From: Syntrophaceae bacterium
GTDB taxonomy: Bacteria; Desulfobacterota; Syntrophia; Syntrophales; Smithellaceae
NCBI GenBank assembly: GCA_016927935.1
Contig: JAFGLS010000190.1
Span: forward strand, 1-64,000
Direction of reading: 5' to 3'
DNA length: 64,000 nucleotides
Position numbers and translations under genes: made by a program. Below, in pieces: positions 1 through 64,000 of the stretch; positions within the stretch are counted from its first letter, which is position 1, and every line of letters starts with the position of its first letter. The notes under the pieces are model-generated. The model had not been told where the DNA came from and ran no database searches. It saw nothing but the letters and a program-made list of their open reading frames with translations.

Positions 1-282
1 GGCGACTGGATTTATGTGGAATCCGACTGGGGCAGGATCAAAATGAAAGCAAAGTTGAGTGCCGACATACAGAAGGATCTGGTCCGAATCCCCCATGGAT
101 GGTGGAAGCCGGAAATGGCCAAGGGCACTCCTGAACTTTGTGGGGCATGGGATCACTCGGATGGCGTCCTGTTAAGCGATGCGCCGGAGCTTTTTGACCC
201 TGAACAGGGTCTGCCCGATCTGCGCGGCGGTAGGAAGTGCAGGGTAATACCGATAGAAAATTTGCCTGAAAAAGAGGAATAG
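1..282 (+). CDS. Molybdopterin-dependent oxidoreductase, C-terminal fragment
   Basis: The frame is open from the first base, so this is the 3' end of a gene that begins before the window. The visible 93 residues contain GDWIYVES, GRIKMKA and VRIPHGWW. These match the C-terminal molybdopterin-dinucleotide-binding (beta-barrel) domain of DMSO-reductase/formate-dehydrogenase type enzymes, where a residue run ending in HGWW or HGFW is common. The catalytic part, iron-sulfur clusters and substrate specificity lie outside the window. The mog gene 3 kb downstream makes molybdenum cofactor, but it is not in the same operon. An internal ATG at 16 exists but would not give a complete protein. Confidence 0.75.
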   Translation, partial: GDWIYVESDWGRIKMKAKLSADIQKDLVRIPHGWWKPEMAKGTPELCGAWDHSDGVLLSDAPELFDPEQGLPDLRGGRKCRVIPIENLPEKEE

Positions 283-333
283 CATGAGAGGACGTCAGCC
301 GACCTTTTTTCTGAAGATGACTACAGATGATTT

Positions 334-920
334 TCACTTTCGTGTCGATAAATAGTTTTGCCGATACTCACCGGGGGTAAAACCCGTCCATTTTTTAAAT
401 GCCCTGTTAAAAGCACTTTGCTCGGAATAGCCGAGCAGAAATGTAATGTCGATGATAGACAATTGGGATTGTTGAAGTAAATGTATTGTGTGCTCTCTTT
501 TTATCTTATCCAGTATGTCCTGATATTTTACACCTTCTTTGCTTAACTTGATCTGAAGGCTTCTTTTACTCATGGCAAGCTGACTGGAAATTGTTTCTAT
601 GTCCGTCTTTCCGGAAAGTAAATTCTGAATTATTGCGGTTTCAACCTGTACGGGAAACAGGTCTTCACGATATATCTTTTTTTGAAGTTCTTCAGCATAT
701 GCCTCAAGAGTATCAAGAATTCCAGCATTGGAGACTAACACAGAAAGATCTAGACATTCTCTATTGAAGGTCATTTTATTTTCCTGCTGATTGAACAGGA
801 CGGGTATTTTAAAAATACGATCATGCTCTTTTGTGCTTGACGGAGGCGGATGAACAAACCGGATGCTGTCAAGGTTTATCTTTTCACCGGTCAGCCGGGT
901 TATAAGCGCAGGAATGGGGA
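334..920 (-). pseudogene. AraC-family regulator, 5'-truncated remnant
   Basis: The C-terminal half is a clear AraC/XylS DNA-binding domain. It has two helix-turn-helix units, including LLGYSEQSAFNRAFKKWTG and the ending FTPGEYRQNY. The frame stays open upstream of the only ATG (774) to about base 920. It there encodes residues typical of the end of the arabinose-binding-type ligand domain (IRFVHPPPSS, VLFNQQENKMTFN). Family members are usually about 330 residues; only about 195 are left, and no ATG, GTG or TTG start precedes 774. The homology stops where the stop codon of a transposase tail begins (924), so the 5' half was probably lost in a rearrangement. Translation from 774 would give a 146-residue protein of doubtful function. 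Confidence 0.65.
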
Positions 921-923
921 ATA

Positions 924-1013
924 TCAGTTTCTTTCTGCATTTTTTAACACCTTGCTCACTGTTGTATAATGAATCTCCAAATATTCCGCAAGCTGCGTGG
1001 TATTATATCCTCC
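924..1013 (-). pseudogene. REP-associated IS200-like transposase (RAYT), C-terminal remnant
   Basis: Reading the minus strand gives QLAEYLEIHYTTVSKVLK followed shortly by a stop at 924-926. This short helix-turn-helix is characteristic of the C-terminus of REP-associated tyrosine transposases of the IS200/IS605-related type (consensus roughly LGLHYSTVSR.I). The catalytic HUH domain is missing. Upstream the sequence runs straight into a palindromic repeat (1016-1107). This is a fragment of about 30 codons, identified by motif only, so the call is moderate. Its position between a truncated AraC gene and a repeat suggests deletion or insertion at this spot. Confidence 0.5.
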
Positions 1014-1015
1014 GC

Positions 1016-1107
1016 TGTGTCCCGACAAAATCGGGATTCGACTTAGAAATTTCAATACACCTATAGTACCCTTTAGGGTATTCGTTTTTGAAATTTGAGT
1101 CTCATAA
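1016..1107. repeat. Intergenic palindromic repeat, copy 1
   Basis: It holds CCCGACAAAATCGGG, then an arm AGAAATTTCAATACACC, the short palindrome ACCCTTTAGGGT, and an ending TTTTTGAAATTTGAGTCTCA. The same module recurs with small changes at 30755-30838, 37810-37869 and 56800-56866. It lies directly upstream of the transposase tail as read on the minus strand. Confidence 0.8.
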
Positions 1108-1335
1108 TAATCGAGCAGCTTTATAAAGTAAAAAATTTATATATTCAAGTTAATATAAATTATTTTTTCCCTGCTAATTAAGTCATCCCGTAAAAAACAC
1201 CGACATAATCCTGTATTCTCCACACTTATGATTGAACCAATCACGATTAAATTTGTCTTGATTTTACGCGCCTTTTGAGCTAAACAACCAAACTCGATTT
1301 GATATTGTCTTTTTAAAGGATGGAAAGGAGCTTTC

Positions 1336-3417
1336 ATGGCAAAGTATGAATCCAAATTATTGAGAAATTTAGCGATAGTGGGACATGGTGGAACAGGAAA
1401 AACATCTTTGTGTGAATCTATTTTGTTTGTGTCGGGAAAAAGTGAACGGTTAGGTCGGGTTGATGATTCGACATCATGCATGGATTATGAACCTGAAGAA
1501 CAAAAAAGGCGTATATCAATTAGTTCGGCGGCAAATTTCGTAGAATGGGAAAAACACAAGATTAACTTTATTGATACACCGGGCGATTCCAATTTCTCTT
1601 TTGATACAAAATGCTCCATGAGCGTTGTCGAAAACGCTGTTGTCGTCATTGATGCCGTCGGCGGAGTTGAGTTTCAAACACAGAAAGCTTGGGAATTGGC
1701 CGATGAATTCCAGATTCCCCGCATTATTTTCATCAACAGATTGGATCGTGAACGTGCTAATTTTAACGCCACACTCGATAGTATTAAAAACAAACTGAAA
1801 AGAAAACCCACGCCTGTCTGTCTGCCTATCGGTTCTGAAGATAAATTCAATGGACTGGTTGATTTAATCAGCATGAAAGCTTACTCATTCAGCGATAATA
1901 AAGGCGTCGGAAAAGTTGTGGATATCCCACCAGAAATGAAAGACGATGTAAAAATAATGCGTGACACCATGGTAGAAGACATCGCTGAATCCGATGACGA
2001 ATTGATGAATAAATATCTGGAAGTCGGCGAACTTTCCGATGAAGAATTAAAAACCGGTTTGAAAAAAGGTGTCTCTTCCAGCGGCTTGATTCCGGTAATC
2101 TGCGGATCTGCTGTCAAGGGCATCGGTATATCTCTATTGCTTGATTTGGTAGTCAGCTCTTTTGCTTCGCCTGTTGATCGTCACCCAATGAAAGGCAAAA
2201 AACCGAAATCTGATGATATTGAAGAACGGCCACCCACAGAAGATGCACCATTTTCGGCGATAGTTTTTAAAACAATCGCCGATCCCTATGCGGGAAGATT
2301 AACCTTGTTCCGTGTTTATTCCGGCAAACTCAATTCAGATACTCCGGTTTATAATTCCTCAAGAAAGATAACTGAAAAATTCGGCAATGTCTTCTTTCTG
2401 GAAGGTAAATCTCAAAAGTCCGCGTCAGATCTTATCCCCGGAGATATTGCTGGTGTGGCCAAATTAAAGGAAACAACGACCGGAGATACTCTCTGCAGTG
2501 ATAAATTCCCCATTATCTTTGAAAAGGTGGCCATACCGCCGCCCATCATGTCTTACGCGATGGAGCCAAAAACAAGAGGTGACGAAGACAAAATTGCCTC
2601 ATCAATTCACCGTCTGACAGAAGAAGATCCGACTATTGTATTTTCCCGCAATGCAGAAACAAGGGAATTTATTCTTTCCGGAATGGGACAGGTGCATATC
2701 GAAGTAAATATTGAAAAAATGAAAAGGAAATTTGGCGTGGAAGTTAATCTGACTATACCAAAGGTTCCCTATAAAGAAACAATCAAGGGAAAGGCCAACG
2801 TTCAAGGTAAATACAAAAGACAGTCAGGGGGACGCGGTCAATATGGGGATTGCTGGATTGATATAGAACCCCTTCCCCGCGGTGGAGGATTTGTTTTTGA
2901 AGACAAAATTGTTGGTGGCGTGATTCCTCAGCAGTACCGTCCCGCCGTGGAAAAAGGCATCGTCGAAGCGGCAGCAAAGGGCGTCATTGCCGGTTATCCC
3001 GTAGTTGATTTCAAAGTATCACTGGTTGACGGCACCTTTCATACCGTTGACTCTTCGGAAATGGCTTTCAAAATTGCCGGATCACTGGCTTTTCAGAAAG
3101 GTGTCATGGATTGTCAGCCTGTCCTTCTGGAACCGATAGTGAACATCGAGATAGAAATACCCGATGAATATATGGGCGATGTAATCGGAGATTTAAACAG
3201 CAGACGCGGCCGTGTTCAAGGAATGGATGCAAAAGGCTCAAATCAGATAATCAAAGGCCAGGTTCCTATTGCTGAAATTTTAAAATACGCACCCGATCTT
3301 CGTTCCATGACCAGCGGCAGAGGAAATTTCACCTACACACATTCGCATTATGAGGAAGTTCCCACTTACATAGCCGAGAAAATTATCGCCGAGCACAAAA
3401 AAGACAAAGAAGAATAA
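1336..3417 (+). CDS. Elongation factor G-like GTPase (EF-G paralogue)
   Basis: This 693-residue translational GTPase has the full EF-G layout: a G domain with P-loop GHGGTGKTS at residues 16-24, DTPG near 80 and NRLD near 135, then domain II, and domains III-V ending with the EF-G C-terminal fold (SRRGRVQGM). The P-loop and the NRLD (instead of NKMD) mark the EF-G-like subfamily, not the main translocase, which normally has [10 protein letters not shown] canonical EF-G is encoded at 45166. The exact role of this subfamily (auxiliary translocation or recycling) cannot be read from the sequence. An AAGGAG site precedes the ATG. The molybdenum cofactor gene mog follows 6 bp downstream, so they may be cotranscribed. 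Confidence 0.88.
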   Translation: MAKYESKLLRNLAIVGHGGTGKTSLCESILFVSGKSERLGRVDDSTSCMDYEPEEQKRRISISSAANFVEWEKHKINFIDTPGDSNFSFDTKCSMSVVENAVVVIDAVGGVEFQTQKAWELADEFQIPRIIFINRLDRERANFNATLDSIKNKLKRKPTPVCLPIGSEDKFNGLVDLISMKAYSFSDNKGVGKVVDIPPEMKDDVKIMRDTMVEDIAESDDELMNKYLEVGELSDEELKTGLKKGVSSSGLIPVICGSAVKGIGISLLLDLVVSSFASPVDRHPMKGKKPKSDDIEERPPTEDAPFSAIVFKTIADPYAGRLTLFRVYSGKLNSDTPVYNSSRKITEKFGNVFFLEGKSQKSASDLIPGDIAGVAKLKETTTGDTLCSDKFPIIFEKVAIPPPIMSYAMEPKTRGDEDKIASSIHRLTEEDPTIVFSRNAETREFILSGMGQVHIEVNIEKMKRKFGVEVNLTIPKVPYKETIKGKANVQGKYKRQSGGRGQYGDCWIDIEPLPRGGGFVFEDKIVGGVIPQQYRPAVEKGIVEAAAKGVIAGYPVVDFKVSLVDGTFHTVDSSEMAFKIAGSLAFQKGVMDCQPVLLEPIVNIEIEIPDEYMGDVIGDLNSRRGRVQGMDAKGSNQIIKGQVPIAEILKYAPDLRSMTSGRGNFTYTHSHYEEVPTYIAEKIIAEHKKDKEE

Positions 3418-3423
3418 TAAAGA

Positions 3424-3915
3424 ATGATTCAGGCCGGTATTATAACGGTAAGTGACAAAGGTTCTCAGGGTAAAAGAGAGGATTTAAGCGGTCCTGCAAT
3501 CTCGGGAATGCTGGCGGACTCCACCATTGAAATAAAACATGCTCTGATCATTCCTGATGAAAAAAATCAAATCCAAGAAGCGATTATAAATTTCGCGGAT
3601 GTGAAGAAACTGGATTTAATTCTGACCACAGGCGGCACTGGTGTCAGTCCCCGTGATGTAACTCCCGACGCAACACTGGCGGTAATTGACAAGGAAATCC
3701 CAGGAATGGCTGAAGCCATGCGTTATCACAGCGGCAAAATCACGCCTCACGCCATGATTTCCCGAGCCGTAGCGGGACTGCGCGGAAAATGTCTGATAAT
3801 TAATCTACCGGGAAGTCCCAAAGGCGCAATAGAAAATCTTGCCGTAGTCTTGCCGGCACTGAAACACACTATTGAAAAAATCAAGGGAGATGATTCGGAA
3901 TGTGCCTCTCCATGA
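3424..3915 (+). CDS. mog: Molybdopterin adenylyltransferase (MogA/MoaB family)
   Basis: The 163-residue protein matches MogA/MoaB proteins, which adenylylate molybdopterin with ATP before molybdate insertion in cytoplasmic cofactor synthesis. It starts with the family's GIITVSDKG, carries the cofactor-binding TTGGTGVSPRDVTP motif near residues 70-85, and has NLPGSPKGA near the C-terminus. It starts 6 bp after the EF-G-like gene and probably shares its transcript. The 3' end overlaps the convergent Mut7-C gene by 35 bp. The molybdopterin oxidoreductase at the left edge is a possible client. Family members differ in whether they act on molybdate or tungstate, which the sequence does not settle. 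Confidence 0.9.
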   Translation: MIQAGIITVSDKGSQGKREDLSGPAISGMLADSTIEIKHALIIPDEKNQIQEAIINFADVKKLDLILTTGGTGVSPRDVTPDATLAVIDKEIPGMAEAMRYHSGKITPHAMISRAVAGLRGKCLIINLPGSPKGAIENLAVVLPALKHTIEKIKGDDSECASP

Positions 3916-4399
3916 ACTTCAGGACGTTTCGCGGATGCGTTCCCATCCAATAGATTCTATGGCAACTGGAACACTGATTGTACTGAACGCAATTTTCAAA
4001 AACAAACTGCGGCACTAAATCACGAACTTCTTCCCTTTTGACCGGTTGAAGCTTTTGATTGCACTCCAGGCAAATCCCGAACATATTTTCTCTTTCAATC
4101 TTCAGATAAAACTTTTTTATCACAGCATCGAGCTGTTTACCGACAATAACATCTGTTATCAAGAAAAGAGTGCAGGCAAACTGGCGTTCAATCATATCCC
4201 CTCTTCTGGTCAGGACTATTCTATCCTCAGCTTCTGCCTGACGCAGCATTTCACGTCCGGCTTCCCTTGTAAAGACAGCTGTGTCATACCCCAGAATACG
4301 CAGCCACTTGGCCAACCTTGCTAAACTTGCATCGGTAATAAATTTGAGATTTCCGGGAGAGGAAGATTTTACATTATTTTGGTGTTTTTTGATCATCAA
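3881..4399 (-). CDS. Mut7-C RNAse-domain protein with zinc ribbon
   Basis: The N-terminal ~80 residues match the Mut7-C (PIN-like) domain: ITDASLARLAKWLRILGYDT, then acidic residues and a conserved LTRRGD. The C-terminal half has a Cys4 zinc-ribbon pattern (CLEC near residue 110 and CSSC near 143), ending with a typical WMGTH. The family is predicted to be a PIN-type nuclease, but its substrate is generally unknown. Its start overlaps the end of the upstream lapA-like gene, so the minus-strand group 5707-3881 is likely one operon. Its end overlaps mog on the other strand. No Shine-Dalgarno is visible; translational coupling is plausible. Confidence 0.8.
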   Translation of the reverse strand: MMIKKHQNNVKSSSPGNLKFITDASLARLAKWLRILGYDTAVFTREAGREMLRQAEAEDRIVLTRRGDMIERQFACTLFLITDVIVGKQLDAVIKKFYLKIERENMFGICLECNQKLQPVKREEVRDLVPQFVFENCVQYNQCSSCHRIYWMGTHPRNVLKFMERHIPNHLP

Positions 4400-4712
4400 T
4401 TATTGGCGGAGTTTCATTAGTATGAAGTTGTTTGCGTAAATCACGAACCATTTTGTTCAGACGTCTTATTGTGCGATTTAAACGAAAACGTTCCACTACC
4501 CCCCAGAATGCTGTAATGATTACTCCAAGAAGAAGGGATGCAAAAATAACTAAATAAGCCGGTACGGGTGGAATTATCAAATAAACCGGTTTAGGCGGAA
4601 AAACAAAAAAATTATAATAGCGTAATTGTATCATTTCTTTTGAATTTGCCAGAGAAAAGGTAACGATAAAAAAAGAAAAAATTATAACAAGAATTAAATA
4701 AATTATTCTCAT
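4374..4712 (-). CDS. LapA-domain (DUF1049) membrane protein
   Basis: This is a 112-residue inner-membrane protein with two predicted transmembrane helices (about residues 3-22 and 45-68), a short loop with NSKEMIQLRYY, and a basic coiled-coil-like cytoplasmic tail (RLNRTIRRLNKMVRDLRKQL). That matches the LapA/DUF1049 family. The E. coli member LapA works with LapB in controlling LpxC turnover during LPS synthesis. No lapB is seen next door. It starts 4 bp after the HIT gene on the same strand and overlaps the Mut7-C gene. Function in this organism is inferred from family only. Confidence 0.75.
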   Translation of the reverse strand: MRIIYLILVIIFSFFIVTFSLANSKEMIQLRYYNFFVFPPKPVYLIIPPVPAYLVIFASLLLGVIITAFWGVVERFRLNRTIRRLNKMVRDLRKQLHTNETPPIIDDQKTPK

Positions 4713-4716
4713 TAAA

Positions 4717-5202
4717 TTATTCCTCCCGATGATATTTTTTAAAAAGAGGCGTAAGATTAGCCGCGGTAATCGCCACTGCTTCCGGAATAACCCGTACGTT
4801 CGTCACAACGCTCATAAAGTTTGTATCACCTTCCCAGCGTGGAATAACGTGTACGTGAAAATGCTCTTCAATACCGGCTCCCGCAGCTTTGCCGATATTA
4901 ACTCCTATATTGAATCCGTCAGGACTCATAGCATCTTTAAGAGCTTTAATCGATACTTCCAGCAGATCAAATATCACCTTACGTTCTTCTTGAGAAAGAT
5001 CTTCTATATTTCCTACATGCCTCTGAGGTATTATCATCAAATGCCCGTTAACGTACGGATATTTATTCATCATCACGTAAACTGTTTTATCTTCATATAA
5101 AATGTATTCATCACATCTTATGGAGCATTTGCAGAAAATACACCCATCCGGTTTTTCACCTTTAATGTAACCCATGCGCCAAGGAGCAAAAATCGTTTCC
5201 AT
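4717..5202 (-). CDS. HIT-family hydrolase/AP4A phosphorylase-like protein
   Basis: The 161-residue protein has the family-typical start METIFAPWRMGYI, a CIFC pair near residue 22, and the histidine triad HFHVHVIPRW near residues 113-122. It would hydrolyse or phosphorolyse dinucleoside polyphosphates or AMP conjugates in the cytoplasm. The APWR start with Cys-x-x-Cys is common in the AP4A-phosphorylase-like HIT subgroup, whose substrate is often not proven. It lies 13 bp after the phosphoesterase gene and 4 bp before the LapA-like gene in a minus-strand operon. Confidence 0.85.
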   Translation of the reverse strand: METIFAPWRMGYIKGEKPDGCIFCKCSIRCDEYILYEDKTVYVMMNKYPYVNGHLMIIPQRHVGNIEDLSQEERKVIFDLLEVSIKALKDAMSPDGFNIGVNIGKAAGAGIEEHFHVHVIPRWEGDTNFMSVVTNVRVIPEAVAITAANLTPLFKKYHREE

Positions 5203-5215
5203 ATATTGATTTATC

Positions 5216-5707
5216 CTATATTTTAATTATCCTACCTTTTATATCTTTGTCAATTTCTAATATGCCGATGGTTTTGGAAGAGTTAAAATATCTATCCGCC
5301 GCCGAACCGGGATTAAAGAACAAAACGTTACCTTTTTTGTGATTTGCGGATTTATGCGTGTGTCCATAAACAATACAGTCAATGTTTTTAAACTTGGCTG
5401 ATATCTTTTCTTCAATGCCCCAGGGAGCTCCCCATCCGTGAATCAAAAGAAATTTAAATCCATTTATTTCAAAAAGCAAATACTCGGGAAATTTTTCTTT
5501 TACCGAATGATTATCCATATTGCCTTGCACAGCCCTGACTTCTTTCTCCCCGAAAATTTTCAAAACTCTTGAATCAACCATATCACCGGCATGCAGAATA
5601 ATATCCGCATCGCTGAAATGCTCAGCTACGCGTTTTTTCAGTTCATCGTCATAATCATCCAGGTGAGTGTCGGAAATAACCCCTATTTTTACTTTTTTAT
5701 TATCCAT
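5216..5707 (-). CDS. YfcE/MJ0936-family metallophosphoesterase
   Basis: The 163-residue protein has the calcineurin-like phosphoesterase motifs in order: GVISDTHLDD at the N-terminus, LHAGDMVD near 40, GNMDNH near 62, LLIHGWGAPWG near 88 and YGHTHKSA near 115. These residues bind a dinuclear metal centre. Members such as YfcE hydrolyse phosphodiesters in vitro, and the natural substrate is usually unknown. It is the first gene of the minus-strand group leading to HIT, LapA and Mut7-C. A palindromic repeat (5713-5930) begins right upstream of its start codon, so its promoter must lie in or beyond that repeat. Confidence 0.88.
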   Translation of the reverse strand: MDNKKVKIGVISDTHLDDYDDELKKRVAEHFSDADIILHAGDMVDSRVLKIFGEKEVRAVQGNMDNHSVKEKFPEYLLFEINGFKFLLIHGWGAPWGIEEKISAKFKNIDCIVYGHTHKSANHKKGNVLFFNPGSAADRYFNSSKTIGILEIDKDIKGRIIKI

Positions 5708-5712
5708 AATTT

Positions 5713-5930
5713 ATTGTGAGACTCAAATTTCAAAAACAATGTGCATTGAAATTTGTAAGTCGTAGTGAGTCCCAAATTTCAGAAACGCAGCGCACTGAAA
5801 TTTGTTTGACGAACTATCCAATCCCGAATTATCGGGATTGGGAACAATCCCGCCATAAGCGCAGGGTATGCCCTGCCCCTTTGGGCGGAATTAGGGTCCA
5901 GGGCTTGTCCTGGTGTTCATACCCGTGATT
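5713..5930. repeat. Intergenic palindromic repeat, copy 2
   Basis: Two tandem TGAGACTC/TGAGTCCC-headed modules (near 5717 and 5765), each with AAATTTCA...TGAAATTTG arms, are followed by the palindrome CCAATCCCGA-AT-TATCGGGATTGG (5818-5841). A stretch ending TTCATACCCGTGA follows (to about 5928). The same left and right ends occur at 11026-11137 and 42772-42880. It fills the gap between the divergent phosphoesterase and ligA genes. Confidence 0.85.
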
Positions 5931-5973
5931 GTGAATTATTAGCCACAAGCCACGAAAAAAACAAGCTTTTAAT

Positions 5974-6002
5974 TTGACTTTATTACCAAGTAAAGTTAAT
6001 AT
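5974..6002 (+). promoter_or_regulatory. Predicted sigma-70 promoter of ligA
   Basis: TTGACT (5974-5979) and TAATAT (5997-6002) are separated by exactly 17 bp, about 110 bp before the ligA ATG and just beyond the repeat at 5713-5930. The match is by consensus only. Confidence 0.55.
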
Positions 6003-6106
6003 TTTAACCATGAATAAATTTAACAAAAATTCATTAAAAAAATTTTCAGATAAGATAAAATTAAAGCCTAACAACTTTAAAGAAATACTTTATCATAACC
6101 GTATAA

Positions 6107-8119
<2,013 letters not shown>

Positions 8120-8135
8120 TACAGGTGCATATGTA

Positions 8136-8222
8136 ATTTCGATGCGAAGCGATAAATCTTGCTTTTTAAAAAAGTATTAAGATTCCTCATCCCCCTACTT
8201 CGGGATTCGGAATGACAATAAT
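8136..8222. repeat. Second-type dispersed repeat (GGAATGACA-ended)
   Basis: It holds TTAAGATTCCTCATCCCCC, a hairpin around CTACTTCGGGAT, and the end GGAATGACA. The same arrangement, inverted, is at 40619-40736. It lies in the ligA-acyP gap and ends a few bases before the acyP start. Confidence 0.65.
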
Positions 8223-8228
8223 AAATTT

Positions 8229-8501
8229 ATGAGACGAGTCCATGTTTACATAAGCGGTAAAGTTCAGGGCGTATTCTTTCGTGCGGAAACCCAAAGAGCC
8301 GCAGAAAATTTAAATCTTACCGGCTGGGTGCGCAATGTGGCCGACGGCCGCGTGGAAGCCGTTTTTGAAGGTGAAGCCAAAAGCATTGATAAAATGCTTA
8401 AGTGGTGTCACAAAGGGCCACCCTTTGCGCGAGTGGAAGAAGTTACAGTTACAGAAGAACTTTACATAGGTGAATTTAGGGATTTCAGGATAAAGTATTA
8501 A
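8229..8501 (+). CDS. acyP: Acylphosphatase
   Basis: This 90-residue protein hydrolyses carboxyl-phosphate bonds of acyl phosphates. It has the two signature segments: GKVQGVFFRAET, with the phosphate-binding arginine near residue 18, and GWVRNVADGRVEAVFEG, with the catalytic asparagine near 36. The C-terminal FRIKY is also typical. The ATG follows a second-type repeat almost directly. No strong Shine-Dalgarno is seen. It is followed by another repeat, in the convergent gap with the aminotransferase gene. Confidence 0.93.
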   Translation: MRRVHVYISGKVQGVFFRAETQRAAENLNLTGWVRNVADGRVEAVFEGEAKSIDKMLKWCHKGPPFARVEEVTVTEELYIGEFRDFRIKY

Positions 8502-8523
8502 CTAAAAATATAATTATTTGCAT

Positions 8524-8672
8524 TCCTTGATCCCACGTCGCTGCGCTCCTGGAATCAATTCCACTTGCGCTTCAAACTTTACCACCCTAGTTTTCCTGCG
8601 TCACTTCTTTCCTAGGATAATTCGACTAACGACTCCTATAGTCGTCGAGTCTCATTATCAGCGAGTGTCATT
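8524..8672. repeat. Intergenic palindromic repeat, copy 3
   Basis: Contains ATCCCACGTCGCTGCGCTCC, CACTTGCGCTTC, the self-complementary GACTCCTATAGTCGTC, GAGTCTCATTATC, and a final GCGAGTGTCATT. The last segment runs into the 3' end of the aminotransferase gene and supplies its last codons and stop. Confidence 0.75.
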
Positions 8673-9839
8673 GATCGTTTCTTCAAAACCCTTCATGGAA
8701 TTGATGATTGTAGCGTCATCGACACAATAGGCTATGCGGAAGTATCCGGGTCCACCGAAGCCGCTTCCGGGAACAACCAGAATATTTTTCTTTAGAAGCA
8801 TTTTGACAAATTTAACGTCATCGGGTATCGGGCTTTTTACAAAGAGATAAAAAGCGCCCTGTGGCTTGGCGAATTTATATCCGGCTTTGGTCAGTCCCTC
8901 ACAAAGTAAATCGCGCTTTCTCTGATATATTTTTACATCCACCGCTGCATCCTGTAATTTCACAATAATCCTTTGCATGAGCACCGGCGCGTTGACAAAA
9001 CCCAAAATCCTCGTGCATAAAATCAATCCACTGATTAAATCGTTTACCTCAGATATTTTAGGATTAACAGCGATATAGCCGACCCTTTCTCCCGGTAAAG
9101 ACAAGGTCTTGGAATAAGAATATGCTACTATACTGTTTTCATAAGCCTTTAAAACGCTGGGTACTTCAATATTATCATAAACTATTTCATTATATGGTTC
9201 ATCGGAAACGAGATAAATATTTTTATTAAACTCCTGGCTCTTTTTCCTTAATAGTGCAGCAAGCTCCATTATATTTTTTTTACTGTAAACTTTTCCCGTT
9301 GGATTATTAGGTGAATTGATGAGTATTACCTTTGTTCTTTTATTTATTGACTCATCTATTGCTCTTATATCGAGTGAGAAATCAGCTTGTGTTTGGACAA
9401 ATTTGACTACACCTCCGTAATTATCAATGTAAAAAGGATATTCGACAAAATAAGGCAGGGGAACTATCACTTCATCCTTTGGATCAAGCAGTGATTTGAA
9501 AATAACATTCAGTGCTCCGGCGGCGCCACAGGACACAATCACATGATCAGCTCTCAACTTAAGACCATAGGTCTTATTTACTTTATCGGCAATAGCCTTT
9601 CTCGTTTCGGCTAAACCGGCATTGGGCGTATAGCCGTGCTTCATGGAAATATTTTTGGCGGCAATATTAATCAGTTCTTTTTTAAATTTATCCGGCGGCT
9701 CCACATTGGGATTACCCAAGCTAAAGTCGTACACCTTATCGGCTCCGTACTTCTTCTTCATTAAAGCGCCTTCTTCAAACATCTTTCTAATCATGGAAGA
9801 TTGTGCAATAGACAATTTTATTTTTTGGGCAATGGTCAT
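8658..9839 (-). CDS. Class I/II PLP-dependent aminotransferase
   Basis: The 393-residue protein has the fold-type I aminotransferase motifs: FSLGNPNVEPP near residue 40, HGYTPNAGLAETR near 90, INSPNNPTGKVYS near 175, SDEPYNEIVYD near 212, and the PLP lysine in YSYSKTLSLPGERVGY near 245. It transfers amino groups between amino acids and 2-oxo acids; the substrate cannot be told. It is the last gene of the minus-strand run from coaBC. Its C-terminus (INDTR) and TGA stop are encoded by the end of a repeat copy. The native tail may therefore have been replaced, although nearly the full length is kept. Confidence 0.85.
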   Translation of the reverse strand: MTIAQKIKLSIAQSSMIRKMFEEGALMKKKYGADKVYDFSLGNPNVEPPDKFKKELINIAAKNISMKHGYTPNAGLAETRKAIADKVNKTYGLKLRADHVIVSCGAAGALNVIFKSLLDPKDEVIVPLPYFVEYPFYIDNYGGVVKFVQTQADFSLDIRAIDESINKRTKVILINSPNNPTGKVYSKKNIMELAALLRKKSQEFNKNIYLVSDEPYNEIVYDNIEVPSVLKAYENSIVAYSYSKTLSLPGERVGYIAVNPKISEVNDLISGLILCTRILGFVNAPVLMQRIIVKLQDAAVDVKIYQRKRDLLCEGLTKAGYKFAKPQGAFYLFVKSPIPDDVKFVKMLLKKNILVVPGSGFGGPGYFRIAYCVDDATIINSMKGFEETINDTR

Positions 9840-9874
9840 TCCGAAAAACCTTTTTCATAATTTTTTATCAATCA

Positions 9875-10183
9875 TCATTTTTTTCGTCTTAATATGAAGA
9901 AAATTCCCAGCAATATAATGACTCCCGGCAAAAGATAATTGGAATATTGGGAAACATCGAACCCGTATTTCTGATAAAACAAAAATCCGACTCCCGCCAA
10001 AGTGATGAACCATCCGCCAAAATCCCTGATTTGCTGAATCAACGTGCATATACCGACAGCAATCAGCAATACCGGCCATGTCTTATCAAAAGTATAATCT
10101 CCTGATTTGTGAAAATAAATCAACACACCGAGAGTAATTAACACGATACCGCCGGTAAGCATATTATGCCTTTTTTCGCTCAT
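9875..10183 (-). CDS. Small LiaI/LiaF-like four-helix membrane protein
   Basis: The 102-residue protein has about four hydrophobic helices (residues 9-24, 32-48, 53-70 and 82-98) linked by short loops, with the WPVLLIAVGI motif of LiaI/LiaF-like (DUF5668-type) transmembrane regions. It ends in a basic RRKK. Such proteins are often tied to envelope-stress responses, but a role here is only a guess. A GGAG ribosome site precedes the ATG. It sits between the slipin and aminotransferase genes on the same strand. Confidence 0.7.
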   Translation of the reverse strand: MSEKRHNMLTGGIVLITLGVLIYFHKSGDYTFDKTWPVLLIAVGICTLIQQIRDFGGWFITLAGVGFLFYQKYGFDVSQYSNYLLPGVIILLGIFFILRRKK

Positions 10184-10235
10184 GCATAATCTCCTTTTTT
10201 AATTTAATCAAAAATGATTTTGCCGTCTTAACTTT

Positions 10236-10997
10236 TTACTTATCAGTTAATTTTAAAAACGGTTTAAACAAATCAATCGGTATCGGGAATATCGTTGTGG
10301 AATTATTTTCCGAAGCAATCTGATTCAAAGTCTGCAAATAGCGCAACTGCAAAGACATCGGCTGTGTTTCCATAAGCTGCGCGGCTTCAATTAGTTTTTG
10401 AGCAGCCTGATATTCTCCTTCAGCATTGATTACCTTGGCCCTTCTTTCTCTTTCCGCCTCGGCCTGCTTGGCCATTGAACGTTTCATTTCTTCGGGTAAG
10501 TCAATATGCTTGACTTCCACCAGCGACACTTTAATTCCCCATGGTTCGGTACTGCGATCCAAAATTTCCTGCAAACGCATGTTAATCTTTTCGCGCTCGG
10601 AAAGAATTTCATCAAGTTCCATCTGTCCACAGACGCTTCTGAGCGTTGTCTGGGCAAGCTGTGAGGTGGCAAAAAGATAGTTTTCCACGTTCGTTACTGC
10701 TGAATTGGCATCCATCACCCGGAAATAAACAACAGCGCTGACTTTGATGGATACATTGTCTTTTGTAATAACATCCTGCGGGGGAACATCCATGGTAATT
10801 GTCCGCATGTCAATTTTCACCACCCTGTCAATAAGGGGAATAATAATAATCAATCCCGGACCCTTGACGTCCCTGATGCGGCCTAAACGGAAAACGACGG
10901 CTCTTTCGTACTCATTCATTATTTTGATTGCGGAAGCCAAGAATAAAATACTGGCCACTATAATAAATATTCCTGTTGTAGACAAAGTACCAAACAT
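10236..10997 (-). CDS. Slipin (SPFH/Band 7 membrane protein)
   Basis: The family start is one N-terminal transmembrane helix (about residues 8-24), followed by [12 protein letters not shown] and the SPFH domain with [14 protein letters not shown] and [15 protein letters not shown] charged helical segment rich in Ala/Glu ([20 protein letters not shown]) and a C-terminal LRYLQTL follow. Slipins form membrane scaffolds, often with an NfeD partner, whose gene lies directly upstream. I chose the ATG at 10997 because AAGGAGGA lies 7 bp before it. A longer reading frame to 11108 would only translate the repeat at 11026-11137. The protein is 253 residues long. Confidence 0.92.
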
Positions 10998-11025
10998 AAA
11001 AAATCCTCCTTTATTAATTATTTTA

Positions 11026-11137
11026 TTGTGAAACTCCAATTCCGAAAGTATAGCGCAACGGAATTGGTAAGTTGAACAATCCCGCATAGCGGAGGGAATA
11101 ATACTCAAAGCACGTTCTGGCGTATTATTCCCGTGAT
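11026..11137. repeat. Intergenic palindromic repeat, copy 4
   Basis: It begins TTGTGAAACTCCAATTCCG, has the inverted arm CGGAATTGG, and ends with ATTCCCGTGA. It shares ends with copies at 5713-5930 and 42772-42880. The right end contains the TAA stop (11125-11127) and the last codons of the NfeD gene. Confidence 0.75.
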
Positions 11138-12435
11138 TTTTTTATTTCTTCGACTACCAATTTCAGTCCTTCAACTTTAACAACTTTTACCTTTGCGCCT
11201 TTTTTAATCGGATTATTGCTTGTTGCTTTCCAGTATTCTCCCATTAAAAAAACTTCCCCCTCATTATCTATATCTTTCATGACTTCCGCTTCAGAGCCGA
11301 TCATTGCTTCCGCACCGCTAAAATGTTTGCGCAGCTGCGCCTTCACCGCCAGCCAGATAACCACAATAAAGAAACCTGATGCAACAACAACAGCCGGCAC
11401 CAAAACCTGCAGGGAAAGGCGCAGCGCCGGCTCCGGCGTATCGAATAATAAAAGCGACCCGAATACCAATGAAATTACTCCTCCGACCGTAAGCATACCG
11501 TGACTCATAACTTTAATCTCCGCGATAAATAAAATTATTCCAAAAAGTATCAATAAAATTCCCGTATAATTTACCGGTAGTGTGGATAAACCGAAAAAAG
11601 CCAGCAAAAGCGATATACCACCGATTACTCCGGGCAAAATCGCGCCCGGTGTAGATAATTCGAAATAAAGCCCAGCCAGCCCTATCAACAAAAGAAGGTA
11701 TGCAATGTTGGGATCGGAAATAGCCGAAAGAATACCATGTCTGGCTCCCTTTTTTTTATTATTAATTATCGCATTTTTTGTTTTTAGTCTTACTTTTCCA
11801 CTCACAAGATTTACTTCCTTCTGGTCAATAGCGGCTAGAAGTTTTTCAACATCGGGCGCAACATAGTCCACAACTTTCAGTTTAAGTGCTTCTTCGGCAG
11901 TTATGGATTCGCTTTTACGCACCGCTTTTTCCACCCATACTTCCGAGCGTCCTCTTGTTTTGGCTATGCTTCTGGCATACGCAGCGGCATCATTTTCAAT
12001 TTTTTTGGACATGGTTTTATCTTTGTCTTCTGAAGAACTGCCCAATCCTATGGACACGGGATGTGCTGCACCTATATTTGTGCCGGGCGCCATAGCAGCT
12101 ATGTGAGCGGCTTGCGTTACAATTACTCCCGCAGAAGCGGCACGTGCACCGGACGGAAAAACATAAACAATTACAGGAAGAGGAGAATTGAGAATGCTTT
12201 TGGCAATATCACGCATAGCGGTATCCATCCCTCCGGGAGTGTCAAGTAAAATTATCAACCCCTCAGCGTTGTCTTTCTGGGCCTCCTCAATGCTTTTGGC
12301 AATATACTTTGCCGTTGGCGATGTAATCACACCATCTATTGTGACGACGTCAAAAACAGGATCCTTATCCTGCGCACCGGCGAGAAAGCCTATGAATATG
12401 AAAATGACTATCAAAGCATATTTAATTTTCTTCAA
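11125..12435 (-). CDS. NfeD-family serine protease-like membrane protein
   Basis: The 436-residue protein is a long-form NfeD: a signal peptide (residues 1-21), a ClpP/SppA-like protease domain with LLDTPGGM near 65 and the nucleophile in [10 protein letters not shown] near 100, then about four transmembrane helices (230-370), and a C-terminal OB-fold domain ([13 protein letters not shown]). Long NfeD proteins are known partners of stomatin/slipin proteins in membrane quality control, and the slipin gene follows directly. Translation starts at a TTG (12433-12435) preceded by GAGGAG. The last residues and the stop lie in a repeat. Confidence 0.9.
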
Positions 12436-12462
12436 TACAATTTCTCCTCTTTTTTATTTAAT

Positions 12463-13167
12463 CTATATTTTTGCTTCCTTCATTATCATCTGAATATCTT
12501 CCCAAACCTGCTTTTTAGCCGATGGGTTTCGCAAAAGATACGCCGGATGATATGTCGGCATTAATTTTATACCTTCATATAAATGAAAGCGCCCGCGCAA
12601 AACAGATATTGGGACATCTGTATTTAAAAGAGTTTTTGCGGCAAAAGTACCCAAAGCACAGATTATTTCGGGAGATATAATCCGTAACTGTTTTTTTAGG
12701 AAAGGCTCACATTTGCTTATTTCCTCAGGCTGGGGGTTACGGTTTCCCGGGGGACGGCACTTAAGAATATTGCAGATATAAACATCCTTTCTTTTAAGCT
12801 TCATTCCCTTGACAATAATATCAGTTAACAGTTGGCCGGCACGTCCCACAAAGGGATGACCCTGCTCATCTTCATCCGCACCGGGGGCTTCACCGACAAA
12901 GACTATTCGCGCTTCGGGATTGCCCTCACCGAAAACAAGATTTTTTCTTGTTTTTCCCAAAGGGCAAAGCTGGCAATCGCCCATTTCCCGGCGAACTGCT
13001 TTTAGCATTTCTTCTCTATTCGCATATACGGTTTCCACTTGAGCAGTCGCTGTTCCAGATGATTTTCTCCAATCAATCCCCACGGACAAACTGTCACTAT
13101 TGCTCACTTGTTCCTTGAGCGCCCTTACCGCTTCAAGTAATTCCGTCTGCAACTCACCCCTTTCCAT
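12463..13167 (-). CDS. Family 4 uracil-DNA glycosylase (4Fe-4S)
   Basis: The 234-residue protein removes uracil from DNA. It shows the UDG family 4 motifs: the cluster ligands CQLC near residue 65 and CRPPGNRNPQPEEISKC near 140-155, motif A GEAPGADEDEQGHPFVGRAG near 92, and motif B MPTYHPAYLLRNPSAKK near 205. The N-terminal ~55 residues are a variable extension, as in many phage-polymerase-associated UDG homologues. Its ATG overlaps the coaBC stop (TAATG), so the two are translationally coupled. No alternative function is likely. Confidence 0.93.
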   Translation of the reverse strand: MERGELQTELLEAVRALKEQVSNSDSLSVGIDWRKSSGTATAQVETVYANREEMLKAVRREMGDCQLCPLGKTRKNLVFGEGNPEARIVFVGEAPGADEDEQGHPFVGRAGQLLTDIIVKGMKLKRKDVYICNILKCRPPGNRNPQPEEISKCEPFLKKQLRIISPEIICALGTFAAKTLLNTDVPISVLRGRFHLYEGIKLMPTYHPAYLLRNPSAKKQVWEDIQMIMKEAKI

Positions 13168-14378
13168 TATTTTTTGCCTTTTCCTTTCCTGCCTAATAAT
13201 TTTTTTACCCTATCAAGAATCACTCCAGCCGCTCCTATTTTTGTCATTTTGCCCAAGGACTCTATTTTACCTGAACGGTCAATTATAGTTATTATGTTTG
13301 TATCCGTTCGGAAACCTGCGCCTTCTTCGCGCAAGTTATTGGCAACAATTAAATCCATATTCTTACTTATTAGTTTATTTCTGGCATTAGCTAATAGATT
13401 CTGAGTTTCCATGGCAAAACCAACCAATATTCGTTTGCCCTTGTTTTTTCCCACCTCGGAGATTATGTCAGGATTCTTTTCCAGTTTTAAGGAAATCTTT
13501 TTCGTGTCTTTTTTAATTTTTTCTTTTAACGTCACTTTAGGACGGTAATCGGCGACTGCTGCCGCCTTGATTATAACATCCACCTTTTTATAATTATCTA
13601 AAACAGCTTTATGCATTTCTTTTGCTGTGCGCACTTTGATAATTTTTTCCACCGGCGGCGAAGGCAATGATGTGGGACCACTTATCAAAATAGCCTTTGC
13701 ACCTCTTCCATGTGCCGCAGAAGCCAAAGCGTAACCCATTTTCCCTGATGACATGTTGGTAATAAAACGCACCGGATCAAGCGGTTCTTCGGTAGGACCC
13801 GCGGTAATGAGAACTTTCACTCCCTTAAAATCCTTGGAGGCAAGAATCCTTTTTATCTCTTCCATAATTTTCGGTATTTCGGGCAGTCTCCCCTTCCCTT
13901 TGGTTTTGCAGGCCAGTTCACCCTCCGCGCTTTCCATCACAACATAACCGATTTTTTTAATTTTACTAATATTTTCCTGAACAACGGGATTGGAAAGCAT
14001 TTTATCGTTCATCGCCGGACATATCAACGTGGGTTTGTCCTGAGCCATAATTGTTGTGGAAAGAAGGTCATCGCCAATACCGGAAGCTATCTTGCCGATT
14101 ATGTTTGCCGTCGCCGGCGCAATTACAAATGCATCGGCAAAATCAGCCAGCGCTATATGTGCGATATCGTATTTGTCGACAGGCACAAACATATCCGTAT
14201 AAACCTGATTCTGTGAAAGAGTTCGCATTGTCAAAGGTGTAATAAATTTCCCGGCGCTTTCGGTCATGATTACTTTTACATTCGCACCTTCCTTAATAAG
14301 AGCCCGGGTCAACTCCGCCGCTTTATAGGCGGCAATGCCACCGGTAATACCGAGAACAATATTTTTGTTTTTAAGCAT
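13167..14378 (-). CDS. coaBC: Bifunctional CoaBC (phosphopantothenoylcysteine decarboxylase/synthetase)
   Basis: This 403-residue enzyme makes 4'-phosphopantetheine for coenzyme A. The N-terminal flavoprotein CoaC domain has GITGGIAAYKAAEL at residues 10-23, the catalytic His in IAHIALADFADA near 75, and PAMNDKM near 121. The C-terminal CoaB domain has ITAGPTEEPLDPVRFITN near 192 and SSGKMG after it, then KAAAVADYRP near 285 and FAMET near 330. It is the first gene of a minus-strand run (UDG, NfeD, slipin). A long repeat block occupies the 549 bp upstream. No Shine-Dalgarno is seen before the ATG. Confidence 0.96.
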   Translation of the reverse strand: MLKNKNIVLGITGGIAAYKAAELTRALIKEGANVKVIMTESAGKFITPLTMRTLSQNQVYTDMFVPVDKYDIAHIALADFADAFVIAPATANIIGKIASGIGDDLLSTTIMAQDKPTLICPAMNDKMLSNPVVQENISKIKKIGYVVMESAEGELACKTKGKGRLPEIPKIMEEIKRILASKDFKGVKVLITAGPTEEPLDPVRFITNMSSGKMGYALASAAHGRGAKAILISGPTSLPSPPVEKIIKVRTAKEMHKAVLDNYKKVDVIIKAAAVADYRPKVTLKEKIKKDTKKISLKLEKNPDIISEVGKNKGKRILVGFAMETQNLLANARNKLISKNMDLIVANNLREEGAGFRTDTNIITIIDRSGKIESLGKMTKIGAAGVILDRVKKLLGRKGKGKK

Positions 14379-14519
14379 ATTCTTAAACTTTCAAATAAAT
14401 TTTTTTGACTGGTTTTAACGAAATAAGACGCTTGAACGCGACTTTTATTGGGAAATATAACAGCGCTTTATCACAATATCAAGGCATAATTATTTGTGTT
14501 TTGAAAATGTTTTAAGAAA

Positions 14520-14856
14520 ATAGTCCCACTTAGCTTAATTCTTCGCTGTGCTCGCGGGTCTCATTATCCCGCTCCGCTTCGCTGCGGGGATATCCCTATC
14601 CGCTTTCGCGGAAATGACAATTCAACTTCCGCCTCGATCTTCGCTTCGCTCGATCTTGGCGAGTTTCATTGATTCCCAATCCCGATAAATCGGGTTGGAT
14701 AATTCTACCAGCGCTTCGTTTTTCACTTCGTTCACACTTAGCGGGACTCACTACCACTTACGCTTCGAGTTTCACTTCGTTCACTCTTAGCGGGACTCAC
14801 TACCACTTGCGCTTCAAGCTGTGTTTCTCTTGCTCTCAGCGAGTGTCATTAATTTC
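14520..14856. repeat. Composite intergenic repeat block, copy 5
   Basis: The divergent gap between coaBC and the M23 gene (14379-14927) is mostly filled by GC-rich tandem modules: ATTATCCCGCTCCGCTTCGCT with GCGGGGATATC, the CCCAATCCCGATAAATCGGG palindrome near 14675, two close tandem copies ending CTTAGCGGGACTCACTACCA (near 14735 and 14790), and a last GCGAGTGTCATTA. Bases 14379-14519 are AT-rich with nothing recognised. No gene is supported in this stretch; the frames open here are translations of the repeat. Confidence 0.8.
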
Positions 14857-14927
14857 TCTTGCAAAAGCATGTAAAAGTTATTATAAGCCGCGCAGTCATA
14901 AATATATCCCAACTTTAGGAGATTATT

Positions 14928-16244
14928 ATGAAATGGTTCCGTTTCGATATCAAAATTATACTCGGGGTATTGGTCATTGCTGCTTTGGGCTGGATTTTTT
15001 TCGGCAACTACATTGAAATAGGGAAACCTGTAATTAAATTTGATCAGGATGTTAAAGCCATCGGCAGACAGCAAAAAACCGTCGGGATTACTTTTTCAGA
15101 TTCCCGAAGCGGTCTTTCCCGAATAACTGCAGAAATAATTCAGGATAATAAAGGCCAGATTATTGCCGATAAAAAAATTTCTCCGAAAGGACAAGCTCGG
15201 GATACATTGCAACTGAACATAAACGTTGGAGAATTGAGACTTCATGATGGTCCGGCCACTATTAAAGTTATGGCAACAGATTATTCTCTTTTTCAAAATC
15301 AGGCGGTATTATTGAAGGAAATAAAAATCGATACTGTACCGCCGCAGATTAATCTCGTGAAAAATATCAATTACATAAATCAAGGCGGAACCGGCTTTGT
15401 CGCCTACCAGCCATCAAAACCCCTTTCCTTTACCGGAGTTTATATTAACGATTTCTTATCTCCCGCTCACTCCATATTGATTGACAATAAGCCTTCTTAC
15501 ATTACTTATTTTGCTTTGCCGATGAACGCAAACAAAACAACAACAAGAATAATGGTCTTTGCCCGGGACGAAGCGGGGAATGAAACAAGCACGGCTATAC
15601 CTTGTCTTATTAAGGAAAAAAAGTTTCGTTCTGATAAAATGAATCTCAGTGAAAGTTTTCTGCAGCAAAAAATGCCGGAATTCCAGGCTATGGTTCCATC
15701 GCTGCAGGGGAAAACACCCCTGGAAGTTTTTACGTATATAAATTCCCAAATGCGCAATGACAATCTTTTGACTATACAGAAGATATGTCAGAAATCCTCT
15801 TCTAAAGAACTATGGGAAGGGGCTTTCCTGCGGATGAAAGATGCCGCCCCGATGGCTCTTTTTGGAGATAAAAGGACTTATTTTTACAATGGTAAATTGG
15901 TTGGGGAATCTATCCATAATGGGATTGATCTTGCTTCCAATGCCAGAGCGCCTATTGAAGTAGCCAATAACGGCATTGTTGTCTTTACCGGCATTCTCGG
16001 AATTTACGGCAATGTCGTCATTATTGACCATGGACTGGGACTCTTCACTCTTTATGGACATTTATCCTCCATTGATACCTCTGTGGGCAAAAATGTGGCA
16101 AAAGGAGAAAAAATTGGAGTTTCCGGTGTATCCGGCCTTGCCGGCGGAGATCATTTGCATTTCAGTATTATTGTTGGCGGACAATTTGTTGATCCTAAAG
16201 AATGGTGGGATCCCCACTGGATTAAGGATAATATAACCAAATAG
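14928..16244 (+). CDS. M23-family peptidoglycan endopeptidase (membrane-anchored)
   Basis: The 438-residue protein has an N-terminal transmembrane anchor (about residues 9-27), a long extracytoplasmic region with Ig-like character, and a C-terminal LytM/M23 domain. The zinc ligands are visible as HNGIDLAS near 335 and GGDHLHFS near 410, with the YGNVVIIDHG and LYGHLSSI strands between. It would cut peptide crosslinks in the periplasm. An AGGAG site precedes the ATG. The gene is alone between repeats. An M23 domain without its activating partner is possible; the activator is not visible here. Confidence 0.9.
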   Translation: MKWFRFDIKIILGVLVIAALGWIFFGNYIEIGKPVIKFDQDVKAIGRQQKTVGITFSDSRSGLSRITAEIIQDNKGQIIADKKISPKGQARDTLQLNINVGELRLHDGPATIKVMATDYSLFQNQAVLLKEIKIDTVPPQINLVKNINYINQGGTGFVAYQPSKPLSFTGVYINDFLSPAHSILIDNKPSYITYFALPMNANKTTTRIMVFARDEAGNETSTAIPCLIKEKKFRSDKMNLSESFLQQKMPEFQAMVPSLQGKTPLEVFTYINSQMRNDNLLTIQKICQKSSSKELWEGAFLRMKDAAPMALFGDKRTYFYNGKLVGESIHNGIDLASNARAPIEVANNGIVVFTGILGIYGNVVIIDHGLGLFTLYGHLSSIDTSVGKNVAKGEKIGVSGVSGLAGGDHLHFSIIVGGQFVDPKEWWDPHWIKDNITK

Positions 16245-16245
16245 C

Positions 16246-16328
16246 AGTAGTGAGACTCTCTGACTGTAGGAAGAGTTCGTCGAACTATCCAATCCCGATA
16301 TATCTATCGGGATTGGGAAATATTCTAC
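16246..16328. repeat. Intergenic palindromic repeat, copy 6
   Basis: It begins TAGTGAGACTCTCTGACTG two bases after the M23 stop codon, and carries the palindrome CCAATCCCGATA...TATCGGGATTGG at 16289-16316. It lies in the convergent gap with rapZ, where a bidirectional terminator would be useful. Confidence 0.8.
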
Positions 16329-16391
16329 ATGAGCGTGGATATAATTACAGCAGTTAGCCGAGAATTTGTTTCCAATGCTTGTTTAGTGGAT

Positions 16392-17264
16392 TTATACTAC
16401 TGATTTATCAATATCGCGGTGATTAAGATTTACAGGATATTTCATCGATGAAAAAAATGAGTTCATTGCATTGGCTATCACAACGGAACGATGTCTTCCT
16501 CCCGTACAACCCAGGGCAATGTTGAGCCGGACTTTCCCTTCTTTTTCATAAAGAGGAATTAATAAATTCATCAAATCAAATATTTTCTCTAAAAATTTCT
16601 TACCTTCCTTGTTCTTTAAAACGTGATCCCTCACATCGTCATTATTGCCATCGAAGTTTTTCAAATTTTCAACAAAATGAGGATTGGGCAGAAACCTTAC
16701 ATCGAAAACAAGATCAGCCTCCACGGGTAATTTGTAACGATAGCCGAAAGAAGCTACATTAATAACCATTTTTTTGTGTCTTGATGAAGGTGAAAAATAA
16801 CTTTGTACTATATCTTTTAATTGATGAACATTTATCGAAGTTGTGTCAATGACTTTATCTGCCATTTTCTTTAATGATGACAATTTTTCTCTTTCCAGTT
16901 GAATACCTTCCCTAATCATTCCTTTCTCTGAAAGAGGATGAGTACGTCTTGTTTCACTGAAACGATGCAAAAGAGCTTCATCGCTGGATTCAAGGAAAAG
17001 AATTTCTATTCTATATCCTTTCCTTTTAAGCCCACTGAAAATCCGCTTATATTTATCCAGAAAACTTCTTTCCCTTAAATCCATAACCAGCGCCACCTGT
17101 TTAATTTCCGGCGAAGAAGAGATGGTTATAGAAAGAAATTTCGGCAATAAAATTACCGGCAGGTTATCTACACAGAAAAAACCGATGTCTTCCAATGCCC
17201 TGAGCGTTGTACTTTTACCCGATCCGGAAAGACCTGTTATAATTACGACCCGCAAATGTTTCAT
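16392..17264 (-). CDS. rapZ: RNase adapter/nucleotide-binding protein RapZ
   Basis: The protein has the RapZ (YvcJ/UPF0042) layout: an N-terminal P-loop [16 protein letters not shown], a Walker-B-like VMDLRER near residue 73, [11 protein letters not shown] near 170, and the C-terminal domain with [17 protein letters not shown] near 270. In E. coli RapZ directs a small RNA to RNase E in glucosamine control; in other bacteria the target is unknown. I place the start at 17264 (ATG, AAGGA 7 bp upstream), which directly follows the ptsN stop. Longer frames from 17291 or 17279 would overlap ptsN. It ends the rpoN-hpf-ptsN run. Confidence 0.93.
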
Positions 17265-17268
17265 CTCA

Positions 17269-17730
17269 TTATCCTTCATTCCCCTGCTCAATAATAATCT
17301 TATACAAATCAGTCGGTGATTCGACTCTTAAAAGTTTCTCCCGTAAGCGATTATCTTTAAGCATTTTGGATATCAGGGCAAGTATTTTTAAATGCTGCCC
17401 CTCGGAGTTTTCCGGTGCCAGAAGCAGAAAAAAAAGATGGGCCGGTTTTCCGTCAATGGAATCATATACAATTCCTCCTTCGCTGCGTCCAAAGGCAACC
17501 ATTATATTATCAAGATCTGGTATTTTCCCATGAGGAATGGCTACTCCATCTCCTATTCCTGTGGAACCGAGATTTTCCCTCCGTTTTAAAATGTTAAAAA
17601 CAGAATAACGGTTGATTTTCAAACCTCCCCGAATTATCATATCAATTAATTCAACAAGGACTTCGTCCTTACTTTTAGCCAATAAACGGACGTTGATAAA
17701 CTCTGCTTTGATAAATTGATTCAATTGCAT
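17269..17730 (-). CDS. ptsN: PTS nitrogen-regulatory EIIA protein (PtsN)
   Basis: The protein is a PTS EIIA (type 2) domain of the nitrogen-PTS. It has MIIRGGLK, then [16 protein letters not shown] with the phosphorylated histidine near residue 65, and [10 protein letters not shown] near 100. It is phosphorylated through the EI-Ntr/NPr chain and regulates rather than transports. The ATG at 17730 fits the family start (MQLNQFI) and has AAAGGA 12 bp upstream. A GTG at 17760 would add ten residues without a ribosome site. It lies between hpf and rapZ, downstream of rpoN, as in many proteobacteria. Confidence 0.92.
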
Positions 17731-17774
17731 CTGTAAACAATATCCTTTCTCGTCAGCCACAAAATTGTATCATT

Positions 17775-18305
17775 TTAATTTGTTTCTATAAGCGTGCAAT
17801 TTCCATCATCACGGCGGTAGATCAGACTTACGTTTTCCGATGAAGAATCCCGATAAATAATAAAGCGATCGTTGGTTTCTTCCAATTCCATTATGGCTTC
17901 ATCAAACGACATCGGTTTTAATATAACCCTGCGCGTTTCCGTGATTCTATTAGTTGTAGCTTCTTCTAACTCCTCCCTTGCGGATAATTTTTCATGACCA
18001 CGCCTGATACTTTTGGGTTTGTGCTCCCTTATCTTTTCTCTCTGTTTCTTAAGTTGCTTTTCAATTTTATCAACACATCGGTCAAGGGCTATGCGCATGT
18101 CTTTGGCTTCTTCTTTTGCGTTTATATTCCATCCATTGGAACTTAAATTAATTTCAGTGGTGTTTCTGAACTTTTCCATAGAAACAATAATGTGAGCTTC
18201 GGCCGGCATATCCAGATATTTTTTCAGCTTCTGCATTTTTTCTTCAACAAATACTTTTTGCCAACTTTCACCTTCACCGTTTCTAAAAGTTACCGAAATT
18301 TTCAT
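17775..18305 (-). CDS. hpf: Long-form ribosome hibernation promoting factor
   Basis: The 176-residue protein combines an N-terminal HPF/YfiA domain (residues 1-100; TEINLSSNGW, then basic KKQREKIREHK) with a C-terminal dimerisation domain (TETRRVILKPMSFDEAIMELEETNDRFIIYRD). That is the long form, which pairs 70S ribosomes into 100S dimers in stationary cells. It follows rpoN by about 35 bp and precedes ptsN. An AAGGAGGAG ribosome site fits the ATG at 18305. Sigma-54 neighbourhood is conserved for this gene. Confidence 0.93.
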   Translation of the reverse strand: MKISVTFRNGEGESWQKVFVEEKMQKLKKYLDMPAEAHIIVSMEKFRNTTEINLSSNGWNINAKEEAKDMRIALDRCVDKIEKQLKKQREKIREHKPKSIRRGHEKLSAREELEEATTNRITETRRVILKPMSFDEAIMELEETNDRFIIYRDSSSENVSLIYRRDDGNCTLIETN

Positions 18306-18340
18306 AATCGCTCCTCCTTAATTAAGTTAATCTACATTGC

Positions 18341-19816
18341 TCAAAAATACTTCTTTCTCTTTGACGATGGCAAAATGCCTAACATTTCCCTGTATTTGGC
18401 AACAGTACGTCTGGCTATATTTATCCCCTTTGCTTTAAGCATATTAACAATCTCGCAATCACTATAAGGTTTCCGTTGTTGTTCCGAGTTGATTATCTGC
18501 TTAATTTCCTCCTTGACGCTTTTTGACGCTATCGTACCATCGGACGTTCTTTTAATGGAACTGCCGAAAAAATATTTCATCTCAAAGATTCCCTGTGGAG
18601 AATGCATGTATTTATTGTTAACGACACGGCTGATTGTTGATTCATGCATATCAATATCATTGGCAATATCACGTAAAACCAGTGGTCTAAGAAAGTCAAT
18701 GCCCCGATCGAAAAAATCTTTTTGAAATTTGACAATACTCCCGGCTACTTTGTAAATAGTGTTCTGCCTTTGTTGAATGCTTTTGATAAGCCAGGTAGCC
18801 GATTTCACTTTATCCTTGATATACTTTTTACCGTTTTCAACCTCGTTATGGTCATGGCCGCTAAGCCCTGCCATAACCTCACGGTAAAAATTACTGATGC
18901 GCAGACGCGGCAACCCATCATCATTTAGAATTATTTTATATTCATCTCCTGATTTGACAACGTAAACATCGGGGATGATCGGCTGAATCTTTTCTTCAGA
19001 ATAAATACTTCCTGGCTTTGGATTCATTCCGCTGATTAGTAAAACCGCTATTTCCACTTCCCGCAAAGGAACTTTTAATTTATGAGCGATATGAACATAA
19101 TTTTTTAATTCCAGTTCCTTAAGAAATTCCTTAATTATAACTTCAATAATTTTATTTTTTACACCCAGCATCCTTGATTGAATCAACAGGCATTCTTGAA
19201 GATCACGGGCGGCAATTCCCGGAGGATCGAATTCCTGAACTTTTTTAAGGACACTTTCCGCGAATTCTTCGCTGACATTTTCCAATTGGGCTATTTCCGG
19301 TATGGTCGCACATAAATAACCGTTCTGGTCAAGATTGCCGATAATCTGGTTGCAAACTCTTTCTTCGTCTTCTGAAAAAGATGAAAGCTTCATCTGCCAT
19401 GTTAAATGCTTTGTAAGTGACTGGCTTTCGGTAAGGACATTGTCCCAGGAAGTTTCTTCACCGTCTTTACCGCCATAAGTTACGCCAACCGGACCATAAT
19501 CTTCCAAATAACTGGCCCAATCAAATTCCTCCGTACCTGCACCTTTTTCCACGTTTATCTCTTCCGTATGCTCCACGGCCTTTACATTTTCACGCTCGGA
19601 GGACAAGATATCTTTTTCAAACTCATTATTAATCGTTTCTTCATTTCCTTCATCTAGAGAAATTTCTTCCAGTAAAGGATTTTCTTCCATTTCCTGATTG
19701 ATTGCTTCAACAAGTTCCTGTCTGGATAACTGCAGCAACTTTATCGCCTGCTGCAGCTGGGGTGTCATGATTAGCTGTTGAGAAAGCTTTAAATTCTGTT
19801 TTAACTCAAATGCCAT
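18341..19816 (-). CDS. rpoN: RNA polymerase sigma-54 factor RpoN
   Basis: The 491-residue protein is a complete sigma-54. Region I has the Gln/Leu-rich activator-binding segment (LKQNLKLSQQLIMTPQLQQAIKLLQLSR). An acidic region II follows (about residues 45-110), then the core-binding domain with GNLDQNGYLC and FDPPGIAARDLQECL near 195, the HTH near 375, and the C-terminal RpoN box ARRTVAKYRE near 475. It needs an AAA+ enhancer-binding activator, none of which is encoded in this window. It sits between lptB and hpf on the same strand, the standard arrangement. Confidence 0.97.
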   Translation of the reverse strand: MAFELKQNLKLSQQLIMTPQLQQAIKLLQLSRQELVEAINQEMEENPLLEEISLDEGNEETINNEFEKDILSSERENVKAVEHTEEINVEKGAGTEEFDWASYLEDYGPVGVTYGGKDGEETSWDNVLTESQSLTKHLTWQMKLSSFSEDEERVCNQIIGNLDQNGYLCATIPEIAQLENVSEEFAESVLKKVQEFDPPGIAARDLQECLLIQSRMLGVKNKIIEVIIKEFLKELELKNYVHIAHKLKVPLREVEIAVLLISGMNPKPGSIYSEEKIQPIIPDVYVVKSGDEYKIILNDDGLPRLRISNFYREVMAGLSGHDHNEVENGKKYIKDKVKSATWLIKSIQQRQNTIYKVAGSIVKFQKDFFDRGIDFLRPLVLRDIANDIDMHESTISRVVNNKYMHSPQGIFEMKYFFGSSIKRTSDGTIASKSVKEEIKQIINSEQQRKPYSDCEIVNMLKAKGINIARRTVAKYREMLGILPSSKRKKYF

Positions 19817-19843
19817 AATAACAAATCATGTATCGAAATATTT

Positions 19844-20566
19844 TTATAAATTAAAGGAATCGCCGAAATAAAATTTCCGCGCCAATTCATCTTGAGCAAT
19901 CTGATCCGGAACTCCTTCAACAAGTATCGTGCCTTCATTAATAATATACGCACGATCACAGCAGGAAAGTGTTTCTCGCACATTATGATCGGAAACAATT
20001 ACACCAATTCCCTTTAATTTCAGCTTTTCAATTATTTTCTGAATATCGGTAACGGCAAGCGGATCAATTCCGGCAAACGGTTCATCTAAAAGAATAAACT
20101 TTGGAGAAGTAACTAGAGCACGCGTGATTTCCACTCTTCTTCTTTCTCCGCCGGAAAGAGAATAAGCATGATTTTTAGCCAGCGATGTTAAATCAAGTTC
20201 AAGAAGAAGTTCCCGCAGATATTCCTTTCTCTCATCTTCCTGTAAATCAAGAGTTTCCAGAATGGCAAGAATATTTTCTTCAACTGTAAGCTTACGAAAT
20301 ATTGACGGTTCCTGCGGTAAGTAATTTAACCCCTTGCGTGCCCTTAAATACATAGGGAATCCCGTAATATTTTCACCGTTAAGAAAAATTTCTCCCTCGT
20401 CCGGCTTAACAAGACCGACAATCATATAAAAAGTTGTCGTTTTCCCTGCTCCATTGGGACCAAGCAAACCGACAACTTCACCGGGTGAAATTGATAAATC
20501 AATCTGATTAACCACTTTTCTCCTGTTATAAATTTTGGTTAAACCTTTTGCCAATAAATTACTCAT
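19844..20566 (-). CDS. lptB: LPS export ABC transporter ATPase LptB
   Basis: The 240-residue ATPase powers LPS extraction from the inner membrane together with LptFG and LptC. Motifs: Walker A GLLGPNGAGKTTTFYMIVG at 34-52, Q-loop YLPQEPSIFRKLTVEEN near 85, signature LSGGERRRVEITRAL near 138, Walker B FILLDEPFAGIDPLA near 158, and H-loop VIVSDHNVRETLS near 190. The start overlaps the lptA end by 8 bp. lptF/lptG are not in the window. Its place between lptA and rpoN is typical. Confidence 0.97.
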   Translation of the reverse strand: MSNLLAKGLTKIYNRRKVVNQIDLSISPGEVVGLLGPNGAGKTTTFYMIVGLVKPDEGEIFLNGENITGFPMYLRARKGLNYLPQEPSIFRKLTVEENILAILETLDLQEDERKEYLRELLLELDLTSLAKNHAYSLSGGERRRVEITRALVTSPKFILLDEPFAGIDPLAVTDIQKIIEKLKLKGIGVIVSDHNVRETLSCCDRAYIINEGTILVEGVPDQIAQDELARKFYFGDSFNL

Positions 20567-21143
20567 AGTTGTATGACGGCATATAATCTTGTTTTATTTT
20601 GTTCCTATTTTTTATATCTTTGGGATAAATTACTGCTTTGACCTGCTTCTGGGTGTTGCCTTCTATGATTCCCCGGTTTTCATCGAGAAAGACTATCACA
20701 CTCTCCCCTTTTATACAGTTTTCCCCCTCTTTTAAGCTAGCATTTCCTACCATTATGACTTTACCACTGTCCCGAAAATATATTGCTTCATTCCCTGTGG
20801 CTATTTTTTCTTCATAGTTCAAATAAACGTTCCCTCTCGCTTCTATTCTTTCCAGATCACCTGCTTTACCGGTTTGTATTGTTCCGATTTTATATTTTTT
20901 ATCAGGTTCATCTCTATAATACAAAGATAGTTTATCCGCTTTCAGCAAGCTGTTGCCCTGTGTGACTTTAGCATTCCCGGAAAAAACAACAAGTTTCTTA
21001 TCCTTAAAAATTTCCATTCTGTCCGAAGTGATTTCCATCGGCTTATCTGATTGTTTGATTGGGAATCTATTATCAGCATGTACTTTAATACTTAAAAGCA
21101 ACAAAAATGTCAGGATTAATACATAATATATTTTATTGACCAT
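20559..21143 (-). CDS. lptA: LPS transport periplasmic protein LptA (OstA-like)
   Basis: The 194-residue protein has a signal peptide (about residues 1-23, ending KVHA) and a single OstA/LptA beta-jellyroll domain (residues 35-165) starting PMEITSDRMEIFKDKKLVVFSG. It would bridge the inner and outer membrane and carry LPS. It lies between lptC (upstream, 12 bp) and lptB (8-bp overlap), which strengthens the call over other OstA-like proteins. The C-terminal ~20 residues are basic and low in complexity. Confidence 0.92.
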   Translation of the reverse strand: MVNKIYYVLILTFLLLLSIKVHADNRFPIKQSDKPMEITSDRMEIFKDKKLVVFSGNAKVTQGNSLLKADKLSLYYRDEPDKKYKIGTIQTGKAGDLERIEARGNVYLNYEEKIATGNEAIYFRDSGKVIMVGNASLKEGENCIKGESVIVFLDENRGIIEGNTQKQVKAVIYPKDIKNRNKIKQDYMPSYNYE

Positions 21144-21155
21144 CTAATCTCTCAA

Positions 21156-21710
21156 TTAATTTATTATTGCCTTCACCATGGAAGGAATATTCAGTTCTCC
21201 CTTATTCATAAATATGGTTAATCCCTTCCCTGTAATCTCCATCCGCTTATTTTTCATTGTCACCGGAGCATTTGTATAAAATTTTTTCTTGTTGTCATCA
21301 TATTCAAGATAATCTGTAGAAAATATATCGCCATCATCGGATTTAATAATCACATTCCCGTTGATTTCAATGGTCTTTTTGTCAGTTTTTATCTTGCCTT
21401 TTTCTGCGTTTATCGTGAAAACTTTACCATCGGGAGTTATTAACTTTACCCGAACAAGTTCCAAAACGGCGAGATTTTGCTTCTTATCATAGACAGCGGA
21501 ATCGGCTTTTACTTCCCATTTGGACTTAGCTTTTCCGACTTCCGTATAAATGAAATCTTTTATTTGCACGTCAGCACTATCCTGCAATGCTTTAAATATA
21601 GTTTTTGGTTTATTCACATTGACTCTGACTGAAAGAAAAATGGAAACAAAAACTATCAAAGTTGCTGTTGTTACTAAAGATATGATGATTGATTTTTTAC
21701 TTAATTTCAT
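21156..21710 (-). CDS. lptC: LPS export protein LptC
   Basis: This 184-residue protein has one N-terminal transmembrane helix (about residues 7-28) and a periplasmic LptC beta-jellyroll domain (KDFIYTEVGKAKSKWEVKAD, then GKVFTINAEKGKIKT and GDIFSTDYLEYDD). LptC receives LPS from LptB2FG and hands it to LptA. Sequence identity in this family is low, so the call leans on position before lptA-lptB and on the fold pattern. The 130-bp gap to kdsC may hold its own promoter. Confidence 0.88.
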   Translation of the reverse strand: MKLSKKSIIISLVTTATLIVFVSIFLSVRVNVNKPKTIFKALQDSADVQIKDFIYTEVGKAKSKWEVKADSAVYDKKQNLAVLELVRVKLITPDGKVFTINAEKGKIKTDKKTIEINGNVIIKSDDGDIFSTDYLEYDDNKKKFYTNAPVTMKNKRMEITGKGLTIFMNKGELNIPSMVKAIIN

Positions 21711-21841
21711 CTCAGTCCGAGAAATCCTGCTGTTGGCATTATTCTTGCTTTTAATTATAGCACTCAGAATGTAATGTGTAAAGAGATAAGGATGAAAAAT
21801 ATGGAAAACTTAAGAAATAATTTAATTATTATACTTGTGTA

Positions 21842-22372
21842 TCAGTCAAACTCATATTTTACGGCAATTTCTTTCCATTTATCCTGAGCCTGCAAAATCA
21901 TTTCACAAACTTCTCTTATCGCGCCCTGACCGCCTTTTTTATTAGTTATATAATCAGCCTGTTTTTTTACCACATCATGAGCGTCAGATACCACGGCAGA
22001 AAAACCAACTTTTTTTAATACAGGTGCATCAACTATATCATCTCCAATGAATGCTGTTTCGCTGGCTGATAATTTGTGCTTCTTCAGAATTTTTTCAAAA
22101 ATATCTTTTTTATTAAAAGCGCTCTGATAGACATCCTCTATATCCAAGTCTTTTGCCCGATACTCGGTAACTTTTGATTGCCTACCAGTAATTATTGCCA
22201 CCTTGATTCCATAACGCTGGAGTATTTTTAAACCATGTCCGTCACGGACATTAAAATTTTTTATTTCATGCCCTTTATCATCCATGATTATCCGGCCGTC
22301 TGTCATGACGCCATCAACATCAAGAATGAGTAATTTTATTTTTTTGAGTTTGTCCTTAATATTTTTATTCAT
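21842..22372 (-). CDS. kdsC: Kdo-8-phosphate phosphatase KdsC
   Basis: The 176-residue HAD-family phosphatase releases inorganic phosphate from Kdo-8-phosphate. The HAD motifs are LLILDVDGVMTDGRI at 13-27 (catalytic aspartates), IITGRQSK near 58, and FIGDDIVDAPVLKKVGFSAVV near 105. The short length without a cap domain is typical of KdsC. It follows kdsA, the previous step of Kdo synthesis, by 8 bp. Confidence 0.95.
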   Translation of the reverse strand: MNKNIKDKLKKIKLLILDVDGVMTDGRIIMDDKGHEIKNFNVRDGHGLKILQRYGIKVAIITGRQSKVTEYRAKDLDIEDVYQSAFNKKDIFEKILKKHKLSASETAFIGDDIVDAPVLKKVGFSAVVSDAHDVVKKQADYITNKKGGQGAIREVCEMILQAQDKWKEIAVKYEFD

Positions 22373-22380
22373 TATAAAAT

Positions 22381-23208
22381 TCAGTCCTTTTTCATTTTTA
22401 CAATAGAGTCAATTTTTGTCAGTGTTACAAGCAGTTCTTCCAGCGAATCCAGATACAAGGAATTAGGCCCGTCGCAAAGAGCCTTTTCCGGTTCACGATG
22501 AACTTCAAAAAATATTCCGTCAACGCCTGCTGCCACAGCCGCCCGTGCCAGATATTTTACCATGTCTCTTTGGCCTCCTGAGGAAGTTCCTTCACCTCCG
22601 GGTAATTGTACCGAATGTGTAGCGTCAAAAATTACCGGACAGCCCATATTCCTCATAATAGGCAAAGAACGAACATCAAAAACAAGATTGTTGTAGCCAA
22701 AAGAGGCTCCTCGTTCCGTAATCATAACATTATCATTTCCGGCCGACTTAGCCTTTTCTATTATGTTAGCCACATCCCAGGGAGCAAGAAATTGACCCTT
22801 CTTCACATTTATTACACGGGCTTTCTTTGCTATCTCTAATATAAAATCTGTCTGACGACAGAGAAAAGCCGGTACCTGCACGACATCAAGAATCTTAGCG
22901 GCAGCATCAATTTCACCAAAACGATGAACATCGGAAAGCACCGGTATATTCAGTTCTCCTTTAATTTTCTCCAGCATGGCCAAACCTTTTTTGGCACCGG
23001 GCCCCCGATAAGATTTTATTGAAGTTCTGTTGGCCTTGTCGTAGGAAGCCTTAAAGATAAAAGGTATTTTTAGTTTCGCTGTCAGTTTTTTCAAATAAAG
23101 CGCGGTTTCTATCGCCGCTCTTTCATTTTCCAAAACGCACGGTCCGGCAATCAATATAAATTTTTTATTATCTCCAACAATAAAATCACTTATTCTGATT
23201 TTTTTCAT
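22381..23208 (-). CDS. kdsA: 3-deoxy-8-phosphooctulonate synthase KdsA
   Basis: The 275-residue TIM-barrel enzyme condenses phosphoenolpyruvate with arabinose-5-phosphate to give Kdo-8-phosphate for lipid A. Family segments: LIAGPCVLENERAA near 18, FKASYDKANRTSIKSYRGPG near 52, LSDVHRFGEID near 95, VQVPAFLCRQTDFI near 110, and FDATHSVQLPGG near 195. The ATG at 23208 directly follows the TPR gene stop. The Cys in FLCRQTD position hints at the metal-dependent type, but this is not certain. Confidence 0.96.
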   Translation of the reverse strand: MKKIRISDFIVGDNKKFILIAGPCVLENERAAIETALYLKKLTAKLKIPFIFKASYDKANRTSIKSYRGPGAKKGLAMLEKIKGELNIPVLSDVHRFGEIDAAAKILDVVQVPAFLCRQTDFILEIAKKARVINVKKGQFLAPWDVANIIEKAKSAGNDNVMITERGASFGYNNLVFDVRSLPIMRNMGCPVIFDATHSVQLPGGEGTSSGGQRDMVKYLARAAVAAGVDGIFFEVHREPEKALCDGPNSLYLDSLEELLVTLTKIDSIVKMKKD

Positions 23209-23214
23209 TATTCT

Positions 23215-25227
23215 TCACTCCCCTTTTTTCTGATGCTTTTTTTCCTGCAAAAATCTAATCTTCAATCTGGGTATTCTTTTAGCGGCTTTTGCCGATTCCG
23301 GATTAAGCGCATATGCTTTTTTATAGATTTCCAACGCTTTTTTATAAAGTCCTTTTTTTTCATATGCTTCTCCCAGATTATCATAAATATGAGCGTCATC
23401 ACTATCGAACTTTAACGCGGTTATGTAATTCTTTATGGCCAAATCCCATTTACCGGATGCGGCGTAAGCCAAACCCAAATTTTCGTAAGAACCCGCCTTT
23501 TTTGGTTCCAACTTAGCCAGTTTTTGATAAACATTGATCGCCTTTTGATAATTCTTTTCTTTCAGATAGAGATCGGCAAGATTACTTAACTCTCCTTTTG
23601 TCTTTGAAGATTTTTTTTCATATATAGCAATTGCCTTTTTCCTCATTCCCAGTTTCTCATACGTATCGGCCAAGTTTTGCCGTAAAATCGAATCTTTAAC
23701 ACCCAATTTGATAGCCTTTTCATAATTTTCAGCAGACAATTTATACTTTTTTAACTCTCCATAGGCAAAACCAAGTCCAGCGTAAACAGATGCCTTCCGC
23801 GATGATTTTGCCTTTAATTTTTCATAATATTTTACAGCTTGGCTATATTGTTTATTTTTAAACGCCAGATCGGCGAGACGCTCCATTGCATCAGCGTCAT
23901 TGGAATTAATTTTCAGTACCTTTTCATATTCTCTCTTGGCTTCAGCATACATTTTTTTTCTTTCATAAGCCGCGCCCAGATTAAAACGTATAGTCGGCTG
24001 CCTGGGATTGAGCGAAACCGCTTTCTTCAGACTGTTCATCTCTGCCTGCCATTTGCCGCTTCCTGCATAAGCAGCAGCCAGATTTGCTAGAGCAACAGAA
24101 TCTTGAGGGTGCTTCTGTAATATTTTCTTATAACATTTTATGGCTTCTTCATATTTTTTAATCTTTAAATAAATTTCACCAAGAGCAAAAAGAGCTTGCT
24201 CGGATTCTTTAGAATGCTCGGCAATATATTTATATTCTTCTATGGCGGAACTCATCTTATTGCTGTTTTTGTAAGCTTCTCCCAGTTTAAATCGCACCTG
24301 ATAATTGGCAGGATCAAGTCGCACCGCCTCCTGATAATTCTTCGAAGCCTGAGCCCACAGGCCTTTTTCTTCCAGAGAAAGGCCAAGGCATAAATAAGCT
24401 TCTGTTTCCCTGGGATTTAGTCTGACAATTTCTTTTGCTATTTTTACAGCATCATCAAATTGTTTTTTCTTTATGTAACTCTTTGCCAATTCCAACATGG
24501 CTACCGTGTCATCAGGCTTAATGTTCAATACTTCTTTATACAATCTGATTGCTTCATCCGATCTGTTCTGCCGCAAGTAAACCCCGGCAAGAATTTTGCG
24601 CACTCTTATGTCATCCTTATTCAGTAAAAGTGCTTTTTTCAAATATTCAATCTGCTCTTGAACGCTGGAAGAATCCTGGGCGAACCTGAACCAGTCCTGC
24701 GGTGTAATTACTATTTTCAGCAACACCGAATCTATTTTTTCATTCTGATAATATACCGAAATTTTATAATCGGACGCTTCACCTGAATTATCAACAATGG
24801 CGCCTTTTTCAATAATACTATTGACGAAATCAATACCCCTCAACAAAACCCCTATATCATTATCTCTTTTACTGAATTCTTCAAATTTTACGGTTGTGTA
24901 TTTACCCGACAAATCATCACTGACCACAGACTTGACCACGAATTCGTCCTTGTAAGTCACTTCCAGAGCATCTTTCTTGCCGACACGTATATCTTTGCCG
25001 TTTTTTTCCATCTCCAGATAATAAAAATGTGGTTCTTCCTTTAATACATAATATGAAAAAGTATTTTTTATTCTTGATAAATGGAAAGAAAGGGAAGAAA
25101 AATAATTTTGAGAAAAAAGGAATAAAACACCGGCTATAAAAGCAACGACAGCAATCGCAATTGATATATCTTTTGATGTAAACTGTTTTCCCCTCTGGTC
25201 CCGGTTATCCATGCCTCGATTAATCAT
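23215..25227 (-). CDS. Membrane-anchored TPR-repeat protein
   Basis: The 670-residue protein has a cytoplasmic N-terminal tail, one transmembrane helix (about residues 25-46), a 120-residue domain without a clear match, and then about thirteen to fourteen tetratricopeptide repeats (roughly residues 185-660; for example LAKSYIKKKQFDDAVKIAKE and NLGEAYEKKGLYKKALEIYK). TPRs are protein-binding scaffolds. Its place directly before kdsA suggests a role in envelope assembly, but no specific function can be named. GAGGT 5 bp before the ATG at 25227 supports this start. The untranslated region upstream is unusually rich in secondary structure. Confidence 0.88.
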   Translation of the reverse strand: MINRGMDNRDQRGKQFTSKDISIAIAVVAFIAGVLFLFSQNYFSSLSFHLSRIKNTFSYYVLKEEPHFYYLEMEKNGKDIRVGKKDALEVTYKDEFVVKSVVSDDLSGKYTTVKFEEFSKRDNDIGVLLRGIDFVNSIIEKGAIVDNSGEASDYKISVYYQNEKIDSVLLKIVITPQDWFRFAQDSSSVQEQIEYLKKALLLNKDDIRVRKILAGVYLRQNRSDEAIRLYKEVLNIKPDDTVAMLELAKSYIKKKQFDDAVKIAKEIVRLNPRETEAYLCLGLSLEEKGLWAQASKNYQEAVRLDPANYQVRFKLGEAYKNSNKMSSAIEEYKYIAEHSKESEQALFALGEIYLKIKKYEEAIKCYKKILQKHPQDSVALANLAAAYAGSGKWQAEMNSLKKAVSLNPRQPTIRFNLGAAYERKKMYAEAKREYEKVLKINSNDADAMERLADLAFKNKQYSQAVKYYEKLKAKSSRKASVYAGLGFAYGELKKYKLSAENYEKAIKLGVKDSILRQNLADTYEKLGMRKKAIAIYEKKSSKTKGELSNLADLYLKEKNYQKAINVYQKLAKLEPKKAGSYENLGLAYAASGKWDLAIKNYITALKFDSDDAHIYDNLGEAYEKKGLYKKALEIYKKAYALNPESAKAAKRIPRLKIRFLQEKKHQKKGE

Positions 25228-25254
25228 TAACTACCTCATTGGTTGAAATTTTTA

Positions 25255-25386
25255 CCTCGTTAGAAAGCCCCATTGCTTTCAGAAGGGATAATGGTTCTTC
25301 CTTTTTCAGCGAACACGGGGTTTAATGCCCCCATGTGAGTCTACCCGTTGAAAAGTTTAAAAACTTTCTAACGGGGTTTTCTTTTC
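25255..25386. ncRNA. Candidate structured RNA or leader between xerD and the TPR gene
   Basis: CCTCGTTAGAAAG (25255-25267) and CTTTCTAACGGGG (25364-25376) are complementary apart from one base, so the ends of a ~120-nt segment can pair. On the minus strand a stem CATGGGG/CCCCGTG with an 8-base loop and a GAAAGC/GCTTTC hairpin lie inside. That strand is the 5' leader of the TPR gene. On the plus strand the segment ends with a terminator-like hairpin and T-run. I do not recognise a known riboswitch or sRNA family. Confidence 0.4.
25344..25386 (+). terminator. Predicted intrinsic terminator (plus strand)
   Basis: CCCGTT (25344-25349) and AACGGG (25370-25375) close a stem that also pairs AAAGTTT with AAACTTT, followed by GTTTTCTTTTCTT. 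It faces the plus strand, where no gene precedes it, so it may end a small RNA or stop antisense transcription into xerD. Confidence 0.6.
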
Positions 25387-25411
25387 TTAAGTCATAGAGA
25401 AATATCTTAAA

Positions 25412-26302
25412 TTAACTCCGCGGATGATATTTCTGATGAATTTCCCTTAATCTCTCACGAGTCACATGCGTGTAAATCTGTGTGGTCGAAATGTCTGAAT
25501 GTCCCAGCATTACCTGCACAGTGCGCAAGTCCGCGCCGCCTTCCAAAAGATGAGAAGCAAAGGAATGGCGGAATGTGTGCGGATAAACCTTTTTTTTCAA
25601 ACCCGCTTGCCGGGCATAGCCAACGACTATTTTCCAAAAACCCTGTCTGGTAAACTTTCTCCCGAAACGATTTAGAAACAAAACATCTGTACTTTTTTTC
25701 CGCATTAATTGCGGACGGACTTCGTCAACATAACGCCTGACGCAATCGTACGCTATTTTGCCTATGGGGACAATTCTTTCTTTACTGCCTTTCCCCATAA
25801 CAGTAAGAAAACCGACCTGCCAGTTGATACTATTCATTGTCAAATTAATCAATTCCGAAACACGAATTCCCGTAGCGTATAAAATCTCCAGCATGGCTGT
25901 GTTGCGGATTGAGGAATTTGTCAGCGAACCAGGCTGGGCTAAAATTGCCTTCATTTCGTCCTTGCTGATAGTGTCGGGCAGTTTCATCCATACCTTGGCC
26001 AGTTCTATATTGGCCAGTGGGTTATATGTGATTATTTTCTCACGAAGCAGATATTTATAAAATCCTCTTAAAGCGGCAAGCGAACGGTTCATGGAATTTG
26101 CCGATAAGCCTTCCTCTCTTATTTGTGTGAGATATTCAATAATTACTTCAGGTGTAACCATTTGAATATCCGATATTTTTTTCTTATCCTGGACAAACGA
26201 AACAAACCGCTGCAAATCACGGCCATACGATTCCCAGGTGTTTTGAGCAATGCCTCTTTCCACTAAAAGATAATTGAAATATTTTGTCAGCAATTCTCGC
26301 AT
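25412..26302 (-). CDS. xerD: Tyrosine recombinase XerD
   Basis: The 296-residue protein has the XerC/D layout. A core-binding SAM-like domain (residues 1-85; YFNYLLVERGIAQNTWESYG) is followed by the catalytic domain with ATGIRVSELINL (first Arg near 148), HTFRHSFASHLLEGGADLR (His and Arg near 242-245), LGHSDISTTQIYTHV (His near 268) and the tyrosine nucleophile near 277. It resolves chromosome dimers at dif with a partner. XerD is favoured over XerC by the HSFASHLLEGGADLRTVQ wording, but the two are close. It is not flanked by a mobile element. Confidence 0.9.
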   Translation of the reverse strand: MRELLTKYFNYLLVERGIAQNTWESYGRDLQRFVSFVQDKKKISDIQMVTPEVIIEYLTQIREEGLSANSMNRSLAALRGFYKYLLREKIITYNPLANIELAKVWMKLPDTISKDEMKAILAQPGSLTNSSIRNTAMLEILYATGIRVSELINLTMNSINWQVGFLTVMGKGSKERIVPIGKIAYDCVRRYVDEVRPQLMRKKSTDVLFLNRFGRKFTRQGFWKIVVGYARQAGLKKKVYPHTFRHSFASHLLEGGADLRTVQVMLGHSDISTTQIYTHVTRERLREIHQKYHPRS

Positions 26303-26419
26303 GTGACTTTTTAACGCAAATATCTTTACGAAGCAAAGTTTTTTTATTGACTTATTTTACAATATCGCAAAAAATAAGAAAGAAGAAAATCAATGAAAAT
26401 CTCCAAAGAGGAATTAACG

Positions 26420-26866
26420 ATGAAAAAAATTATTATTGCTTCTGATCATGGTGCCGTTGCTCTAAAAACAGAAATTATATCTTTCCTGAAAACAAAAAAC
26501 TGTGAGCCAAAAGATATGGGAGTATACAGCGAAGATCCCGTTGATTATCCCGATATCGCTGTAATTGCCTGCAACGAATTTAAAAAAGGCGGATATAATT
26601 TCGGTATTCTGCTCTGCGGCACAGGAATAGGAGTGTCAATGACCGCAAACAAAATAAAAGGCATCCGGTGTGCTTTGATTCATGACATTTTCACCGCGGA
26701 AATGGCCAAAGCACATAATGACGCAAATTTTATAGCCTTTGGCGGCAGAGTAAAATACAATATACCGGTTACACAGATGATTGAAAAATTCATGGAAACA
26801 AAATTTGCCGGTGAAAGGCATTTAAGAAGAGTTACCAAAATTATGGAAGTAGAAAAATGTACTTAA
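26420..26866 (+). CDS. rpiB: Ribose-5-phosphate isomerase B
   Basis: This RpiB/LacAB-family enzyme interconverts ribose-5-phosphate and ribulose-5-phosphate. It shows IASDHGAVALK at residues 5-15, the catalytic cysteine in LLCGTGIGVSMTANK near 65, and the general pattern RCALIHD...ARAHND-like (AEMAKAHNDAN near 90), then FGGRV. I start it at the ATG at 26420, which has AGAGG 8 bp upstream and matches the family N-terminus; a longer frame from 26393 adds nine residues with a weaker site. It is the first gene of a plus-strand run. Confidence 0.93.
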   Translation: MKKIIIASDHGAVALKTEIISFLKTKNCEPKDMGVYSEDPVDYPDIAVIACNEFKKGGYNFGILLCGTGIGVSMTANKIKGIRCALIHDIFTAEMAKAHNDANFIAFGGRVKYNIPVTQMIEKFMETKFAGERHLRRVTKIMEVEKCT

Positions 26867-26893
26867 AGTAATTTTTTAAAACAGGCGACTATA

Positions 26894-27730
26894 ATGGAGA
26901 AAGTTCTGGATAAAAGAAAGATTCGTAAAGTTTTTCGTGATGTGCAAAAGCATCTGGCAATAGCACAATTAATTCAGCGTTTTTCCACCAACAAAGAAGA
27001 CATCAGAAAAACAGCCCTGATGCAAGTTGATTTATCAAACTGCCACAATGTTCTGGAACTGGGTTGCGCTTTCGGCGCTTTTACCGAAGCTCTGAAAGAC
27101 AAATTGCCGCCAGACGCAAAAATCACCGGCATTGACATCATTCCCGAATACAGGCCTTTTTATCTGGATGCCTGCCGACGTGCCGGTTACGAAGGATTAT
27201 TTTCCTCATCCGGCATTGATAAAATAAAAAAATATCCATCCGGTTCATTTGATCTGGTGATTTGCAGCTACGCTTTGTACTTTTTTCCCAATATGATTTC
27301 AGAAATCGCCCGTATCCTGAAAACAGATGGGGTTTTTATCACCATAACCCATTCCAAAAAAGACATGCGTGAAATGGTCGAAATTGTCAAAAAAATTCTT
27401 AAACAAAATAATCCCCGTGAAAACGTTCAATCCTTGCCCCTGGAAATTATTTTCGATCAGTTTTCCGCTGAAAACGGTAAAGAGCTTCTTCGACCTTCTT
27501 TTAGCCGGATAAAAGGAATTGATTTTAAAAACACTCTGGTTTTTCAACCCCAGGAACTTGATCGTTTTCTGGATTATTTCCAGTTCAAAAAATCATTCTT
27601 TCTCATGGGACCCGATGCTCATAACAAAACAATCATTAATCAGCTTCTTCACGAATTGCAGGATACAGCTCTGAAGAAAAATTCTGTTATCATGTGCAAG
27701 GATGACAAAATTTTTATCTGCTACGGCTAA
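26894..27730 (+). CDS. Class I SAM-dependent methyltransferase
   Basis: The 278-residue protein has a Rossmann methyltransferase core: motif I VLELGCAFGAF near residue 54, motif II acidic TGIDIIPEY near 80, FDLVICSYALYFFPN near 118 and a motif IV/V-like LKTDGVFITITHSK near 140. The first ~40 residues are helical and the last ~120 are variable, which usually carries substrate choice. The substrate is unknown. It follows rpiB by 27 bp and precedes the NUDIX gene by 20 bp, so these are likely cotranscribed. Confidence 0.82.
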   Translation: MEKVLDKRKIRKVFRDVQKHLAIAQLIQRFSTNKEDIRKTALMQVDLSNCHNVLELGCAFGAFTEALKDKLPPDAKITGIDIIPEYRPFYLDACRRAGYEGLFSSSGIDKIKKYPSGSFDLVICSYALYFFPNMISEIARILKTDGVFITITHSKKDMREMVEIVKKILKQNNPRENVQSLPLEIIFDQFSAENGKELLRPSFSRIKGIDFKNTLVFQPQELDRFLDYFQFKKSFFLMGPDAHNKTIINQLLHELQDTALKKNSVIMCKDDKIFICYG

Positions 27731-27750
27731 TTAACTGAAAAGGAAATACA

Positions 27751-28746
27751 ATGAAGAAAAAACGCCTTTTTTGCCCTTATTGCGGCGGGATAACTCTTAA
27801 AAAATATGAAGACAATGTCCGGCGGGATTTCTGCCCTGCCTGCAAGTCCTTTTTTTATGAAAATCCTCTGCCGGTGGTTTCCGCCATTCTTGAATCTTCA
27901 CGTCAGATACTCCTGGTTAAACGCGACAGGGCACCATCAAAAGGATTCTGGTGCCTGCCGACGGGATTTGCCGAGGCCGGGGAAAGCATTGAAGAAGCTG
28001 CCCTGCGTGAACTAGAAGAAGAGGCAGGTATCAAAGGTAAAATTGTAAAATTAATGGATGTAGATTCCTACAAAAGCCGCTTTTATGGAGACTTAATTTT
28101 TTTGACGTTTGTCGTGCAACAAATCGGTGGAAAACTTCGTGCCGGTGACGATTGTTCTGAGGCACGGTTTTGGCCGGTAAACAAATTACCTCCGCTGGCT
28201 TTTCGCTCCAATAAACGCGCTTTGGACGCATATATTAAAAGCAGAAAGGATTATTGGGCAATATTTGATTTAATTGAACATAAAGATAAAAAAACTCTTC
28301 CACCTGCAATCGCAAAAAATTCTTTAACAAGGCGTCTGGTCAATATAACCATTAAAAATAAAGAAAAGATTATCGAACAATGGCTGGAAGATGTAATGAT
28401 AAATCCTTCCACCATTGAATATCATAAAGTGGAAAGAGAAGTACTTTATAACATTTGTGACAGGATTCTTTCACAACTGACACTCTGGCTGGGCGGTGTG
28501 CAGGATGTCAACAAAATCAGAAACTTTTATACAAAACTGGGAAGAGAAAGAAAGAAATCCGGTTTTAAACTCAGCGGCGTTTTGAGTGCACTAAGCCTCA
28601 TCCGCAAGCACATCTGGACTTACGCGCTTGCTCAGGACGCTTTGCAGAAGAACCTGGAACTCTACATGACCTTCGAACTGCAAAGACGCATGACAATTTT
28701 TTTCGACATCGCCACTTTCTATTTAACAAAAGGTCACGAGGACTAA
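27751..28746 (+). CDS. NUDIX hydrolase with zinc ribbon and RsbRD_N-like C-terminal domain
   Basis: The N-terminus is a zinc ribbon (CPYCGG at 8-13 and CPACKSF near 28). A NUDIX domain follows, with the Nudix box GFAEAGESIEEAALRELEEEAG near 70-91. These NrtR/NudC-like layouts hydrolyse nucleoside-diphosphate derivatives such as NADH or ADP-sugars. Residues ~185-331 form an all-helical domain (KEKIIEQWLEDVMINPS, then LYNICDRILSQLTLWLGG and ALSLIRKHIW). It resembles the RsbRD_N sensor domain of stress-signalling proteins and kinases. I have not seen this pairing named as a family. An AAGGAAA site precedes the ATG. Confidence 0.82.
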   Translation: MKKKRLFCPYCGGITLKKYEDNVRRDFCPACKSFFYENPLPVVSAILESSRQILLVKRDRAPSKGFWCLPTGFAEAGESIEEAALRELEEEAGIKGKIVKLMDVDSYKSRFYGDLIFLTFVVQQIGGKLRAGDDCSEARFWPVNKLPPLAFRSNKRALDAYIKSRKDYWAIFDLIEHKDKKTLPPAIAKNSLTRRLVNITIKNKEKIIEQWLEDVMINPSTIEYHKVEREVLYNICDRILSQLTLWLGGVQDVNKIRNFYTKLGRERKKSGFKLSGVLSALSLIRKHIWTYALAQDALQKNLELYMTFELQRRMTIFFDIATFYLTKGHED

Positions 28747-28805
28747 GATTTAAGTTTTAAGTATTAAGTTTTAAATTTTTCAATACTCGATATTGGAGGT
28801 TTACG

Positions 28806-29435
28806 ATGGAGTTCAAAGAAGCAATGAAACAAAGACGTGCTGTTAATTTTTTTGACCCGACCAAAGATGTAACCGACGCACAGATTAAACAAATCATAGA
28901 GACCGCCGCCCTTGCTCCTTCCGGCTTCAATCTCCAGCCTTGGAGAGTCATCATTCTGAGAGATAAAGAAAAAAAAGAAACGTTGAGAAAAGTAGCCATG
29001 AATCAGCCAAAAATTACTGAAGCTCCAGTTGTTTTGATTATTCTGGCTGACCGCGAAGGATGGAAAAAAGGCAATACCGAGTTTGAAAAAGATTTTGTCG
29101 AATCGGTCAAAGCCGGCATTATGAAACAGGAACAGTATGACTGGTTTTGTAACGCAACAAATTCGCTTTACGGAGCCACTGCGGAGCGCCAATTGGCTTT
29201 TGCCTGCAAGAATACCGGATTTTTCGCCATGTCGCTGATGCTGGCTGCCAAAGATGCCGGGCTCGATTCTCACCCGATGGACGGCTTCGATATTGACGGC
29301 GTCCGGAAAGCTTTTAATATTTCCGACCAATACTGGATTCCTATGTTGATCGCCATCGGTCACTTCGATAAAACAAAAACTCTTCTCCCGCCAAAATGGA
29401 GAAAGAGTTATGATGAAATTTTAATTAATTTTTAA
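28806..29435 (+). CDS. Nitroreductase-family flavoprotein
   Basis: The 209-residue protein has the NADH/FMN nitroreductase fold. It begins with FKEAMKQRRAVNFFDPTK (FMN-binding R-R-x near residue 9-11), then ETAALAPSGFNLQPWRVIIL near 40 and the C-terminal DSHPMDGFDIDGVRKAF near 155, with IPMLIAIGH after it. It would use FMN to reduce nitro, quinone or similar substrates. An upstream GGAGG site fits the ATG. It follows the NUDIX gene by 59 bp. Confidence 0.9.
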   Translation: MEFKEAMKQRRAVNFFDPTKDVTDAQIKQIIETAALAPSGFNLQPWRVIILRDKEKKETLRKVAMNQPKITEAPVVLIILADREGWKKGNTEFEKDFVESVKAGIMKQEQYDWFCNATNSLYGATAERQLAFACKNTGFFAMSLMLAAKDAGLDSHPMDGFDIDGVRKAFNISDQYWIPMLIAIGHFDKTKTLLPPKWRKSYDEILINF

Positions 29436-29535
29436 CTTAAAAATAAAATTTATTTAATGTTGAATCAATATCCCTTTTCGCTGCACCTATCGGCCCCGTT
29501 GTTGTTATCTGGCAGCATGTACTTTGGTGAGTGAA

Positions 29536-29850
29536 ATGACAGATAAAAGCCTACAGTCTACCCGGCGCTTTGCGAAAACTGTCCGAGTGAGTTTCTTGTC
29601 ATTTTGCGTGGCAGCCACAAGCCTCTTTATCTGTCCTGTGCTCTTTTTCTCCATGCTACATACTCCGCATCTGTTTGATGTGAAAAAACCGTGGGCGATT
29701 CTGTTCGTTCTCGATGTAGTCGTGGCAGTCTTATCTTCGGTGGTTTGTTTAGCAACAGGTCTCGTCGCCTTTTGGTTCAATAGAAGGGTTGCCATCTGGT
29801 TGATCCTGCTTTTGTTCGGGTGGGCTGCAATCTGGCTCTGGACAACGTGA
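29536..29850 (+). CDS. Hypothetical small membrane protein, possibly acquired
   Basis: This frame encodes 104 residues from the ATG at 29536, with a short basic N-terminus and three hydrophobic helices (about residues 19-40, 53-75 and 80-98). I recognise no family. Codon and base use differs from the neighbours: more G and C, few poly-A runs, Cys- and Trp-rich. It lies in a 586-bp stretch between the nitroreductase and glutaredoxin genes. A long hairpin-forming region (29847-29935) with GTGAAAC/GTTTCAC and AACGTGAA/TTCACGTT pairs follows directly. A foreign cassette is possible. The ribosome site is poor and expression is uncertain. Confidence 0.45.
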   Translation: MTDKSLQSTRRFAKTVRVSFLSFCVAATSLFICPVLFFSMLHTPHLFDVKKPWAILFVLDVVVAVLSSVVCLATGLVAFWFNRRVAIWLILLLFGWAAIWLWTT

Positions 29851-29935
29851 AACACAATACGGTCGGAATGCAAAAAACAGTATTGAATGCTACGTTTCAC
29901 AACACGCGCAGTGTCAAACGAGGTTCACGTTAAAA
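29844..29935. other. Imperfect long hairpin region after the small membrane ORF
   Basis: AACGTGAA near 29846 is complementary to TTCACGTT near 29927, and inside lie GTGAAAC...GTTTCAC and AATAC...GTATT pairs. The layout recalls a recombination site such as an attC, but the required RYYYAAC/GTTRRRY outer boxes are not matched. It may be a terminator-like fold or an unknown attachment site. Confidence 0.35.
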
Positions 29936-30021
29936 TTTGATATCTTCCACGTTTAAAATATCCCATTGCCATTTTCATAAAATCCAGTTAAACAAAGATA
30001 ACATAAATTAAGGAGAATAAC

Positions 30022-30273
30022 ATGGCCGCTAAAATTAAAATTTATACACTGAGCACGTGCAGTCATTGTAAGGCGACAAAAAAATTCTTAAGCGATAACG
30101 GAATTAATTTTGATTATGTTGATGTTGATTTGCTTCAGGGTGATGACAGGCAGAGAATCTTGCAAGAAGTGGAACAATACAATCCTAATCGTTCCTTTCC
30201 GACCATTATCATTGGTGACAATATAATTATCGGTTTCCGGGAGAGAGATATCAAGGAGGCTTTGGGCATTTAA
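30022..30273 (+). CDS. Glutaredoxin-family protein
   Basis: The 83-residue protein has the thioredoxin-fold glutaredoxin pattern: KIYTLSTCSHCKATKKFL with the redox pair CSHC at residues 13-16, the FPTIIIGD cis-proline near 57, and GFRERDIKEAL at the end. Its start has AAGGAG upstream. The stop overlaps the start of the ferredoxin:thioredoxin reductase gene (TAATG), so the pair is translated together, and this protein is the probable reductase partner. It may deliver electrons to oxidised proteins in an anaerobic cell. Confidence 0.88.
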   Translation: MAAKIKIYTLSTCSHCKATKKFLSDNGINFDYVDVDLLQGDDRQRILQEVEQYNPNRSFPTIIIGDNIIIGFRERDIKEALGI

Positions 30274-30605
30274 TGACTCCTGCCGAACTCTATGAAATGT
30301 TAAAAAAGGCTCAGGAACCCAAGGGTTACTTTTTCAGTAAAGATAAGGACTGGGTTCTAAGCATTCTGGCCGATCTTTTGGTCAATAAGGAACGTTACGG
30401 TTATATGTCATGTCCCTGCCGTCTGGCTGCAGGCATTCGTGAAAAAGATGCCGATATTATCTGCCCCTGCCAGTACCGGCCGGAAGATGTCAAAGAATAT
30501 GGCAGTTGTTATTGTAATTTATACGTTTCTTCAGAATGGAACGAAGGAAAAATTGAACATAAGTATGTTCCGGAAAGAAGACCGAAAGAAAAAATAGGTT
30601 TCTAA
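30273..30605 (+). CDS. Ferredoxin:thioredoxin reductase catalytic-type protein
   Basis: The 110-residue protein has the FTR beta-chain cysteine pattern: MSCPCRLAAG near residue 48, CPCQYRPEDV near 66 and GSCYCNLYV near 80. These provide the 4Fe-4S cluster ligands and the redox-active disulfide, which pass electrons from ferredoxin to a thioredoxin-fold partner. No alpha (variable) chain gene is nearby, as in other non-photosynthetic anaerobes. It overlaps the glutaredoxin gene by one base. Whether it reduces the glutaredoxin, as the pairing suggests, is inferred. Confidence 0.88.
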   Translation: MTPAELYEMLKKAQEPKGYFFSKDKDWVLSILADLLVNKERYGYMSCPCRLAAGIREKDADIICPCQYRPEDVKEYGSCYCNLYVSSEWNEGKIEHKYVPERRPKEKIGF

Positions 30606-30639
30606 GGTACTGGATTTTTACTGCTTTTTATTTTTTGCA

Positions 30640-30838
30640 GTATCCCACAACGCTTCGCGTTGGGGATAGTTTCCAATCGCCACAAAGCTATTGGATAATT
30701 CGGCTTACAAAATTCAGTTCATTTTATTCCTGAATTTTGAGTCTCATTACGTCCAACAAATTTCAGTGCGCCTATAGTGACCCTATAGTACCCTTTAGGG
30801 TATTTAGGTTATTCGCTTCTGAAACTTGGGACTCACTA
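30640..30838. repeat. Intergenic palindromic repeat, copy 7
   Basis: Holds ATCCCACAACGCTTCGCGTT-type arms, ATTGGATAATTCGG, a module AAAATTCAG...CTGAATTTTGAGTCTCATTA, and a second one with CCCTTTAGGG that ends TTCTGAAACTTGGGACTCACTA. It occupies most of the gap between the reductase gene and the sigma-region-4 gene. Confidence 0.8.
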
Positions 30839-30918
30839 AAATTTTTTTATCTTTTTACTTGATTTCCTTAAATTAATTATTATATTCAAGCAAAACTTAA
30901 CAATAAGGAGCTTTCTCC

Positions 30919-31203
30919 ATGATTAATATGTATAGATGCAAGAAAAAGAACACTCTCATCAGCGAAGTCTGTACCGATACAACCTGCGAATGGCGCTTGA
31001 AAAATGAGACTTTTTTGAACTGCACCTGGGTCGCTTGCAACTACGGGCCGTTTACTCTGGAAGAAGTTGGCGATATGATGGGCGTAACCCGGGAAAGAAT
31101 TCGCCAGATTGAAGCTAAAGCTCTCAAAAAACTCCAGCATAAAAAGAGACGGGATCAGCTTAAAGATTTTGCCGCACCTGGGAATGACTGGGATAGCTTA
31201 TAA
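30919..31203 (+). CDS. Sigma-70 region 4-like HTH protein with cysteine-rich N-terminus
   Basis: The 94-residue protein consists of an N-terminal ~40 residues with five cysteines ([28 protein letters not shown]) followed by the sigma region 4.2 helix-turn-helix: [20 protein letters not shown] and then [11 protein letters not shown]. Regions 1-3 of a sigma factor are absent, so it cannot act as a sigma factor alone. It could bind a -35-like site or act as an anti/co-factor, with the cysteines sensing metal or redox. An AAGGAG site lies 9 bp before the ATG. I know no experimental function for it. Confidence 0.78.
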
Positions 31204-31235
31204 TGAGCCTTGATTTTTCGAAACGTAGTGTACGG

Positions 31236-31291
31236 AAAATCTTAGAGCGAATTATCCCGCCACCTTCAGGTGGCAGGGATAAATTTCATTT
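31236..31291. repeat. Short intergenic palindromic repeat, copy 8
   Basis: GCGAATTATCCCGCCACC, TTCAGGTGGCAGGGATAAATTTC forms a hairpin (CCGCCACC/GGTGGCAGG) in the convergent gap between the sigma-like gene and the enoyl-CoA hydratase gene. The same element CCCGCCACCTTCAAGTGGCAGG occurs near 48022. Confidence 0.65.
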
Positions 31292-31294
31292 AGT

Positions 31295-32077
31295 TCAGCA
31301 AGGTTTTGTCGATACCTTCTTTGGGGATTTTTTCTTAGAAAGCACTTCTTTCATTTGTTCTTTACGTTCATCACGAGCAAATAGCAAAGCGCATATTGAT
31401 GATTCAGTATCCATCGCAGCCATTTTGTCCATACGGGGAACAATAGAACAAAGATTCTTCAATTCTTCGAAAGCTCTCACCGAGCGCTTCGATAAAGTTT
31501 CTGCCATCTGTTCCGCCACTTCCATGAATTTTTCCGGTGGTTCGACTTTATTGACCAGGCCTATCTTCAAAGCCTCATTGGCACCGATCGGTTCACCCAG
31601 CATTACTATTTCTTTTGCTTTGGTTACGCCGACAATCTGACTCAACGGATAGAAGAAAGGATTGAATCCGAATTTCAATTCCGGATGACAAAAGATTGCG
31701 CTTTCGGAAGCTACAACAAGGTCGCAAACGGTAACCAGATTAAAACCGCCACCCAAGGCTATACCGCCGACAGCGGCTATTACCGGCTTCTTGTAGGAAT
31801 AAATCTTTTTCAGATATTTCATTATTGATTTGAGAAATTCATCACATTCCTCGTCAGGCAGGCTGTTCATTTCTTTTATATCCATGCCGGCTGAAAAAAT
31901 ATATTCTCCACCGGTAAGAACTATCACCTTGACTTTCGGATCAATTTCCAGATCAGCAAACACCTCATACAATTCCCTGCGCATATCTCTGGAAATTGCG
32001 TTCATGTCATGCGGACGGTTTAATTTAACTACGGCGTACTCTTTTTTCTTTTCAACAATTAATGTCTTATAAGTCAT
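31295..32077 (-). CDS. Enoyl-CoA hydratase/isomerase family protein
   Basis: The 260-residue crotonase-fold protein shows LNRPHDMNAISRDMRRELYE near residue 17, the oxyanion-hole FSAGMDIKEM near 62, and AAVGGIALGGGFNLVTVCDLV near 100. FGFNPFFYPLSQIVG follows near 137. The E-x-x-x-GxG motifs are only partly canonical, so reaction type (hydratase, isomerase or other crotonase) is open. It is the last gene of the cmk-rpsA-sppA-ihfB group and overlaps ihfB by four bases (ATGA). The lysine-rich C-terminal tail is unusual. Confidence 0.85.
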   Translation of the reverse strand: MTYKTLIVEKKKEYAVVKLNRPHDMNAISRDMRRELYEVFADLEIDPKVKVIVLTGGEYIFSAGMDIKEMNSLPDEECDEFLKSIMKYLKKIYSYKKPVIAAVGGIALGGGFNLVTVCDLVVASESAIFCHPELKFGFNPFFYPLSQIVGVTKAKEIVMLGEPIGANEALKIGLVNKVEPPEKFMEVAEQMAETLSKRSVRAFEELKNLCSIVPRMDKMAAMDTESSICALLFARDERKEQMKEVLSKKKSPKKVSTKPC

Positions 32078-32358
32078 TTTTTGTTATTTACCATTATCCG
32101 CAGTTCTTTGCCCGTCTTGAAAAACGGCACTTTTCTTTCCTCTAATTTCACCTGGGCACCGGATTTAGGATTACGTCCCATACGCGGTTTTCTTTCTCTC
32201 ACCTCAAAACTACCGAATCCTCTTAATTCAATGCGCTCCCCGCGTTTTATCGCGTCAATCATCGAATCGAAGATTATGTTGACGACATAGGTAACATCCT
32301 TAAGAGAATAGGTTTTGAGCTCTTCCTGTAATTTCTTTATCAAATCGTTCTTTGTCAT
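32074..32358 (-). CDS. ihfB: Integration host factor subunit beta-like protein
   Basis: The 94-residue protein belongs to the HU/IHF family: MTKNDLIKKLQEEL, then DAIKRGERIELRGFGSFEVRERKPRMGRNPKSGAQV (the DNA-inserting arm with GRNPKSG), and ending FKTGKELR. The GERIELRGFGSF wording and the rpsA neighbourhood favour IhfB over HU. It bends DNA and often helps sigma-54 promoters, whose sigma factor RpoN is in this window. It overlaps the enoyl-CoA hydratase start and lies 19 bp after sppA. Confidence 0.88.
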   Translation of the reverse strand: MTKNDLIKKLQEELKTYSLKDVTYVVNIIFDSMIDAIKRGERIELRGFGSFEVRERKPRMGRNPKSGAQVKLEERKVPFFKTGKELRIMVNNKK

Positions 32359-32377
32359 AATAAAAATTCCTTTATTT

Positions 32378-33268
32378 TCAATAATAATATAAATAACTTA
32401 AACCGCTTTTACTTCCCGTTTTTTCCTTCAGGGTATTGCTTATTTTGCTTACCATACTTTCTACAAGAAAATCAAAAACAGAAATCCTCTTCTTCGGCGG
32501 ATAAACCAAATCATATTTACCTTCCCTTCCCGCTAATTTACTCGCAAGTTTTGCCGCTGACCCCATATCTCCCAGATAATCAACCAGTCCCAGTTCCTTT
32601 GCTTTTCTACCGGAAAATACACGACCATCGGCAAGCTCCATTATCTTTTCCCTGGAAATTTTTCGTTCCTTTACGATTACATCAACGAACTGATTATAAA
32701 TATCATCTACCAATTCCTGAACAATAATTTTTTCCTCTGGAGTCATTTCTCTTAAAGGAGACCCGATATCCTTATACTCTCCGCTTTTTACCACCGAAGA
32801 TTTTACCCCGATTTTCTTGAGAAGCTCTTCTAAATTTGCGAAGTGCATGATCGCTGAAATGCTGCCCGTTATGGTACCTGGATTGGCGACAATTTTATCC
32901 GCTGCACAGGCCACCAACAAGCCGCCTGAAGCAGCGATGGACCCCATAGATGCAACAACCTTTTTAGTTTTTTTCAACTCAATTACAGCATTATAAATCT
33001 CCTGAGCTGCGGCCACGCCACCGCCGGGTGAATTAATACGTAAGACAACGGCAACAATGGAATCATCTTCGCCAAATTCATCCAGTTGGTCGGTAATTTC
33101 CTTTGAATCTGAAATTATTCCCTCAACAGTAACAACACCGATTTTATCCTTTAAAGAAAAGCCTCTAGTTTTCCCTAAATTTAAACCTGCTTTATAAAAA
33201 GACAGGTATAATACACCTCCAAAAAACAGAAGTATAAACATTCCAAAAATTACCGGATGTTTTCTCAT
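32378..33268 (-). CDS. sppA: Signal peptide peptidase SppA
   Basis: The 296-residue protein has an N-terminal transmembrane helix (about residues 7-25) and the S49 protease domain. RINSPGGGVAAAQEI lies near 77, the nucleophile serine is in SMGSIAASGGLLVA near 112, and the general-base lysine is in KSGEYKDIGSP near 164. It is the short (SppA 36K-like) form and would trim leftover signal peptides at the inner membrane. It lies 4 bp after rpsA and upstream of ihfB, in a group common in deltaproteobacteria. Confidence 0.95.
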   Translation of the reverse strand: MRKHPVIFGMFILLFFGGVLYLSFYKAGLNLGKTRGFSLKDKIGVVTVEGIISDSKEITDQLDEFGEDDSIVAVVLRINSPGGGVAAAQEIYNAVIELKKTKKVVASMGSIAASGGLLVACAADKIVANPGTITGSISAIMHFANLEELLKKIGVKSSVVKSGEYKDIGSPLREMTPEEKIIVQELVDDIYNQFVDVIVKERKISREKIMELADGRVFSGRKAKELGLVDYLGDMGSAAKLASKLAGREGKYDLVYPPKKRISVFDFLVESMVSKISNTLKEKTGSKSGLSYLYYY

Positions 33269-33272
33269 TTCT

Positions 33273-35036
33273 TTATTCGTCCTTTTTTTGATTATTAATT
33301 TTCACATCCGCTAGCGCATGGCTTAGATTTGGGCCAACGTTTACCGTATTGTTGATATACTGATTGGACACGGGCGCAGGTGGAGGCGCTTCCATTTCCT
33401 TTATGCTCAATCTTATTTTCTTGGATTTTGGGTCAATGCTCTTAACCACTGCAGATACGGTATCTCCTACTGAATAAAGTTCTGAAGATGTCTTGACGCG
33501 CTTCTGACTTATTTCGGAAATGTGCACGAGACCTTCTATTCCTTCTTCAATCTCCATGAAAATACCGAAATCTGTAAAATTAGTTATTTTACCGGTAACA
33601 ACACTGCCCGGAGCATACTTTTGCGACAATTCATCCCATGGATTTTTCTCAATCTGCTTTATGCCGAGAGAAAATTTCTCATTTTCCACGTCAACATTCA
33701 GCACAACAGCCTCAACCTCCTGTCCTTTTTTAAAATATTCGGACGGATGATTTACTCTGTGCTTCCAGGAAATGTCAGACACGTGAATTAATCCGTCAAT
33801 TTTTTCTTCTATTCCCACAAAAACTCCAAAGTTGGTAATATTTCTAACAATACCTTTAACAAGTGTTCCTACCGGATATTTTTCCTTGAGTTTTTCCCAG
33901 GGGTTGGGAGTTGTTTGTTTCAAGCTCAAAGAAATTCGTTTGTTCTGAGGATTTACTTCCAAAATCATAACCCTGATTGTTTCACCAACGTTTAATACCT
34001 TTGATGGATGTTTTATTTCCCTCGTCCAGTACATTTCAGATATGTGCACAAGCCCTTCAACTCCTGATTCCAATTCAACAAAAACACCATAGTCGGTTAA
34101 ATTAACAACCTTCCCCTCCACAATTCTTCCAACCGGATATTTCTCCATTATGTTTTCCCATGGATTTTCGGTCAGTTGTTTAAGACCGAGGGAAACTCGT
34201 TCTTTTTCTGAATCAAAGGAAAGAATTTTTGTGGTTATTTTATCACCTTTTTTAAATATTTCTGATGGTTTAACAATCCTGCCCCAGGAAATATCAGTGA
34301 CATGAAGAAGACCATCAATGCCTCCAAGATCTATAAAAATGCCATAATCAGTAATATTTTTAATAACGCCTTCAGCGACATTGCCTTCTTTAATATTTTT
34401 TAAGATATCTTTCTTTTCTTCTTCTCTTTCTGTGGCCATAATCGAACGACGCGATAAAACAACATTATTCCTTTTACGATCATATTTCAGCACTTTAAAA
34501 TCCATGGTTTGACCGACAAATTTATCCAGGTCTTTAACAGGACGAATATCTACCTGAGAACCAGGAAGAAAAGCCATAATACCTATATCAACGGAAAGAC
34601 CTCCCTTAACTTTTTCCATCACCACACCTTTTATTAATTTATTACTTTCGCAGGCATTTTTAATTTCATCCCAAATTTTAACCTTTGAAGCTTTATCTCT
34701 AGACAAAACTAGATTACCTTCAGAATCTCTTCTGTCAATAAACACATCTATCTCATCGCCAACGGAAATATTAACATTCCCTTTTGCATCTTTAATTTCA
34801 TTAATCGGAATAAAACCTTCTGTCTTCCAGCCTACATCAACCATCACCCTGTCTTCTTTTATTTGAATGACTTTACCTGTAGCAATATCCCCATACTGAA
34901 ATTGGCTAAGACTTTGTTCGTAAAGTTCTTTAAAATCCATTTCTTCTTCTTTTTTTACTGAAGATTGACTTTTAGGTGAAGATTTTTCATTACCTCCCTT
35001 TTTTTTGATTAAATTTGAGTTGTTATTGTTAACCAT
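33273..35036 (-). CDS. rpsA: 30S ribosomal protein S1
   Basis: The 587-residue protein holds six S1 (OB-fold) RNA-binding domains. Each later one has the wording GLVHISEM or GLLHVTDISW (near residues 245, 330, 417 and 505). The first two are the more divergent ribosome-binding ones, and a low-complexity Asn/Lys/Ser-rich N-terminal tail of ~35 residues precedes them. It feeds mRNA to the 30S subunit. It lies between cmk and sppA, the classic order. The ATG at 35036 has GGGGG about 12 bp upstream. The acidic DFKELYEQSL at ~33 marks the family start. Confidence 0.97.
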   Translation of the reverse strand: MVNNNNSNLIKKKGGNEKSSPKSQSSVKKEEEMDFKELYEQSLSQFQYGDIATGKVIQIKEDRVMVDVGWKTEGFIPINEIKDAKGNVNISVGDEIDVFIDRRDSEGNLVLSRDKASKVKIWDEIKNACESNKLIKGVVMEKVKGGLSVDIGIMAFLPGSQVDIRPVKDLDKFVGQTMDFKVLKYDRKRNNVVLSRRSIMATEREEEKKDILKNIKEGNVAEGVIKNITDYGIFIDLGGIDGLLHVTDISWGRIVKPSEIFKKGDKITTKILSFDSEKERVSLGLKQLTENPWENIMEKYPVGRIVEGKVVNLTDYGVFVELESGVEGLVHISEMYWTREIKHPSKVLNVGETIRVMILEVNPQNKRISLSLKQTTPNPWEKLKEKYPVGTLVKGIVRNITNFGVFVGIEEKIDGLIHVSDISWKHRVNHPSEYFKKGQEVEAVVLNVDVENEKFSLGIKQIEKNPWDELSQKYAPGSVVTGKITNFTDFGIFMEIEEGIEGLVHISEISQKRVKTSSELYSVGDTVSAVVKSIDPKSKKIRLSIKEMEAPPPAPVSNQYINNTVNVGPNLSHALADVKINNQKKDE

Positions 35037-35140
35037 TAAACGAATACCCCCTGTTTTTTGTGAAACCCTTTAATTTTTAAGACTTAACATAGTGAACATT
35101 AAATATCAACATAAAATCAAGTATTTTTTAAAAGATTGTG

Positions 35141-35815
35141 TCAAGGACTTCCGACTGAAATATTTGATATAATTTTCTCTACAACTTCTTCAATGGATAG
35201 ATTATCGGAATCAATTTTTATTCCCCCTTCGGGTGCTTTTAAAGGAGCTATTTCCCTTTCTTTGTCTTGTTTGTCTCTTTCCATCATATCTTTCTGAATC
35301 GATTTATATTCCGAGGGTTTACCTTTAAGCAAAAGTTCTTTATGCCTTCTTTTTGTTCGTTCTTCAAATGTAGCATCAAGATAAAATTTATAATCCGCAT
35401 TAGTAAAAACCACAGACCCCATATCTCTCCCCTCTGCTACAATACCGCCTTGACCGCCTGCTTTCCTTTGCAGCTCAAGCAATTTCTCACGTACCACAGC
35501 AAAAGCAGATATTTTGGAAGCCGCCAATCCTACTTCCTCTGTTCGTATTTTTTCTTCAACGTCTTCACCATCCACATAGACTTTCATTTGTCCGCCGATA
35601 TTTTTCAAAATAACTTCTGTATCAGAACATAAACTCTTTAAAGCAAATGGATCTTCAAATTCTATTTTTAACTTTAATGCTTTATATGCCAACGCCCTGT
35701 AAAGAGCCCCCGTATCCAGATAAACATAGTCTAATTTGTTAGCCAGTATTTTGCTTACCGTGCTTTTACCGGCGCCTGCCGGTCCATCAATAGTTATAAC
35801 AAGTTTTTTCCTCAT
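35141..35815 (-). CDS. cmk: Cytidylate kinase
   Basis: The protein phosphorylates CMP/dCMP. It has P-loop ITIDGPAGAGKSTVSKILA at residues 6-24, LDTGALYRALAYKAL near 34, GRDMGSVVFTNADYKFYLDA near 130, and RRHKEL with QKDMMERDKQDKEREIAPL near 175. I prefer the ATG at 35815 (MRKKLVITIDG fits the family), while an ATG at 35830 would add five residues; neither has a clear Shine-Dalgarno. It heads the cmk-rpsA-sppA-ihfB group, separated from rpsA by about 100 bp. Confidence 0.94.
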   Translation of the reverse strand: MRKKLVITIDGPAGAGKSTVSKILANKLDYVYLDTGALYRALAYKALKLKIEFEDPFALKSLCSDTEVILKNIGGQMKVYVDGEDVEEKIRTEEVGLAASKISAFAVVREKLLELQRKAGGQGGIVAEGRDMGSVVFTNADYKFYLDATFEERTKRRHKELLLKGKPSEYKSIQKDMMERDKQDKEREIAPLKAPEGGIKIDSDNLSIEEVVEKIISNISVGSP

Positions 35816-35860
35816 GATAGATAATTCCATTTATTATAATTCAAATAGACAAATGAAACC

Positions 35861-35889
35861 TTGTCTTAAAAAAATAAAGAAGGTATTAT
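35861..35889 (+). promoter_or_regulatory. Predicted sigma-70 promoter of the M48 gene
   Basis: TTGTCT (35861-35866) and TATTAT (35884-35889) are 17 bp apart, about 30 bp before the ATG of the M48 protease gene, in the divergent gap with cmk. It would give a short leader. Confidence 0.5.
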
Positions 35890-35921
35890 ATTAAACAAAC
35901 TTATATAATTTAAAACTGCTT

Positions 35922-37346
35922 ATGCGCAAATTTAATCAAAATCAATATATTTATTTTATCGTTTTTGTTTTCATCTTATTATTCATTATCAGTCCCTGTT
36001 TTGCCGAATTTACCATTTCCGACGAAAAAAAACTCGGAAAGGAATTTTTCGACAAAATGGAGGAAAATCATCTCATCTTTAAAAACAAAAGTCTTAACGA
36101 TTATATATCCAAAATTGGCGGTTTAGTTCTGGCTCAAACAACAAAAGCTCCTTTCAATTTTAATTTTTATATTATTGATAGCTTCGCAATAAATGCCTTC
36201 GCCACACCTGGCGGTTACATTTACATAAATAAAGGGTTAATACTAGCCGCTGAAAATGAAGCTCAGTTGGCAGGTGTTATCGCTCATGAAATAGGTCATG
36301 CCAACGCGCGCCATGTGGCCAGCATTATAGAAAAATCTCAAAAATTAAACATGGCCGCGCTTGCCGCTACGCTAGCCGGCATTTTTTTGGGAGGAGGAGG
36401 GCAAACATCAGCTGCTGTTGCCGCATTTTCTCTTGCCGGTTCCAGTAGTTTGACTTTGAGGTATATGCGTCAGCACGAAGAAGAAGCTGATCGCATGGGA
36501 ATTGAATATCTGGTCCGTGCGGGCTATTATCCTACAGCAATTATTGATTTTCTTAAAATCATGAAACAACGGGAATTTTTTTCCAAAACCATGCCCTCTT
36601 ACCTGCAGACGCATCCTGGTACTGATGACCGTATTATATATATGGATTCTCTTATATTAACACATTATCCTCAGGTCGGAGCCAAAAATATAATTGGTAA
36701 TTTAACTAGAATTCAAACTCTTATTCCACTGGAAACACATGAACTTGCCAAAAAATACGAGCAACTCGAACAATCTCTAAAAAGTGATCCCGATAATGTC
36801 GATTTGCTCTATAACATTGCCTCTGTGGAAGACCAGCTTGGACAAACCGAATCATCCCTTAAACACTATTTGAGAGCCTTAAGTTTATCACCCCAAGATG
36901 ATGACATATTGAAAAATATAGGATTAATCTATTTGAAGTCAGGTAAAACAGGAACTGCACAGGATTACCTTCTTCGGGCAATAAAACTAAATCCAAAGAA
37001 AGACGAAACCATTTTGGCTCTAGGCAAAACTTATTTTGCCTCTGGTCAATATCAAGAAGCTCTTGAGAGCTATCTAAATCTTAAAGACAAAGTGCTTAAT
37101 GAGGATACGGATATTAATTACTTCATTGCCATGACTTACGGCAAACTTAATAATAAAGGAGAATCTCATTATTATTTCGGTCTTCATTTTAAAAAAATAA
37201 ATAAAAAAGAAAGCTCTCTGTTTCATTTTAGAGAAGCCTTAAATTATTATCCACCGGATTCAGAACGAAGTATCGCCATTAAGAAGGAAATCAAAGAACT
37301 GGAATCCGGCGATAATAAGAAACCGATGGAAAAGTTAACTCATTAA
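35922..37346 (+). CDS. BepA-like M48 metalloprotease with TPR domain
   Basis: The 474-residue protein has a signal peptide (about residues 1-28, ending CFA). The M48 domain has FATPGGYIYINKGL near 93, HEIGHANARH near 124 with the HExxH zinc site, and the downstream Glu in RQHEEEADRMG near 185. Four to five TPR units follow (residues 280-450). This architecture is that of BepA/YfgC, a periplasmic protease that supports outer-membrane protein and LptD assembly. That fits the lpt genes elsewhere in the window. It is divergent from cmk. Confidence 0.92.
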   Translation: MRKFNQNQYIYFIVFVFILLFIISPCFAEFTISDEKKLGKEFFDKMEENHLIFKNKSLNDYISKIGGLVLAQTTKAPFNFNFYIIDSFAINAFATPGGYIYINKGLILAAENEAQLAGVIAHEIGHANARHVASIIEKSQKLNMAALAATLAGIFLGGGGQTSAAVAAFSLAGSSSLTLRYMRQHEEEADRMGIEYLVRAGYYPTAIIDFLKIMKQREFFSKTMPSYLQTHPGTDDRIIYMDSLILTHYPQVGAKNIIGNLTRIQTLIPLETHELAKKYEQLEQSLKSDPDNVDLLYNIASVEDQLGQTESSLKHYLRALSLSPQDDDILKNIGLIYLKSGKTGTAQDYLLRAIKLNPKKDETILALGKTYFASGQYQEALESYLNLKDKVLNEDTDINYFIAMTYGKLNNKGESHYYFGLHFKKINKKESSLFHFREALNYYPPDSERSIAIKKEIKELESGDNKKPMEKLTH

Positions 37347-37386
37347 AAATATTTTTTGAGATTAAAATTTATATTTCAATAAAAGC

Positions 37387-37415
37387 TTGACAATAGTATA
37401 TCCTCTGCTTATTTT
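37387..37415 (+). promoter_or_regulatory. Predicted sigma-70 promoter of the FmdB-like gene
   Basis: TTGACA (37387-37392) and TATTTT (37410-37415) stand 17 bp apart, about 20 bp before the ATG. The -35 is perfect and the -10 is fair. Confidence 0.55.
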
Positions 37416-37435
37416 AAAAATTAAGGATTATAATA

Positions 37436-37657
37436 ATGCCCATTTATGAATTTAAATGTAAAAAATGCAAAAATATATTTGAACGTTTAATTTTTTCACC
37501 CACAGAAGAAGGAGTACTTTCCTGTCCCCAATGTGGAGCAAAACAAGCGGAGAAAGTAATGTCCGCACCTGCCAGAAGAAAGTCCAAAGGTTCATCTGAT
37601 TCAGCCGGTTCATCATGTTCAGCAACCTCCTGTCCGCCGGGATGTTCCTGTCATTAG
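37436..37657 (+). CDS. FmdB-family zinc-ribbon protein
   Basis: The 73-residue protein starts [16 protein letters not shown], followed by [12 protein letters not shown], giving a CxxC...CxxC zinc ribbon, and ends with a Ser/Cys-rich tail ([14 protein letters not shown]). It is the FmdB/putative regulatory protein family, of unknown function. AAGGA precedes the ATG. The TAG stop (37655-37657) coincides with the first bases of repeat copy 9 (TAGTGAGACTCC), so the repeat may act as its terminator. Confidence 0.9.
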
Positions 37658-37869
37658 TGAGACTCCAATTTTAGAAATGTGCAATCAAAACATTGTTTAC
37701 AACCCCGCTGCAAGAAGCAGGGTATCCAAACGAACTTGCGACCCAAGGGGCGGGGAATTAGACCCACATTTATCCCACTCGGTTTCGCCTCGGGGATAAT
37801 TCGATCATCAAATTTCAGTGCACCTATAGTGCCCTTTAGGGTATTCGTTTCTGAAATTTGGGTCTCATT
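37655..37869. repeat. Complete 215-bp intergenic repeat with inverted ends, copy 9
   Basis: The left end TAGTGAGACTCC and right end GGGTCTCATTA belong to 23-bp terminal inverted repeats (37655-37677 and 37847-37869) that match at 19 of 23 positions. The interior holds GGGGCGGGGAATTAGACC, a TTATCCCAC...CGGGGATAATTCG hairpin, and the AAATTTCAG...CTGAAATTT module. An ~80-bp interior block recurs nearly unchanged at about 62003-62082. Confidence 0.85.
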
Positions 37870-37984
37870 AAATATTTAAGAGAATAACGAAGAACCCTTT
37901 TTGAAGTGTCCGTGCCGTTAATGCGCTCCCGCTCAAAGTTCCTTCTCTAACTCTTTTGCTATTGCGAAAAAACACACAATACAT

Positions 37985-38028
37985 TATAAGACTCAAGCTT
38001 TAAATTTTTTATGAAAGGAGTCTCATTA
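37985..38028. repeat. Minimal repeat with inverted ends overlapping the adk ribosome site
   Basis: TAAGACTCAAG at the left and GGAGTCTCATTA at the right form inverted ends around 20 AT-rich bases. The right end overlaps AAGGAG (38015-38020), the Shine-Dalgarno of adk, whose GTG start follows 9 bp later. Confidence 0.6.
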
Positions 38029-38029
38029 A

Positions 38030-38704
38030 GTGAATATTTTAATTTTTGGCCCCAACGGCAGCGGCAAAGGAACGCAAGGTGCGATAATACAAAAGAAATA
38101 CGGCGTGCCTCACATTGAAACAGGAGTTATCTTCCGTCAGAATATTTCCAAAAAAACTCCGCTGGGAGAAAAGGCAAAAGCTTTTATTGACTGCGGTGAA
38201 CTTGTTCCCGATGATATTACCATTCCCATGATTCTCGACCGACTCAGGGAGGACGATTGCAAAAAAGGCTGGCTCCTGGACGGGTTTCCCCGAAATCTGG
38301 CACAAGCTGAAGCTCTTTGGGCGGCACTGGAAAAAGAAAAAATAAAACTTGATTACGTCACTGAAATTGATTTGGATCGTGAAACAGCTAAAAAACGCAT
38401 CATGGGACGAAGACTTTGCAAAATGGATAACAATCACCCCAATAATATTTACATTGACGCCATCAAACCTATTGAGAAAAATGGTAAGATGGTCTGCCGT
38501 GTGTGTGGTTGCGAAGAGCTTTCCACCCGCGCCGACGATCAGGATACAGCGGCCATTGATAAACGTCATGGCATTTACTACGATACCCAAACCGGCACGT
38601 TGGCCGCGGTAAATTTCTTTAAAAAAAGAACAAAAGTGATTTCCGTTGACGGCAGTGTTAGTGTAAAAGAAGTAACAGAAGAACTTTTGAAAAAACTTAA
38701 ATAA
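38030..38704 (+). CDS. adk: Adenylate kinase (long-form, cysteine-containing LID)
   Basis: The 224-residue protein has P-loop IFGPNGSGKGTQGAII at residues 4-20, ETGVIFRQN near 33, GWLLDGFPRNLAQAE near 83, and GRRLC near 130. It makes ADP from ATP and AMP. The LID differs from E. coli: it is long and has single Cys residues (LCKMDNNHPNN and CRVCGC), likely a metal or redox site, then STRADDQDT. Translation starts at a GTG (38030), with AAGGAG provided by a repeat end. A strong terminator follows at 38728. Confidence 0.9.
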   Translation: MNILIFGPNGSGKGTQGAIIQKKYGVPHIETGVIFRQNISKKTPLGEKAKAFIDCGELVPDDITIPMILDRLREDDCKKGWLLDGFPRNLAQAEALWAALEKEKIKLDYVTEIDLDRETAKKRIMGRRLCKMDNNHPNNIYIDAIKPIEKNGKMVCRVCGCEELSTRADDQDTAAIDKRHGIYYDTQTGTLAAVNFFKKRTKVISVDGSVSVKEVTEELLKKLK

Positions 38705-38727
38705 TTGGTCAAATGAGATTTAATATA

Positions 38728-38761
38728 AAAGCCCGCCGAAACACGATGGAGGGCTTTTTTT
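38728..38761 (+). terminator. Intrinsic terminator after adk
   Basis: AAAGCCCGCC and GGAGGGCTTT form a stem around AAACACGAT, followed directly by a run of T. It separates adk from lepA, which starts 11 bp later and so must have a promoter within or upstream of it, or read-through. Confidence 0.85.
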
Positions 38762-38771
38762 AACAAAGTCT

Positions 38772-40568
38772 ATGGAAAACATAAGAAACTTCAGCATTAT
38801 CGCTCATATTGATCACGGCAAATCAACACTAGCCGACCGGCTTATTCAATTTACAGGAATTTGCGATGACAGAAACTTTCAGGATCAGATTCTGGATAAT
38901 ATGGAAATAGAGCGGGAACGAGGCATTACCATCAAAAGCAATGCCATATCGCTTCCCTATCACTCTAACGATGGAAAAGACTACATATTAAATCTGATTG
39001 ATACTCCCGGTCATGTTGATTTCTCATATGAAGTTTCGCGTTCACTGGCATCGTGTGAAGGAGTTCTTTTGTTAATTGACGCCACTCAGGGTGTTCAAGC
39101 ACAAACTCTGGCTAATCTTTATCTGGCTCTGGAACACAATCTAGAGATAATCCCCATTATCAACAAGATTGATCTTCCTTCCGCTGACATTGAGCGGGTT
39201 TTAGAGGAAATTGATTCGGAACTGGGACTGGATCCATTTACCCATATTAAATGCTCGGCCAAGGAAGGAATCGGCATTGAAGAAATTCTGGAAGCAGTTG
39301 TGCAGCGCATCCCTCCACCCCAAGGCAGTGCTGAAAATCCGCTGGCCGCTTTAATTTTTGATGCTAAGTACGATTCTTTTCGCGGTACGATCATTCACTG
39401 CAGGGTATTTGAAGGAAGAATCAAGTGCGGTGATTTTATCAAATTTATGTCCAATGGTGCGACCTATAAAGTGGAAGAAGTCGGACATTTTTTGCTAAAC
39501 CGTGCCAAGCGCGAAAAACTTTCCTCCGGTGAGGTTGGTTATATAATCGCCGGCGTAAAAACGGTATCTGATGTCCACACGGGAGATACAATTACTTTGC
39601 AGGATAAACCCTGTTCCCAGCCTCTGCCCGGTTTTAAAGAAGTAAAGCCTGTTGTCTTCGCATCCATTTATCCCATTGCTTCCGACGATTATCAGGACCT
39701 GGCCGATTCACTGGAAAAATATAAACTCAATGACGCGTCTTTTATTTATGAAAAGGACTCCTCGACTGCTCTCGGTCAGGGTTTCCGTTGCGGTTTTCTG
39801 GGACTTTTGCACCTGGATATAGTACAGGAGAGATTGGAAAGAGAGTTTGACCTTTCCATCATTCTTTCCGTGCCCAGTGTGCGTTACCGATTCACTCTCA
39901 AAGATAAAAAAGTAATTTATGTAGATAATCCTGCTCATTATCCTGATCCTACAGAAATTGAAAAAGGTGAAGAACCCTACATACGAGCTGTAACGATGCT
40001 TCCTGAACGTTATCTCGGCGCTGTGATGAAGCTTTGCACGGAAAAGCGTGGTGTAAATTCTTCCATGAATTATACCGGTCCCGGACGTGTTGAGTTATCT
40101 TATGAAATGCCGCTTTCCGAAGTTATCTATGATTTTTACGACCGTTTTAAATCAGTCACACAGGGTTATGGATCATTCGATTATGATGTGATTGATTATC
40201 GTGAAAGCAATTTGGTTCTGATGGATATTCTGGTCAACGGCGAAAAGGTTGATGCCCTTTCGCAAATTGTTCATCGTGAGCGAGCTCGGCCCCGCGCACT
40301 TTTGGCGTGTGAAAGATTAAAAGAAGAAATACCGCGCCAAATGTTTAAAATAGCAATTCAGGGTGCCATTGGTTCTGAAATCATCGCCCGCAGCACCATC
40401 AGTCCTTTTCGTAAAGACGTCACTGCAAAGTGCTACGGTGGTGATATTACGCGCAAAAGAAAATTGTTGGAAAGACAGAAGGCCGGAAAGAAGCGCATGA
40501 AGATGATCGGCAACGTAAGTATTCCGCAAAGTGCCTTTCTGGCTGTATTAAAATCGGATACAGATTGA
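38772..40568 (+). CDS. lepA: Elongation factor 4 (LepA)
   Basis: The 598-residue translational GTPase has IAHIDHGKSTLADRLIQ at residues 10-26, ERERGITIKS near 48, [18 protein letters not shown] near 77, and INKIDLPSADIERV near 132. It ends with the LepA-specific C-terminal domain (DITRKRKLLERQKAGKKRMK). LepA acts on translating ribosomes in a way still debated. It starts 11 bp after the adk terminator. The family's highly conserved length and motifs leave no doubt. Confidence 0.97.
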   Translation: MENIRNFSIIAHIDHGKSTLADRLIQFTGICDDRNFQDQILDNMEIERERGITIKSNAISLPYHSNDGKDYILNLIDTPGHVDFSYEVSRSLASCEGVLLLIDATQGVQAQTLANLYLALEHNLEIIPIINKIDLPSADIERVLEEIDSELGLDPFTHIKCSAKEGIGIEEILEAVVQRIPPPQGSAENPLAALIFDAKYDSFRGTIIHCRVFEGRIKCGDFIKFMSNGATYKVEEVGHFLLNRAKREKLSSGEVGYIIAGVKTVSDVHTGDTITLQDKPCSQPLPGFKEVKPVVFASIYPIASDDYQDLADSLEKYKLNDASFIYEKDSSTALGQGFRCGFLGLLHLDIVQERLEREFDLSIILSVPSVRYRFTLKDKKVIYVDNPAHYPDPTEIEKGEEPYIRAVTMLPERYLGAVMKLCTEKRGVNSSMNYTGPGRVELSYEMPLSEVIYDFYDRFKSVTQGYGSFDYDVIDYRESNLVLMDILVNGEKVDALSQIVHRERARPRALLACERLKEEIPRQMFKIAIQGAIGSEIIARSTISPFRKDVTAKCYGGDITRKRKLLERQKAGKKRMKMIGNVSIPQSAFLAVLKSDTD

Positions 40569-40618
40569 TTGCTCTAATGCACCATTACCGCTAAGATCAT
40601 GTACCGTATATAATAATA

Positions 40619-40736
40619 TGTCATTCCTCTATCCCGATCTATCGGGTATGAGGAATCTTAAAGTGCTAAATTTTTATTAAAAAAGGATTCCTTGCGTAGA
40701 ATGCTCCCGTGTGTAGGGAAAATCGAAATGACATCC
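40619..40736. repeat. Second-type dispersed repeat (TGTCATT-ended)
   Basis: It starts TGTCATTCCTC, holds CCCGATCTATCGGG and GAGGAATCTTAAAG, and ends GAAATGACA, so the ends are inverted. The left half is the inverse of 8136-8222. It lies in the lepA-hemW gap. Confidence 0.65.
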
Positions 40737-40762
40737 TAAAATAATTTTTATTATTATTTCCT

Positions 40763-41887
40763 ATGAAAAAAAAAGCCGGGCTTTATATTCACATTCCTTT
40801 TTGCCTCAGTAAATGCGGCTATTGCAGCTTTTACTCAACGCAATCCTTTAATCTTATTCCCGAATATATTGCCGCACTGAAAAAAGAAATAAAATATTAT
40901 CGTGATTTTTTTTCATCATTTGACACCATTTACATCGGCGGCGGCACCCCTTCCCTTCTAACTCCGGAACAAATTGCTGAAATTTTTACGGAGACAAGCA
41001 AACATTATAAAATTGATTCTCACGCGGAGATCACGATAGAAGTCAATCCGGGAGATGTATCCGTTGAATACTTTCAGGCACTGCAATCATTAGGAATTAA
41101 TCGCTTGAATATCGGCATCCAGTCTTTTGATGATAAACTCTTAAAATTTCTTGGACGCAGACATTCTTCCGAAGATGCTATTAATTCAATAGAAGCAGCA
41201 AGAAATACCGGATTCCATAATCTGGGGATAGATTTGATTTACGGAGTTCACGGACTAAACCTTAAATCATGGAAAAACACTTTGCAAAAAGCCGTTTCTT
41301 TCGCACCGGAACATATTTCCTGCTATCAGCTTTCACTAGATGAAAACACTCCTCTCTATAGAGAATACTTTTTCAAAGGTTGGGGACTTCATCATGAAAA
41401 TATGGAATTAAAATTATTTTTAGAAACAGCCGAAGAATTGGAAAATGCTGGTTACATTCATTACGAAATTTCTAACTTTGCCCGAAAAGACAAATTCAAA
41501 TCACGTCACAACCAAAAATACTGGCAGCATCTACCCTATCTGGGCATGGGACCTTCTGCTAATTCTTTTCTAAACAATAAACGCTGGTGGAACAAAACGC
41601 CGGTCAAAATTTACATAAAAGAAATAGCTACAGGAAAAATGCCAGTTCAGGATTTGGAAACCCTCTCGAATGAGCAACTACGATTGGAGGCTTGGTTTCT
41701 TGGCTTACGCACCAAGGCTGGAATTGATCTGAAATTCTATAATACAAAATACGGTGATGATTTACTCGCAAACAAAAAAAACATTATCCATGTGTTAGTT
41801 AAAAATAAGCTTCTTAAACTAAACGATGGATTTTTACGTCCCACCCTTTTAGGAATGGCTGTTGCCGACAGCTTAGCCTTGATCTAA
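40763..41887 (+). CDS. hemW: HemW-like heme chaperone/radical SAM protein
   Basis: The 374-residue protein has the HemW pattern: LYIHIPFCLSKCGYCSFYS with the CxxxCxxC cluster at residues 14-21, IYIGGGTPSLLTPEQI near 57, and RLNIGIQSFDDKLLKFLGR near 113. It ends with the HemN C-terminal domain (EAWFLGLRTKAGIDL). HemW carries heme and is often misannotated as an oxygen-independent coproporphyrinogen oxidase; it lacks the longer N-terminus of HemN. It follows lepA, a conserved pairing. Confidence 0.9.
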   Translation: MKKKAGLYIHIPFCLSKCGYCSFYSTQSFNLIPEYIAALKKEIKYYRDFFSSFDTIYIGGGTPSLLTPEQIAEIFTETSKHYKIDSHAEITIEVNPGDVSVEYFQALQSLGINRLNIGIQSFDDKLLKFLGRRHSSEDAINSIEAARNTGFHNLGIDLIYGVHGLNLKSWKNTLQKAVSFAPEHISCYQLSLDENTPLYREYFFKGWGLHHENMELKLFLETAEELENAGYIHYEISNFARKDKFKSRHNQKYWQHLPYLGMGPSANSFLNNKRWWNKTPVKIYIKEIATGKMPVQDLETLSNEQLRLEAWFLGLRTKAGIDLKFYNTKYGDDLLANKKNIIHVLVKNKLLKLNDGFLRPTLLGMAVADSLALI

Positions 41888-42005
41888 TAAATAATATGCC
41901 GATATTATTAAACACTTTATATTATAAGTTTAACTATATAATATATAATGCTTATTACTGAATATAACCAATTTTAATTGAGCCGATTTTCGTTCTATTT
42001 AATTA

Positions 42006-42695
42006 CTATCTTATTGTCACAGAGCGAATCTCATTTTCGAGACTCTTTTTAATCCTCTGTAATTTATCGTCCGGATAATTTTTTTCTTTCAGAAATTCTT
42101 TCTCCAGAGCTTTTATCGGCACGAATTTTTGAAGAACATAATGTCCGGCACCGGCAATTAGTTTGCCTATTCGCAAAATATCATCTTCATCAAGCTGTGA
42201 TTGCACAATGGTTGTCCTAAATTCATAAGTAATTTTCGATTTCAAAATAAGCCTGATACTTTCCATTATTGATTCAGAATCAACCGGTACTTTAACAATT
42301 TCCTTGTATCTCTCCAATGGCGCTTTGATATCCATAGAGATAAAATCAAGCAGTTCTTCTGCAAGAAGGGTCTTAATAACATGAGACTGAGAACCGTTGG
42401 TGTCCAATTTAATGGCATAACCCATCTTTTTAATTTGCTTGATAAAATCACAGAGCTTCTTCTGAATAGTTGGCTCGCCACCGGTAATCGTCACGGCATC
42501 AAGCTTACCCTTGCGTGTAGAAAGAAATTCAAAGACATGTTTTTCTTTTATGCAAGGCTGAAACAAACGTGGTTCGACCAGTTCCGGATTATGGCAGTAT
42601 GAGCACCTGAAATTGCATCCCTGCAAAAAAACAACCGCGCAAATAAATCCCGGATAATCAATAAGAGACACTCTTTGTAAACCGCCAATTTTCAT
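42006..42695 (-). CDS. nrdG: Anaerobic ribonucleotide reductase activating enzyme
   Basis: The 229-residue radical-SAM protein has SLIDYPGFICAVVFLQGCNF and RCSYCHNPEL, giving the CxxxCxxC cluster near residue 30, and AVTITGGEPTIQ near 70. The GG(T)FGCSEQ-type NrdG with IDYPG start is the one that generates the glycyl radical on NrdD. I place the start at the ATG at 42695 (GAGAG upstream), as a TTG at 42707 adds four residues. It lies downstream of nrdD on the same strand, but a repeat copy (42772-42880) separates the two. Confidence 0.92.
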   Translation of the reverse strand: MKIGGLQRVSLIDYPGFICAVVFLQGCNFRCSYCHNPELVEPRLFQPCIKEKHVFEFLSTRKGKLDAVTITGGEPTIQKKLCDFIKQIKKMGYAIKLDTNGSQSHVIKTLLAEELLDFISMDIKAPLERYKEIVKVPVDSESIMESIRLILKSKITYEFRTTIVQSQLDEDDILRIGKLIAGAGHYVLQKFVPIKALEKEFLKEKNYPDDKLQRIKKSLENEIRSVTIR

Positions 42696-42771
42696 TTTAT
42701 CTCTCAAATTTTAGGAACAGAAATACCTCGTATCTAATGCTCTTAGAGATTTTAATTATTTTTTGTAAAAC

Positions 42772-42880
42772 TCCAATTTAATGAGACTCGCTGACTATAG
42801 GAAGCGTTAGTCGAATTATTCCAAGGCGAAGCGACGTGGGATTAATACCTTAACTCCTGCTTTGGAGTTCATACCCGTGA
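42772..42880. repeat. Intergenic palindromic repeat, copy 10
   Basis: Contains AAAACTCCAATTTAATGAGACTC, GCTGACTATAGGAAGCGTTAG and the end GAGTTCATACCCGTGA (to 42880). The end stands one base before the nrdD stop codon (42882-42884). It lies between nrdD and nrdG, which are otherwise cotranscribed. Confidence 0.75.
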
Positions 42881-42881
42881 C

Positions 42882-44969
42882 TTAGTTAAATTTGAATACC
42901 TGACGTGAGTCAAATTCTTCTTGTTTGCCTTTATTCCACTGTTTAACCGGTCGCAAATAACCGACCACGCGCGAGTAAACCTCACAATCATCAGCACAAA
43001 CTGGGCATTTTTCCTGCTCACCTTTTATATACCCGTGTGATGGGCATACGCTGAAAGTTGGAGTAAAAGTAATGTAGGGCAAATGATAATTGAAACAAAT
43101 TTTCTGAATCAACCTTTTTACGGATTGAGGATCATCAATACGCTCACCGGCAAATGTATGAAATACCGTACCACCGGTATATTTTACCTGAATTTCATCC
43201 TGTAGATCCAGCGCCTCAAAAACATCATCGGTATAGTTTACCGGCAATTGTGTGGAATTTGTATAATACGGCTCCGCGTTTTTTGACTTGCCATCACTGG
43301 CAGTAACAATGTCTGGGTATTTTTCTTTATCAATCTTGGCCAGACGATATGAAGTTCCCTCTGCAGGTGTTGATTCCAGATTATAATTGTTTCCTGTTTC
43401 CTTCTGAAAATTGATAAGTTTTTTTCTCATAAAATCCAAAACCTGCTTGGTGAATTCCTGTCCTTTTTCCGTGGCAATACTTACTCCCAGCAAATTCAGA
43501 CATGCTTCATTCACTCCGACAAGACCTATAGTAGAAAAATGATTTTTCCAGTATTCATTGAATCGCTCTTTAACACCGCGCAAATAATACTTAGTGTATG
43601 GATAGAGATTTCCATCAGTAAATTTTTCCAGGACTTTTCTTTTCGTTTCCAGACTTTCCTTGGCCAGTTCCATAAGCCTCTCCAGTCTTTGCAGGAAATC
43701 CTTTTGAGACTTGGCCAAATAAGCGATACGAGGCATGTTTATGGTTATAACACCAATGGAACCGGTCAACGGATTTGACCCGAACAAACCACCGCCTCTC
43801 ATCTCCAGTTCACGATTGTCAATACGCAGGCGGCAGCACATGCTGCGGGCATCTTCAGGATTCATGTCGGAATTAATAAAGTTTGAAAAATAAGGAACTC
43901 CATATTTTGCCGTCATCTCCCACAAGTCCTGTATATTGGAATCATCCCAGTCGAAATCTTTGGTTATATTGTACGTCGGAATGGGAAAAGTAAAAACTCT
44001 TCCCTTAGCATCTCCCTCTGCCATAACCTGCAGAAATGCCTTATTGAAGAGATTCATTTCTTCCTGAAATTCCTTATAGGTCTCTTTTTGTGGGTTGCCT
44101 CCTATAATAACGTTTTGGTCAGCGTAATATTTAGGCACGGTCACATCAAGTGTAACATTAGTAAAAGGTGTTTGGAATCCAACTCTTGTCGGAACATTAA
44201 TATTGAAAATGAATTCCTGCAGCGCCTGTTTAATCTCTTTTATACTTAATTTGTCATAACGGATAAACGGAGCAAGCAAAGTATCAAAATTTGAAAACGC
44301 CTGCGCTCCTGCTGCTTCTCCCTGCAAAGTATAAAAGAAATTAACTACCTGACCCAAGGCACTGCGTAAATGATTAGCCGGCTTGCTCTCCACCTTGCCG
44401 GAAACACCCTGAAATCCCTGCAGGAGCAGGTCATACAAATCCCAGCCCACGCAATAAACAGAAAGTAAACTTAGATCGTGAATATGGAAGTCACCGTCAG
44501 TATGGGCTTTATGAATTTCTGGAGAGTAGATTTTATTGAGCCAGTAAACCTTGCTTACTTCCGATGATATGTAATTATTTAAACCCTGCAAGGAATAATC
44601 CATGTTGCTGTTTTCATTTATTTTCCAATCAAGCTTCTTTAAGTACTGATCAACAAGATCAACTTCCATTTTATTGGTAATATCCCTTAAGCGTGCATGC
44701 TGATCCCGATAAATTATGTATGCTTTGGCTGTTCTACGATAAGGTGTAAGCAAAAGAACTTCTTCCACGACATCCTGAATTTCTTCGACTGAAAAAATTT
44801 TGCCATTAAAAAGTTTTTCGGCAAGATTCAAAACTTTTATTGTCAATTTACGTGCTTCTTTTATATCGAAATCGCCTGTGGCAGCACCGGCTTTGGCTAT
44901 AGCATTGGTGATTTTCTCGGCGTTAAATTTAACTGATCTCCCGTCTCTTTTTCTGATTTTTAGATTCAT
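42882..44969 (-). CDS. nrdD: Anaerobic ribonucleoside-triphosphate reductase NrdD
   Basis: The protein begins with an ATP-cone (KIRKRDGRSVKFNAEKI, residues 3-90) and has the glycyl-radical reductase core with SNFINSDMNPEDARSMCCRL near 325 and GVVGVNEACLNLLG-like IGLVGVNEACLNLL near 490. The C-terminal zinc site is CPSHGYIKGEQEKCPVCADDC near 650. The radical glycine is in SRVVGYLRPVKQWN near 672. I place the start at the ATG at 44969 (GGAG 6 bp upstream); a longer frame to 45053 reads into the promoter. It converts NTPs to dNTPs without oxygen. Confidence 0.95.
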   Translation of the reverse strand: MNLKIRKRDGRSVKFNAEKITNAIAKAGAATGDFDIKEARKLTIKVLNLAEKLFNGKIFSVEEIQDVVEEVLLLTPYRRTAKAYIIYRDQHARLRDITNKMEVDLVDQYLKKLDWKINENSNMDYSLQGLNNYISSEVSKVYWLNKIYSPEIHKAHTDGDFHIHDLSLLSVYCVGWDLYDLLLQGFQGVSGKVESKPANHLRSALGQVVNFFYTLQGEAAGAQAFSNFDTLLAPFIRYDKLSIKEIKQALQEFIFNINVPTRVGFQTPFTNVTLDVTVPKYYADQNVIIGGNPQKETYKEFQEEMNLFNKAFLQVMAEGDAKGRVFTFPIPTYNITKDFDWDDSNIQDLWEMTAKYGVPYFSNFINSDMNPEDARSMCCRLRIDNRELEMRGGGLFGSNPLTGSIGVITINMPRIAYLAKSQKDFLQRLERLMELAKESLETKRKVLEKFTDGNLYPYTKYYLRGVKERFNEYWKNHFSTIGLVGVNEACLNLLGVSIATEKGQEFTKQVLDFMRKKLINFQKETGNNYNLESTPAEGTSYRLAKIDKEKYPDIVTASDGKSKNAEPYYTNSTQLPVNYTDDVFEALDLQDEIQVKYTGGTVFHTFAGERIDDPQSVKRLIQKICFNYHLPYITFTPTFSVCPSHGYIKGEQEKCPVCADDCEVYSRVVGYLRPVKQWNKGKQEEFDSRQVFKFN

Positions 44970-45018
44970 AAAACACTCCATTTTTCTGTAGAAAGTAGAT
45001 TCCAAATACTTTCCAAAA

Positions 45019-45034
45019 ATACTATATATTGGGG
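45019..45034 (-). promoter_or_regulatory. NrdR box 1 upstream of nrdD
   Basis: ATACTATATATTGGGG matches the NrdR box consensus (acaCwATATaTwGtgt) at most positions. It lies downstream of the promoter -10, 15 bp from box 2, a spacing of about three helical turns centre to centre that is typical of NrdR operators. Confidence 0.75.
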
Positions 45035-45043
45035 TAGTTTTAA

Positions 45044-45072
45044 ATATTACCACTACATATAGTAATTTTCAA
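45044..45072 (-). promoter_or_regulatory. nrdD sigma-70 promoter with NrdR box 2 between its elements
   Basis: On the minus strand TTGAAA (45072-45067) and TAATAT (45049-45044) are 17 bp apart. The spacer is almost exactly a NrdR box, seen on the plus strand as CCACTACATATAGTAA (45050-45065). Together with box 1 this predicts repression by the ATP/dATP sensor NrdR. The regulator gene itself is not in the window. Confidence 0.8.
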
Positions 45073-45165
45073 GAAAATAATAAAAAATTTTTCAGGAAAT
45101 TATTCTTGTGAAAACTCAAATGGATAGAAACTATTTTTAAAGTATAATATAGCAACAACAATAAA

Positions 45166-47199
45166 CTATAGTTTATTATACTCTGAAAAAATCATGGAAA
45201 AAACAGCACGTCCCTGAGTTGAAGATCTCAGATCAGTGGAATAACCAAACATCGCTTTCAATGGAACTTTAGCTTTGATTTCACTTACTGTTCCTTTCGA
45301 GTTAACGCCTTGAATTAAGCCTTTCCGGGCATTGATGTCACCTATTACATCACCCATAAATTCACTGGGCGTAATAATATCCACCATCATTATAGGCTCA
45401 AGCATAACCGGCTCGGCAAGGTTGCATCCTTCACGAAAAGCTGTTGACGCTGCAATTTTATAACCCTGGGCTGAAGATTCTCCTTCCCGAAAAGAACTGC
45501 CGACAATATTAACTTCCACATCCATTACCGGATAACCATTCAATATTCCGTTCATCATAGATTCTCTGATACCTTCTTCTATCACACCATAATATTCGTC
45601 AGGAATTATGCCTTTTTCCATCTTGTTAATTATTTCATTTCCCAACCCTCGCCTACGTGGAGCCAGTGAAATTCGGACATGACCAAAGTGCTTCTTTTCG
45701 CCCAGCACCTTTTCAAATATTTCTTCCTTTTCAACCTTTTTCTGAATGGTTTCACGATAGACTACTCTTGGTTTGCCGACATTAACATGACAGTTAAACT
45801 CACGAAACAAACGATCAACAATAATTTCCAGATGCAGCTCTCCCATTCCGGAAATTATAGTTTGCGTGGTTTCTTCTTCATATTTCACCCTTAGAGTCGG
45901 ATCTTCTTCTATTAACTTATCCAATGCTACTGTCAGCTTTTCCTGATCAGCGGGCGTTTTAGCCTCAATGGCCTGACTTATCACGGGCTCATAAAACTCT
46001 ATAAGCTCCAGCATAATAGGATTTTCTTCCCTACAAAAAGTATCTCCCGTAGTCGTTGTTTTTAGACCTAACACCGCGACGATATCACCAGCGGAAGCTG
46101 TATCTATTCTCTCCCTTTTATTAGCGTGCATACGTAAAAGGCGGGCAATTTTTTCCCGTTTCTTCTTTATTGAATTATAAATCTCGTCGTTTACCCGCAT
46201 CTTTCCGGAATAAATTCTCAGATAAGTAAGCTTTCGTCCTTCATCCATCATAATCTTAAATGCCAGCGCCGCTAGAGGCTCTTTGTCAGAACTCTGCCTG
46301 ATTTCTTCTTTTTTTGTTATGGGATTAATCCCCTTAACGGGTGGAATATCTTCAGGAGACGGCAGATAATTGATGATAGCATCCAGCACCGGCTGAATAC
46401 CTTTATTGCGCAAAGCCGCGCCGCAGAGCACAGGAACTATTTTCAAAGATATTGTAGTTCTTCTTATAGCTTCCTCTATTTCCGCTAAAGCAATTTCTTC
46501 ACCCTTGAGATATTTATCTGCAAGACTGTCATCAACTTCGGCAAGTGTTTCTATCATCCTTTCGCGTTGTGACGCCATCTGAGCAACAAATTCTTCCGGG
46601 ATATCCTGTCTTGAAATTTCCATTCCGGCTGTTGAATCATCCCAAACAATCATTTTTTTATTAATAAGATCAATTACGCCTCTAAAATTATCTTCACTGC
46701 CCGCGGGTATCTGTATTGCTACGGGAATTGAAGCAAAACGTTTTCCCATTGTTTTTATTACACCGAAAAAATCCGCTCCTACCCTGTCCATTTTATTGAT
46801 AAAAGCTACTTTCGGGACACCGTACTTATCAGCCTGATGCCATACGGTTTCTGATTGCGGTTCAACACCGCCAACCGCGCAAAAAACAACAACCGCGCCA
46901 TCAAGAACTCGCAATGAACGTTCTACTTCAATAGTAAAATCGACATGACCGGGAGTATCAATGATGTGAATATCATGATTACGCCAAGCACAAGTAGTTA
47001 CGGCTGATGTGATGGTGATGCCTCTTTCCTGTTCTTGCGGCATCCAGTCCATAACAGCTTCCCCGTCATGAACTTCTCCCATCTTGTAGGATTTTCCCGT
47101 GTAATAAAGAATTCTTTCCGTAACAGTTGTTTTACCGGCGTCAATATGAGCGACTATACCAATATTGCGAGTGCGAGATATTTTTGATTTTGATGCCAT
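45166..47199 (-). CDS. fusA: Elongation factor G
   Basis: The 677-residue GTPase has the canonical EF-G G domain: [20 protein letters not shown] with the P-loop at residues 17-25, [12 protein letters not shown] near 55, [18 protein letters not shown] near 78, and [11 protein letters not shown] near 132. It then has domains II-V with [11 protein letters not shown] and [14 protein letters not shown]. It drives tRNA-mRNA translocation. It is not next to rpsL-rpsG-tuf here, so it may be a second EF-G copy beside one in the str operon. The EF-G-like protein at 1336 is a more divergent paralogue. Confidence 0.93.
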
Positions 47200-47215
47200 A
47201 AGAAAATTTATTAAT

Positions 47216-47827
47216 CTATTTTTCAGGAATGATAAGTTCCAAATCAGGAGAAAAAGCTCTACGAGTAGAAATATGACCTTTTATTGAGGAAAGATCTTTG
47301 CCTTCAATTAAAATTTTTACTTTTTTTATGCTGGGAATATTTTGAGTTATAGAATTTGTTAACGAATATATCGTTGCCATTTCTGAAGTTGAACTACCCT
47401 GATAAGCTTTGGTAAGGTTTTTACTGAAACTTACCAATAAAGTCCCATCATCTTTTATCTTTGTTTCCCGGACATTAACACCCTCAGGAAATGTATTAAT
47501 CAATCCGGTTTTAGAACCATCAAGTAACGCTTTAACAATTTCTTTAGCTTGCAGAGCGACATCACTTTCTTTAGTAACATAGCGTTTTTCAGGTTTCAAA
47601 AAACGTTCCTGTTGATCAGAGAAATAAATTTTAACTATTTGCTTCTCTTTCTTTTTCATAGCATCTACGTCAACAGGAGGGAAAAGAGCGCTAAATAAGG
47701 TAACAAAAAAAATAGCCAGAAGAACAAATCCCCCGCCGAGAATAAGTGACAGGTAAAATATTCTTGTTGATTTCTTTATTTTCTTTTCTTTTATATTTTC
47801 GGACCTAAGCTGCTTCTTGGTCGTCAT
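47216..47827 (-). CDS. GerMN-domain membrane protein
   Basis: The 203-residue protein has a basic cytoplasmic tail, one transmembrane helix (about residues 26-48), and a GerMN domain (residues 65-195) with [26 protein letters not shown] and [22 protein letters not shown]. GerMN domains were first seen in a spore germination/sporulation protein but occur widely in non-spore-formers, where the role is unknown. A GAGGAG site precedes the ATG. It is followed 17 bp later by fusA and may be cotranscribed. Confidence 0.8.
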
Positions 47828-47933
47828 AAAAAATTAAACTCCTCTTCAAAAAACTTCGACAATTTATGGTATTTTATATTAACTGTCAAGGAGAACAAAG
47901 CTAGTGAAACAAGCAAAACTATAGTGAAGTGTA

Positions 47934-48375
47934 AGTCGTAGTGAGACTCTCTGAAAACGAGCGTAGCGAAATTTGAAGAGTAAGTCGAACTATCCAATAA
48001 CTAAAGGTTATTGGGAATTATCCCGCCACCTTCAAGTGGCAGGAAAGAACTTCGTCCCGATTCATCGCGGGACTTGCTCTCAGATTCTTATTCATTATCC
48101 CACTTCGCTTCGCTTCGGGGATAGTTTCCAATCCCGATTCATCGGGATTGGATAATTCGACCATCAAGTTTCAGTGCACTTTGTTTCTGAAACTTGGGTC
48201 TCATTACGTTCTACAAATTTCAATGCGCTATACTTTTGAATAAGGTGTCATTATCCCACGGCGCTAAGCGCCTTAAAATCCGTAATGTGCTCATTATCCC
48301 GCTACGCTTCGCTTCGGGGATAATTCCACTTGCGCTTCGAGCTTCGTTTCTCTCGCTCTCTGCGAGTGTCATTAG
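47934..48375. repeat. Composite intergenic repeat block, copy 11
   Basis: This is the longest block (about 440 bp). It begins GTAGTGAGACTCTCTG, then has CCAATAACTAAAGGTTATTGG, CCCGCCACCTTCAAGTGGCAGG, TCCCGATTCATCGCGGGA, CCAATCCCGATTCATCGGGATTGG (48128-48151), the AAGTTTCAG...CTGAAACTTGGGTCTCATTA module, two ATTATCCC...GGGGATAATTC hairpins, and a final GCGAGTGTCATTA. The last bases overlap the rubrerythrin stop codon (48372-48374). No gene lies in 47828-48371. Confidence 0.85.
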
Positions 48376-48950
48376 TAATTCTCGGCTAAAACTTCATAAT
48401 AAGCCTGTGGATGTTTGCATGCTGGACACTCTTTTGGTGCCTCTTCTCCCTCGTAAACATAGCCGCAATTCAGACAATGCCATTTGACTGATTTTTTCTT
48501 TTTGAAGACTTCAGCATTGGCAATATTCGCCGCTAGTCTTCGGTATCTGTTTTCATGAAATTTTTCCACTTTAGCTATTTCTTCAAAGGAACGCGCTATC
48601 TCTGGAAATCCTTCCTTCTCGGCAACTTTGGCTGCATCCGCATACAATTTTGTCCATTCCATATTTTCACCTGCTGCTGCCGCCTCTAAATTGCTTTTCG
48701 TATCTCCTATTACACCTGCAGGATATGATGCGACAATCTCGACTTCTCCACCTTCAAGATATTTGAAAAAAACTTTCGCATGTTCCTTTTCATTATCCGC
48801 AGTTTCCAAAAATATCCGTGAAATCTGCTCATATCCCTCTTTTTTTGCTGCGCTTGCAAAAAATGTATAACGATTTTTTGCCTGAGATTCACCGGCAAAA
48901 GATGCCAACAAATTCTTCTCTGTTTTTGTTCCTTTAATTGACTTAGCCAT
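48372..48950 (-). CDS. Rubrerythrin
   Basis: The 192-residue protein has an N-terminal ferritin-like diiron domain ([20 protein letters not shown] near residue 12, then [20 protein letters not shown] near 48 and [17 protein letters not shown] near 125). It ends with a rubredoxin-like Fe(Cys)4 domain ([16 protein letters not shown] near 160 and [11 protein letters not shown]). Rubrerythrins reduce hydrogen peroxide in anaerobes. AAAGGAG precedes the ATG. Its stop overlaps the end of a long repeat. Confidence 0.96.
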
Positions 48951-49160
48951 TTTTTATCTCCTTTTTAAATATATTTTTTAAACATAATAAGTATTATTAT
49001 CGATTTATCAATGGTTACTGATTAATTTTTTAAGTAAATTTATAAACTGTTAAAAGATTAATTTTAAATTATTCAAAAATAATTTATATTCAATACATAA
49101 AAAAAGTAATCTAAAGCTTTTAAGCTGTCAAATCTTTCAACCAAATCAGGAGATTATTTT

Positions 49161-49346
49161 ATGGTTACTGTTATGCCGGAATCAGAACGCGTACAAAAAG
49201 CAATAAAATGGATATCAGCAAATTTAGAAGAAGATGGTCAACCTTTACCTAAACTTATTGAAAAAGCGGTTTTTAAATTCGATCTATCACCTAAAGATAC
49301 GGAATTTTTAACTAATTTTTTTCAGGAAAGTCATTCTAGTAAATAG
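49161..49346 (+). CDS. Conserved-looking small protein of unknown function
   Basis: The 61-residue frame begins MVTVMPESERVQKAIKWISA and is mostly helical, with no transmembrane segment or cysteine. AGGAG (spaced for translation) precedes the ATG, and a clean terminator follows at 49379-49425, so it looks like a real single-gene unit. I recall similar small proteins in other deltaproteobacteria but no function. It is divergent from rubrerythrin, with a 210-bp AT-rich gap between. Confidence 0.7.
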   Translation: MVTVMPESERVQKAIKWISANLEEDGQPLPKLIEKAVFKFDLSPKDTEFLTNFFQESHSSK

Positions 49347-49378
49347 GCCGAATTCTTATCCGATTAATGAAATAATTA

Positions 49379-49425
49379 AGCCCGAGCAATTATCAAATTG
49401 TAATTGTTCGGGCTCGTTTTCTTTA
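49379..49425 (+). terminator. Intrinsic terminator after the small protein gene
   Basis: AGCCCGA-CAATTA and TAATTG-CGGGCT form a stem with two single bulges and a short AT loop, then CGTTTTCTTT follows. It is on the plus strand about 33 bp after the stop codon. Confidence 0.8.
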
Positions 49426-49437
49426 AAAGAAGATGCG

Positions 49438-49581
49438 CCCCTCGCCTTTGGTGGGATAATCCCGCGTCGCTTCGCTCCTGGAAAACCTTAATGTGCTCAT
49501 TATCCCCATTCGCTTCGCTTCGGGGATAGTTCGTTCAACAAATTCCAGTACGCTACACTTCTGAAATTTGGAACTCACTAT
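49438..49581. repeat. Intergenic palindromic repeat, copy 12
   Basis: It holds CCTCGCCTTTGGTGGGATAATCCC, GCTCATTATCCCCATTCGCT with CTTCGGGGATAG, and AAATTCCAGTACGC...TCTGAAATTTGGAACTCACTA. The final CACTA overlaps the stop codon of mscL (49578-49580), read as TAGTGAG on the minus strand. Confidence 0.8.
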
Positions 49582-49982
49582 TTTCTCAGCAATTCTCTTA
49601 TCTCCGTAAGTAACTCCTGATCTTTAGTCAAAAGTGGCGGTACCGCAGATTCTTCATGTTTATTTCTCATCATTATGCCGAGAAATTTAACAATAAAGAA
49701 ATAAAGAGCTAGGGCAATAATTAAAAAATTAACTATTTCTCCAATAAACAATCCATAGGGGATTTCTTTTCCGTTTACTATCCATTTCCATGCGAGATAA
49801 CCTTGTTCCCCGGGTATTATAAGACTTATGAGAGGCATAATAATATGCTTCACCAAGGAATCAACAATCTTGCCAAAGGCCACTCCAATAATAACACCAA
49901 TGGCAAGATCAACAAAATTACCTTTTAAAGCGAAATTTTTAAACTCTTTCAGTATTGCTGATACTTTCTTCTGAGCTTCCAT
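49578..49982 (-). CDS. mscL: Large-conductance mechanosensitive channel MscL
   Basis: The 134-residue protein has the MscL N-terminal amphipathic helix and first transmembrane helix (FKNFALKGNFVDLAIGVIIG, then AFGKIVDSLVKHIIMPLIS), a periplasmic loop, the second helix (IGEIVNFLIIALALYFFIV near 80) and a C-terminal helix ending ELLTEIRELL. It opens under membrane tension to relieve osmotic shock. A GGGGGG site precedes the ATG. The TAG stop lies in the first bases of a repeat, as for the FmdB-like gene. Confidence 0.96.
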   Translation of the reverse strand: MEAQKKVSAILKEFKNFALKGNFVDLAIGVIIGVAFGKIVDSLVKHIIMPLISLIIPGEQGYLAWKWIVNGKEIPYGLFIGEIVNFLIIALALYFFIVKFLGIMMRNKHEESAVPPLLTKDQELLTEIRELLRK

Positions 49983-50116
49983 TTTCCCCCCTTTCCCTGC
50001 TTATTTTATTGCTCAATTTTGGTCATCTTTTTATAAATTTAAAAACTGATTGATGGAACCAAATGCTTAAAAAAAAATAAGAGCAGTAAACGTAAAAACT
50101 CTTTTACATCATAAAG

Positions 50117-50692
50117 CTATCGGCTATTCCCGTTTATCCACCATGATCCCTTTTCTTTAAACCACCATTGTGAGGAATCCGTGTTTATAATTCTTTCAGC
50201 AAGCTTTTTCCCATTATCAGTAGTCAATCTCTGCAAAGCAAAATTTATCCATTCCTCCGAATATTTATTTCCCAAATCACCGCATTCTTTTAATTTTAGT
50301 ATAAGAGAAATCTGGTCGGCATCACGGGCAATCAATGATTCCTTTGTTTTCTTGCGATTAAATTCTTTAATTACTTCTCTTATATCGTTGCCGAAAAACA
50401 AACTTTCAGTTAATTCCGAAACCGCTTTTTCTTCATCAACATTAACATATTTTTTGTTAACATAATTCATATCACCTGTTCGTGCTTCAGGCAAATCATG
50501 AAGAACACACATTTTCAGCACACGCAGTTCATCGACAGATTCATCCATTTTACAAAGAGTGTACCCCACAAAGACCGTGCGCAGGATATGTTCAGCAACC
50601 GATTCCTCGCCACTTCCCAGAAACTGATAGCCGCTGCGTGGCGTTTTGCTGAGCATTCCCACTTCAAATAAAAAATTAGCTATACTGTCCAT
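50117..50692 (-). CDS. HD-domain phosphohydrolase (YfbR/5'-nucleotidase-like)
   Basis: The 191-residue protein has an HD domain: the metal His in SVAEHILRTVFVGYTL near residue 34, the HD pair in CVLHDLPEARTGDM near 70, and a later RDADQISLILKL near 124. The EARTGD pattern matches the HDc proteins related to YfbR dNMP 5'-nucleotidase. The substrate is probably a nucleotide but cannot be told. The gene follows a small coiled-coil gene by one base, and AAGGAG precedes its ATG. Confidence 0.85.
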   Translation of the reverse strand: MDSIANFLFEVGMLSKTPRSGYQFLGSGEESVAEHILRTVFVGYTLCKMDESVDELRVLKMCVLHDLPEARTGDMNYVNKKYVNVDEEKAVSELTESLFFGNDIREVIKEFNRKKTKESLIARDADQISLILKLKECGDLGNKYSEEWINFALQRLTTDNGKKLAERIINTDSSQWWFKEKGSWWINGNSR

Positions 50693-50693
50693 A

Positions 50694-50903
50694 TTACTCC
50701 TTTTTCAATATTCTTATTCGATTATTCATCATTTCTGATATTTTTGTTATTTGTGTTTGAACTGAAGCAACACTATCTTGTCTCATAGAAATAACTTTAT
50801 CCAATTGTGCTTTCCAGTGTTCCAAAAAAGCAATTTCATTTTCTCTAATCTTTTTCTCAAAACGATCCTGATATTCTTTCAAAAATACGTCTGCTGAATT
50901 CAT
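50694..50903 (-). CDS. Small coiled-coil protein of unknown function
   Basis: The 69-residue protein is almost fully helical and charged: VFLKEYQDRFEKKIRENEIA, then a stretch with heptad-like hydrophobics (VISMRQDSVASVQTQITKIS). A GGTGGAG site precedes the ATG. Its stop is one base before the HD phosphohydrolase start, so they are coupled. I do not recognise the family; a small regulator or partner of the HD protein is possible. Confidence 0.68.
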   Translation of the reverse strand: MNSADVFLKEYQDRFEKKIRENEIAFLEHWKAQLDKVISMRQDSVASVQTQITKISEMMNNRIRILKKE

Positions 50904-50991
50904 CTCTCCACCTTTATTTTCATTTTTTATTTACTGTAATAATTATCTTATTGCTATTTATCTTGCAATAATGAATTTTATAAATCATGAT

Positions 50992-51020
50992 TTGACACCG
51001 TTCAGCAAATACTATAAACA
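50992..51020 (+). promoter_or_regulatory. Predicted promoter of the DUF1385 gene
   Basis: A perfect TTGACA (50992-50997) precedes TATAAA at 15 bp or TAAACA at 17 bp, about 30 bp before the ATG. Downstream, AAGGAAAATCCTT (51038-51050) could fold and hide the ribosome site. Confidence 0.5.
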
Positions 51021-51050
51021 AACACAAAAAAATCAATAAGGAAAATCCTT

Positions 51051-51920
51051 ATGCAGTCAAAACCCAAACTTGACGATATAGCCGGTGGACAGGCAATTCT
51101 TGAAGGCGTGATGATGCGTCACGGCAATAAAATTGCTGCGGCTGTGAGAAACCCGGACAAAGAAATTGTTTTTCAGGAACGTGATTACGTTCCGCTGACC
51201 AAACGTTATAAAATACTTGGATGGCTGTTCATTAGGGGAACAATAATTTTATTTGAAATGATGATTATAGGATTTCAATGTCTGATGTTTTCCGCCGATG
51301 TTGCTTTATCGAAAGAAGAAAAAAAGCCTAAGGGATGGGAAATGTATCTTTCTATTTTTATAAGCTTTTCCATAGCAATTCTTTTCTTCATTGTTGTGCC
51401 GGCTTTTTTCTTTACAAAAATTAAATTCTACATAAATAACCTTCTTATATTAAATATTCTGGAAGGTTGTATACGGCTCGGAATATTTCTTTGTTTTTTG
51501 GCGGCAACACTATTAATCAAAGACATGAAACGTATTTATATGTATCATGGTGCCGAGCATAAAACCGTTTTTGCCTGGGAAAACGGACAGGAATTGACTG
51601 TTGAAAATGTTAAAAAATTTTCCACTCGTCACCCCAGATGCGGCACGAGTTTTATTCTTTTTGTGATGATTATTTCCATATTAATCTTTTCTTTATTAGG
51701 ACGTCCGGATTTTCTGCACAGGGTGATATACAAAATCATGCTTCTTCCTGTTGTCGCAGGCATTTCCTATGAAGCCATTCGTTTTACCGGCAGATACACC
51801 CATTTTAAGCCGGTGCAAATGCTCAGCTGGCCGGGATTAATGCTGCAAAAAATAACAACCAGGGAACCTGATGAAGATCAAATTGAAGTAGCTATTGCAG
51901 CAATGAAAAAAGTAATTTGA
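51051..51920 (+). CDS. DUF1385 family integral membrane protein
   Basis: The 289-residue protein has the family start IAGGQAILEGVMMRHGNKIA, then about four to five transmembrane helices (residues ~62-82, 98-122, 135-155, 195-215, 225-243) and the conserved MYHGAEHKTVFAWENGQELT near 165 with RHPRCGTSF near 190. DUF1385 proteins are widespread in Gram-positives and deltaproteobacteria with unknown biochemistry; the invariant His/Glu suggests an enzyme or metal site. Its ribosome site AAGGA is part of a hairpin next to the start codon. It is a single gene. Confidence 0.9.
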   Translation: MQSKPKLDDIAGGQAILEGVMMRHGNKIAAAVRNPDKEIVFQERDYVPLTKRYKILGWLFIRGTIILFEMMIIGFQCLMFSADVALSKEEKKPKGWEMYLSIFISFSIAILFFIVVPAFFFTKIKFYINNLLILNILEGCIRLGIFLCFLAATLLIKDMKRIYMYHGAEHKTVFAWENGQELTVENVKKFSTRHPRCGTSFILFVMIISILIFSLLGRPDFLHRVIYKIMLLPVVAGISYEAIRFTGRYTHFKPVQMLSWPGLMLQKITTREPDEDQIEVAIAAMKKVI

Positions 51921-52006
51921 TTTTATTTATTTCATTCCCCATATTTTTCCCCTTATAATTGGTCTTCAATCAATAACCATATTTTTGTAGTCTTAATTAT
52001 TTTACT

Positions 52007-52034
52007 ATCCTCCATATAAGATCCTCCATATAAG
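52007..52034. repeat. 14-bp tandem duplication upstream of the LysM gene
   Basis: ATCCTCCATATAAG occurs twice head to tail (52007-52020 and 52021-52034), immediately upstream of the predicted promoter. Confidence 0.7.
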
Positions 52035-52037
52035 ATG

Positions 52038-52066
52038 TTGACTTTTCTTGTTAATTAAAGTATTTA
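52038..52066 (+). promoter_or_regulatory. Predicted sigma-70 promoter of the LysM gene
   Basis: TTGACT (52038-52043) and TATTTA (52061-52066) are 17 bp apart, about 45 bp before the ATG. Confidence 0.5.
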
Positions 52067-52108
52067 TAAAAAAAGTTTTATCATATTCTAACCAGGGGGA
52101 ATTTTATA

Positions 52109-53821
52109 ATGTTTAAGCGATGTGTTTTGATTTCTATCATTATTCTTGCTTCAATTGCCTTGGTTTGCCAACCTGTAACGGCAAAAGAAGACACAGCACA
52201 GATAAAGCTTAAGAAAACCGCTATTTCCAAGAAAAACTTATACACCTACACTGTCAAAGAGGGAGATAGTATTTTAACTATAATAAGAAATATTCCCAGT
52301 GTAACAAAAAAAGATATATCCAATAACTATCAGCTCATCAAAGAACTTAATCCTGACATACCCAACATCGACAATCTCGAAGTTGGACAATCAATTATCC
52401 TTCCCGGAAAACCATTAACCGAAACAGAAGAAAACAAAAGGGAAAGACCTTCAGTATCTCCCGCAAATATTCCCGTAGCCAAAAAGGTATATTATAAAAT
52501 AAGACGTGGTGATACTTTATATAAAATAATTCGCCGCGAACTAAAAATTACCGAAACCAAAATTCCCCAGATGGTTCGAACCATCAAATCTATCAATCCC
52601 AGCATCAAAAATGTTAACAAAATTTACGCCGGCTCAATCATAAAATTGCCTGACAAAACCGTATTTGTAAAAATCTCTGAAGAAATTAAACCACTCACGC
52701 AGGAGATGGTATCAGTTTTAGAAAAATCCGGCCATCCGGATAAGATATTTGAAGTAAAAGAAAAGAAGATTATGCCTCCAGAAGCACGTCTCTCATTGCT
52801 CAAGCAAATAATTACTCAGATGAATGGAACAATTACAACAACTGGCAACTATTATCTTCCCATACCCCAGTCAGGACAGGTTACTATTGATTGTTCTAAA
52901 ATCCCAGTGATTGAATTTGATGATAATACAATAGTATTTCTTGATTTGGAAAATCGCGCCCATAATAATTTAAAGAAAATGATCAGCAGTAACTGGAAAA
53001 ATTACAACTTGGTTAAAATTGACAATGATGATGACATTTTTAATATACTCAAAAAAGTCCTCAATGCGACAAAAAATTATGATATTATTAAGAGCGATAA
53101 ACCATTAACCATTGGTAGTCGTCCAAATGCAGAAATCTTGGTCGAATGGTTAATTGTCAAACCTATTCCCGGCAAACAAGTCAAGTCTGTAGTACAAGGA
53201 ATACGTCCAATTTATGAAAACAACTTACTGCTGCCTAAATCCATTATAAATTATGCCCAGAAAAATGGATTAATAATAACCGAATTTTCCGATGAAACAG
53301 GTATTGTCGGGAAACCGGAAGAACTTTATTCCCTGCCGCCGATTCCTGTTTTTCCCACTACATCAGCTAAAGATTTTTCTTATGCGCTTGTTACTAATTT
53401 AGGACTTAGCGCCGAGAAAGACGTTGATATACAATTATTCGATACCGTCACAGATGGTTTCAATCTTTCTATAAAAGCAGATGTTCTTGTTAGTAATGAA
53501 AACAAAAAATATGTAATATATTCTCAACCCCTTTCTCAACAGTTTACCAACGCTTTAAAACAAGCCGGCAATGAAACCATATTCGTCAGCGATAGTGATT
53601 CCCCAAAAAACATTATGGATAGTGTTTTGAGTGGTCTTAATATTCCATTTACCAATGACAATTTCGTATTTTCCGGTCCGGAAAAAAACCAGGCACCGTA
53701 TGCTTTAAAATTCGGTGGCACTAAAATTTATCAAGATTTTTACGTTGTTAATTTTGATATGGATTCTGAGTTACGCGGTTTACTACAAGAGGTATGGTCA
53801 GCCAAGATAGCCAGATTTTAA
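52109..53821 (+). CDS. Exported protein with two LysM domains and an unknown C-terminal domain
   Basis: The 570-residue protein has a signal peptide (about residues 1-25, ending VTAKE), LysM 1 (YTVKEGDSILTIIRNIPS to VGQSIILPG, residues 47-97), and LysM 2 (YKIRRGDTLYKIIRRELK to GSIIKLP, 130-180). LysM binds peptidoglycan. The remaining ~380 residues have no match I recognise. They look like alternating alpha/beta segments that may fold into a repeated domain (VVKIDNDDDIFNILKKVL and TLFVSDSDSPKNIMDSVLSG are alike). A GGGGGA site precedes the ATG. It is a single gene. Confidence 0.8.
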   Translation: MFKRCVLISIIILASIALVCQPVTAKEDTAQIKLKKTAISKKNLYTYTVKEGDSILTIIRNIPSVTKKDISNNYQLIKELNPDIPNIDNLEVGQSIILPGKPLTETEENKRERPSVSPANIPVAKKVYYKIRRGDTLYKIIRRELKITETKIPQMVRTIKSINPSIKNVNKIYAGSIIKLPDKTVFVKISEEIKPLTQEMVSVLEKSGHPDKIFEVKEKKIMPPEARLSLLKQIITQMNGTITTTGNYYLPIPQSGQVTIDCSKIPVIEFDDNTIVFLDLENRAHNNLKKMISSNWKNYNLVKIDNDDDIFNILKKVLNATKNYDIIKSDKPLTIGSRPNAEILVEWLIVKPIPGKQVKSVVQGIRPIYENNLLLPKSIINYAQKNGLIITEFSDETGIVGKPEELYSLPPIPVFPTTSAKDFSYALVTNLGLSAEKDVDIQLFDTVTDGFNLSIKADVLVSNENKKYVIYSQPLSQQFTNALKQAGNETIFVSDSDSPKNIMDSVLSGLNIPFTNDNFVFSGPEKNQAPYALKFGGTKIYQDFYVVNFDMDSELRGLLQEVWSAKIARF

Positions 53822-54030
53822 TTAATTTGTAAAATCACTGATAATCTTTATAGGATATACAATTTCTTGAGAAGTTATCTTCAGGTTGCTTTTCATTCTT
53901 AATCACTATAATCCATGTCAAACAATCTATCTGATATAGATTTTTCTATTTCTAATCAGTTTTCAATAGCGTATTGTAAAGTTGTTAATTATAGAAGAAA
54001 ATATTTAACATGTTTATATAAAGGATATTT

Positions 54031-55002
54031 ATGGTTAAGGCAGTTGCTCTCTTCTCGGGCGGTTTAGATAGCGTATTGGCCGCAGAATTAATCCGCAGGC
54101 AAAATATTGATGTTCTTTGCCTGACTTTCACTACTCCTTTTTTCAACGCCAGAAAAGCGCTGGAAGCAGTCTGCCAAATAAATCTACCACTGGAAATTCA
54201 AGATATCACATCAGAATATCTTAATATGCTTAAATCTCCCCGTTATGGCTACGGCAGAAACATGAATCCCTGTATAGACTGCCATATACTAATGCTTAAA
54301 ATCGCCGGCAGAAAAATGGAGGAAACTGGCAGTGATTTTATCATTACCGGAGAGGTTTTAGGCCAGCGTCCGTTATCTCAGAATAAACAATCCCTTTACA
54401 TTGTTGCCAAAAATTCAGGTTATCAAGATTATATTTTACGACCCCTGAGTTCTTTGTTGCTCGATCCTATAAAAGTGGAAAGAGAAAATTTTGTTGACCG
54501 TTCACAGCTACTGTCTATTCATGGACGAGGACGAAAAATTCAAATAAAACTGGCAACCAATTTCGGCATAGTTAAATATTTTCCGCCTGCAGGAGGATGC
54601 TTGCTGACTGACCCGATATTCTCACGCCGCTTGCGCGATTTATTCTCACATCAGGGCGACCGAAACATCCGCGACATCGAATTACTTAAATACGGACGTC
54701 ACTTCCGTGTCAGTAACGAATGCAAAATAATTGTCGGCAGAAACAATGCGGATAATGAAGAATTGAAAAAATTGGCCACGTCAGATGATTTAACTTTCAA
54801 TACGACAAATTTCCCCGGTCCGTTTGTTTTAGTACCTTATGGTAAGGAAACAGATAAGCAAATTGCTTCCGCTCTATGCGTTCGCTACAGCGATGCTTTT
54901 GCTGGTACTAAAGCACATGTTCTCTGTCTGCATAATAACTTGTCTGAATTAATCATCTCAAAAGCGGCAACAAAAGAAGATTGTGAAAAGTGGATTATTT
55001 AA
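54031..55002 (+). CDS. PP-loop (MnmA/ThiI-like) protein with C-terminal NFACT-R-like domain
   Basis: The 323-residue protein starts with a PP-loop ATPase motif VKAVALFSGGLDSVLAAELI, followed by MNPCIDCHILMLKIAG near 82 and PAGGCLLTDP near 192. That gives two cysteines at the catalytic positions of MnmA tRNA 2-thiouridylases. The C-terminal part (~residues 230-323; TNFPGPFVLVPYG) resembles the NFACT-R/DUF814 RNA-binding domain. The combination is found in anaerobes and archaea and is predicted to thiolate tRNA, but it is unproven. AAAGGA precedes the ATG. It converges with the DUF4301 gene, 18 bp away. Confidence 0.75.
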   Translation: MVKAVALFSGGLDSVLAAELIRRQNIDVLCLTFTTPFFNARKALEAVCQINLPLEIQDITSEYLNMLKSPRYGYGRNMNPCIDCHILMLKIAGRKMEETGSDFIITGEVLGQRPLSQNKQSLYIVAKNSGYQDYILRPLSSLLLDPIKVERENFVDRSQLLSIHGRGRKIQIKLATNFGIVKYFPPAGGCLLTDPIFSRRLRDLFSHQGDRNIRDIELLKYGRHFRVSNECKIIVGRNNADNEELKKLATSDDLTFNTTNFPGPFVLVPYGKETDKQIASALCVRYSDAFAGTKAHVLCLHNNLSELIISKAATKEDCEKWII

Positions 55003-55020
55003 CTGATGAATAATTACATT

Positions 55021-56556
55021 TTACCAAATTAAATGTTCGGGACGAAGGAGATCGTTTACATCTTTTACAGGATTAAAAACGATTAGAGGAAGCTTTACAA
55101 AAACGGTATTCCAGTAAGCCATGCCGCCGTTCCAAAGACCCGGCATTTCCAATACTTTTATTTTAAGGCCTTTTTCGTTTTTAAAACTGATTGTATATGA
55201 ATCATTATTTACGTAGTTAAACAGATTAAATTTCTTCCCTTGATAATTTTTTATACTGCAAATTATATCTACAGGATTAAAATATTCCGCTTTCGACCAT
55301 ATTATTAACTGGTCATTCTTTTTCTTATCAACCTGAGCGTTTTCAACGATTTGCAAAGTCAAAGTACCATCGTTTTCTTCAACCCAGAAAGGCCCACCTC
55401 CGGGTTCTTTTTCATTTCTAACAACTCCACAGATACGTAAAGGACGATTCAATATAGAAAAAAGAAATCGTATTTTATCTTTCCACGATCTATTCATGTA
55501 CCGTTGCGGGAAATTAATACTCAATTTATCGGTACATAAATTTTGTATTTCTTCCAAATTCGAAAATTTTATATTAGACGACTCCAACTGACGAATACCA
55601 TCAAATATCTCTTCTTGTATCTTAATAGCCAAACCACCTATCATTTTGCTGTATGGAATAATTTTCCCCCACAGAGGCTGCGGAGCTATATTGTCAATAT
55701 TTTTTATAAATATAAAATCAGCATTCAACTTATTTAAATTTTCCAGCAATGCCCCATGGCCTCCGGGACGGAAAATAAGGAAGCCATCTTTATTTCTAAG
55801 CGGCAAATTATGATCATCGACGGCTATTATTTTTGTCGAAGGTCGCTGAAAGGACGTGGATATTTCATATTTTCCTGAATACATTTTTTCGTACTCAGAT
55901 TTTATTGCTTTTATCTTGTTAATAATTTCTTTTTTATGTTCCTCTAAAATTGTAAAATGCAGGTTGCATTCATCGTTGACCCCGCGAATATACTGAAATG
56001 CTTCAATCAGGTGTTCTTCTAAAGCAGTACGAACATTTTTCTTATGATAGATATGAAAAGGAATCAAAGCCTTTGGCAGACAGCCATAATTTAATCCTCC
56101 GTCTGACAAAATATAATCCAGCAAACCTTTAATATTTTTTTGCTTAATTAATTGAAATGCACTTTTATTTTGCCTTATTAGAAAGTAAAAAGGATATCTT
56201 TTCAAATTACGTAAAAATTTTTGATTAAGAGCTGAAGAACCAAATCCGCCACAATCCCGTGCCGAAAACCATTCAGCAAACATGCGGCTGGCAGCGCCGG
56301 ATGCAGGGACGAATTTCATCAATTTATAATTTTTAGATTTTCTCTCATACAAGGAAATAAGATTTTTCCTTTGCACTGAAGTAACGGATAAAATTCCGTC
56401 ATTAACTCTACAAGGTCTGTTTAAATTTAAATATTTTGAACCACGCCGGAACAATTCAAGTTGTTTTTCCATTGTATTCAAATTAAGACCTAAATGCTTA
56501 ATCTGCCGAATATCCTCTGGAGAAAATGACAATTTGTTTTGCATCTTATTTTTCAT
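55021..56556 (-). CDS. DUF4301 family protein
   Basis: The 511-residue protein matches the DUF4301 family over its length: FSPEDIRQIKHLGLNLNTME at the start, KFVPASGAASRMFAEWFSA near 80, KALIPFHIYHKKNVRTALEEH near 160, and IIAVDDHNLPLRNKDGFLIF followed by RPGGHGALLENLNKL near 243. The ASGAASRM and PGGHGALL segments resemble nucleotide-sugar pyrophosphorylase P-loops, so an NTP-transferase fold is possible. No function is known. It stands alone, divergent from the transglycosylase gene across a repeat. Confidence 0.85.
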   Translation of the reverse strand: MKNKMQNKLSFSPEDIRQIKHLGLNLNTMEKQLELFRRGSKYLNLNRPCRVNDGILSVTSVQRKNLISLYERKSKNYKLMKFVPASGAASRMFAEWFSARDCGGFGSSALNQKFLRNLKRYPFYFLIRQNKSAFQLIKQKNIKGLLDYILSDGGLNYGCLPKALIPFHIYHKKNVRTALEEHLIEAFQYIRGVNDECNLHFTILEEHKKEIINKIKAIKSEYEKMYSGKYEISTSFQRPSTKIIAVDDHNLPLRNKDGFLIFRPGGHGALLENLNKLNADFIFIKNIDNIAPQPLWGKIIPYSKMIGGLAIKIQEEIFDGIRQLESSNIKFSNLEEIQNLCTDKLSINFPQRYMNRSWKDKIRFLFSILNRPLRICGVVRNEKEPGGGPFWVEENDGTLTLQIVENAQVDKKKNDQLIIWSKAEYFNPVDIICSIKNYQGKKFNLFNYVNNDSYTISFKNEKGLKIKVLEMPGLWNGGMAYWNTVFVKLPLIVFNPVKDVNDLLRPEHLIW

Positions 56557-56639
56557 TTGCTGATTTTTATAACATCAACATTAACCATTCGCAAGAAGAA
56601 ACCATTCGAGCCCTGTTTATGAAGATTGAGGCTCTGAGC

Positions 56640-56866
56640 TTATAGCGCTTCTCTTTGTTTTCAGCGAGTGTCATTATCCCCCTTCGCTCCGCTTCAGGGA
56701 TATCACGGATATCTGCGATATCCTCCGCCTTTGGCGGGATAATTCAACTTACAAGTTTCAGTGCACTTAGTTTCTGAAACTTGAGTTTCATTAATTCGTC
56801 CATCCAATTTTAGTGCGCCTACAGTGACCTTTAGGTTATACGCTTCTAAAATTTGGGACTCATTAA
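56640..56866. repeat. Intergenic palindromic repeat, copy 13
   Basis: Contains AGCGAGTGTCATTATCCCCC, TATCACGGATATCTGCGATATCC, CCGCCTTTGGCGGGATAATTC, the module AAGTTTCAGTGCACTTAGTTTCTGAAACTTGAGTTTCATTA, and a final TTCTAAAATTTGGGACTCATTA. It fills most of the divergent gap 56557-56927 between DUF4301 and the transglycosylase gene. Confidence 0.8.
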
Positions 56867-56927
56867 GATTTGACAAAATTCCTTCTCCCTAGTAAAAGAA
56901 ACAGTAAATATTTCAGGATAAATTATT

Positions 56928-58049
56928 TTGAAAATTTCACATCAATTATTCAGAACAATTTTAATTGTTGCTGTAATCATTTTCTATACCATCAATGGCG
57001 AAACGCAGACTGGATGGCAACATTCTTTCGGTCAATCGTGCGGACAAGCGTTAATCAAAGCTCTTAAAATTAAAGAGCATCTTACATTTTGCAATGAATT
57101 GGTGCCTTTGAATGAATGGGATGTGAGAGAAAGACTGGAAAGAGAACTGCTTGTTTGTCTTAATAATAGCGATAATGTTATTTTATGGCTTAAGCGCTCT
57201 AACCGTTATTTTCCTTATATCGAAAAAGTTTTAAAGAACAATTCTCTTCCTGATGATTTAAAATATATTGTCATAACTGAAAGCCACTTGAAACCCCGGG
57301 CGACTTCCGTCAAAGGAGCGGTTGGTTTTTGGCAGTTTATTAAAAGCACTGCCTTTAGATACGGAATGAAAGTAAACAAAAATATTGATGAACGCCGTAA
57401 TTTTTTCAGTTCCACGGAAGCGGCCATTAATTACCTGAAAGATCTTTATAATATTTTCGGTTCATGGACACTTGCCGCAGCAGCTTACAATATGGGAGAA
57501 AACGGCCTGAGAACGGAAATGCTGATGCAGAAAGTAAACAATTACTATAAACTTTATCTGAATCAGGAGACACAAAGATACGTTTTTAAAATTCTGGCAG
57601 CCAAGCTAATTTTATCAAATCCTGAAAGATACGGTTTCTATTTAACAAAAGATGATCTTTATAAACCCATACAGTTTGATGTTGTGGAAATAAATGTTAG
57701 CAAGCCCGTTCCCATTTATATTATAGCGCAGGCGGCAAATACTTATTTTAAGGTAATAAAGGATCTTAATCCCCATTTGAATAATTATTATTTATCAGCC
57801 GGCAGATATAATATTCTGATACCCAAGGGATCGGCTCGGGGCTTTAATGAAAGGTATGAAAATCTCCTTCGAAATTGGCGTGACGATAAAGAAATAATGG
57901 TTTACACTGTTAGAAAAGGAGATAATTTAGCAACCATTTCTAAACATTTTAATGTTTCAATTAAAGCGCTAATGAAATGGAATGGCCTTACCAAAAACAA
58001 AAAAATATCTTCCGGCGATAAACTCTTTATCCCTAACGATACCGATTAA
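56928..58049 (+). CDS. MltD-like lytic transglycosylase with LysM domain
   Basis: The 373-residue protein starts at a TTG (AGGA upstream) and has an N-terminal membrane/signal segment (about residues 6-24). The SLT domain has YIVITESHLKPRATSVKGAVGFWQF near 108, with the catalytic Glu in ITESHL, and WTLAAAAYNMGENGLR near 183. A LysM domain lies at the end (YTVRKGDNLATISKHFNVSI to SSGDKLFIPN, residues 325-370). It cleaves peptidoglycan glycan strands. nadA follows 17 bp downstream, so they may be cotranscribed. Confidence 0.9.
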   Translation: MKISHQLFRTILIVAVIIFYTINGETQTGWQHSFGQSCGQALIKALKIKEHLTFCNELVPLNEWDVRERLERELLVCLNNSDNVILWLKRSNRYFPYIEKVLKNNSLPDDLKYIVITESHLKPRATSVKGAVGFWQFIKSTAFRYGMKVNKNIDERRNFFSSTEAAINYLKDLYNIFGSWTLAAAAYNMGENGLRTEMLMQKVNNYYKLYLNQETQRYVFKILAAKLILSNPERYGFYLTKDDLYKPIQFDVVEINVSKPVPIYIIAQAANTYFKVIKDLNPHLNNYYLSAGRYNILIPKGSARGFNERYENLLRNWRDDKEIMVYTVRKGDNLATISKHFNVSIKALMKWNGLTKNKKISSGDKLFIPNDTD

Positions 58050-58066
58050 AACAACTTAAAATAATT

Positions 58067-58972
58067 ATGGCAATAAAAGATAAAATTAAAAAACTTAAAA
58101 AAGAAAAAAATGCCGTTATCCTGGCACATAATTATCAACTTCCTGAAATACAGGATATCGCTGATTTTGTAGGGGACTCACTCGGATTAAGCATTGAAGC
58201 CGCAAAAACAAATGCCTCTATAATAGTTTTCTGTGGCGTTCGTTTTATGGCGGAAACAGCCAAAATATTATCTCCACAAAAAATAGTTTTGCTTCCTGAA
58301 AAAAGTGCCGGCTGCCCTATGGCAGATATGATTGATCCTAGGGGATTAAAATCACTTCAATCCAAATATCCGAACTCAGTTACGTTGTGTTATGTAAACT
58401 CCTCCGCCGCAGTTAAAGCGCTGTGCGATTACTGCTGCACTTCTGCCAATGCATTAAAAATGACGCAAAATATTATCCCCAAAAACAAGAAAATTATTTT
58501 TGTTCCAGATCAATATCTGGCGCAGTACGTTTCCGCAAAGTTAAACTTTAATTTCATTACATGGGAAGGATACTGTCCCGTCCACGCTGAAATTTTACTC
58601 GAGCAAATTATGAAAGTAAAAAGTTTACATCCAAAAGCCAAGGTCATAGCCCATCCGGAATGCAAACCAATAATTACTGATTTTGCCGATATTGTAACTT
58701 CCACCGAAGGAATGAGCAAATATATTAAAGATTCCATAGAAAAAGAATTCATCATCGGTACCGAAATAGGAATAATCTACAGACTGAAAAAAGAAAATCC
58801 GGACAAGCTTTTTTATCCGGCATCAGAGAAGGCCATTTGTGAAGACATGAAAAAGATTAATCTGGAAAAAGTTCTCTGGTCACTCAAAAAAATGTCGCAT
58901 GAAATTACATTGCCTAAAAGAGTTATGGATAAAGCCAGGCTTTCTATTGAAAGAATGCTGCAAATAATATAA
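58067..58972 (+). CDS. nadA: Quinolinate synthase A
   Basis: The 301-residue protein condenses iminoaspartate with dihydroxyacetone phosphate for de novo NAD synthesis. Family motifs: NAVILAHNYQLPEIQDIADF at 16-35, VDSLGLS-like GDSLGLSIEAA, a first cluster Cys in FCGVRFMAETAK near 60, LPEKSAGCPMADM near 85, FVPDQYLAQYV near 145, a Cys in EGYCPVHAEI near 167, and KVIAHPECKPIITDFAD with TSTEGM near 200-220. These cysteines would hold a 4Fe-4S cluster. No nadB is in the window. It follows the lytic transglycosylase gene. Confidence 0.95.
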   Translation: MAIKDKIKKLKKEKNAVILAHNYQLPEIQDIADFVGDSLGLSIEAAKTNASIIVFCGVRFMAETAKILSPQKIVLLPEKSAGCPMADMIDPRGLKSLQSKYPNSVTLCYVNSSAAVKALCDYCCTSANALKMTQNIIPKNKKIIFVPDQYLAQYVSAKLNFNFITWEGYCPVHAEILLEQIMKVKSLHPKAKVIAHPECKPIITDFADIVTSTEGMSKYIKDSIEKEFIIGTEIGIIYRLKKENPDKLFYPASEKAICEDMKKINLEKVLWSLKKMSHEITLPKRVMDKARLSIERMLQII

Positions 58973-59019
58973 ATATTTTAAAAACAACTATAACCAGTAA
59001 TTATTATAGGAAGCATTTA

Positions 59020-59397
59020 ATGAAGAAAAAAATTATTTCATCAAGCAAATTCCCCGTATCAGGGCCATATTCTGCGGCAGTGGAAGCCAATGACATGATT
59101 TTTATTTCCGGACAACTGCCGGTTAATCCATCGACAGGTGAAATGATTAACGACATCAAAGATGCCACCAAGCAAATTTTCAACAACATTCAGGCTATAT
59201 TAAGAAAAACCGATTTGGATTTGTCGAATATTGTTAAAACAACAATTTTTTTAAAAAATATAAAAGATTTTCCATCTGTAAATGAAGTCTATGCCGACTT
59301 TTTCCCTAAAGACCCTCCCGCACGTTCAACCGTTGAAGCCAGTGTATTGCCGAAAGGGGCTCTGATAGAAATAGAAGCCATCGCCGTAAGAGAATGA
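59020..59397 (+). CDS. ridA: RidA family (2-iminobutanoate/2-iminopropanoate deaminase)
   Basis: The 125-residue protein matches the YjgF/RidA family: GPYSAAVEANDMIFISGQLP at 14-33, the loop with the conserved NIQAILRKTDLDLSNIVKTT near 55, and the C-terminal PPARSTVEASVLPKGALIEIEAIA, with the imine-binding arginine near residue 103. It removes reactive enamines/imines released by PLP enzymes. It follows nadA by 47 bp, and iminoaspartate metabolism there is a plausible reason for the pairing. AGGAAG precedes the ATG. Confidence 0.94.
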   Translation: MKKKIISSSKFPVSGPYSAAVEANDMIFISGQLPVNPSTGEMINDIKDATKQIFNNIQAILRKTDLDLSNIVKTTIFLKNIKDFPSVNEVYADFFPKDPPARSTVEASVLPKGALIEIEAIAVRE

Positions 59398-59513
59398 AAA
59401 TATTCTTCGCTGATTTCAGATGAATTGAACAGTACATTATTACGGATACACATTAGCGACATAACTCAGGATTACAATTTCAGCAAATCTATCACTACCT
59501 GCGAGTTCCCTTC

Positions 59514-61685
59514 TTACTTAATAGCTGATTGTTTATCTATTTCTGCTATGGCCTCTTTAGCGGCATGGGATAATGCCGTACTTTTATTCAAAAGTGTTTT
59601 TAAATATTCCTTTGACTTTATTCCCCCTATATTACCTAAAACAGAGGCGCAAGCACCTATAATTTCCTCTTGTTCCCTGCCAAGTTCTGTTTTAATGAAT
59701 TTCAAGAGACCTTTTTTCTCATGCATCAAATCAGACGCTATCCCGATAATTTCATTTTCCAGCGATTCTTTATTAACCGAATCCTTGAATTTACCTATAG
59801 CTCTTAATAAACTGGAAATGAATCCTGCTTCATTTGCCGTTATATCTCTATTTTGCAGCTTTTCTTTCACGAATGATAAAACCCTGTTGACTGATTCTCC
59901 GGAGAGAGATAATTCATGCTCTATTAAACTTGCCGCTTGATTTCTTACTTTTTCTTCTCCGTCACTCAATGCGTTTATTGCCACGCCTTCGGCATCTTTC
60001 ATATTCATTTTGGCTATCGCCATCAGCGCTTTCACCCTAATGCTGGAATTGGAATTATTGATGTATCTTTTAACCATGGTTACATCATCGCTGTGGCCGG
60101 CATTTGTAATCACAAGTAAAGCAATATTCATCAAGGCTAACGGCTGATTCTGCTCATCAAGTATTTTTATCGCCCACTTCCTTGCCAGTTCACTTTTTTT
60201 AGAAATAAGTTCTATAGTATTTTTTAATACGTCAGGTTCTTTGCCTTTACTAAATATAATATTGGCGACATCCATGCATTTTGAGCTCATTTGAGTCAGA
60301 ACATCGTTAATTTGTTTTCTTAAATCCTGACCTGCATGAATGAATCCATCGGCTAATGCTTCTTCGCTTCCTTCAAAAACAGAATCCGGCATATTGGACA
60401 GCAATCCTAACCTTTCTGATAATCCTTCACACCTTGAAGAATAAATCTGTAGCGTTTCCATAATTCTTTTAATTACACCCCATTCTTTCTGTTTTATGAA
60501 ATGCGGTATTACCCTCTTAAAAACAGCTACATTACTTTCCATATCTTCAGGATCTTCAGCATTTAATGCTTTTTCTATGTAATCGTCTATTTCCGATATG
60601 ACATAATCGGCTATTTTTTTACTCTGAATATCAAAGCGTAGTTTTTCCGGAAGCATTTCAAAATCAATGATTTCATTTTCATACAATCGCTCAAGCAGAT
60701 TAGTAGTACCTGATATTTTTTCGGCAACAATTCTTTGCGCGGCAATATTAAGCACTTTAGCCAGATAAACTTCTCTTTTCACGGATATCAAAACATCTTC
60801 GTCCGAAGATATTCCAGTTTTGTTTCCTTCATAAACTTCAAAAACAGAACTGGAAACAGGCATAACGGCATCGGTGGGCAATGAACTAATTATCAGGTTT
60901 TCCAGTTCATCAACTTCCAATAGATGAGTGATATGATCAACTATAATGTCACAATTAGTTATCAGGTCCTTGAGTAAATCAAAATTGTTGAGAGGGCGGA
61001 TGATGTCTTCTACAATCTGTTTTTTTATCAATTTCATTTTTGCAGCGGAAGCGGAATGGAACATCGGCACCACTTTCAGATCCTTAGCCAAACGACGCAA
61101 TATGATGGATACCCGCCAGGGAAGTTTCCCTCTGGAAAGAACTATGTCAGTCTTAAATATCGTGGATACTTCCGTTATATCCTGTCCGGCAAGAGCTTCG
61201 GTTAGATACTCACCAAGTCTAGCCGTATCAGCAGAATCAAGTATAGGCTCGCTCATAATATCTATGAACGATTCAAAGTGCTGAGGTGTAATATTTTTTT
61301 TGATGACAAAACTATTGAGACTTTTCCTCTCAAAGTAATCCTGAAGTTTGGGAATAAACAAATCAGAAGTAACCGCATGAGTTAATTTTCTCACATTGAA
61401 AGGCTGATCCAGGATGCCGCTGATATGGATATCAACCTTATCCTCATATTCATGGCAGGTCAGCATGATTTCAGAGGAATGGCCCAGTGCTTTTTGCAAA
61501 GCACCGTAGAGCCCTTTTTTTACCTCCATGGAAACCGGATGATGTGCATCATAATAACCGCTGCGGGAAATAGCCTTGATTAAATCTATAACAAATTCGC
61601 ATGTGATTTTCGCCTTGGCTAATTCATCCGGAGTAAAATCCTTTTTCTCATCTGTCTTATGAATGGTATCAGCAATTGTCTTCAT
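59514..61685 (-). CDS. Large HEAT-repeat protein of unknown function
   Basis: The 723-residue protein has no signal peptide or transmembrane segment. The N-terminal third contains ISRSGYYDAHHPVSMEVKKG, a stretch often seen in chemotaxis/secretion-linked HEAT proteins, and an Asp/Leu-rich middle. The C-terminal ~280 residues carry HEAT-like repeats (SSIRVKALMAIAKMNMKDAE, EEKVRNQAASLIEHELSLSG, IIGACASVLGNIGGIKSKEY). Such proteins act as scaffolds. I do not know its partner. It converges with RidA across 116 bp, and a TATAAT-like box lies about 115 bp upstream (61798-61803). Confidence 0.75.
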   Translation of the reverse strand: MKTIADTIHKTDEKKDFTPDELAKAKITCEFVIDLIKAISRSGYYDAHHPVSMEVKKGLYGALQKALGHSSEIMLTCHEYEDKVDIHISGILDQPFNVRKLTHAVTSDLFIPKLQDYFERKSLNSFVIKKNITPQHFESFIDIMSEPILDSADTARLGEYLTEALAGQDITEVSTIFKTDIVLSRGKLPWRVSIILRRLAKDLKVVPMFHSASAAKMKLIKKQIVEDIIRPLNNFDLLKDLITNCDIIVDHITHLLEVDELENLIISSLPTDAVMPVSSSVFEVYEGNKTGISSDEDVLISVKREVYLAKVLNIAAQRIVAEKISGTTNLLERLYENEIIDFEMLPEKLRFDIQSKKIADYVISEIDDYIEKALNAEDPEDMESNVAVFKRVIPHFIKQKEWGVIKRIMETLQIYSSRCEGLSERLGLLSNMPDSVFEGSEEALADGFIHAGQDLRKQINDVLTQMSSKCMDVANIIFSKGKEPDVLKNTIELISKKSELARKWAIKILDEQNQPLALMNIALLVITNAGHSDDVTMVKRYINNSNSSIRVKALMAIAKMNMKDAEGVAINALSDGEEKVRNQAASLIEHELSLSGESVNRVLSFVKEKLQNRDITANEAGFISSLLRAIGKFKDSVNKESLENEIIGIASDLMHEKKGLLKFIKTELGREQEEIIGACASVLGNIGGIKSKEYLKTLLNKSTALSHAAKEAIAEIDKQSAIK

Positions 61686-61994
61686 AGTATCAACTACTTA
61701 CTTTTGATATTTAAACAACAGCTTAATCTAAAACCCTATTCTTAAGAAGGCGAATCAATTAAAGAATCTGTATAAATAATCTGAATGATTTTGTTATATT
61801 ATACCATATCCCTTAATAAATAAAAATAACAAACATTAATATCAATATGATTTTAATAAATAATTCCCGATGAGTTGACAAAGAACTCAAAGAAGATATA
61901 AAAATAAATCGTTAATCGTGTATTTAATGCAATAATAACAGAGGCCTTTTTAAAAAGACCGGACTTTATAATTTCTTTTTCTGAAAAATGAACA

Positions 61995-62110
61995 ACCCCG
62001 CCCCAAGGGGCGGGGAATTAGACCAACATTTATCCCACTTGGCTTCGCCTCGGGGATAATTCGACCATCAAATTTCAGTGCACTCCGTTTCTGAAATTTG
62101 GGTCTCATTA
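61995..62110. repeat. Intergenic palindromic repeat, copy 14
   Basis: CCCCGCCCCAAGGGGCGGGG, then TTATCCCACTTGGCTTCGCC with TCGGGGATAATTCGACC, and AAATTTCAGTGCACTCCG...TTTCTGAAATTTGGGTCTCATTA (to 62110). An ~80-bp part is nearly identical to 37743-37820. It ends 6 bp before the start codon of the next gene. The AT-rich stretch 61686-61990 has no recognised gene. Confidence 0.85.
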
Positions 62111-62116
62111 ATTATT

Positions 62117-62872
62117 ATGATTACCATTGGTGGAAGAGCCCATAACCTTGACGAGACACTTGCCGCCTGCGAGCTGGGACTTCCGTTTATCGAAATTTCG
62201 CTGGATGATCCCGTAACAGTTTCCGGATGGATGCCAAAGCTTCTGGAGCTGAAAAATGACCGCGGCATAATCTTCCTCGCGCACTATCCCAACGAGGATA
62301 ATCCGTTTGACGTAGCCATTCTTCGGGATAAGTTTGTGCCCCGTATTAAAGCGCTCATGGATTTATCCAGACAACTGGGCATCCAGAAAGCCACTCTGCA
62401 TTTCTGGATAGACAAGCGCTGGGCTTCGGCGGAACTCATAAGCGGCAAGCTGGAAATTCTCTCGCGCATCGTGCACTATGGCAATGATTCCGGCATCATG
62501 GTCTGCATAGAAAACTTAAGCGAACGCGCCGACAGTTTCGCTCCCGCCTTTGAAGCCATTCCCGATTTGAAAATGACGCTTGATATCGGACACGCCCAGC
62601 TTCTCGCCAGGCAGAACACATCATTTCGCTTCATCGAGGAGCACTTTTCCCGCATCGCGCATATTCATGTTCACGACAACCGCGGCGGAACAGGCGTCAA
62701 GGATGACCTTCATTTACCTCTCGGCGAAGGCTTAGTCGATTATCAGAAAATTTTAAAATCTCTTCTGGATAAAGGCTATGACTCGACAATCACGATGGAA
62801 GTAAAAATCAAAGACATGCCCAGGACCAAACAAATCCTTGACGACTACCTGCGCAACGCGCACATTATCTAA
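62117..62872 (+). CDS. Sugar phosphate isomerase/epimerase-like TIM-barrel protein
   Basis: The 251-residue protein has the xylose-isomerase-like TIM barrel: CELGLPFIEISLDDP near 18, FLAHYPNEDNPFDVA near 50, VCIENLSERADSFAP near 135 and LTLDIGHAQLLA-like MTLDIGHAQLLAR near 158. Metal ligands are in HIHVHDNRGGTGVKDDLHLPLGEG near 190 and MEVKIKD near 232. The substrate is not clear. The start is the ATG at 62117: a longer frame from 62078 would translate the end of the repeat. No clear ribosome site is visible, since the repeat lies in the usual place. Confidence 0.85.
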   Translation: MITIGGRAHNLDETLAACELGLPFIEISLDDPVTVSGWMPKLLELKNDRGIIFLAHYPNEDNPFDVAILRDKFVPRIKALMDLSRQLGIQKATLHFWIDKRWASAELISGKLEILSRIVHYGNDSGIMVCIENLSERADSFAPAFEAIPDLKMTLDIGHAQLLARQNTSFRFIEEHFSRIAHIHVHDNRGGTGVKDDLHLPLGEGLVDYQKILKSLLDKGYDSTITMEVKIKDMPRTKQILDDYLRNAHII

Positions 62873-62874
62873 GG

Positions 62875-63747
62875 CTATTTTATACCCAGAAAATCGGCGA
62901 GCTGATCGTTAAACTCCTCCGGCGCTTCCTGTTGTACCCAATGCCCGCAATTTTTGACAATGTAAAAATCAAAATCGCTATCAACGAGGTTCCTGAGGGC
63001 CAGACCCCGCTCTATATTCAGTGATCTATCGGTATTTCCCCAGATTACTTTAACCGGGCACTTAATGCGGCCTGCTTTGAATCTGCCCGCCGCTATTTCG
63101 AAAAAAGCCCAGCGCCCTGCCCTGTAATAATTGACTCCGCCTCTAAGCCCAGACTGCCTTAGCACATCCTTCCAGTTCTTTATGACATCCTCGGTGAAGA
63201 CTTCTTTTCTCACAACGTATATTTTCATCAATACTTCCAGGAAAAAATAGTTTGCGGCTGATAAGAATATTTCCGTCATCCATGGTATCTGGTTGGCATA
63301 AATATACCAGCTCTTTAAAATCTGGCGCAGGCTTCTTTTCCTGAGCAATGCATCGTAAAAATCAACAATATGCAGGGAATTAGACCAGACCAGCTTGGAG
63401 ACCGTCTCCGGGTATGTCTCGCAGTAATGAATGGCTATCACCGCTCCCCAGTCATGCGCAACAATAACCGCCTTTTCATATCCCAGGGCTTCTATCAGAC
63501 ATTTGATATCCTTCATCAGTACCGGAAGCCTGTAATCGGCTACTTTTCTCGGAGCGTCCGTTTGACCGTAGCCGCGCATATCGGGAACGACAACCTTGAA
63601 AGCTTTGGCCAGCAGCGGTACCTGATTGCGCCAGGAATGACGGGTATCCGGAAAGCCATGCAGACAGAGGCACAGCGGCCCCTCCCCTGCCGTTATGCAG
63701 TGAAACCTGATGCCATTGGCATTGATGAATATACTTTTGCTTTCCAT
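62875..63747 (-). CDS. Alpha/beta-fold hydrolase (epoxide hydrolase/haloalkane dehalogenase type)
   Basis: The 290-residue protein shows the oxyanion HGFPDTRHSWRNQ near residue 30, VVPDMRGYGQTDAP near 55, the nucleophile in VIVAHDWGAVIAIHY near 98 (Asp, which favours epoxide hydrolase or dehalogenase over esterase), the acid in VIWGNTDRSLNIE near 240, and the His in NCGHWVQQEAP near 265. A helical cap lies between. The substrate is unknown. GGGAG precedes the ATG. It follows the beta-propeller gene by 33 bp and is probably in its operon. It is convergent with the TIM-barrel gene (2 bp gap). Confidence 0.9.
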   Translation of the reverse strand: MESKSIFINANGIRFHCITAGEGPLCLCLHGFPDTRHSWRNQVPLLAKAFKVVVPDMRGYGQTDAPRKVADYRLPVLMKDIKCLIEALGYEKAVIVAHDWGAVIAIHYCETYPETVSKLVWSNSLHIVDFYDALLRKRSLRQILKSWYIYANQIPWMTEIFLSAANYFFLEVLMKIYVVRKEVFTEDVIKNWKDVLRQSGLRGGVNYYRAGRWAFFEIAAGRFKAGRIKCPVKVIWGNTDRSLNIERGLALRNLVDSDFDFYIVKNCGHWVQQEAPEEFNDQLADFLGIK

Positions 63748-63780
63748 TTTTCTCCCGCGTTCGTTGTTTATGTTTAATCA

Positions 63781-64000
63781 TCACTTATTGATAATTCGCG
63801 ACGGCTGATCAGGCAAAGTTATTTCCCTGCTTGTACCGTCTTTAACCTTATAAATCACAATATTATTTATATTTTGTTTGGGCTCTTGTATAACTGCTAT
63901 AAATTCACCGTTGAAAGAAACAGCCACATCCCATATCCTTGCATTGAGATGTGTGATTTGTCTATGATTTCCACTCGATGAATATTGATAAAATTGCCAT
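63781..64000 (-). CDS. C-terminus of a beta-propeller (WD40/TolB-like) protein, partial
   Basis: The minus-strand frame is open from the window edge to a TGA at 63781-63783. The ~73 residues read as beta-propeller blades: ITHLNARIWDVAVSFNGEFI and AVIQEPKQ, then IVIYKVKDGTSREITLP, ending RIINK. The rest of the gene is outside the window, and the family is inferred from this blade pattern. It lies just upstream of the alpha/beta hydrolase gene on the same strand and may be cotranscribed. Confidence 0.6.
   Translation of the reverse strand, partial: WQFYQYSSSGNHRQITHLNARIWDVAVSFNGEFIAVIQEPKQNINNIVIYKVKDGTSREITLPDQPSRIINK

Follow-up and report, generated by a model that had tools for sequence, protein, structure and literature searches.

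A modular family of short, mobile hairpin repeats in the Smithella clade of the Syntrophales

The hairpin repeats described here, found in a window of 64,000 nucleotides (the whole stretch of DNA analysed), are a modular family of the Smithella clade (Syntrophales), and their mobility is shown by filled and empty sites in sister species. It is probable, at roughly 70 %, that they represent a non-autonomous mobile family of short non-coding hairpin units, perhaps moving as single strands by a Y1-type mechanism; the Y1 step taken by itself is a tentative proposal, with the odds somewhat against it. No description of this hairpin family was found in the literature searched, which took in few subscription journals.

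An earlier note on this DNA had described a complete 215-bp repeat. A copy is indeed located at 37655-37870, the length given being one base short. The match of its 23-bp ends at 19 positions was borne out, the right arm being 37848-37870, and the four modules listed in the note are all present. The copy is not one complete element, however, but a composite of an older remnant and a newer three-hairpin element, with the following parts:

37436-37657 (adjoining gene): fmdB-like zinc-ribbon gene, its stop codon supplied by the TAG of the hairpin remnant
37655-37695, minus strand: older hairpin remnant (inverted C unit), its terminal TAG being the stop codon of the fmdB-like gene
37697-37870, plus strand: newer three-hairpin type-1 element, module A + hairpin B + hairpin C, an order that recurs in other copies
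37697-37771, plus strand: module A, ACAACCCCGCTGC..GCAGGG..CCCAAGGGGCGGGGAATTAGACCC, two GC-rich hairpins, from a comparison of copies
37770-37802, plus strand: hairpin B, TTATCCC..TTTCGCC..GGGGATAATTC
37803-37870, plus strand: hairpin C, the core unit (covariance model R1; 50.1 bits, covariation), with a 20-nt insert in its loop
37824-37843, plus strand: mini-hairpin CTATAGTGCCCTTTAGGGTA inside the loop of hairpin C, its core expected 0.00 times in shuffles

The proposed 23-bp inverted ends turned out to be the end of one hairpin unit met twice, in opposite orientations. A genuine terminal inverted repeat is absent from the elements: CACGGGTATG at the left end does not agree with GTGAAACTCC, the sequence read inwards from the right end. 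At the end of the fmdB-like gene, units with other stem sequences were found in genomes G008 and G009, and no unit in G001, G004 and G014. Other repeats were noticed as well. The adk-fmdB spacer of G007 and G004 holds a different palindromic repeat of ~150 bp, GTTCAAAAATGTTCAGATGCAAGGCGCGCAAAAACCG.. (L210 about 10680-10850; L213 near 9170-9350), and L212 10751-10876 holds another, GGATAACGCGGCGGCAAGAAGGAGGCTCC..GACGACGCAGCC, at a site that is without this repeat in G001 and G007.

The core unit of 48 nt reads GACY-NNC-AAATTTCAN - loop - NTGAAATTTG-RGTC-TCATTA; its 14 outer pairs fall into two segments, and the terminal loop of 12 nt contains an inner 2-bp stem. In an alignment of 58 distinct rows, the stem was paired in 94.9 % of cells versus 80.0 % after shuffling, compensating double changes occurred at 14 of the 16 stem pairs, and the covariation score was 0.424 versus 0.141 (0 of 500 shuffles). 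These rows had been pre-filtered for a stem match, and the stem was therefore tested again on 129 units picked by their ends alone. At least 6 of the 10 Watson-Crick pairs are formed in 125 of these units and all 10 in 68, and the set contains 71 different stem sequences. G-T pairs and A-C mismatches are equally rare in these end-selected units (11 and 12, respectively). RNA-level selection should favour G-U pairs, and the equal numbers thus argue against each copy having an RNA function for the host; no sign of selection at the RNA level is seen on single copies. The stem pattern fits active sources with a perfect stem and inserted copies that decay, and the pattern would look no different if template switching corrected one arm to the other.

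The strong stem covariation, together with the many unit ends located at stop codons, might also indicate regulatory RNA elements (3' UTR structures, terminators or RNA-stability elements) kept by selection at gene ends, and hairpins at gene ends are known as an mRNA-stability motif from REP/BIME. This explanation is very unlikely, in view of the lack of G-U preference, the occurrence of both orientations relative to genes, the gain and loss of units at orthologous sites between close species, and a stem that is not followed by a U-run. Moreover, Rfam models gave 0 matches in the window.

The window harbours many further copies. With at most 1 mismatch allowed, the motif TRRTGAGACYC is found at 24 places in the window versus 3.8 expected, about six times more often than in shuffles. 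The covariance model of the core hairpin gave 25 matches at E≤1, and a more conservative combined search gave ~20. The other copies characterized are:

61989-62110, plus strand: second type-1 element of the window
5713-5927, minus strand: type-2 element, AAT before CACGGGTATGAA at one end and GTCTCAC before AAT at the other, with two C units at 5714-5810
42779-42879, minus strand: type-2 element with a shortened C unit
30702-30838, plus strand: tandem pair of C units, the second with a nested double mini-hairpin
31201-31248, minus strand: C-type unit with a GATTTTCCG/CGGAAAATC-like stem, its TAA being the stop codon of a sigma-70 region-4 gene (30919-31203)
47939-48374: mosaic of at least 4 C units (47939-47986 minus; 48159-48206, 48212-48253 and 48327-48374 plus) and B-type hairpins
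56746-56865, plus strand: tandem pair of C units, a mini-hairpin lying in the loop of the second
14624-14851, plus strand: four tandem C-type units with GCTTCG-type stems
1040-1107, plus strand: C unit and mini-hairpin
49533-49580, plus strand: C unit
11026-11073, minus strand: C unit, variant ending GGAGTTTCACAAT
8624-8657, plus strand: shortened C unit adjoining the stop codon of an aminotransferase gene

The sigma-70 region 4 gene (30919-31203, plus strand) encodes a stand-alone protein of 94 residues and is found at the same place in several species.

The repeats are not confined to the window, and their boundaries are common to copies elsewhere, so that the condition under which the earlier note would have been refuted does not apply. 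The host draft genome (3.38 Mb in 239 contigs) yielded 62 BLAST matches to the 215-bp sequence and at least 147 matches to the R1 model of the core 48-nt hairpin. Copy numbers are given here as model matches, which are lower bounds, and as estimates from density. Where stretches were searched in full, R1 matches number ~20 in the 64-kb window, ~16 in 160 kb from other parts of this genome and ~8 in 240 kb of G007; extrapolation gives an estimated ~550 copies in the window's genome and ~110 in G007. The hairpin family is present in 37 of 51 genomes of the bacterial family, with all seven genera represented, while 16 genomes from other families of Syntrophales gave a single match, in one genome. 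An exact search with the right end of the repeat retrieved at least 80 DNA stretches, nearly all from Smithella, Syntrophaceae or unnamed Deltaproteobacteria; the two lone Bacteroidota matches among the matches listed are consistent with chance. This distribution places the host in the Smithella clade of Syntrophales. Viral contigs, phages and plasmids were searched for the hairpin family without a match.

Two element types were distinguished. Type 1 consists of TGAACAACCCCGCC (module A), hairpin B (ATCCC..TTCG..GGGAT) and hairpin C, ending GGGTCTCATTAA. Type 2 starts with CACGGGTATGAACCCC and ends with GAGTTTCAC or GTCTCAC, with AAT on its flanks; in 15 of 21 type-2 copies AAT directly precedes CACGGG. 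The type-1 boundary is not fixed, because the left 3-mer varies, often being AAA, GAA or CAA and not TAA. Spacers of distant species are too diverged for exact junctions, and sister pairs at about 90-95 % identity were used instead. The cleanest pair consists of L300 (filled, GCAAATA-AAT-CACGGG...GTTTCAC-AAT-AAAACGC) and L269 (empty, GCAGATA-AAT-AAAACGC). Filled and empty pairs L273/L299 and L240/L262 likewise show AAT, L284/L294 shows AAT with one substitution, L247/L258 shows TAA and L281/L289 shows TTA. The TA target duplication that had been proposed is thus incorrect, since the clean cases show a 3-nt direct repeat (AAT or TAA/TTA). This flanking 3-mer may be a target duplication or the element's own end; both readings are possible because it hardly varies in sequence and keeps one orientation. 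In another locus, L276, the stretch 450-550 is coding-like and matches about 17 places in G009 at 77-92 %; it is probably a multi-copy mobile gene.

The insertions at sites that are empty in the sister species are clean, and the inserted units measure 130-220 bp. Type-1 elements at unrelated sites in G000, G010, G013 and G015 are 90-98 % identical, versus about 74-79 % identity of coding DNA among the compared species carrying these elements. The repeats have therefore spread recently between species or stem from a very recent common source. This high cross-species identity supports the suggested small, non-autonomous family of mobile elements, as do the empty sites, which the earlier note had proposed to look for in related genomes and which were found in sister species (e.g. 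L300/L269).

An origin without transposition, with replication slippage, template switching and inter-copy recombination creating and altering the palindromes, is highly improbable. Template switching would yield perfect stems without strand bias (11 G-T versus 12 A-C), and copies do merge and shuffle (L274/L296), but clean 130-220-bp insertions at sister-empty sites, as well as an identical 20-nt sequence in unrelated loops, need copying from elsewhere. The elements might instead be of the MITE type, cross-mobilised by a DDE transposase with a 3-bp duplication (e.g. IS5-like), the hairpins being incidental. Their size and copy number fit MITEs, and the 3-nt direct repeats flanking clean insertions (AAT/TAA/TTA in several filled and empty pairs) would be explained. 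However, no terminal inverted repeats reaching about 10 bp were found, type-1 ends having AATGA alone in common, and a flanking 3-mer that is almost invariably the same, orientation included, is unlike a random duplication. This MITE-type explanation is considered unlikely.

In the data analysed, 113 copies of the mini-hairpin (~20 nt; core TGACCTTTAGGTTA or TGCCCTTTAGGGTA) were counted (81 in the A-T form, 31 in the C-G form and one exception). The mini-hairpin occupies loops of the B and C hairpins, and in 13 cases the loop of another mini-hairpin, with three levels of nesting in L066. Mini-hairpins were also found in the loops of several unrelated palindromic repeats, e.g. in L105 and L051. 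Comparison of different copies of hairpin B, which do not represent an orthologous empty site, shows an uninserted loop GGC-TTCGCC and a filled loop GGC-CTATAGTGACCTTTAGGTTA-TTCGCC with no base duplicated. It is conceivable, though on balance doubtful, that the mini-hairpin (e.g. CTATAGTGACCTTTAGGTTA) is a mobile unit that enters the exposed loops of any palindrome, its own included, without target duplication, and that the mosaics are built by repeated insertion into loops and junctions.

That all copies are intergenic, as had been claimed, is broadly right, with the qualification that the start of many copies coincides exactly with a stop codon and that a few copies prolong the reading frame upstream of them. 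The raw peak at stop codons is striking: of 160 outer right ends, 24 begin exactly at a TAA or TAG that terminates an upstream frame 100 codons or more in length. At the left, the ends of some type-1 elements likewise provide the stop codon, or lengthen the frame by about 20 codons. With a TAA/TAG target the default expectation is 12 % stop codons, versus 24 of 84 (29 %) observed, a 2.4-fold excess with P about 3e-5, a value that is too optimistic as some sites are orthologous. The excess beyond the TAA/TAG target is suggestive only, because orthologous sites form part of the count. Special targeting of stop codons was rejected, the TAA/TAG target alone giving the 12 % and leaving only the excess of about 2.4-fold. 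Insertions of mycobacterial MIRUs overlap stop codons as the Smithella units do, but MIRUs are not known to be hairpin mosaics.

In the mechanism proposed, a folded single strand would spread by a copy or a cut-and-paste process, with hairpins near each end, a short fixed target and loops as targets. An HUH/Y1-type enzyme acting in trans would be the most likely mover; this route is suggested because enzymes of this class depend on hairpins close to the ends and on a short, fixed target. Y1 enzymes are not known to make a target duplication, and the 3-nt repeat would speak against them if it is a true duplication. New units would join by insertion into AT-rich junctions and exposed loops, and inserted copies would then decay neutrally. 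The overlap with stop codons would result mostly from the TAA-like target and from selection against hits inside genes. ISDra2 acts on single strands and inserts 3' of TTGAT (PMC2806898).

A mobilising gene was looked for and none was found: only two of the 20 Y1/RAYT regions (60 kb) carry any unit (4 units). No R1 matches lie beside the IS200 genes in L172-L176, and the IS605-type elements examined show only a loose likeness of GC-rich hairpins to the units. G007, which is 98 % complete, harbours at least 97 units and gave no Y1 match; the enzyme could have been lost from this genome. G011 and G012 also have units and no Y1 match, while G020 has four Y1 genes and no units. RAYT/IS200 was rejected as carrier, as the presence of Y1 does not track copy number and the flanks of Y1 genes are mostly without units. 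An IS200-type gene region in G009 (L126, L127) shares 86 % identity with a region of this type in G027, whose genome belongs to another family.

Movement of the repeats by RAYT transposases, as a REP/BIME family, is quite unlikely. REP/BIMEs resemble the Smithella family in their short palindromes, their tandem and inverted groupings and their mostly extragenic location, and differ from it in tags, stem and loop sizes and RAYT association (PMC3733652). REP/BIMEs carry an unpaired GTAG or CGTC tag at one end, and in the GTAG type the RAYT gene is flanked by the repeats; REP/BIME units measure 20-40 bp, and CGTC stems have 8-9 bp with loops of 4-5 nt (PMC3733652). The mosaics of small palindromes in tandem and inverted arrangement agree with such a family, and RAYT/Y1 genes are common in the clade. 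One RAYT gene, in L166, is bordered on either side by C-type units that share one orientation; it also has its own, different 29-nt inverted repeat AAGGGGGTCAAGTCTTTGCTTGGCTCTTG at 1361-1389 and 2409-2437. However, RAYTs in general are not flanked by units (20 Y1/RAYT regions), the GTAG tag is absent, and the CGTC-like position is CGAC in 55 of 58 aligned units (about 95 %) and paired with GTC. Furthermore, the 48-nt unit falls outside the 20-40 nt range. "BIME-like", as the family had been called, thus holds as an analogy only, GTAG/CGTC tags and a transposase association having been tested for and not found.

The systems that appear nearest in behaviour are the yeast mitochondrial GC clusters and the PATE and SMR elements of Haloquadratum. 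The GC clusters (GC42; PMC4478555) and the hairpin-forming elements of sponges and fungi (PMC2800124) are likewise short hairpins with short direct repeats at insertion, AG or ACT in their case; their units also merge and shuffle, pass between species and have no known enzyme (PMC4478555, PMC2800124). These elements are organellar (PMC4478555, PMC2800124), whereas the Smithella family is bacterial and has several unit types. Unlike GC clusters, it reaches at least hundreds of copies in a 3.4-Mb genome and shows compensating stem changes and recursive loop-in-loop nesting. PATEs similarly have no coding capacity, no inverted ends and palindromes near both termini, an arrangement also found at type-2 ends (PMC3119063). 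However, the palindromes of PATEs have matches in IS605-type elements of their own genome, while the Smithella units show no such match among the elements examined, and PATEs make no duplication, while Smithella elements have the 3-nt AAT on both sides, as a duplication or as their own end (PMC3119063). SMR-As insert inside PATE palindromes and their mobilisation is unexplained, which recalls the units described here, but they measure ~110 bp and have inverted ends, in contrast to the Smithella elements (PMC3119063).

The Smithella family is a bacterial counterpart of the mitochondrial mobile hairpins, with enough copies and close species to derive from sequence alone where and how often hairpins insert. 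If the proposal for the mini-hairpin is true, few mobile DNA units known would be smaller, and its targets would be single-stranded loops. The loop-in-loop nesting offers a testable case for transposition into single-stranded DNA. In this clade of hard-to-culture syntrophic bacteria, the hairpin repeats occupy many gene ends.
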